A stretch of 32,197 nt of DNA from Alphaproteobacteria bacterium (GTDB lineage Bacteria > Pseudomonadota > Alphaproteobacteria > Geminicoccales > Geminicoccaceae). Both the position numbers and the translations under genes were made by a program. Numbering within the stretch: the first letter of the stretch is position 1; the number at the start of each line of letters is the position of its first letter. The notes beneath the pieces are model-generated. The model was not told the DNA's origin. It was given only the letters and a program-made list of their open reading frames with translations, and searched no databases. Where the stretch lies: assembly GCA_026982585.1 (NCBI GenBank), contig JALSGW010000038.1:1-32197 (forward strand). Reading direction: 5' to 3'. Shown here piece by piece: positions 1-32,197 of the stretch.

Positions 1-771
1 CCGGCACCGGTGCGGGTGCGGGGTCGTCGAAAGGAAATGGGCGGGGCGGGAGCGCCCTTTCGCCGGGAGGTGGCGAAGGGACGGGGTGGCGGCGTGACCA
101 TCGGCGTCGTTTTCGCGTCGCGGCAACCGGAGTGAAGCAATCCCGACCGGCGGGCGCGGCCGCCCCCTGCGCCGGATTGGGGATGGAAGCGGAGCTCGTC
201 CCCTCCCCTCCCCTCGCACGCTTTCGGGTTGAGAGTGGGTGTGGAGGCGAGGAGCGGGGTGCGCCGCGGTGCGGGCGGGCGCAGGCGGCGCCCGGCGGGT
301 TGGATCGGTGCGCGCGGGTTTCGCGGCTGCCGGAAGCGCGCCATGGAGGACGCCCACACGCGTACGCAGGGGCACGCGGGAGCGCGGAGCCGCGTACACA
401 TTGGCCCGGGCCGCGCCGCCGCGTACAGACACAACAAGCCGGGGGGCGGGATCCGGGCCGCGGGGAAAGGCGGAGTTCCGCACCAGGAGGGCCGGGGACA
501 GGCGGCGGCGCGGACCCGGGCACCCGCGGACAAGCACAGCGCGGCGAGGCGGTAGGTGTGTGTCGGCGAACGGTGGAGCGGCGCACAAGCAGGACGCGCC
601 GAGGCGGTAGCTGCGGCTCCGGGAAGGGCGAAGACGCGCACAAGGAAGAACGCGGACACGCGGCAACGCGGAAACCGGTATCCGCGGACAAGCGGACATA
701 CGGCGGCGCTTGGTCCGCCCGATCCCGCGCACCCACGGGCGATCGGGCAGGCCAAGGGCGCGTCCTGCGAA

Positions 772-1090
772 GGGCTGCGGCGGTCCCGCAAACCAGGGGG
801 GCGTGCGCGCCCAAACCGGACAGTCACGTGAGTCCGCGCGCAAGCGGATGGGGGCGCAGGTTCGGCTGCGGCATAGCCGGTATCCGGCGTCTTCAAGGCC
901 CGGCGACCGTGGATGCGCGGAGGTGGGTCCAGCAAGCGGGGCTGCGGCGGTCCCGCAAACCACGCGCGCAGGGCGCCGAAACCGGCCGATCACGGGACTC
1001 CAGGCGCGAGGGGGGGGGCGCGAAGGTTCGGGCGCGGCAAGCCCTGCGCCCGGCTCGTTCAGTGGCCGGGGAGCGCGGATGCGCACAGGC
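772..1090. repeat. Diverged direct duplication, period about 167 bp
   Basis: A 24-bp string is identical at 772-795 and 939-962 (GGGCTGCGGCGGTCCCGCAA followed by ACCA). Similarity continues in diverged form downstream of both copies: AAACCGG, then a CACG-containing stretch ending in ACTCC or AGTCC, then GGTTCGG, then GTGGATGCGCGGAGG against GCGGATGCGCACAGG. The spacing is 167 bp for the identical core. This looks like one old tandem duplication in non-coding sequence. Confidence 0.6.
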
Positions 1091-1557
1091 CCGCACCGCC
1101 ACCGCCGGCAGGGCGCCGACACAGAGCGGGCATCCGGCTCGGCGCGGAGGCGGGCTCCAGCACCCGCAGGCGCGGGGTGCGGACCACCGGATGAGGGGCT
1201 ACGCGGGGATGCATGCGAATGCCCGCGGTGCCCGCCCGCGAAAGCGGGATGCGCGGCGGCGTTGCGCTTCAATCGGAGACCGCCCGGGCGCGGAACATCG
1301 AGCTGCAGACAGGAAACCGCTCCGGCGGGCGGCGGCCGGACCAACGCCATCACACGAAGCCGCGGACACGCGGACGAACGGACACGCGTATCATGGGATT
1401 AGGTGAACGTGAGGAGCGGGCGGGGGTGGAATGCCGACTTGTTTGGGCCGGGGCTTGAGGGCGATTGCGAAGCGCGTGCTGCGCAAGGCGCCGGGTGCCG
1501 TGTGGGCTCGCAGAGCGCATCCGGCGGCTGGCGCAGAGACAGTGCCGGCAAGACTGT

Positions 1558-1935
1558 CCGCGGCCACGCAGAGCCGCTGGAACGCGTACCACCGGCCCCG
1601 CGTATCGCATGATAGGGTGACGGGCGCGGGCTTGCCGAGGCAGAGCGCGTTGGGTGCGCCGCGATTGGCGGATGGCCGGCAGGCGAACCCGGTCGTCCGG
1701 CCGCGGCGCCCGGTGTGCGGGGAGAGGCCGTCTGCCCGGCCGGGGAAGATCGGAGGCAGATACGCGCAGCCGCGGGAACGCGTACCACCGGACCCGCGTA
1801 TCCCATGATACCGTGAGAGGTGCCGGAGAGCGGTGGAAAAGCGCTTGGGTGCGCCGCGATTGGCGGATCGACCGGAGGCGAACCCGGTCGTCCAGCCGCG
1901 GCGCCCGGTGTGCGGGGAGAGGCCGTCTGCCCGGA
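1558..1935. repeat. Tandem duplication, unit 195-196 bp, two copies
   Basis: The first copy starts near 1558 and the second near 1754-1760. AACGCGTACCACCGG occurs at 1581 and 1777 (offset 196). TGGGTGCGCCGCGATTGGCG occurs at 1651 and 1846 (offset 195). A GGCGAACCCGGTCGTCC block and a GCGCCCGGTGTGCGGGGAG block are also shared. Because the offset changes from 196 to 195, the copies are shifted relative to each other in any reading frame, which argues against a coding repeat. A diverged third trace of the motif CGCGTATC..ATG lies near 1386. Confidence 0.75.
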
Positions 1936-2256
1936 TTGGGAAGAGGGGGCGCGGAGACGGGGAGCCGCGCGGCCGAGGATCCGCTCCTCGAACTGAACCT
2001 CGCGGGCTTGGAGCACGGCGCGGAGCGGCGCGGGCGCGGATCCGGTGGCCGAGGGGCCGGTGCCGTCCATCCACAGCGCGGATGCCACCTGCGGCGCTTC
2101 CGGCCGCGGCGGCGGCTCGAGCGTGGCGGCGCGGGTGTGGGGCCGGCGAAGACGGGACGCTGTCACGCAAAGGCGCGCGCCCGCGGAGGAGGTGCCGCGG
2201 CGCGTACGGCCGCAGAGCCGGGCCGGTGGAGGCGCCCGATGCGCGCGGACCGCGCT

Positions 2257-2350
2257 GACGGGGCAACACACGAGCGTCCCGCCCGCGCAGACGAATGAAT
2301 GGGGTTCGGACCATAGCGACGGGGCAAGACGCGAACGTCCCGCGCGGAGA
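2257..2350. repeat. Imperfect direct repeat pair, period 61 bp
   Basis: GACGGGGCAA followed by an ACGCGAGCGTCCCGC-like stretch occurs at 2257-2290 and again at 2318-2350, with a few substitutions. The two copies are 61 bp apart. No gene is seen in or around them. Confidence 0.5.
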
Positions 2351-2546
2351 GGAAGGAACGACGGAAGCCGCTTCCGCGTTCCCGACGAGGATCGTCCCAC
2401 CCGCGCACATGGGAATGCGCGCGACGGCCTGTATGGGACAGCGGGGGCACGGCTCGTGGCGGGACGGCCGAAGGGGGCCGCCGCCGCACCAAAGGCCACG
2501 GCCGGGCCTCGCTGCGCCGCGCCGCCCCTGCTGCGCGCTCTTCTGG

Positions 2547-2561
2547 CAGGCCGTTGAACAA
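2547..2561 (+). repeat. IS left inverted repeat
   Basis: CAGGCCGTTGAA is matched exactly by the reverse complement of 3883-3894. It marks the left end of the insertion sequence, upstream of the transposase. Confidence 0.8.
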
Positions 2562-2628
2562 CCCCGGGAACCGACAAGTGGACCGGTAAAATGCCGAGAG
2601 ACGGGGCGGTCGACGTAGGGGGGAACGC

Positions 2629-3714
2629 ATGCGCGGCGCGGACTGGCGGCAGGAGGAACCGTTCGGCGACGTCTCGCGTGAGAGCCGGGTTCCCAAGAAC
2701 CATCCGCTGCGCCCGATCCGCAAGATCGTGGATCAGGCGCTGGCCGGCCTTTCGAGCGCGTTCGATGCCATCCACGCCGACTGCGGCCGCCCGTCGATTG
2801 CTCCCGAGCCGCTCATCCGCGCGCTGCTGCTCCAGGTGCTCTATTCGATCCGCTCCGAGCGGCGGCCGATCGAGCAGCTCGACGGCAACCTGCTGTGTCG
2901 GTGGTTCGTGGGGCTGTCGGTGGACGCTCCGGTCTGGCACCATGCGACGTTTTCGAAGAACCGTGGCCGGCTGTTCGGCGCGGCGGTGATCGGCCAGCTC
3001 TTCCACAGGGTGCTCGCCGAGGCCGAACGCAAGGGGCTGACCTCGGACGAGCACTTCAGCGTCGACGGCACCCGCATCGAGGCGTGGGCCTCGATGAAGA
3101 GCTTTCGGCCCAGGGACGGAGACGGAGACGGTAGCCAGGGGGGCGGGCGCAACGCCGAACGCGACTTTCGTGGCGAGCGCAGGACGAACGCCACCCATGC
3201 CTCCAGGACCGATCCGGATGCGCGGCTGTACCGTCGTGGCAAGGGCGAGGAGTCGAAGCTGTGCTACCTGGCCCATGCCCTGATGGAGAACCGCAACGGG
3301 CTGATCGTCGATGTCGCGCTGATGCATGCCGAGGGTCGCGCCGAGCGGGAGGCGGCGCTTTCGATGCTCGAGCGGCTGCCGCACGCAAAGCCGGTGACGC
3401 TGGGCGCGGAGCGAGGCTGCGACACGAGGGATGGTGTCCGGGCGTGCCGCGCGCTTCGGGTCACGCCGCATGTGGCGCAGAACGGCTCGGGTCGGCGCTC
3501 GGCGCTCGACGGGCGCACGACGCGCCACGAGGGTGATCGGATCAGCCAGCGGGTGCGCAAGCGCATCGAGGAGGCCTTCGGGTGGATCAAGACGGTGGGG
3601 CTTGCGCGCAAGGTCCGCGTGCGCGGCCTGGCGCGTGTCGCCTCGCAGGTGCTGCTGTCCTTCACCGCCTACAACCTGGTACCCATACGCAACCTGCTCG
3701 CGGAGGCAGCGTGA
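2629..3714 (+). CDS. IS5-family DDE transposase
   Basis: The product catalyses excision and insertion of the surrounding IS through a DDE (RNase H-like) active site. The 361-residue protein is full length for this group. The N-terminal domain has the family's PLRPIRKIVD, LLLQVLYSIRSER and LLCRWFVGLS stretches. The first catalytic Asp is in SVDGTRIEAWASMKSF, the second region is LGAERGCD, and the catalytic Glu is in RIEEAFGWIKT near the C terminus. LMENRNGL and TPHVAQN are also typical. The start ATG at 2629 follows a GGGGGG purine stretch. No frameshift or internal stop is seen, so the element could be active. It has no accessory genes. Confidence 0.93.
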   Translation: MRGADWRQEEPFGDVSRESRVPKNHPLRPIRKIVDQALAGLSSAFDAIHADCGRPSIAPEPLIRALLLQVLYSIRSERRPIEQLDGNLLCRWFVGLSVDAPVWHHATFSKNRGRLFGAAVIGQLFHRVLAEAERKGLTSDEHFSVDGTRIEAWASMKSFRPRDGDGDGSQGGGRNAERDFRGERRTNATHASRTDPDARLYRRGKGEESKLCYLAHALMENRNGLIVDVALMHAEGRAEREAALSMLERLPHAKPVTLGAERGCDTRDGVRACRALRVTPHVAQNGSGRRSALDGRTTRHEGDRISQRVRKRIEEAFGWIKTVGLARKVRVRGLARVASQVLLSFTAYNLVPIRNLLAEAA

Positions 3715-3880
3715 TGAAGGCGAAAAGGCGCGCGAGCACCACGGACCATGCCGGTGGCTGGCCGGAAGGGACGGCGAGACCGCCCCCCACCGCGCCGTGC
3801 GGCTCGACGGGCCGCGCAGGCCCGCCCCGCCACCCGTGACGCCTCGTTTCTCAAAAGTCGCTCGCCGCGCATATTCGGAT

Positions 3881-3894
3881 TTTTCAACGGCCTG
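3881..3894 (-). repeat. IS right inverted repeat
   Basis: TTTTCAACGGCCTG is the reverse complement of the left end at 2547 for at least 12 bases. It closes the insertion sequence about 170 bp after the transposase stop. Confidence 0.8.
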
Positions 3895-5080
3895 GTAGGG
3901 TTGTGCCGCCTTCCTGAAGAGGCCATCCCTGGACCGTTACACGGACGGCGTCGGGGTCCGGCTCGGCGCCGGACCGACCCTTGAAGGACGGGCTCTGGAT
4001 CGCTCGCCTCGCCCGGGCCGACCGGCTCCATGGCTTCGACGGTGGTCGGGCTGCCGTCGAGCGAGCCGGCTGTGCAGATGCGGCTGTCCAGATCGAGCCG
4101 CAGGGGGTGCCGCAAGCGGACAGGCCTGTGCGGAAGCTCGGGCCCATTTCGTCAAGCGCGCAGGGGGAGCCGCCGAGGACGAACAAGGCCCGGGACCGGT
4201 GCTGGCCAAAACGGCTGAGGAGGGATGGAGAGCGTATAGGACGCGCGGGCTTCTTCCGCCGCACCGGCAGGCGGCTGCCGCCTTTGCTGCGGGTGGACGT
4301 CCGCCTCAGGACCAAAGGCCGGAGTGGATCTCCGCCTCGATGCGATCCGCCTCGATGGCACAAGATGCGGCGGCCGGAGCAGGGCGCTGCCGCCATCGCC
4401 GCGGCCGGCGGCCGGTGCGGCCCAACCGCCCCCTCGCCGGGCGTTCGAGACCGTCCCCGCGACAAGCCGCGGCGCGATGGGTCCGAAGCCGGAGGGCCGA
4501 TGGTCGCTCCCGACGGCCCTGCCTCCGGAAGTCGCCTCGATGCCGGCGCTTCCATCGCCGGTCCAACGGGTGTCGGTCGGGCGCAGAGCATCAGAACCCC
4601 AAAACTCGTCTCCGCACCGGCCTCCACACCGCCCAAAAAGCCGTCGGGTCCAGCAGCGCCCATGGCGCAGCGGCGAGCGGCACCGGTACCGGAACGGGTG
4701 GCCCGTGCGGGCGATGTCGGCATGCGTGGACGCGAGGGCGGCGGTCCTGTCGGGCTCGTGGAGCGAGCCGGCGTCGCCTGCGGCGCGGCGGCAGGCTCGG
4801 GTGCGGTAGGGGGCCGGTCGGGGCGCGGTGATTCCGCGCGGCTGTGCGCTCGGCATCGCGACTGAGCCTTAGGTGGGTGATCGCGCGTCGGCGCGCCGGG
4901 ATGCGCGGGAGACCGCCGTCTCCCTTTCCGTGGGCGCACGGTTGGCGGCGCCATGAAGGAGCGATACCTCGCGCCTCTCGGCCCCTTTCCGTGGGCACAC
5001 GGTTGGCCGTGGTGGGCTTCGCTGCCGCAGCCGCGCACCCCCGACGCAGGGCCCGCGGCACCGCACGGTCATGGGAGGGT
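3895..5080. other. Gene-poor stretch between the IS and the PilZ gene
   Basis: About 1.2 kb with no ORF that I can support. The ORFs offered on both strands are Arg/Pro/Ala-rich, overlap each other and show no domain. No tRNA or rRNA was found. The only structure seen is the 61-bp-spaced direct repeat pair near its right end, listed separately. Base composition resembles the 1-2546 stretch, so the IS may have inserted into one continuous gene-poor region of about 3.7 kb. Confidence 0.55.
4922..5007. repeat. Near-identical 25-bp direct repeat pair, period 61 bp
   Basis: CCCTTTCCGTGGGCRCACGG plus TTGGC occurs at 4922-4946 and 4983-5007 with one G/A difference. The second copy lies about 75 bp beyond the stop codon of the minus-strand PilZ gene. 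It could be part of a decayed interspersed repeat. Confidence 0.7.
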
Positions 5081-5422
5081 TCATCCCTCCGCATCCGCGT
5101 GCAACAGGAGGAACAGGGACAGCGCGTCCTCCTGGGCGGGATCCAGGGCGAAGCACAGATGGAGCGTGCTTTGGGTCGCCCGCACCACCTTTGCCTCGAG
5201 GCCGTCGGGGTGGTCGAGCCCCTCCACCACGAGCCGCACCCGCGCGCCGGCGAGCTCGGGCCTGCCGGGTTCCACCGCCGCGCCGCCCAAGGACAGGTCC
5301 TTGAGGCGGATCGGAAAGGAACCGTGTGCGGTGTGGAGAGTGCCCGCCACCGCCATGGGAAAGCGGCGGTACAGGCGGCGTTCCTCTGCGGCGACGGCAT
5401 CCGATGCGGGCCTGTGCACCAC
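5081..5422 (-). CDS. PilZ-domain protein (putative c-di-GMP binding)
   Basis: A small single-domain PilZ protein, a family that binds cyclic di-GMP and commonly affects motility, exopolysaccharide or envelope functions. The two binding motifs are visible: an arginine cluster (RRLYRRF) near the start, fitting RxxxR, and DLSLGG, fitting D/NxSxxG, followed by a beta-barrel-like stretch ending in LHLCFALD. The ORF is open up to an ATG at 5554, but that start would overlap the yebC start codon. A GTG at 5422 sits 8 bases after GGAG and leaves a 113-residue protein of normal PilZ size, so I prefer it. It is transcribed divergently from yebC. Its output partner cannot be told from the context. Confidence 0.8.
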
Positions 5423-5426
5423 TGTG

Positions 5427-5454
5427 TTGTCTCCGTCGGCTCTGGGGCTATGGT
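5427..5454 (+). promoter_or_regulatory. Possible sigma70-like promoter upstream of yebC
   Basis: TTGTCT at 5427 and TATGGT at 5449 are separated by 16 bp in the 130-bp gap between the PilZ gene and yebC. Each box matches four consensus bases. It is about 100 bp upstream of the yebC start. In sequence this GC-rich such a match is suggestive only. Confidence 0.3.
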
Positions 5455-5552
5455 GCCCGCGAAGGGTGAACAAAGGGTTAATGGGCGGACCTTGCCGCGG
5501 CGCCGGGGCATGCCAGTTTGGCGCCAGGCGGCTGGTCGACATCGGGAGAGTC

Positions 5553-6296
5553 ATGGCCGGTCATTCGCAGTGGAAGAACATCATGTACCGCAAGAGCCGG
5601 CAGGATGCGGCGCGTTCGCGTCGCTTCACCCGGCTGTTGCGGGAGGTGCAGGTGGCGGCGCGTCTCGGCGCCCCCGATCCCGCCCACAATCCGCGGCTCA
5701 GGGCGGCGATCCAGGCGGCGCGGGCGGCCAATGTGCCCAAGGACAACATCGAGCGGGCGATCCGCAAGGGCCAGGGCGGCGAGGGCGAGGCGCTCGAGGA
5801 GGTGCGCTACGAGGGCTACGGGCCCGGGGGTGTGGCCATCATCGTCGAGGCCCTCACCGACAACCGCAACCGCACCGCCGCCGAGATCCGCGCGGCGTTC
5901 AGCAAATACGGCGGCAGTCTCGGCGAGAGCGGCAGCGTCAGCTACCAGTTCCAGCGCGTCGGCCAGATCCGCTATCCCGCCTCGGCGGCGGACGAGGAGA
6001 CCATGCTCGAGGCGGCGGTCGAGGCCGGGGCGGAGGATGTGGAGAGCGGCGAGGCCGGCCATGTGGTCTATTGCGCGCCCGAGCAGCTGGCGGCGGTGCG
6101 CGAGGCGCTGGAGCACCGGTTCGGACCGCCGCTCGAGGCGGCGCTGGCCTGGATTCCCCGGGCCACCGTGCCGATCGAGGGCGCCAAGGCGGAAAGCCTG
6201 TTCAAACTCCTGGAGGTGCTGGACGACAACGACGACGTCCAGCGGGTGGTGGCCAATTTCGAGGTGGCGGAGGAGCTGTTGGAACGCCTCGGGTGA
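5553..6296 (+). CDS. yebC: YebC/PmpR-family regulator
   Basis: A 247-residue protein of the YebC/PmpR (TACO1) family. Members have been described as DNA-binding transcriptional regulators and, more recently, as factors that help ribosomes through difficult stretches such as polyprolines. The N terminus has the signature [40 protein letters not shown] and the GSVSYQF region are also diagnostic. The ATG at 5553 starts exactly at this signature and follows GGGAGAG. The gene heads the ruv operon, a common arrangement in proteobacteria, and its TGA overlaps the ruvC start (GTGA). Confidence 0.97.
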
Positions 6297-6793
6297 TCCG
6301 GCTGGTTGGACTCGACCCCGGCCTCAGGCGCACCGGCTGGGGTGTGCTGGAGGTGGCGGGCTCGCGGCTGCGCCCCGTGGCCTGCGGTGTCGTCGCCGCG
6401 CCCGAGCGAGGTTCGCTGGCCCGACGGCTGGAGGCGCTTTATGGCGCGCTCGAGGAGGTGCTGCGCGCCTTCGAGCCCGTGGAGGCGGCGGTGGAGGAGA
6501 CGGTGGTGAACCGCAACCCCGCCACCTCTCTGAAGCTCGGCCAGGCGCGCGGGGTGGCGCTGCTGGCGGCGGCGCGGGCGGGGATCGAAGTCCACGAATA
6601 TGCCGCAAGGCGCATCAAGCAGGCGGTGACCGGCACCGGCGGCGCGAGCAAGGAGCAGGTCTGGCGCATGGTGCAGGTTCTGCTTCCGGGAATCCCGATC
6701 CCGAACGGTGATGCCGCCGATGCCCTGGCCGCCGCCCTGTGCCATGCCCATCACCGCTCCAGCCTCGCCGCCTTCGCCGGAGGACGGCGATGA
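6293..6793 (+). CDS. ruvC: Crossover junction endodeoxyribonuclease RuvC
   Basis: RuvC is the Holliday-junction resolvase that makes paired nicks at recombination junctions bound by RuvAB. The 166-residue protein has the usual length. The acidic active site is complete: Asp8 in [12 protein letters not shown], Glu68 in AAVEETVVN, and Asp140 and Asp143 in [13 protein letters not shown]. It starts with GTG at 6293, overlapping the yebC stop by 4 bp, and its own stop overlaps the ruvA ATG (ATGA). The provided ORF track fused it to an upstream spurious frame, but the true start is at [10 protein letters not shown]. Confidence 0.97.
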
Positions 6794-7380
6794 TCGCGCT
6801 GCTGTGCGGTCGGGTGGCGGCGGTCGACGAGGGCAGCCTGGTGCTCGATGTGGGCGGCGTGGGGTATCTCGTGTTTTGTCCCGGACGCGTGCTGAGCGGG
6901 CTTGCGGTGGGTGCTGAGGTGCGCCTTTGGATCGAGACCGTGGTGCGGGAGGACGAATTCGCCCTCTACGGTTTTCGCGATCCCGCCGAGCGCCAGTGGT
7001 TCCGGCATCTGCGGCGGATCCAGGGGGTCGGCGCCCGCATCGCGCTCGCGCTATTGTCCGCCTTCAGCGTGGAGGAGCTCGCGGCAGCGGTGGCCGCCGG
7101 CGATCGCACCCGGCTTGCCCGGGCGAGCGGAGTGGGGCCGCGGCTTGCCGCGCGCATCGTCGGCGAGCTCCAGGCACGGGCCGACACCCTGCCCCTTCCG
7201 GTCTCCATCTCGCAGGGGCACGCGGCGCCCGAGGTGGAGGATGCGGTGGCCGCACTGCTGCATCTTGGCTACGGTCGCCTCGAGGCGTATAGGGCGGTGA
7301 GCCGGGCGCGGGCGCGCACCGGGGAGGGGGTGGAGGTCGACCGTCTCGTCAAAGAGGCGCTCAAGGAGCTTGCGCCGTGA
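6790..7380 (+). CDS. ruvA: Holliday junction branch migration protein RuvA
   Basis: RuvA is the junction-recognition subunit that forms a tetramer on the four-way junction and loads the RuvB motor. The 196-residue length is typical. An N-terminal OB-fold ([12 protein letters not shown]... [12 protein letters not shown]), the [12 protein letters not shown] segment, the helix-hairpin-helix pair ([14 protein letters not shown] and [15 protein letters not shown]) and a C-terminal RuvB-binding domain ([13 protein letters not shown]) are visible in order. The ATG at 6790 overlaps the ruvC stop. The gene ends inside the ruvB start (GTGA at 7377). Confidence 0.97.
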
Positions 7381-8405
7381 GCGAGCGGTGGTTGGCGGCC
7401 GAACCCGATGGCGAGGAGTTGGATCCCGCCCTGAGGCCCCGGCGCCTCGACCAGTTCATCGGCCAAAAGGACCTCTGCGCCAACCTGCGGGTGTTCATCG
7501 CCGCGGCCAGAAGCCGGGGGGATCCGCTCGATCACGTGTTGCTCGCGGGACCGCCCGGGCTCGGCAAGACCACCCTCGCCCAGATCCTGGCCGCCGAACT
7601 CGGCGTGGGCTTCCGCATGAGCTCCGGACCGGTGATCGCCCGCGCCGGCGATCTCGCGGCCATCCTCACCAACCTCGAGCCCCGCGACGTGTTGTTCATC
7701 GACGAAATCCATCGTCTGCAACCGACGGTGGAGGAGATCCTCTATCCGGCGATGGAGGAGTACAAGCTCGACCTCATGATCGGCGAGGGCCCGGGCGCCC
7801 GGTCGATCCGCATCGAACTCGCGCCCTTCACCCTGGTGGGCGCGACCACCCGCACCGGCCTGCTCACCACGCCGCTGCGCGAGCGCTTCGGGATCTACGC
7901 CCGGCTGAACTTCTACCCGCAGGACGAGCTCGAGGCCATCGTGCGGCGCGGGGCACGGCTGCTCGGCCTCGCGCTCGACGATGCGGCCGCCCAAGAGGTG
8001 GCGCGCCGGGCCCGCGGCACCCCGCGCATCGCCAACCGGCTGCTGCGCCGGCTGCGCGATTTCGCCACCGTCCAGGGAATCGCCCGGGTGGACGCAAAGC
8101 TCGCCCGCGAGGTGCTGACCCGGCTCGGGGTGGACGAGCTGGGCCTGGACGCCCTGGATCGCCGCTATCTCACCGCGATCGCCGAGAACTACGGGGGCGG
8201 TCCGGTGGGCATCGAGACCCTGGCGGCGGCCTTGGCGGAACAGCGCGATACCCTCGAGGAGACGGTGGAGCCGTTCCTGCTGCAGAGCGGCCTCATCCAG
8301 CGCACGCCGCGCGGCCGCAGGCTCACCCGCCGCGCCTTCCGGCATCTCGGCCTGGCGCCGCCCCCGGGCGAACAGCCGGGGCTGTTCGACGACGATGTGT
8401 CATGA
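7377..8405 (+). CDS. ruvB: Holliday junction ATP-dependent DNA helicase RuvB
   Basis: RuvB is the hexameric AAA+ motor that drives branch migration with RuvA. The 342-residue protein has the usual length. Walker A is GPPGLGKT (58-65), Walker B is DEIHRL (109-114), sensor 1 is GATTRTG (155-161) and the arginine finger is Arg170 in PLRERFG. The C-terminal winged-helix DNA-binding domain includes [15 protein letters not shown] and the family ending QRTPRGR. It starts with GTG overlapping the ruvA stop and overlaps ybgC by 4 bp (ATGA). Confidence 0.98.
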
Positions 8406-8839
8406 ACACGTCCACAACCGCCCCCCACCGGTGGTCGGTGCGCGTGTACTACGAGGACACCGACGCCTCCGGGCTCGTGTACCACGCGGCCTATCTGCGC
8501 TTCGCCGAGCGGGCGCGCACGGAGCTGCTGCGGGCGCTGGGTCTCGACCACCGGGGGATGGCGGAGCGCAGCGGGCTAAGGTTCGCGGTGCGGCGGGTGG
8601 AGGCGGAGTTCCTGGCGCCCGCCTTCCTCGACGATCTTTTGGTGGTGGAGAGCCGGCCCGCGGCCTGGAGCGGGGCGCGTCTTGCGCTTGCCCAAACCCT
8701 TCTCCGCGGCGAGCGGATCATCTGTCGCCTCGAGGTGACATTGGTGCTGCTCGACGGGCGCCTGCGGCCGGCGCGCCTGGATCGGGCGCTGCCGAAGGCG
8801 TTTCTCGCCCCCCTGCCGCGCCTCGGGGAGCCGCGCTGA
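8402..8839 (+). CDS. ybgC: Tol-Pal system-associated acyl-CoA thioesterase YbgC
   Basis: A 145-residue hotdog-fold thioesterase of the 4-hydroxybenzoyl-CoA thioesterase family. The active-site region [20 protein letters not shown] is nearly identical to that of E. coli YbgC, and Asp21 corresponds to the catalytic Asp18. YbgC acts on acyl-CoA or acyl-ACP in the cytoplasm and is linked to phospholipid metabolism. It conventionally precedes tolQ, as it does here. The ATG at 8402 overlaps the ruvB stop. A 103-bp gap with no clear feature separates it from tolQ. Confidence 0.95.
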
Positions 8840-8942
8840 TGCGATGCCGCTTCGACCCCAGGGTGTGCCGGGTGCGGCTCGCCGATCCAGACCCGAAGGC
8901 GGCGTCGGGCGCCGTCCCCTCCAACCGAGGATCGAACATCCC

Positions 8943-9662
8943 ATGGACACCGATCTCCTGACCTTCCCCTCGGCCCAGGGCCTCGGCGAAACCGGTCTAT
9001 GGCAGTTGATCCGGTCCGCCGATCCGGTGGTGCAGGCGGTGGTGCTGGTGCTGCTCCTGGCCTCGGTGCTGTGCTGGGCGATCATCTTCGACAAGGGCTT
9101 CCGGTTGTGGCGGCTGCGCCGCAAGGCGGAGGCCTTCGAACGGACGTTCTGGGCGGGAAGCTCCCTGGACGAGCTCTATCGGCGTTTCGTCAAGCGACCC
9201 GACCATCCGATGGCGCTCCTGTTCGTGAACGCCATGACCGAATGGCGGGAGGTGGTGCGCGCCGGCGATCCCGAAAGCCGCAAGCGGCTCCTTGAGCGCA
9301 TCGCCCGGGTGGTGGAGGTGAGCGCGGAGCGGGAGGTGGAGGCGCTCGAGCGCAGCCTGCCCTGGCTCGCCACCATCGGCTCGGTGGCCCCCTTCGTCGG
9401 CCTGTTCGGCACCGTGTGGGGGATCATGAACAGTTTCCAGGCCATCGCCGTCACCCGCAACACGACCTTGGCGGTGGTGGCGCCGGGTATCGCCGAAGCC
9501 CTGTTCGCCACCGCCATCGGGCTGCTCGCGGCGATTCCCGCGGTGGTGGCCTACAACAAACTCTCCCATGCCCTCGACGCCTATGCGGCCCGGCTCGGGG
9601 CCTTCGGCGACGAGCTGGTGATTTTGTTCGGACGCGAACTCGACGCGCTCGAGGCGAGCTGA
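8943..9662 (+). CDS. tolQ: Tol-Pal system protein TolQ
   Basis: TolQ is an inner-membrane, proton-channel subunit homologous to ExbB and MotA. With TolR it energises TolA for outer-membrane constriction at division. The 239-residue protein has the expected three membrane segments: one near residues 23-45 (VVQAVVLVLLLASVLCWAII) and two in the C-terminal half (LATIGSVAPFVGLFGTVWGI and ALFATAIGLLAAIPAVVAYN). The GLFGTVWGI and EALFATAIGL stretches are the family's most conserved. I start at the ATG at 8943 because the upstream in-frame part of the ORF is Arg/Pro-rich and unlike the family. tolR follows after 3 bp. Confidence 0.97.
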   Translation: MDTDLLTFPSAQGLGETGLWQLIRSADPVVQAVVLVLLLASVLCWAIIFDKGFRLWRLRRKAEAFERTFWAGSSLDELYRRFVKRPDHPMALLFVNAMTEWREVVRAGDPESRKRLLERIARVVEVSAEREVEALERSLPWLATIGSVAPFVGLFGTVWGIMNSFQAIAVTRNTTLAVVAPGIAEALFATAIGLLAAIPAVVAYNKLSHALDAYAARLGAFGDELVILFGRELDALEAS

Positions 9663-9665
9663 GCG

Positions 9666-10136
9666 ATGCCCGGCCCATCCCTGCCGCGCGGCCGTCCGCG
9701 CCTGCGACGACGCCGCCAGATGGCGGAGATCAACGTCACCCCCTTCGTGGACGTGATGCTGGTTTTGTTGATCGTGTTCATGATCACGGCGCCGCTGCTC
9801 ACGAGCGGTGTCAACGTGGACCTGCCGCGCACCGAAGCCCGCCCGCTTCCGGGCCAGGACAAGCCGCTTGCGGTGACCGTCACCGCCGAGGGCACCATCT
9901 ATCTGCAGGAGCGGCAGGTGAGCCTGGAGGAATTGGTTCCGAGCCTGCTCGCGATCAGCGAACGGGATCCGGAGGTGCGCATCTTCGTGCGCGGCGACCG
10001 CAGGGTGTCCTACGGGCAGATCATGGAGGTGATCGGCACCATCAACCGCGCCGGCTTCACCCGCGTCGCCCTGGTCACCGAGCTGGCCGAGCCGGGCCCG
10101 CGCACGGCCGAGGCGCCGGCATCCGAGCGGCCCTAG
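9666..10136 (+). CDS. tolR: Tol-Pal system protein TolR
   Basis: TolR (ExbD family) is the single-pass inner-membrane partner of TolQ, with a periplasmic domain that engages peptidoglycan. In this 156-residue protein a basic cytoplasmic N terminus leads to AEINVTPFVDVMLVLLIVFM, whose Asp29 is the conserved protonatable residue. The periplasmic half ends with YGQIMEVIGTINRAGFTRVALVTE, the typical ExbD/TolR C-terminal fold. The gene lies 3 bp after tolQ and about 50 bp before the preferred tolA start. Confidence 0.97.
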   Translation: MPGPSLPRGRPRLRRRRQMAEINVTPFVDVMLVLLIVFMITAPLLTSGVNVDLPRTEARPLPGQDKPLAVTVTAEGTIYLQERQVSLEELVPSLLAISERDPEVRIFVRGDRRVSYGQIMEVIGTINRAGFTRVALVTELAEPGPRTAEAPASERP

Positions 10137-10185
10137 CGGAGGCGGCGTTGCGGGCCTGGTGCGCTTATGGACGGGAGGAGTAGCG

Positions 10186-11232
10186 GTGCGGCGGGCCTGG
10201 GCGCTGTCGCTGCTCCTGCACGGGGCGTTGCTCGCGCTCGTTCTGGGGCGAACGCCGGCACCCTTGCCGCCGCCCGATCCGCCGCTGGTGGTGGAGGTCG
10301 ACCTGGCCGCCCCCCCCGAGCCCGAGGAGACGGCGGCGCCGGAACGGGCGGAGACGGCTCCCCTGCCCGAGCGGGTGCCGGCGGCACCGCCGCCCGAGCC
10401 GAAGCCGGCGCCGCTCCCGGATGCCCCCGCCGAAACGGACAGGCCCGATCCTCCCGAGCCGCAGCCGGAGGAGGCCACAGCCGAGCCCCAGGCGGAACCG
10501 GAGGAATCCGCCCCCGCCCCCGCGCCGGCGCCGCCTCCCGAACCTTCGCCCGCAACACCTCCGGAGCCGGCCGTGCGCGAGCTGGCCGATGCGGCCCCGG
10601 CTGAGTCGCCCCGCATCCGCCCCCCGCGCCCCCGGCCGGCGCGGCTCGCCCAGGCCCGAGCGCGCACGCCGCCGGTTCCCCGCCCCCGTCCCGCCCGGCT
10701 CGCGCAGAGCCCGCCGTCGCAGCCGGACGCCAAGGGCGACGGGCCGCCTTTGGAGCGGGCCGATGTGACCAGCCCGGACCCGCTCGATGCGCTCTTGCGC
10801 AGCGTCGAGCAGGTGGACCGGCGGCTGCGGGACCAAGAGCGGCAGCAAGGCCGCGGCGAGCGGGCGGAAGGCCGTCCCGAGGAGGGGGCGGACGCGCCGG
10901 CCGAGGCCGATGCCGGGGCGGTGTCCCTCGCCGAGCTGCAGCGCATGGTGGAAGAACAGGTCTATCGCTGCTGGATCCTGCCGGTGGGCGCGCGCGGGGT
11001 GCGGGGGCTCAACGTGCTGGTTCGCTTCTCGGTCGCCCCCGACGGGACGGTGCGGCGGGCCGAGGTGGTGGACCGGGAGCGGCTCGCCCGCGATCCCCTG
11101 TTCCGGATCGTGGCCGAAAGCGCGATCCGCGCCGTGCGCCGCTGTTCGCCTTTACAACTCCCCAAGGAGCGCTATGCGCAATGGCGGGCGATCGAAATGA
11201 ACTTCGACCTCGAGAAGGCGTTGAGCGGATGA
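10186..11232 (+). CDS. tolA: Tol-Pal system protein TolA
   Basis: TolA spans the periplasm and transmits energy from TolQR to Pal/TolB. This 348-residue form has an N-terminal membrane anchor ([17 protein letters not shown]), then a long region rich in Pro, Glu and Ala (about residues 30-210), then a charged segment, then a C-terminal TonB/TolA-like domain ([15 protein letters not shown]... [20 protein letters not shown]). The middle is proline-rich, TonB-like, rather than the Ala/Lys helix of E. coli TolA. The ORF begins at GTG 10159, but GTG 10186 has a strong GGGAGGAG just upstream, so I chose it. The TGA overlaps the tolB ATG. Confidence 0.93.
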
Positions 11233-12557
11233 TCCGCGAGCGATGGAGCCGCCGCGAGCTGCTCGCCGCCGGTGCCGCGGTGGCGGCGGTGGGCCTGTCC
11301 CGACCCGCATGGGGACAGTTGCGGGTGGACATCACCCGCGGACGGGTCGAACCCATGCCCATCGCCGTGAGCCCCTTCGCCGGCGACCGACCGTCGGAGG
11401 TGGAGCTGGGCCGGCGCATCGCCGAAGTGGTGGCGGCCGATCTCGACGGCTCCGGATGGTTCCGCACCATCGATCCCCGGGCCTACATCCAGAGCCCGGA
11501 CGAGCTGCGCACCGTGCCCCGGTTCGCCGAATGGCAGCAGATCGGCGCCCAGGCGCTGATCAGCGGGGTGGTGCGGGGCGAAGGTGCCGACGGCATGGCG
11601 GTGGAATTCCGCCTCTGGGACGTGTTCGCCGGCAGCCAGATGATCGGCCTGCGGTTGGTCCTCGCCCGCGACATCTGGCGCCGCGCCGCCCACCGCATCG
11701 CCGATGCGGTCTACGAGCGGCTCACCGGCGAATCCGGCTATTTCGACACCCGCATCGCCTACATCGCCGAGACCGGCCCGCCCGGCCAGCGCATCAAGCG
11801 CCTCGCGATCATGGACCAGGACGGGTACGACAACCGCTATCTCACCGACGGCAGCGAACTCGTGCTCACCCCGCGCTTCACCCCGGACGGCCGCGGCCTC
11901 GCCTATCTCGCCTACCGGGGTCTCGTGCCCGGGATCTATCTGCGCGACCTCGAGACCGGCCGGGATCGGCCGCTCGGGCGCTTTGCCGGCATGAATTTCG
12001 CCCCCCGCTTCGCCCCCGACGGCAACAGCCTGCTCCTCACCATCGCCGTCGGCGGCAACTCCGACATCTACGAGTACGAGCCGGCCCGGGACCGGCTGGT
12101 GCGGCTCACCGACCATCCCGCCATCGACACCTCGCCCAGCTACGCCCCGGACGGCCAGCGCATCGTCTTCAACTCCAACCGCGGCGGGAGCCCGCAGCTC
12201 TACGTCATGGACCGCGACGGCGGCAATGTGCGCCGGATCAGCTTCGGCGACGGGCTCTACGGCAGCCCGGTGTGGTCGCCGCGCGGGGATGTGATCGCCT
12301 TCACCAAGATCCGGGGCGGCTTCTTCCACATCGGGGTGATGCGCCCGGACGGCGGCGAGGAACGGCTGCTGACGCGAAGCTTCCTCGACGAGGCGCCGAG
12401 CTTCGCCCCCAACGGACGGCTGATCCTGTTCCACCGGCAGGATCCCCTGAACGACCGCATCCGCCTCATGACCATCGACCTCACCGGCTACCGCCTCCGA
12501 GAGCTGCCCACCGCCACCGACGCCTCGGATCCCGACTGGTCGCCCTTGATTCCCTGA
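11229..12557 (+). CDS. tolB: Tol-Pal system beta-propeller protein TolB
   Basis: TolB is the periplasmic beta-propeller that binds Pal and is released by TolA. The 442-residue protein has an N-terminal export signal, a TolB N-terminal domain (to about residue 160), and repeated propeller blades with the motifs [30 protein letters not shown] and similar. The start at 11229 overlaps the tolA stop (ATGA). The signal reads [18 protein letters not shown]... RPAWG, with a twin-arginine-like SRRELL, so export through Tat rather than Sec is possible. pal follows after 65 bp. Confidence 0.97.
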
Positions 12558-12622
12558 CCCTGCGCCGTATAAGCGGCATGCCGCAGCGAAGCTCGCGCCG
12601 GGTGCGCGCCACGGGAGGTCAC

Positions 12623-13174
12623 ATGTCCAGGCGGCTGCTCTTCTCCCTCATGGGGCTCGTCGTGCTGGCGGGATGCGCCACCACGCCGATGGAGGAACGG
12701 GCCGGCGACCAGGCCGCGGCAGGCCCCGCCATGGCCGGCGAGGAGGCGATCGGGGTGGGCGATCCGGCCGGATCGATCACCGCCGACCCGCTCGCCGCCG
12801 ACATCGTGCCGGGAAGCCAGAAGGACCTGGAGGTCAACGTCGGCGACCGGGTGTTCTTCGCCTTCGACAGCGCCGCCCTGGACGAGGAGGCCCAGGCCAC
12901 CCTCGACCGTCAGGCGGCATGGCTGCTGCAGTATCCCGACATCGTGGTCACCATCGAGGGCCACGCGGACGAGCGCGGCACCCGGGAATACAACCTGGCC
13001 CTGGGCGAGCGCCGGGCCATGGCGGTCAAGAACTATCTGGTGGCCAAAGGGGTGAGCCCCGACCGCATCCTCACCATCTCCTACGGCGAGGAACGTCCGG
13101 TCGATCCCGGGCACAATGAGGCCGCCTGGGCGCTCAACCGCCGGGCGGTGACGGTGGTCACGGTCACCCAGTGA
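12623..13174 (+). CDS. pal: Peptidoglycan-associated lipoprotein Pal
   Basis: Pal is the outer-membrane lipoprotein that anchors the membrane to peptidoglycan. The 183-residue protein has a lipoprotein signal with lipobox LAGC (Cys18) and a C-terminal OmpA-like domain: [22 protein letters not shown], then [21 protein letters not shown], then ISYGEERP and a Trp/Asn-Arg-Arg end. The middle of about 50 residues is a variable linker. The ATG at 12623 follows GGGAGG with good spacing. The stop overlaps the possible upstream GTG of cpoB. Confidence 0.97.
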
Positions 13175-13188
13175 GGGGAGCGCATCCC

Positions 13189-13974
13189 GTGGGCCGGTCG
13201 GCGCTGCTCCTGTTGTTGGCCCTGTTCCTCGGCGCGGCTGGCCTCGAGGTGCGGGCCCAGCAGGTGGATCCGGCCGCGCTCGCCTCCTTCGAGGCGCGGC
13301 TGCTCCAGCTCGAGGAGGAGCTCCGGCGTCTCACCGGTCGGCTCGAAGAGATGGAGTTCCGCCAGCGGCAGCTGGAGGAGCGCCTGCGGCAGCTGGAGGC
13401 CCGCCCCGCCGCGCCCCCGATCGCCGCCCCGGAGCCGGAGGCCGAGGTGGCGGAAGGCGAACCCGTCGCCGCAGAGCCTCGGGCCGAGGGCGCTGCCGCG
13501 GAGGAGGAGCGTCCGATGGCGGAAGAACAGCCTGCCGCGGACGTTCCCCTGGCCGAGGCCGCAGAGCTCGCACCCGCGCTCGCGGGCGGGCCGCAGGAGC
13601 GCTACCAGGCGGCCCTGGCCCTCCTCGAGGCCGGTCGTTTCGCCCAGGCGGAGGAGGCGCTCGCGCGGCTGCTCAGCGACTTCCCGGACCACGAGCTGGC
13701 CCCCCGGGCCGCCTATTGGCTCGGCGAGACCTACTTCTTCCGCCAGGACTATCAGGCCGCCGCCCAGACCTTCGCCCGCAACTACCGCCGCTACGGTCCG
13801 CAGGCCCCGCGCGCCCCCGACACCCTGCTCAAGCTCGGCATGGCCTTCGCCGCCATGGGCGATCGGGAGCGGGCCTGCCGCACCTTCGAAGAGCTCGCGC
13901 GACGCCATCCCGACGCCCCAGCCCCGGTGCGCCAGGCCTTGCGCCGTGAGCGCAGCGCCGCCGGCTGCCCCTGA
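13189..13974 (+). CDS. cpoB: Tol-Pal system protein YbgF/CpoB
   Basis: CpoB (YbgF) coordinates peptidoglycan synthesis with Tol-mediated outer-membrane constriction in E. coli. After a signal peptide (LLLLLALFLGAAGLEVRAQ) comes a heptad-rich coiled coil (FEARLLQLEEELRRLTGRLEEME...). An acidic Ala/Glu/Pro linker follows, then a TPR domain (YQAALALLEAGRFAQAEEAL, AAYWLGETYFFRQDYQAAAQTF, DTLLKLGMAFAAMGDRERAC). The ORF opens at GTG 13171, which overlaps the pal stop but lacks a ribosome site. GTG 13189 lies 8 bp after GGGGAG, so I prefer it. Either start leaves the signal intact. The end overlaps tilS by 29 bp. Confidence 0.93.
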   Translation: MGRSALLLLLALFLGAAGLEVRAQQVDPAALASFEARLLQLEEELRRLTGRLEEMEFRQRQLEERLRQLEARPAAPPIAAPEPEAEVAEGEPVAAEPRAEGAAAEEERPMAEEQPAADVPLAEAAELAPALAGGPQERYQAALALLEAGRFAQAEEALARLLSDFPDHELAPRAAYWLGETYFFRQDYQAAAQTFARNYRRYGPQAPRAPDTLLKLGMAFAAMGDRERACRTFEELARRHPDAPAPVRQALRRERSAAGCP

Positions 13975-15292
13975 CCGCCCGCTCAGCGACGAGGAGTTCG
14001 CGGCCCTGATGGCGGTGTTCGCGCCCTTCGAGCCCGCCCCCCGACTGGCGGTGGCGGTCTCGGGCGGTGCGGACAGCATGGCCCTGGTCGTCCTCGCCCA
14101 GGCGTGGGCGCGGGCACGGGGCGGCGAGAGCCTCGCGCTCGTGGTCGATCACCGTCTGCGGCCGGAATCGGGCCGGGAGGCGGAGCGGGTGCTGGGGTGG
14201 CTCGAGCGGCTCGGCATCCGGGGCCGCATCCTTTGCGCCGACCGGCCGCCTCCGGCAAGCGGTCTCCAGGCCTGGGCGCGCAAGCTGCGCTACCGGCTGC
14301 TCGAACATGCCTGTCTGGAACTCGGCGCGCTGCACCTCCTGCTCGCCCACCGGCAGGAGGACCAGGTCGAGACCGTGGCCATGCGCAAGGCGCGGGGAAG
14401 CGGCCCGCTCGGGCTCGCGGGTATTCCGGCGGAACGCTTCACCCCGAGCGTGCGGCTGGTCCGCCCGCTGCTCGGGGTGCCGCGGGCGCGGATCCTTGCG
14501 ACCCTGAAGGCCCGGCGGGTGCCCTGGCTCGAGGATCCCTCCAACCGAGACCCGCGTTTCGCCCGCACCCCTTTGCGCGCACACCCTCCGCCCGAGCGCC
14601 CGCTGCTCGCCTGCGCCGCCCAGGCGGCCGCAGCCCGCTCCCGCCTCGAGGCCGAGGCGGCGCGCTGGTGCGCGTCGCACGCCCGCATCGACCCCTTCGG
14701 CTGGGCCGAGCTGGACCTGGAGGCCTGGCACAGAGCGGATCCGGAGCTGCGCCTCCTCCTCCTCTCCCGGCTTTGCCTGGTGGTGGGAGGAAGGGAGCAT
14801 CCGCCCCGGCGCCGGGTGCTCGCCTGGCTCCTCCGGGAGCTCGAGCGGCCGGCCCCGGGCTTTAGGAGGACGGCGGGCGGATGCCTGTTGGAGGTGCGCG
14901 GTCCGCGCCTTCGCCTGTTCCGCGAGCTGCGGGGCGCGAAGCGGGCCCGGGCGGAGCCTGTTGCGGGCGGCCTGTGGTGGGACGGCCGCTGGACCATCCG
15001 GTTGAAGGATGGGCCGGCGGTGCCGTGGATCGGACCGCTCGACTCCGTGCCGTCCGCGAGGCTGCGCGCAGCCCTTTTGGCCCGCGCACGTGGGCTCGGC
15101 ATCCCCCGCGAGGCCCTTCCCGGATTGCCCGCCCTCAGCCTGGAAGGCGGCATCTGGCTTTCGCCGCTTGCGCCTTTCCGCGCGGCGCGGCTCGGCGTGC
15201 GCTTTTCCTTCAGGCCCTGTCGCCGTCTGCTCGAGGCGCCCTTCCGGGCTTTGGGTTCTATTGCTTCGCGGCCGGCTCAGTCTAACTGTTAG
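13946..15292 (+). CDS. tilS: tRNA(Ile)-lysidine synthetase TilS
   Basis: TilS attaches lysine to C34 of the tRNA-Ile that reads AUA, changing both codon and charging identity. The PP-loop ATP-pyrophosphatase motif is SGGADS (39-44). VVDHRLRPESGREAE, LAHRQEDQVETVAMR and the ARGSGPLGLAGI and WLEDPSNRDPRFAR motifs are all present. The C-terminal part has the weakly conserved substrate-binding region. The length of 448 is normal. The GTG at 13946 lies inside the end of cpoB, as is frequent for this pair. The gene ends 60 bp before ftsH, with CTAACTGTTAG, a short palindrome, at its stop. Confidence 0.95.
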   Translation: MSAAPPAAPDRPLSDEEFAALMAVFAPFEPAPRLAVAVSGGADSMALVVLAQAWARARGGESLALVVDHRLRPESGREAERVLGWLERLGIRGRILCADRPPPASGLQAWARKLRYRLLEHACLELGALHLLLAHRQEDQVETVAMRKARGSGPLGLAGIPAERFTPSVRLVRPLLGVPRARILATLKARRVPWLEDPSNRDPRFARTPLRAHPPPERPLLACAAQAAAARSRLEAEAARWCASHARIDPFGWAELDLEAWHRADPELRLLLLSRLCLVVGGREHPPRRRVLAWLLRELERPAPGFRRTAGGCLLEVRGPRLRLFRELRGAKRARAEPVAGGLWWDGRWTIRLKDGPAVPWIGPLDSVPSARLRAALLARARGLGIPREALPGLPALSLEGGIWLSPLAPFRAARLGVRFSFRPCRRLLEAPFRALGSIASRPAQSNC

Positions 15293-15352
15293 CGAGGGCC
15301 GCGCCCGTTTGGGGTGCGGGGCCGCGGAGGGTCGCGTGGACGAGGTCCATCG

Positions 15353-17287
15353 GTGAACAACTTCAGCAAAAATCTCGCCCTTTGGGTCATCATCGGGCTG
15401 CTGCTGATCGCACTGGTCAACCTCTTCCAGGGGTCGCGCCCGCGCAGCCCGCAGACCACCGTCGCCTATTCCGACTTCATCGCCGACGTCGAGGCCGGGC
15501 GGGTGAGCGAGGTCGCCATCCAGGGCGAACTCATCACCGGCCGCTACGCGGACGGCCGCCCGTTCCAGACCTACGCCCCCCAGGATCCGCAGCTGATCGA
15601 GCGGCTCACCGCCGCCAAGGTGCGCATCACCGCCCTGCCGGTGGAGGAGGACGTGCCCTCCCTGCTCGGCGTGCTGGTGTCCTGGTTCCCCATGCTGCTG
15701 CTGATCGCGGTGTGGATCTTCTTCATGCGGCAGATGCAGGCGGGGGGCGGCAAGGCGATGGGATTCGGCAAGTCGCGCGCCCGGCTGTTGACCGAGAAAC
15801 ACGGGCGGGTGACCTTCAGCGACGTGGCCGGCATCGACGAAGCCAAGGAGGAGCTCCAGGAGATCGTGGAGTTCCTCAAGAACCCGCAGAAGTTCCAGCA
15901 GCTCGGCGGCCGCATCCCCAAGGGCTGCCTCCTCGTGGGCCCGCCCGGCACCGGCAAGACGCTGCTCGCCCGGGCCATCGCCGGCGAGGCGAACGTCCCC
16001 TTCTTCACCATCTCCGGCTCGGATTTCGTGGAGATGTTCGTGGGCGTGGGCGCATCGCGGGTGCGCGACATGTTCGAGCAGGCCAAGAAACACGCCCCGT
16101 GCATCGTCTTCATCGACGAGATCGACGCCGTCGGCCGCCACCGCGGTGCCGGGATCGGCGGCGGCAACGACGAGCGCGAACAGACGCTGAACCAGCTTCT
16201 GGTCGAGATGGACGGGTTCGATTCCAACGACGGCGTGATCCTCATCGCCGCCACCAACCGTCCCGACGTTCTCGACCCGGCCCTGCTCCGCCCGGGCCGT
16301 TTCGACCGCCAGATCGTGGTGCCCTACCCCGATGTGGTCGGGCGCGAGAAAATCCTGAACGTGCACATCAAGAAAATCCGGGTGGCGCCGGACGTGGACA
16401 CCAAGGTGCTGGCCCGGGGCACCCCGGGCTTCTCGGGGGCGGACCTCGCCAACATCGTCAACGAAGCGGCGCTCTTGGCCGCGCGGCGGGGCAAGCGGGT
16501 GGTCACCATGGCGGAGTTCGAGGCCGCCAAGGACAAGGTGATCATGGGCATCGAACGCCGCTCGATGGTGATGAGCGAGGAGGAGAAGCGGCAGACCGCC
16601 TATCACGAGGCGGGGCATGCGGTGGTCGCCTACTTTACCCCGGCCTCCGATCCCATCCACAAGGCCACCATCATCCCGCGCGGGCGGGCGCTCGGCATGG
16701 TGATGCGGCTGCCCGAGGGCGATCGCATCTCGGTGAGCCGGGAGAAGCTGGAAGGGGATATCGCCGTCGCCATGGGCGGACGGGTGGCCGAGGAGCTGGT
16801 CTTCGGCCGCGACAAGGTCACCGCCGGCGCCGCCTCCGACATCCAGCAGGCGACCCGCATCGCCCGCCACATGGTGACCGAGTGGGGCATGAGCGACGAG
16901 CTCGGCCCGGTGGGCTACACCGACGGCAATCAGGAGATCTTCCTCGGCGCCCAGCTCGCCCAGATGCGGCTGGTCTCGGAGCAGACCGCCTTCAAGATCG
17001 ACCAGGAGGTGCGCCGCATCGTCGAGGACGGCTACCGCCGGGCGCGCGCCATCCTCGAGGAGCACCGGGACAAGCTCGACGCCCTGGCAAAGGCGCTGCT
17101 CGAATACGAGACCCTGACCGGCGAGGAAATCGACCAGCTCATGCGCGGCCAGCCCATCGTGCGGCCGGAGCCGCAGCAGGAGGAAGCGGAACAGCAGACC
17201 TCCGCCGAAGGCCGACGCACCTCGGTGCCGCCCACCACCCGGCCCGCCGCGGGACCGGGCGGCATGGAGCCCCAGCCGGGCACCTGA
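15353..17287 (+). CDS. ftsH: ATP-dependent zinc metalloprotease FtsH
   Basis: FtsH is the essential membrane-anchored AAA+ protease that degrades damaged membrane proteins and short-lived regulators. The 644-residue protein has two membrane segments (about 10-25 and 103-125) flanking a periplasmic domain. It then has the AAA module: GPPGTGKT (196-203), FIDEIDAV (253-260), and the second region of homology with [19 protein letters not shown]. The zinc site is HEAGH (418-422), with the third ligand in the downstream SDIQQAT region. The GTG at 15353 has GAGG 7 bp upstream and begins the typical [15 protein letters not shown]. The 3' end is convergent with uvrB. Confidence 0.98.
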
Positions 17288-17301
17288 GGGCGAAACGGGC
17301 G

Positions 17302-17320
17302 GCCGCGGTCACCCCGCGGC
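17302..17320. terminator. Possible bidirectional hairpin between ftsH and uvrB
   Basis: GCCGCGG, then TCACC, then CCGCGGC forms a perfect 7-bp stem with a 5-nt loop, 14 bp after the ftsH stop in the gap between convergent genes. It has no T-run on either side, so it is only a weak candidate terminator. Confidence 0.3.
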
Positions 17321-17334
17321 AGGCAGCCGAACCC

Positions 17335-17429
17335 GTCGCATCGGAGCCGCCGCCGGTCAGCGATCGGAGCGACAGCGTGCCGCGCCTCCCGTTCGTCTAC
17401 GCGATCTGTCGCATCGAAGCCGCCGCCGG

Positions 17430-17440
<11 letters not shown>
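17335..17440. repeat. 33-bp direct repeat pair, one copy overlapping the uvrB stop
   Basis: The two copies (17335-17367 and 17408-17440) share GTCGCATCG-R-AGCCGCCGCC followed by GGTCAGCGATCGG, with one G/A difference, and are 73 bp apart. The second copy covers the last codons and the stop codon of uvrB. The first lies in the ftsH-uvrB gap. A local duplication of the uvrB 3' end is the simplest reading. Confidence 0.75.
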
Positions 17441-19631
<2,191 letters not shown>

Positions 19632-19693
19632 CGGCCGCCCTCCAAGCCGCAGGGTTTCCCGACCCGCCCCTGGGCGAGAGGTGGTGCGCGGCA

Positions 19694-19712
19694 GGCGGGG
19701 GGCAAGCCCGCC
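19694..19712 (-). terminator. Possible hairpin after the DeoR-family gene
   Basis: GGCGGG and CCCGCC flank a 7-nt loop, about 15 bp beyond the stop of the DeoR-family gene and upstream of uvrB on the same strand. There is no T-run, so termination is uncertain. Confidence 0.25.
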
Positions 19713-19726
19713 GTCCGTCGCGGCGC

Positions 19727-20512
19727 TCAGCGGGGCTGATCCGGTGCGGCGATCACCACCTCCACCCCCGCCTCCCGCAGGCTGCGGGCGAAGGGCGCGG
19801 CGAGGGGACGGTCGGTGACAAGCAGATGGACCTCCTCGAGGGCGGCCACCCGCACCACCGCGCGGGCGCCGAACTTGCTGTGGTCGGCCACCAGCACGGT
19901 GCGCTGGGCGCGCTCCATCATCGCCCGGGCGATGCGCGCCTCGTCGAGGGCGAAGTTCATGAGGCCGTGCTCGGGATGGACGGCGGCGATCGAGAGAATG
20001 GCGAGATCGGCGCGGAACTGACCGACGAAGGAGAGCGCCTCCACCCCCACCGCCGCGGCGAGTTCGGCCTTGAGCTCGCCGCCGGCGAGATAGACCCGAT
20101 GGCCGTTGCGGCCCACGAGGGAGCGCGCGATCTCGATGCCGTTGGTGATCACGGTGAGCTCCCGGCGCCCGGCCAGCGCCTCGGCCACGTAGGCGGTGGT
20201 GGATCCGGTGTCCATCATCAGGGTCTGGCCGTCCTGCACCAGCTCGGCGAGGCGGGCGGCGATGGCGCGCTTGGCCTCCGCCCGCAGCCTGAGCCGCTGA
20301 TCGAAGGGCGGCTCCTCCGGCGGCCCGCTCCAGATGGCGAAGCCGTGCTCGCGCCGCACCATGCCCTGGGCCACCAGCTCCCGCAGGTGGCGGCGCACGG
20401 TCTCGTCGGAAATGCCGAGCCGGGCCGCCAGCGCCCGGATGCGGGCGCGCTTCTGTTCGCGCAGGGCATCGAGGATGGCCGCCTGCCAGCGGCTGCGCAC
20501 AACGGCTTCCAC
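19727..20512 (-). CDS. DeoR/GlpR-family transcriptional regulator
   Basis: A 261-residue regulator. The N-terminal DeoR-type helix-turn-helix reads [45 protein letters not shown]. The C-terminal sugar-phosphate-isomerase-like sensor domain contains [34 protein letters not shown] and ADHSKFG, the usual ligand-site motifs. Family members are mostly repressors that release DNA on binding a phosphorylated metabolite. It is divergent from the amine-transport operon at 20661, which it probably controls. The kinase in that operon could make the phosphorylated effector (inference). I prefer the GTG at 20512, which has GGGGAGG just upstream, over the ATG at 20554. Confidence 0.92.
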
Positions 20513-20523
20513 AGCACCTCCCC

Positions 20524-20570
20524 ATTTCGTGAGGGAATTAAACCTCAAAGCCACATGATTTGCACGAAAT
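20524..20570. promoter_or_regulatory. Inverted repeat, probable operator between regulator and operon
   Basis: ATTTCGTG at 20524-20531 and CACGAAAT at 20563-20570 form a perfect 8-bp inverted repeat with a 31-bp spacer, in the most AT-rich part of the divergent intergenic region. The TTTCGT core resembles the TTTCRT repeats bound by some DeoR-family regulators such as AgaR. The right half-site lies 3 bp upstream of a TTGACG -35 box, and the left is about 12 bp upstream of the regulator's start. One looped or paired site could therefore control both genes. Confidence 0.5.
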
Positions 20571-20573
20571 TTG

Positions 20574-20603
20574 TTGACGCACCCCTCGCCTGCGCCCCAC
20601 TAT
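20574..20603 (+). promoter_or_regulatory. Probable promoter of the amine transport/oxidation operon
   Basis: TTGACG at 20574-20579 matches the -35 consensus in five of six positions. CACTAT at 20598-20603, 18 bp downstream, is a weaker -10 match. It lies about 60 bp upstream of the binding-protein ATG and directly abuts the right half of the inverted repeat. Confidence 0.45.
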
Positions 20604-20660
20604 GGCGGTGCCCCGGGCACCGGCCCGGGAGGGAGATCGCAACACGGGGGGCTTACAACC

Positions 20661-21614
20661 ATGCGGCCAACACGGGGTTTCGTCGCTGTCACGGCGCTCG
20701 CCGCCCTGGCCCTGCTGCCGCCGCCGGCCGGGGCGCAGGTGGAATCCACCGATCCCATCCGCCTCACCCTCCACGACTGGACCGGCCAGCTCATCACCAC
20801 CCGCATCATGGGCGAGGTGCTCAAGGCGGCCGGCTACAACGTCGAGTATGTGCAGGCGGACTATCTGGCCCAGTTCGCCGGTCTCAAGTCCGGGGACCTG
20901 CATGTGGCCATGGAGATCTGGGAGACCACCGGGCGCCAGGCGATGGACGAGGCGGTCGCCACCGGGCTCGTGGAGAACCTCGGCGAGACCGGCATGGTGG
21001 CGATCGAGGAGTGGTGGTATCCGCTCTACATGAAGGAACAGTGTCCGGGCCTGCCGGACTGGCGGGCGCTCAACGACTGTGCCGAGCTGTTCGCGACCCC
21101 GGAGACCTATCCCAAGGGCCGCTATCTGGGCGGTCCGGTGACCTGGGGCGGCTATGACGAGGAGCGGGTCGAGGCGCTCGGCCTCGACTTCGAGGTGGTC
21201 CACGCCGGCACCGACGCCGCCCTGTTCGCCGAGCTCGAGAGCGCCTATCAGCGCCGGGCGCCGATCATTCTCTGGGTGTACACGCCGCACTGGGCGCCGA
21301 TCAAATACGAGGGCGAGTGGATCGAGTTCCCGCCCTACGAGCCCGCCTGCTACGAGGATCCGTCCTGGGGCGTCAATCCCGATCTCGCTTATGATTGCGG
21401 CAAGCCGCGCGGGCCGATCTGGAAGGTGGCCTGGGCCGGGCTCAAGGACAAATGGCCGGGCGCCTATCGGGCCATCAAGGCCTTTCGCGTCACCAACGAG
21501 GAGATGGGCGAGATGATCGCCCGCGTCGATCTCGAGGGGGAGAGCGTGGAGGCCGTGGTGGCCGATTGGATGGCCAAGAACGAGGACCGCTGGCGGGCCT
21601 GGATCGGCCAGTAG
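20661..21614 (+). CDS. proX: Glycine betaine/proline-type ABC transporter substrate-binding protein
   Basis: A 317-residue periplasmic binding protein of the OpuAC/ProX family. A signal peptide (VAVTALAALALLPPPAGAQ) is followed by IRLTLHDWTGQLITTRIMGEVLKAAGYNVEYV. Trp- and Tyr-rich stretches (MEIWETTG, EEWWYPLYMKEQ, ILWVYTPHW) are suited to an aromatic cage around a quaternary ammonium group. The ATG at 20661 is preceded by a GGGGGG tract 9 bp away. The upstream in-frame ORF part covers the promoter and is not coding. It leads an operon with its ATPase and permease. The exact ligand (glycine betaine, choline, dimethylglycine or a relative) cannot be read from sequence. Confidence 0.9.
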   Translation: MRPTRGFVAVTALAALALLPPPAGAQVESTDPIRLTLHDWTGQLITTRIMGEVLKAAGYNVEYVQADYLAQFAGLKSGDLHVAMEIWETTGRQAMDEAVATGLVENLGETGMVAIEEWWYPLYMKEQCPGLPDWRALNDCAELFATPETYPKGRYLGGPVTWGGYDEERVEALGLDFEVVHAGTDAALFAELESAYQRRAPIILWVYTPHWAPIKYEGEWIEFPPYEPACYEDPSWGVNPDLAYDCGKPRGPIWKVAWAGLKDKWPGAYRAIKAFRVTNEEMGEMIARVDLEGESVEAVVADWMAKNEDRWRAWIGQ

Positions 21615-21629
21615 GGACCGCGCGAGCCG

Positions 21630-22655
21630 ATGGCCAAGGGCGGCGAGGTCAAGCTCGCCTGTCGGCGGCTGTGGAAGGTCTTCGGCCCCGGCGCCGAGGC
21701 CTTCCTGGCCCGCCACGGCGCCGCGCCTTCGGCGGAGGAGCTGCGCGCCGCGGGGTTGGTGGTGGCGGTGGCGGATGCCGAACTCGCCGTGCGGGCCGGC
21801 GAGATCTTCGTCATCATGGGGCTCTCGGGATCCGGCAAGTCCACCCTGGTCCGCTGCCTCTCGCGCCTGGTGGAGCCGAGTTTCGGCGAGGTGTTCTTCG
21901 AGGGGCGGGATCTGTTGCGGATGCCGGAGCGGGAGATGATCGACATCCGCCGGCACAAGATGGGCATGGTGTTCCAGCACTTCGCCCTCCTCCCCCACCT
22001 CACCGTGCTCGACAACGTCGCCTTCCCCCTGGCGATCCAGGGGGTCGAGCGCCGGCGACGCGAGGAGCGGGCGCGCGAGATGATCGCGCTGGTCGGACTC
22101 GAGGGCAAGGAATACCACTTCCCGCGCGAGCTCTCGGGAGGCCAGCAGCAGCGCGTCGGCATCGCCCGCTCGCTGGCGGTGGGCCCGGAGCTGTGGTTCC
22201 TGGACGAGCCCTTCTCCGCCCTCGATCCCCTCATCCGCCGCGAGATGCAGAACGAGTTCCTGCGCCTGCAGGCGGTGCTCGAGAAGACCATCGTCTTCAT
22301 CACCCACGATTTCGACGAGGCCATCCGGCTCGCCGACCGGATCGCCATCATGCAGGACGGCCGCATCGTCCAGATCGGCACCCCCGAGGAGCTGGTGCTG
22401 CGGCCGGCCACACCCTATGTGGCGGAATTCACCCGCGAGGCGCCGCGCCACAAGATCCTCACCGCACGGGCGATCATGGCCCCGGTCAACGGCAGCGCCG
22501 AGTTCGCCGGCGAGATCCCGGCCGCCATGAAGGTGATCGAACTCGCGCCCATGGTGGTGGACAGCGACAAGCCCTTCCTGGTGGTGGAGAACGGCGAGCC
22601 GGTGGGCATGGTCGACCGGGCGGCGGTGATCGCGGTGTTGGTGGGGCGGAGGTAG
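21630..22655 (+). CDS. proV: Glycine betaine/proline-type ABC transporter ATP-binding protein
   Basis: The 341-residue ATPase powers import through the fused permease. Walker A is GLSGSGKST (64-72), the Q-loop is MVFQHFALLPH, the ABC signature is LSGGQQQR (168-175), Walker B is LWFLDEPFSALD (188-199), and the H-loop is ITHDFDEAIRLADR. It has the ProV-specific N-terminal extension before Walker A (about 45 residues), and a short C-terminal tail with one CBS-like half (FLVVENGEPVGMVDR) instead of ProV's full CBS pair. ProV-type CBS modules sense ionic strength, so osmotic gating may be weak or absent here (inference). It lies 15 bp after the binding protein and 3 bp before the permease. Confidence 0.93.
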   Translation: MAKGGEVKLACRRLWKVFGPGAEAFLARHGAAPSAEELRAAGLVVAVADAELAVRAGEIFVIMGLSGSGKSTLVRCLSRLVEPSFGEVFFEGRDLLRMPEREMIDIRRHKMGMVFQHFALLPHLTVLDNVAFPLAIQGVERRRREERAREMIALVGLEGKEYHFPRELSGGQQQRVGIARSLAVGPELWFLDEPFSALDPLIRREMQNEFLRLQAVLEKTIVFITHDFDEAIRLADRIAIMQDGRIVQIGTPEELVLRPATPYVAEFTREAPRHKILTARAIMAPVNGSAEFAGEIPAAMKVIELAPMVVDSDKPFLVVENGEPVGMVDRAAVIAVLVGRR

Positions 22656-22658
22656 CCC

Positions 22659-24668
22659 ATGGCTTCGGCGGCGCTGCCGCGGGCGCATGCGGTCGGCCGG
22701 TCCTATGCCGCACCGGCGGCGGTGGCGGCGGCGTTCGCCCTGTCCCTGGCCTTTCTCGCCCTGCCCCGCGGCACGGTGCCGGCCTGGTTGCTGCGGGTGC
22801 CGCGCGAGTGGGTGCCGCCTTTGCGGAGGTGGCTTTCCGCCTTCATGGACTGGCTGGTGGGCAGCGCCAGCTTCGGCTTGTTCACCTTCAAGGATCTCAC
22901 CCGCGCCTTCAGCGCGCTCATGGATTGGCCGCTGTGGCTGGCGAAGAGCCTGCTCGTCACGGGGTTCCAGCTCGGCGAGGGCTCTGCTGCGGTGGCGCTC
23001 ACGGCACCGGTCTCCTGGCTTGCGGTGATTCTCCTGCTCACCCTGTTCGCCTACCGCCTCGGCGGCCGCGGCCTCGCGATCCTGGTCTTCCTCTGTTTCG
23101 CCTATCTGGCGCTCTTCGGGCAGTGGGAGAGCGCCATGGTGACGTTGTCTTCGATCGTCATCGCGGTGCCCTTCGGGGTGGCGGGTGGTCTCGCGCTCGG
23201 CATCTGGGCCTACCGTTCGCCGCGGTTCGAGCGGGCGCTCACGCCGCTTTTGGACGTCATGCAGACCACCCCGGTGTTCGCCTATCTGGTGCCGATCCTG
23301 TTCCTGTTCGGCTTCGGCCCGGTGGCGGCGATGATCGCCACCATCATCTACGCCATGCCTCCCATGGTCCGGGTGACCATCCTGGCGCTCAAACAGGTGC
23401 CGGAGGAGATCAAGGAATTCGGCCGCATGGTGGGCTGCAGCCGGCGCCAGTTCATGTGGCGGGTGCTGGTGCCCACCGCCCGCCCGGCGCTCATGGTGGG
23501 GGTCAATCAGGTGATCATGTTGTCGCTCAACATGGTCATCATCGCCTCCATGATCGGCGCCGGCGGCCTCGGCTACGACGTGCTGGCGTCGCTGCGCAGA
23601 CTCGACATCGGGGCCGGCCTCGAGGCCGGACTGGCCATCACCCTGCTCGCGATCGCCCTCGACCGCATGAGCCAGGCCGCGGCCGGCCGCAGCGAACGCC
23701 GGCGCGGGCGGCAGGGCGGGGCGTCGGGATTCGACGGGGTGATGGCGGCGGCCTTGCTGTTCGCCCTCGCCACCCTGTGGCTGGGGCTGCGCTATCCCTG
23801 GCTCGCCCGCTATCCCGAGGCCCTCGAGATCTCCACCGCCCCCTTCTGGGATGCGCTGGTGCGCTGGATCAACGTCAACTTCTTCGACCAGCTCGAGGCC
23901 TTCAAGACCACGCTCCTCGTCTACGTGCTGGTGCCGGTGAAACGCTTCCTCCTCGCCCAGCCCTGGCCATGGGTGCTGCTGCTGCTCACCCTCGCGGCCC
24001 TGCGCCTGGGCGGTGTGCGGCTTGCGCTCGTGGTGCTCGGGTTCGGGCTGTTCGTGGCCTTCTCCGGCTTCTGGACCAAGGCCATGATCACCGTCTATCT
24101 GTGTGGGCTCGCGGTGATCATCGCCGCCCTGCTCGGCATTCCGCTCGGCATCGCCTGCGGTCTCAACGCGCGGCTGTGGCGGGTGGTGGAGGCGGTGATC
24201 GATACGCTGCAGACCCTGCCCTCCTTCGTCTATCTGATCCCGGTGGTGATGCTGTTCCGGGTCGGCGACTTCTCGGCCATGATCGCGGTGATCCTCTATG
24301 CCATCGCCCCCGCGATCCGCTATGCGGCCCACGGCGTCCGCCGGGTGCCGGCCCATCTCATCGAGGCCGGCCGGGCTTCCGGTTGCACCCCGCGCCAGAT
24401 CCTGCTGCGCATCCGCCTGCCGCTCGCGCTGCCGGAGATCCTGCTCGGCATCAACCAGACCATCATGCTGGCCCTGTCCATGCTGGTGATCACCGCTCTC
24501 GTGGGGACCCGGGATCTCGGCCAGGAGGTCTACATCGCCCTGACCAAGGCCGATGTGGGCTATGGGCTGGTGGCGGGATTGAGCGTGGCCGCCATCGCCA
24601 TGATCGCCGACCGCCTGATCGGTGCGTGGGCGGAGCGGCTGCGGCGACGCTTCGGTCTGCAGGCATGA
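22659..24668 (+). CDS. Fused double-permease subunit of the betaine-type ABC transporter
   Basis: A 669-residue membrane protein made of two ProW-like permease domains in one chain, so a single copy could supply both halves of the channel. Domain 1 (to about residue 345) contains TTPVFAYLVPILFLFGFGP and an EAA-type loop EEIKEFGRMVGCSRRQFMWRVLVP. Domain 2 (from about residue 360) contains LQTLPSFVYLIPVVMLFRVG and the EAA-type loop HLIEAGRASGCTPRQILLRIRLP. Each domain has its own NQ-IMLSLNM/NQTIMLALSM and GLG/DLG segments. Single-domain ProW/OpuAB proteins are about 280-350 residues. The stop overlaps the kinase ATG (ATGA). Confidence 0.92.
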   Translation: MASAALPRAHAVGRSYAAPAAVAAAFALSLAFLALPRGTVPAWLLRVPREWVPPLRRWLSAFMDWLVGSASFGLFTFKDLTRAFSALMDWPLWLAKSLLVTGFQLGEGSAAVALTAPVSWLAVILLLTLFAYRLGGRGLAILVFLCFAYLALFGQWESAMVTLSSIVIAVPFGVAGGLALGIWAYRSPRFERALTPLLDVMQTTPVFAYLVPILFLFGFGPVAAMIATIIYAMPPMVRVTILALKQVPEEIKEFGRMVGCSRRQFMWRVLVPTARPALMVGVNQVIMLSLNMVIIASMIGAGGLGYDVLASLRRLDIGAGLEAGLAITLLAIALDRMSQAAAGRSERRRGRQGGASGFDGVMAAALLFALATLWLGLRYPWLARYPEALEISTAPFWDALVRWINVNFFDQLEAFKTTLLVYVLVPVKRFLLAQPWPWVLLLLTLAALRLGGVRLALVVLGFGLFVAFSGFWTKAMITVYLCGLAVIIAALLGIPLGIACGLNARLWRVVEAVIDTLQTLPSFVYLIPVVMLFRVGDFSAMIAVILYAIAPAIRYAAHGVRRVPAHLIEAGRASGCTPRQILLRIRLPLALPEILLGINQTIMLALSMLVITALVGTRDLGQEVYIALTKADVGYGLVAGLSVAAIAMIADRLIGAWAERLRRRFGLQA

Positions 24669-25558
24669 GGGAACAGGCCATGGAGGAGGTGCAGGACCGC
24701 ATCCGGTCGCTGCCCCTGTGGCGGGGTCGGATCGAGATGGAGCCGGTGGGCGGCGGTATCACCAACACCAACCTGTTGGTCCGCGATTCCGGCCATCGTT
24801 ACTTCGTGCGGGTGGGCGCCGACATCCCGGTGCACGGGGTGATGCGCTTCAACGAAAAGGCGGCCGCGCTCGCCGCCCACGCAGCCGGCGTCGGCCCGGC
24901 GGTGGTCTACAGCGAACCCGGCATCCTGGTGTTCGACCACATCGCGGGCGAGACCCTCACGGCAGAGGGCGTGCGCCGGCAGCTCGATCGGGTGCTGGCG
25001 CTGGTCAAGCGCGCCCATCGCGAGATCCCGAAGCACCTGCGCGGGCCGGTGCTGGCCTTCTGGGTGTTCCATGTGGTGCGGGACTACGCCCACACCCTCA
25101 AAGAGGCGGATTTCCGGCTCAAGGCGGAGCTTCCGCGCTATCTGGAGGCGGCGGAGCGGCTCGAGCGGGCGGTGGGGCCGGTGGAGCTGGTCTTCGGCCA
25201 CAACGATCTTCTGGCCGCCAACTTCATCGACGACGGCGCGCGGCTGTGGCTCGTGGACTGGGAGTATGCCGGCTTCAACTCGCCGCTGTTCGATCTCGGC
25301 GGGCTCGCTTCCAACAACGAGCTCTCGGAGGACGAGCGGCTGTGGCTGCTTGAGGCCTATTTCGAGCGACCGGTGGACGATTCGCTGCGCCTTTCCGCCC
25401 AGGCCATGCTCACCGCCTCGCTCTTGCGGGAGGCCATGTGGAGCATGGTGTCGGAGATCCATTCCAAGCTGGAGTTCGACTATCGCGCCTACACCGAGAC
25501 CAACCTCGAGCGCTTCGAGCGGGCGCTCGCCCGTTTCGAGGAGATGACGCGATCATGA
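24665..25558 (+). CDS. Choline kinase/LicA-like aminoglycoside phosphotransferase-fold protein
   Basis: A 297-residue small-molecule kinase of the APH/choline kinase superfamily. The nucleotide-binding GGGITNTN (29-36) resembles the GG-TN-N loop of choline kinases. The Brenner motif HNDLLAAN (179-186) holds the catalytic Asp, and VDWEYAGFNSPLFDLG (from 197) holds the metal-binding Asp. The last motif is closer to choline kinase/LicA than to antibiotic kinases. A role in phosphorylating choline or a related amino alcohol is the likely reading, but the substrate is unproven. It overlaps the permease and the dehydrogenase by 4 bp each. A second ATG at 24680 has a better-placed AGGGA and is an alternative start. 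Confidence 0.85.
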   Translation: MREQAMEEVQDRIRSLPLWRGRIEMEPVGGGITNTNLLVRDSGHRYFVRVGADIPVHGVMRFNEKAAALAAHAAGVGPAVVYSEPGILVFDHIAGETLTAEGVRRQLDRVLALVKRAHREIPKHLRGPVLAFWVFHVVRDYAHTLKEADFRLKAELPRYLEAAERLERAVGPVELVFGHNDLLAANFIDDGARLWLVDWEYAGFNSPLFDLGGLASNNELSEDERLWLLEAYFERPVDDSLRLSAQAMLTASLLREAMWSMVSEIHSKLEFDYRAYTETNLERFERALARFEEMTRS

Positions 25559-27996
25559 CCGCGCTTCCCCGCTCGGCCGAGGTGATCGTCGTCGGCGGCG
25601 GCATCGTCGGCTGTTCGGTCGCCTATCATCTCGCCCATCTCGGCCGCGAGGTGCTGTTGCTCGAGCGCCACCGGCTCACCTCCGGCTCCACCTGGCACGC
25701 CGCCGGGCTGGTGGGCCAGCTGCGCACCAACGCCAACATCACCCAGCTGCTCACCTATTCGGTGGAGCTCTACGCCCGGCTCGAGGCGGAAACCGGCCAG
25801 GCCACCGGCTGGAAGCAGAACGGCGGCCTGCGGCTCGCCTGCAACCCGGACCGGTGGATCGAGCTGCGCCGCCAGGCCACCACCGCCCGCTCCTTCGGCC
25901 TCGAGATGCACCTGCTCTCGCCCAGAGAGGCGCGCGAGCTGTGGCCGCTCATGGAGGTGGAGGATGTGGTGGGCGCCGCCTTCCTGCCCACCGACGGCCA
26001 GGCCAATCCCGCCGACATCACCCAGGCGCTGGCCAAGGGCGCGCGCCAGAAGGGCGCCTTGATCCTCGAGGAGATCGGGGTCGAGGAGCTGTGGGTGGAG
26101 GACGGCCGTCTGCGCGGCGTGCGCACCGCCCAGGGCACCGTCGCCTGCGCCCAATTGTGCCTGTGCTGCGGCCAGTGGACCCGACAGCTGGCCGCCCGGG
26201 CCGGGGTGTCGGTGCCGCTCGCCTCGGTGCAGCACCAGTATCTGGTCACCGAGCCCGTCCCCGGAGTGCGCCCCGATCTCCCCACCCTGCGCGATCCCGA
26301 TCGCCTCCTCTACTACAAGGAGGAGGTGGGGGGCCTTGTGGTGGGCGGCTACGAGCCCAATCCCCGCCCGTGGGGCGAGGACGGGGTGCCGGAGGATTTC
26401 GCCTTCGCGTTGCTCGACGAGGATCTCGACCATTTCGAGCCGCTCATGCGCCACGCTCTCGCCCGGGTGCCGGCGCTGGCGGAGGTCGGAATCCGGCGCA
26501 TCGTCAACGGGCCCGAGAGCTTCACCCCGGACGGCCAGTTCATCCTCGGCGAGGCGCCCGGGCTTGCGGGACTGTTCATCGCCGCCGGGTTCAACGCCTT
26601 CGGCATCGCCGCCGCCGGCGGCGCCGGCATGGCCTTGGCCGAGTGGGTCTGCAAGGGCGCGCCGCCCTATGATCTGTGGCCGGTGGACATCCGCCGCTTC
26701 GGCCGCGAGTACGCCGACCCCCGCCGCCTGTATGCCCGCACCCTCGAGGCCTACGCCAAGCACTATGCCATCGCCTGGCCCGGGGAAGAGATGGAGAGCG
26801 GCCGCCCGCTGCGGCGCTCGCCCCTCTACGATCGGCTCAAGGCACGGGGGGCGGTGTTCGGCGAGAAACTGGGGTTCGAACGCCCCAACTGGTTCGCCGC
26901 GGACGGCGAGGAGGCGGTCGAGCGCTACAGTTTCACCCGCCCCAACTGGTTCGCGGCGGTGGGGCGCGAACACCGGGCCTGCCGCGAGCGGGTGGCGCTG
27001 TTCGACCAGAGCTCCTTCGCCAAGTTCCTGCTGGTGGGCCCGGATGCGGAGGAGGTGCTGTCCTGGATCTGCGCCGGCGAGGTGCGCAAGCCGCCGGGAC
27101 GGCTCACCTACACCCAGATGCTCAATGCCCAAGGCGGCATCGAATGCGATCTCACCGTCGCCCGCATCGCCCCCGATCTCTACTACATCGTCACCGGTAC
27201 CGGCTTCGCCACCCGCGACTTCGACTGGATCCGCCGCCACATCCCGCCGGGCCGCCACGCCCAGCTCATCGACGTCACTTCGGCGCGGGCGGTGCTTTCG
27301 GTGATGGGGCCGCGCGCCCGCGAACTCCTCCAGCCCCTCACCCCTTATCCCCTCGACAACGACGCCTTTCCCTTCGCACACGTGCGCGAGCTGATCCTGG
27401 CCGGCGTGCCGGTCTGGGCGCTTCGGGTCACCTATGTGGGCGAGCTCGGCTGGGAGCTGCACGTGCCGGCGGAATGCGCGCTCACCCTGTTCGACGCACT
27501 GGTCGAGCGCGGCGAAGCGCTCGGGCTGGCGCTGGCCGGCTATCGCGCCATCGAATCGCTGCGGCTGGAGAAGGGCTATCGGGCCTGGGGCGCGGACATC
27601 GGGCCCGACTACAACCCGCTCATGGCCGGCCTCGGCTTTGCGGTCAAGCTCCGCTCCAACCAACCCTTCCTCGGCCGCGAGGCGCTCGAGGACCAGCGCA
27701 GGCGACCGCTCACCCGCCGGCTGGTCGGCTTTCTGGTGCCGGATCCCGAAGTGCCGCTGTGGGGCCGCGAGACCATCTATCGCGACGGCAAGCGGGTCGG
27801 CTGGCTCACCTCCGCCGGCTTCGGCTACACCGTGGGCCGGCCGATCGGCTACGGTTACGTGCGCAACGACGAGGGGGTGAGCCGCGAGTGGATTTTCGCC
27901 GGCCGCTACGAACTCGAGGTGGCGGGCGAACGGGTGCCGGCCGAACCCTTCCTCAAGCCCCCCTATGATCCCGAAGGGACCCGGGTGCGCGGCTGA
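25555..27996 (+). CDS. GcvT-fused FAD dehydrogenase (dimethylglycine/sarcosine dehydrogenase-like)
   Basis: An 813-residue flavoprotein, the usual size for this family. The N-terminal DAO-type FAD domain has VIVVGGGIVGCSVAYHLA (dinucleotide fold). TSGSTWHAAGL has His48 at the position that binds FAD covalently in mitochondrial dimethylglycine dehydrogenase. A middle FAO-type linker contains FERPNWFA twice in close variants. The C-terminal GcvT-like half (AQGGIECDLTVARIAPDLYYIVTG, VTYVGELGWELHVP, RLEKGYRAWGADIGPDYNP) transfers the oxidised methyl group to tetrahydrofolate in characterised relatives. The likely reaction is oxidative N-demethylation of a methylated glycine or related amine. It ends the operon. 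Confidence 0.9.
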   Translation: MTALPRSAEVIVVGGGIVGCSVAYHLAHLGREVLLLERHRLTSGSTWHAAGLVGQLRTNANITQLLTYSVELYARLEAETGQATGWKQNGGLRLACNPDRWIELRRQATTARSFGLEMHLLSPREARELWPLMEVEDVVGAAFLPTDGQANPADITQALAKGARQKGALILEEIGVEELWVEDGRLRGVRTAQGTVACAQLCLCCGQWTRQLAARAGVSVPLASVQHQYLVTEPVPGVRPDLPTLRDPDRLLYYKEEVGGLVVGGYEPNPRPWGEDGVPEDFAFALLDEDLDHFEPLMRHALARVPALAEVGIRRIVNGPESFTPDGQFILGEAPGLAGLFIAAGFNAFGIAAAGGAGMALAEWVCKGAPPYDLWPVDIRRFGREYADPRRLYARTLEAYAKHYAIAWPGEEMESGRPLRRSPLYDRLKARGAVFGEKLGFERPNWFAADGEEAVERYSFTRPNWFAAVGREHRACRERVALFDQSSFAKFLLVGPDAEEVLSWICAGEVRKPPGRLTYTQMLNAQGGIECDLTVARIAPDLYYIVTGTGFATRDFDWIRRHIPPGRHAQLIDVTSARAVLSVMGPRARELLQPLTPYPLDNDAFPFAHVRELILAGVPVWALRVTYVGELGWELHVPAECALTLFDALVERGEALGLALAGYRAIESLRLEKGYRAWGADIGPDYNPLMAGLGFAVKLRSNQPFLGREALEDQRRRPLTRRLVGFLVPDPEVPLWGRETIYRDGKRVGWLTSAGFGYTVGRPIGYGYVRNDEGVSREWIFAGRYELEVAGERVPAEPFLKPPYDPEGTRVRG

Positions 27997-28063
27997 ACGC
28001 CCCATCCCGGCCGCCGGCGGCCCCTATGCCCGCAGCCCGCGTTCCTCGCCGCAAGGCGGCGTC

Positions 28064-28167
28064 CAGGAATCCGCGGCGCCGGCCGGAACCCGGGCCATGA
28101 CGCCCGCCCCGGCGAAGGCCACGGCCAGGCTCCGCATTCAGGAATCCGCGGCGCGGTCCGGAACCCG
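28064..28167. repeat. 29-bp direct repeat pair, period 75 bp
   Basis: CAGGAATCCGCGGCGC followed by SGKCCGGAACCCG occurs at 28064-28092 and 28139-28167 with two differences. The second copy overlaps the 3' end of the minus-strand Flp-like ORF. Between them lies a stretch with CGGCGAAGGCC that resembles the extragenic elements often seen in alphaproteobacteria. Confidence 0.65.
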
Positions 28168-28308
28168 ACCGACGAACTCAGCCCAGAGACCGCGCACACT
28201 CCCGCTCAGGGCGAGCAGCCCCGCGAGCGCCGAGATCGCCAGCACCCCGGCGAGCAGCGCGTATTGCAGCGCGACGCCGGCGGCCTCGTCCCGGATCAGC
28301 TCGGCCAT
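28138..28308 (-). CDS. Small Flp/Fap-type pilin-like protein
   Basis: A 56-residue ORF. Its start ATG at 28308 is 5 bp after GGAGGGG, a strong ribosome site. The N terminus is short and charged (MAELIRDEAAG), followed by VALQYALLAGVLAISALAGLLALSG, a single hydrophobic helix, then a short polar tail. Size and plan match Flp-type IVb pilins, whose prepilin signature is (D/E)xxGATAIEYGLIA. Here the equivalent is DEAAGVALQYALLA, with Gln in place of the conserved Glu and no second Gly. No tad or cpa genes are nearby in this window. It may be a diverged or orphan pilin, so the function is uncertain. Confidence 0.6.
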   Translation of the reverse strand: MAELIRDEAAGVALQYALLAGVLAISALAGLLALSGSVRGLWAEFVGRVPDRAADS

Positions 28309-28337
28309 CTGTGCCCCTCCGGCGGTGGGGTTCCGAG

Positions 28338-28370
28338 ACCGATCCTCCAAGCCGGCGGTTAAGGATCGGT
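28338..28370. promoter_or_regulatory. 9-bp perfect inverted repeat between terC-like and Flp-like genes
   Basis: ACCGATCCT (28338-28346) and AGGATCGGT (28362-28370) pair perfectly across 15 nt. It sits 40-73 bp beyond the terC stop and about 30 bp upstream of the Flp-like start, both on the minus strand. It could be a terminator stem for terC (no T-run) or an operator for the small gene. I cannot tell which. Confidence 0.4.
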
Positions 28371-28410
28371 GAAGAACGCGGGTTGGGAGTTCACCGGGGG
28401 GCGAGCTGGC

Positions 28411-29031
28411 TCAGCCGTTGAGCGCCTCCCACACCTCCCAGCTGCCCTCGTAGATCATGTCCAGGGCGACGTAGAGGACGATGGCGATGCCCACGTAGAC
28501 CAGCCAGTGATAGCGGTCGATCAGGCGCGCGATGTAGCCCGCCGCCACCGCCATCAGCACGATCGAGAGCAAAAGCCCGAAGGCCATGATATAGGGGTGC
28601 TCGCGCGCCGCCCCCGCCACCGCGAGGATGTTGTCGAGCGACATGGAGATGTCGGCCACCGACACCTGCACCACCGCCGAGGCGAAGGTCTTGCCGCCGC
28701 TGCCCGCCTTTTGGATCTCCGCCTCCGCCTGGGCGGGTCCCGCGCGCACGTCGCGCCACATCTTCCAGGCCACCCACAGCAGCAGCAGCCCGCCGGCGAG
28801 CAGAAGACCGATGATCGCAAGCAGCTGCACCGCCACCAGGGCGAAGATGATGCGGGCGACCAGCGCAAGCCCGATGCCGATGGCGATCACGAGCCGCTGC
28901 TGGCGCGGCGGCAGGCCGGATGCGGCGGTGCCCACCACCACCGCATTGTCGCCGGCCAGCACGATGTCGATCAGGATGACCGAGACCAGCGCCTGCAGCT
29001 GGCTCCAGAGCAGGGGATCGAGTTCGAACAT
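28411..29031 (-). CDS. TerC/YjbE-family integral membrane protein
   Basis: A 206-residue polytopic membrane protein of the TerC superfamily, YjbE branch. Members have been linked to manganese export and metal loading of exported proteins. The paired acidic motifs typical of the family are present: DIVLAGDNAVVV in the first half and VADISMSLDNILAVAG in the second. About six to seven hydrophobic helices are visible. The ribosome site GGAGGA lies 13-14 bp before the ATG, which is longer than usual, and a strong hairpin lies just upstream. I looked for the yybP-ykoY manganese riboswitch in the leader and did not see it. It is divergent from sodB. Confidence 0.9.
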   Translation of the reverse strand: MFELDPLLWSQLQALVSVILIDIVLAGDNAVVVGTAASGLPPRQQRLVIAIGIGLALVARIIFALVAVQLLAIIGLLLAGGLLLLWVAWKMWRDVRAGPAQAEAEIQKAGSGGKTFASAVVQVSVADISMSLDNILAVAGAAREHPYIMAFGLLLSIVLMAVAAGYIARLIDRYHWLVYVGIAIVLYVALDMIYEGSWEVWEALNG

Positions 29032-29060
29032 CGCAGATGTGGTTTCCTCCGCAGATCAGG

Positions 29061-29079
29061 GGGCGGCCGGCGGCCGCCC
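29061..29079 (-). promoter_or_regulatory. Strong hairpin in the leader of the terC-like gene
   Basis: GGGCGGCC, GGC, GGCCGCCC forms an 8-bp all-GC stem with a 3-nt loop, ending 30 bp upstream of the terC ATG and just beyond its ribosome site. It would be in the transcript leader if transcription starts upstream, so it could affect translation or termination. Confidence 0.4.
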
Positions 29080-29099
29080 GCGCGCGGCGCCACCCTAGA

Positions 29100-29200
29100 G
29101 CGGATCGGGCCGGGATTCCAGGATTCCCGCTGCCCGCCGTCGTCCCCGCTTGCGCGGGCGGGCGCGAGCCGTTACAGGGCCAGGGGTGGATCCCCGACAC
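29100..29200. repeat. Degenerate extragenic palindromic element
   Basis: The stretch has GGGATTCCAGGATTCCCGC, then CCCGCTTGCGCGGG (a 5-bp palindromic stem), then GGATCCCCG. This composition recalls the GGGAATCCAGG and CCCGCTTTCGCGGG extragenic elements common in alphaproteobacteria. It fills the gap between the divergent terC-like and sodB genes. Family assignment is from memory of such elements, not from a search. Confidence 0.45.
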
Positions 29201-29206
29201 CACCCC

Positions 29207-29235
29207 TTCCGCTTCCACACCCGCGGCCCTATCTA
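29207..29235 (+). promoter_or_regulatory. Possible sodB promoter
   Basis: TTCCGC and TATCTA are separated by 17 bp, about 50 bp upstream of the sodB ATG. The -10 box is good and the -35 box is weak. Confidence 0.35.
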
Positions 29236-29283
29236 GCGGCGGGGAGGGTCAGCGAGCCGCATCGTCTGAGGAGGACACCGATC

Positions 29284-29889
29284 ATGGCCTTCGAGTTGCC
29301 CGATCTTCCCTATCCCTACGACGCTCTCGAGCCCTACATCTCTTCGCAGACCATGCATCTGCACCACGACAAACACCACCAGACCTATGTGACCAACCTC
29401 AACAATCTGGTGGAGGGCACCGATCTCGAGGGCAAGGCGCTCGAGGACATCGTCGTCGCCACCTACAACGACCCCGCCAAGGAGGGCATCTTCAACAACG
29501 CCGGCCAGCACTGGAACCACTGCCTGTTCTGGCGGGTGATGAAGAAGGGCGGCGGCGGCAAACCCGGCGGCGAGCTGCTGCGGCGCATCGAGGACGCCTT
29601 CGGCTCCTTCGACGTGTTCAAGGAGAAGTTCAAGCAGGCGGCGGTCACCGTGTTCGGCTCCGGCTGGGCCTGGCTGGCGCTGGAGGGCGACGAGCTCAAG
29701 GTGCTCAAGACCCCGAACGGGGCCAACCCGCTCGTCTTCGGCATGACGCCGCTGCTCGGCATCGACGTCTGGGAGCACGCCTATTATCTGGATTACCAGA
29801 ACCGGCGCCCCGAGTACGTGGCCGCCTTCATCAACCACCTGATCAATTGGGAGGTGGTGGAGGAGGAGCTGCTCAAAGCCGTCGGCTGA
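29284..29889 (+). CDS. sodB: Superoxide dismutase, Fe type
   Basis: The 201-residue enzyme converts superoxide to oxygen and hydrogen peroxide. The metal ligands are His27 (LHHDKHHQTYV), His79 (HWNH), and Asp161 and His165 in GIDVWEHAYYLDY. Gln75 in AGQHWNH occupies the position of the FeSOD outer-sphere Gln, and NGANPL lacks the Gln found in MnSOD, so iron is the likely metal. No signal peptide is seen, so it is cytoplasmic. The ATG at 29284 has GAGGAGG 9 bp upstream. It is a single gene, divergent from the terC-like gene and convergent with the Mth938-like gene. Confidence 0.96.
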   Translation: MAFELPDLPYPYDALEPYISSQTMHLHHDKHHQTYVTNLNNLVEGTDLEGKALEDIVVATYNDPAKEGIFNNAGQHWNHCLFWRVMKKGGGGKPGGELLRRIEDAFGSFDVFKEKFKQAAVTVFGSGWAWLALEGDELKVLKTPNGANPLVFGMTPLLGIDVWEHAYYLDYQNRRPEYVAAFINHLINWEVVEEELLKAVG

Positions 29890-29928
29890 CCGCCGCCGTC
29901 GAGGTGCGGCCGCGCTCCCGCCGGCGGC

Positions 29929-30312
29929 TCACGCGGGCAGTGCGATCAACAACGCCGCCACGAGGCGTTCCTCGGCGAGCAGCAGATTGAAGGTCCGGCA
30001 GGCGGCGGGGGTCGCCATGGCCTCCGCCGCAAGTCCCCGCTCCTTGAGCTGCCTTAACAACGCCGCGGGAGGCGGCTCGAACGTCGCTCCGCTGCCCAGG
30101 ATCACGAGATCCGGCCGCGGATCCTCACAGGCCAGCGGCGCGAGCGCTTCCGCGTCCACCGCAGCCAGGGAGGAGGCGGCCAGGGATATCACCCGCCTTC
30201 CCACGATCAGCACCGACCCCTGCACCGCCCGGCCGGCGATGAGGAATCCGCCCGGGCCGTAGCGCTGAACGCGCGGCTTGTCGCCAGGCGGCACCAATGG
30301 TTCCAGCTGCAT
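29929..30312 (-). CDS. Mth938-like domain protein (DUF498/NDUFAF3 family)
   Basis: A 127-residue protein of the Mth938 family. The mitochondrial relative NDUFAF3 is a complex I assembly factor, but the bacterial role is not established. The core motifs are visible: DLVILGSGATFEPPPAALLRQLKERGLAAEAMATPAACRTFNLLLAEERLVAALLIAL. It starts 3 bp after the secF stop and is almost certainly cotranscribed with secD and secF, an arrangement common in alphaproteobacteria that suggests a link to membrane protein biogenesis (inference). Confidence 0.9.
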   Translation of the reverse strand: MQLEPLVPPGDKPRVQRYGPGGFLIAGRAVQGSVLIVGRRVISLAASSLAAVDAEALAPLACEDPRPDLVILGSGATFEPPPAALLRQLKERGLAAEAMATPAACRTFNLLLAEERLVAALLIALPA

Positions 30313-30315
30313 CGC

Positions 30316-31254
30316 TCAAGGCGTCGCCGCAGCCGCCCGCTCCTTCGCCACCACCGCCTTGAGGTTGAGGTAGAGGAGCGCCGGCGAGGCCAGATAGACG
30401 CTCGAATAGGTGCCGGCGATCACCCCCCAGATCATGGCGAAGATGAAGCCCTCGATCACCTCGGGGCCGACCACGAACAGCACGCCGAGGGCGATCAGGG
30501 TGGTGAGCGAGGTCATGAGGGTGCGGGCCAGGGTCTCGTTGAGCGAGCGGTCGATGAGCGCCTCCATCTCGAGCGTCTTGTAGCGCCGAAGGTTTTCCCG
30601 GATGCGGTCGTAGATGACCACCGTATCGTTGAGGGAATAGCCGACGATGGTGAGGATGGCGGCGACGGTGGCGAGGTTGAACTCGTAGCCGGTGATCACG
30701 AACACGCCGAGGGTGGTGAGCACATCGTGCACCAGGGCGAGGATCGCCCCGGCGCCGAACTGCCATTCGAAGCGAAACCAGATGTAGACCAGCACCAGCA
30801 CCAGGGCGAGGCCGACCGCCATGACCCCGGCGCGGAACAGCTCGCCGCTCACCTTCGGCCCCACATATTCGGAGCGGCGGAACTCCACCGCCTCGCCGAA
30901 CCGTTCGCGCAACACCTGTTTGATGCGTTCGATGGCGGCGAGCTGGGCCTGGGCGTCGCCCTCCTGCCGCTCGATGCGGATCAACACGTCCCGTTCGCTG
31001 CCGAAATGCTGGAGCTGCACCTGGCCGAGGTCGAGCTCGCCGAGCGTCCGGCGCAGCTCGCCGAGCTCGGCCGGCTGCGGCAGCCGCACCTCCAGCAGCG
31101 AACCGCCCCGGAAGTCGATCCCGAAGTTCAACCCGACCACAAACACCAACAGCAGCGACAGCACCACCAGCGCGCCCGATCCCGCCAGGAACGGCACCCG
31201 CCAGCGCATGAACGGGATGTTGACATTGTCGGGGACGAGACGCGGCAGGCGCAT
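30316..31254 (-). CDS. secF: Protein translocase subunit SecF
   Basis: SecF pairs with SecD as an RND-type accessory of the Sec translocon that uses the proton gradient to assist late export. The 312-residue protein has the first membrane helix followed by VGLNFGIDFRGGSLLEV, the conserved opening of the periplasmic domain. Five further helices follow, with LALVHDVLTTLGVFVITGYEFNLATVAAILTIVGYSLNDTVVIYDRIRENLR and LNETLARTLMTSLTTLIAL. It lies 10 bp after secD and 3 bp before the Mth938-like gene. Confidence 0.97.
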   Translation of the reverse strand: MRLPRLVPDNVNIPFMRWRVPFLAGSGALVVLSLLLVFVVGLNFGIDFRGGSLLEVRLPQPAELGELRRTLGELDLGQVQLQHFGSERDVLIRIERQEGDAQAQLAAIERIKQVLRERFGEAVEFRRSEYVGPKVSGELFRAGVMAVGLALVLVLVYIWFRFEWQFGAGAILALVHDVLTTLGVFVITGYEFNLATVAAILTIVGYSLNDTVVIYDRIRENLRRYKTLEMEALIDRSLNETLARTLMTSLTTLIALGVLFVVGPEVIEGFIFAMIWGVIAGTYSSVYLASPALLYLNLKAVVAKERAAAATP

Positions 31255-31264
31255 GATCGATCCC

Positions 31265-32197
<933 letters not shown>

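Follow-up and report, generated by a model that had tools for sequence, protein, structure and literature searches.

It was shown experimentally that choline is phosphorylated by MthK before it is demethylated in Eubacterium limosum (PMC12155760). In this anaerobic MthK-MthB-MthC-MthA system the phosphorylation of the amino alcohol by a choline-kinase-like enzyme precedes the methyl transfer to tetrahydrofolate, with a corrinoid methyltransferase of the MttB superfamily acting on the quaternary amine, and it was proposed there that the phosphate replaces a carboxylate as the binding determinant (PMC12155760). For the transport of methylated amines, the closest described system is TmoXWV of Ruegeria pomeroyi, where the roles of the pocket residues of the binding protein TmoX have been assigned and where the TmoX family was found to bind choline with micromolar affinity (PMC8918994); the regulators of the TMA/TMAO pathway in Ruegeria are of the AraC and GntR types, not of the DeoR type (PMC13390433). 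For the oxidation, the closest enzymes are dimethylglycine dehydrogenase (DMGDH) of human and rat and dimethylglycine oxidase of Arthrobacter. For ethanolamine, a gamma-glutamylation pathway was described in Phaeobacter and Chromohalobacter (PMC10132767), which begins with free ethanolamine taken up via the EtoX TRAP transporter and includes neither a kinase nor a demethylase. In the literature searched, which covered few subscription papers, no gene set was described with which bacteria use dimethyl- or methylethanolamine aerobically, and neither a kinase-first demethylation by a flavin/GcvT enzyme, nor its association with a phosphatase and with the degradation of ethanolamine, nor its control by DeoR was found.

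Here we consider a locus in a window, by which we mean the whole stretch of 32,197 nucleotides that was analysed. The locus consists of a DeoR regulator gene that is divergent from a tightly packed operon of five genes, with the reading frames of all six genes being open at the coordinates in Table 1. The coordinates and the Pfam domains agree with the original prediction of a divergent regulator beside a packed operon of transporter, kinase and dehydrogenase. The 4-bp overlaps that it described in the last three genes are present at two junctions, that of the permease with the kinase (KIN1) and that of KIN1 with the dehydrogenase (DMG1), while the ATPase and the permease are separated by a 3-bp gap. 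Since the flanking genes, which are YebC, RuvB, TolQ-type, OmpA-type, PP-loop ATPase and FtsH genes upstream and TerC and SecDF-type genes downstream, are unrelated to the operon, the operon forms a self-contained island.

Table 1. Features of the locus, with positions in the window.
Feature	Position	Strand	Evidence
DeoR/GlpR-family regulator	19727-20554	-	Pfam DeoRC 1.3e-51 and HTH_DeoR; divergent from operon
Candidate regulatory region	20524-20579	.	inverted repeat and -35-like hexamer; weak evidence
TmoX-like periplasmic binding protein	about 20661-21614	+	Pfam OpuAC 3.8e-50; PDB 4xz6 2.1e-81
ABC transporter ATPase, ProV/choline family	21630-22655	+	TIGR01186 333 bits, above cut-off; Pfam ABC_tran
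Fused double permease	22659-24668	+	two BPD_transp_1 in 669 aa (Pfam); TIGR03416 above cut-off
KIN1, choline/ethanolamine-kinase-like phosphotransferase	24665-25558	+	Pfam Choline_kinase/APH; PDB 3dxq 2.8e-24, LicA 1.6e-15
DMG1, FAD/GcvT two-domain dehydrogenase	25555-27996	+	DAO, FAO_M, GCV_T, GCV_T_C; PDB 5l46 3.3e-161

On the basis of what was observed, namely the genes present, their synteny, the conserved residues and the downstream genes found elsewhere in this genome, we propose a model, in which the identity of the substrate, the order of the steps and the ligand of DeoR are what we infer. In the model, which we give a probability of about 0.6, the operon would be the front end of the catabolism of N-methylated ethanolamines, with N,N-dimethylethanolamine and/or N-methylethanolamine as the most likely ones. 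The N-methylated ethanolamine would be imported by the TmoX-like ABC system, KIN1 would phosphorylate its hydroxyl and DMG1 would remove the methyl groups from the phosphate ester, with the electrons going to ETF, the one-carbon units going to tetrahydrofolate and the phosphate standing in for the carboxylate of dimethylglycine. A HisN-like phosphatase of the inositol-monophosphatase family (IMPase), which is often encoded beside DeoR and is here encoded elsewhere in the genome, would then free the ethanolamine, which would be converted to glycine and enter central metabolism by the gamma-glutamyl-ethanolamide route (by EutBC in others). DeoR would repress the operon until it is bound to a phosphorylated intermediate. 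This sequential reading, in which phosphorylation, demethylation and dephosphorylation would follow one another, takes the place of the earlier proposal that the compound is either phosphorylated or demethylated. It is noted that compared with the MthK system the window operon has a dehydrogenase of the flavin/GcvT type, which is fit for tertiary or secondary amines, and that the phosphatase and ethanolamine degradation would lie downstream.

At slightly better than even odds, the locus would also represent a widespread aerobic "phosphate handle" pathway composed of a kinase, an oxidative folate-linked demethylase, a phosphatase and ethanolamine degradation, where a flavoenzyme of the DMGDH family acts on phosphorylated methylethanolamines. 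If this is true, a function would be assigned to the kinase-dehydrogenase pair, candidate substrates would be available for genes whose present labels go no further than "phosphotransferase" and "FAD-dependent oxidoreductase", and the use of phosphorylation as a temporary handle in demethylation would gain a second example, this one aerobic. It would also tie the breakdown of methylated lipid head groups to the supply of one-carbon units and nitrogen, including in streamlined genomes of 1.4 Mb.

With KIN1 as the query, a scan of sampled public genomes gave 532 relatives of the kinase and 80 loci. In a class-wide search, KIN1-type matches of at least 270 bits, set apart from other kinases by a score gap, are present in 42 of 385 alphaproteobacterial genomes. 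The scan, the class-wide search and plasmid loci together give 125 distinct loci with KIN1, one of them being that of the window. A DMG gene adjoins KIN1 in 103 of them and is absent near KIN1 in 17, a binding protein lies upstream in 58 and a divergent DeoR in 53. The co-occurrence of choline-kinase and demethylase chemistries, which had been taken to be rare, is thus common at these loci and has its precedent in E. limosum (PMC12155760). At 34 of the 125 loci (window included), which span Alpha-, Gamma- and delta-type proteobacteria, all six genes recur with their order and orientation unchanged, so that the gene order is kept far beyond close relatives and chance falls far short of explaining the arrangement. 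The carriers of KIN1 include Ancylobacter, Methylopila, Hansschlegelia, Kiloniella, Rhizobium, relatives of Roseobacter, and gammaproteobacterial and delta-type metagenome-assembled genomes. Loci of the Dongia group have further conserved neighbours (peptidases, an aminotransferase and an arginase), which were set aside as they look like generic flanking genes. Several gammaproteobacterial loci (L005, L008, L014, L015) and one locus of a streamlined alphaproteobacterium (L096) have the binding protein and the permease with no recognisable ATPase between them.

KIN1 forms one clade (SH-aLRT 100, in a tree made by a quick method with LicA as a long branch), separate from KIN2, its paralog, and from LicA and 3dxq. 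As for its grouping, the nearest relatives belong to the choline/ethanolamine-kinase family, and no homoserine- or antibiotic-kinase profile is among its NCBIfam matches. With the residue roles known for LicA (PMC4364537), the catalytic T29 is T in 83 of 85 KIN1 sequences and S in the other two, while D176, N181 and D194 are present in all 85. In the choline pocket, Y197, W254 and Y268 are kept, but E213 is replaced by N and W251 by E in 85/85, where the assignment of W251 hinges on the alignment of a short stretch. By contrast, KIN2 retains the full pocket (Y197, E213, W251, W254, Y268) in 15/15. Because E213 and W251 are lost in KIN1 and the pocket is intact in KIN2, the comparison suggests that KIN1 prefers a substrate other than choline; with its pocket altered, we regard KIN1 as akin to the choline kinases and do not file it as one. 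The acidic residue in the pocket of KIN1 may lie near the protonated amine.

The binding protein matches 4xz6, the TMAO binding protein TmoX, over its whole length. Its OpuAC domain is as originally predicted, but the betaine-type label does not hold, the nearest PDB entry being TmoX and not a glycine-betaine binder. Among seven pocket positions of TmoX, W55, W102, E131 and W177 are retained in 45 homologs of the window protein and three are changed uniformly, F106 to G/A, F220 to W and W222 to Y. The predicted aromatic cage of the window protein is formed by W40, W87, W162, W205 and Y207, plus E116, and these pocket residues are uniform or nearly so in the 45 homologs. Judged from the alignment, the predicted methylated-ammonium (quaternary-amine) cage and the oxygen-binding Glu are retained, with the cage reshaped, and the cage would suit choline too. 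Other differences from TmoXWV are that the permease is a fused double one and that the transporter is linked to KIN1-DMG1, not to tmm/tdm.

A rival reading is that choline itself is imported, with KIN1 giving phosphocholine, which would be demethylated fully to phosphoethanolamine by DMG1 and a further enzyme that takes off the first methyl group. This would be in line with the micromolar affinity of the TmoX family for choline (PMC8918994), with the conserved cage, and with phosphocholine being the true substrate of demethylation in E. limosum (PMC12155760). One locus, L094 (G261:C1:188762-191343), has the gene of a corrinoid methyltransferase of the MttB family at 0.2 kb from KIN1 and two DMGDH-like genes beside KIN1, hinting at phosphocholine chemistry; apart from this locus no MttB gene was noticed beside KIN1-DMG1. 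MttB is present in 30 of the 42 KIN1 genomes, a number that carries little weight, the count being made in KIN1 genomes alone. To our knowledge, a quaternary nitrogen is not oxidisable by a flavin amine dehydrogenase, and the two choline-pocket residues are missing from KIN1 and kept in KIN2, so that we consider choline an unlikely substrate.

The reading with N-methylated ethanolamines draws on the neighbours of KIN1-DMG1, where three separate ethanolamine systems are found in different lineages. First, the gene of the ethanolamine permease EutH lies directly behind DMG1 (L086, L091), the order in Nitratireductor and in genome G159 being a divergent DeoR, then KIN1, DMG1 and EutH; the copy behind KIN1-DMG1 in G159 is the only EutH above the cut-off in the 385 alphaproteobacterial genomes. 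EutH can thus stand in for the betaine-type transporter at loci that lack it. Second, EutBC is divergent from KIN1-DMG1 (L017, L059). Third, gamma-glutamyl-ethanolamide genes lie beside KIN1-DMG1 (L042, L048, L079, L146), L042 also having a neighbour like an ethanolamine permease, just under the cut-off (TIGR00908, 359.5 versus 381.75); in Kiloniella the orthologous Fe-ADH alone is behind DMG1. Of the two substrate classes originally suggested, an N-methylated amino alcohol is the better one, and an amino acid is weakened by this repeated linkage.

If the kinase acts first, the phosphate has to be removed ahead of the ethanolamine enzymes. Ten loci (L025, L048, L053, L057, L062, L083, L111, L114, L145, L146) have an IMPase gene that adjoins DeoR, KIN1 or DMG1, with histidinol-phosphatase as the nearest NCBIfam profile (246.6 versus a cut-off of 275), while the breadth of this phosphatase family counts against our explanation. 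An ethanolamine-phosphate phospho-lyase (class III aminotransferase) was considered as the next step and rejected, because IMPase and the enzymes for free ethanolamine explain the context better; no such gene was noticed among the conserved neighbours. Streamlined alphaproteobacterial genomes of 1.4 Mb carry KIN1-DMG1-ETF, the ETF subunit genes lying behind DMG1 in L095-L097; two of these genomes (L134, L135) hold the ethanolamine glutamylation genes and IMPase elsewhere, IMPase there abutting the ethanolamine genes instead.

We consider the cluster on plasmid pPABY1 of Salipiger abyssi (L146), which holds the whole proposed pathway, as the strongest single piece of evidence. Its order is IMPase and DeoR on the minus strand, followed by the binding protein, ATPase, permease, KIN1, DMG1, ETF beta, ETF alpha, FolD, PurU, amidohydrolase, glutamine-synthetase-family ligase, ALDH, Fe-ADH, GlyA and serine ammonia-lyase. 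Based on their families, these genes would account for the import, the phosphorylation, the demethylation with electrons going to ETF and one-carbon units to folate, and the dephosphorylation, and further for the conversion of ethanolamine to glycine and then of glycine and one-carbon units to serine and pyruvate. All four enzymes of the known gamma-glutamylation pathway are in this cluster.

Homologs of these four enzymes are encoded in the window genome (2.47 Mb in 435 contigs), namely of the ligase (contig C140, 709 bits), Fe-ADH (C112, 55%), ALDH (C69, 56%) and the amidohydrolase (C75, 44%), as is a homolog of IMPase (C370, 41%), while neither EutB nor EutH was found there. The pathway could thus be completed in the window organism with genes unlinked to the operon, and as these genes are on other contigs their linkage to it is by analogy. 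Genome-wide co-occurrence was rejected as proof: the glutamyl-ligase (ETAGA-like) is present in 8 of 42 KIN1 genomes versus 36 of 343 others, a trend that is not significant (one-sided p = 0.09), and EutB shows no enrichment (2 of 42 versus 25 of 343). With co-occurrence so weak, some carriers must finish the pathway in another way or draw on the methyl groups alone.

DMG1 has DAO, FAO_M, GCV_T and GCV_T_C in one chain and matches human DMGDH over its full length, sharing the STWHAAGL motif and the VQHQY stretch, and ETF genes sometimes adjoin it. The full-length similarity is what speaks for two independent branches, in which the substrate of DMG1 would be an N-methyl amino acid brought in from outside (dimethylglycine, sarcosine), and KIN1 would have its role in signalling or in the salvage of lipid head groups; a member of this kinase family could supply the synthesis of phosphocholine or phosphoethanolamine. 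We give such branches somewhat less credence than choline, as the KIN1-DMG linkage persists through the exchange of the transporter, the KIN1 clusters share ethanolamine degradation genes and not betaine genes, the sarcosine oxidase operon of Salipiger is a unit separate from the KIN1 cluster, and DMG1 differs from human DMGDH by changes specific to its clade (e.g. E321-S322-F323-T324 and, at N347, an insertion). Unlike DMGDH, DMG1 is tied genetically to kinase, phosphatase and ethanolamine genes, and this context points to a predicted substrate other than dimethylglycine. That TMAO or another N-oxide is imported and degraded, its oxygen being activated by the kinase ahead of demethylation, is very improbable, for although TmoX is the nearest solved binding protein and the top NCBIfam profile of KIN1 is GntI, whose substrate is an N-hydroxyl compound, three TmoX pocket residues are uniformly replaced, the GntI score is far below the cut-off and common to KIN2 (NF041256, 141.2 bits versus 357 for KIN1, by which KIN1 as a GntI pre-guanitoxin kinase was rejected), DMG1 was likewise rejected as the TMAO demethylase Tdm (NF053776, 160 bits versus 1100, in the C-terminal part only), and EutH, EutBC and the gamma-glutamyl-ethanolamide genes would be left unexplained.

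The regulator has both the HTH_DeoR and the DeoRC sensor domain, and where the transporter is exchanged DeoR remains with KIN1-DMG1. For the N-methylated ethanolamine pathway, it is plausible from the family and the linked kinase that the ligand of DeoR would be a phosphorylated intermediate. An 8-bp perfect inverted repeat, ATTTCGTG (20524-20531) and CACGAAAT (20563-20570), in the DeoR-operon intergenic region is a possible site of the regulator. The -35-like hexamer TTGACG at 20574-20579, inside a TGTTGAC stretch that is invariant in five relatives, was not reported by the consensus promoter scan.

Finally, we note that a pair of DMG2 (about 48% to DMG1) and KIN2 often follows KIN1-DMG1 in tandem (L147:15330-18673, L121:8802-12085, L067:11942-15278, L010, L016, L019, L035, L039, L040, L112). 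KIN2 also occurs with no KIN1 and beside its own DeoR (L156:8558-12837, L155:11070-15195). In Alisedimentitalea a divergent DeoR faces a DMGDH-like gene and a KIN2-type kinase, and in Mesorhizobium DeoR is found with a KIN2-type kinase and two FAD oxidoreductases; since KIN2 there has its own DeoR and flavoenzymes, the combination of kinase, flavoenzyme and DeoR may be a recurring theme.
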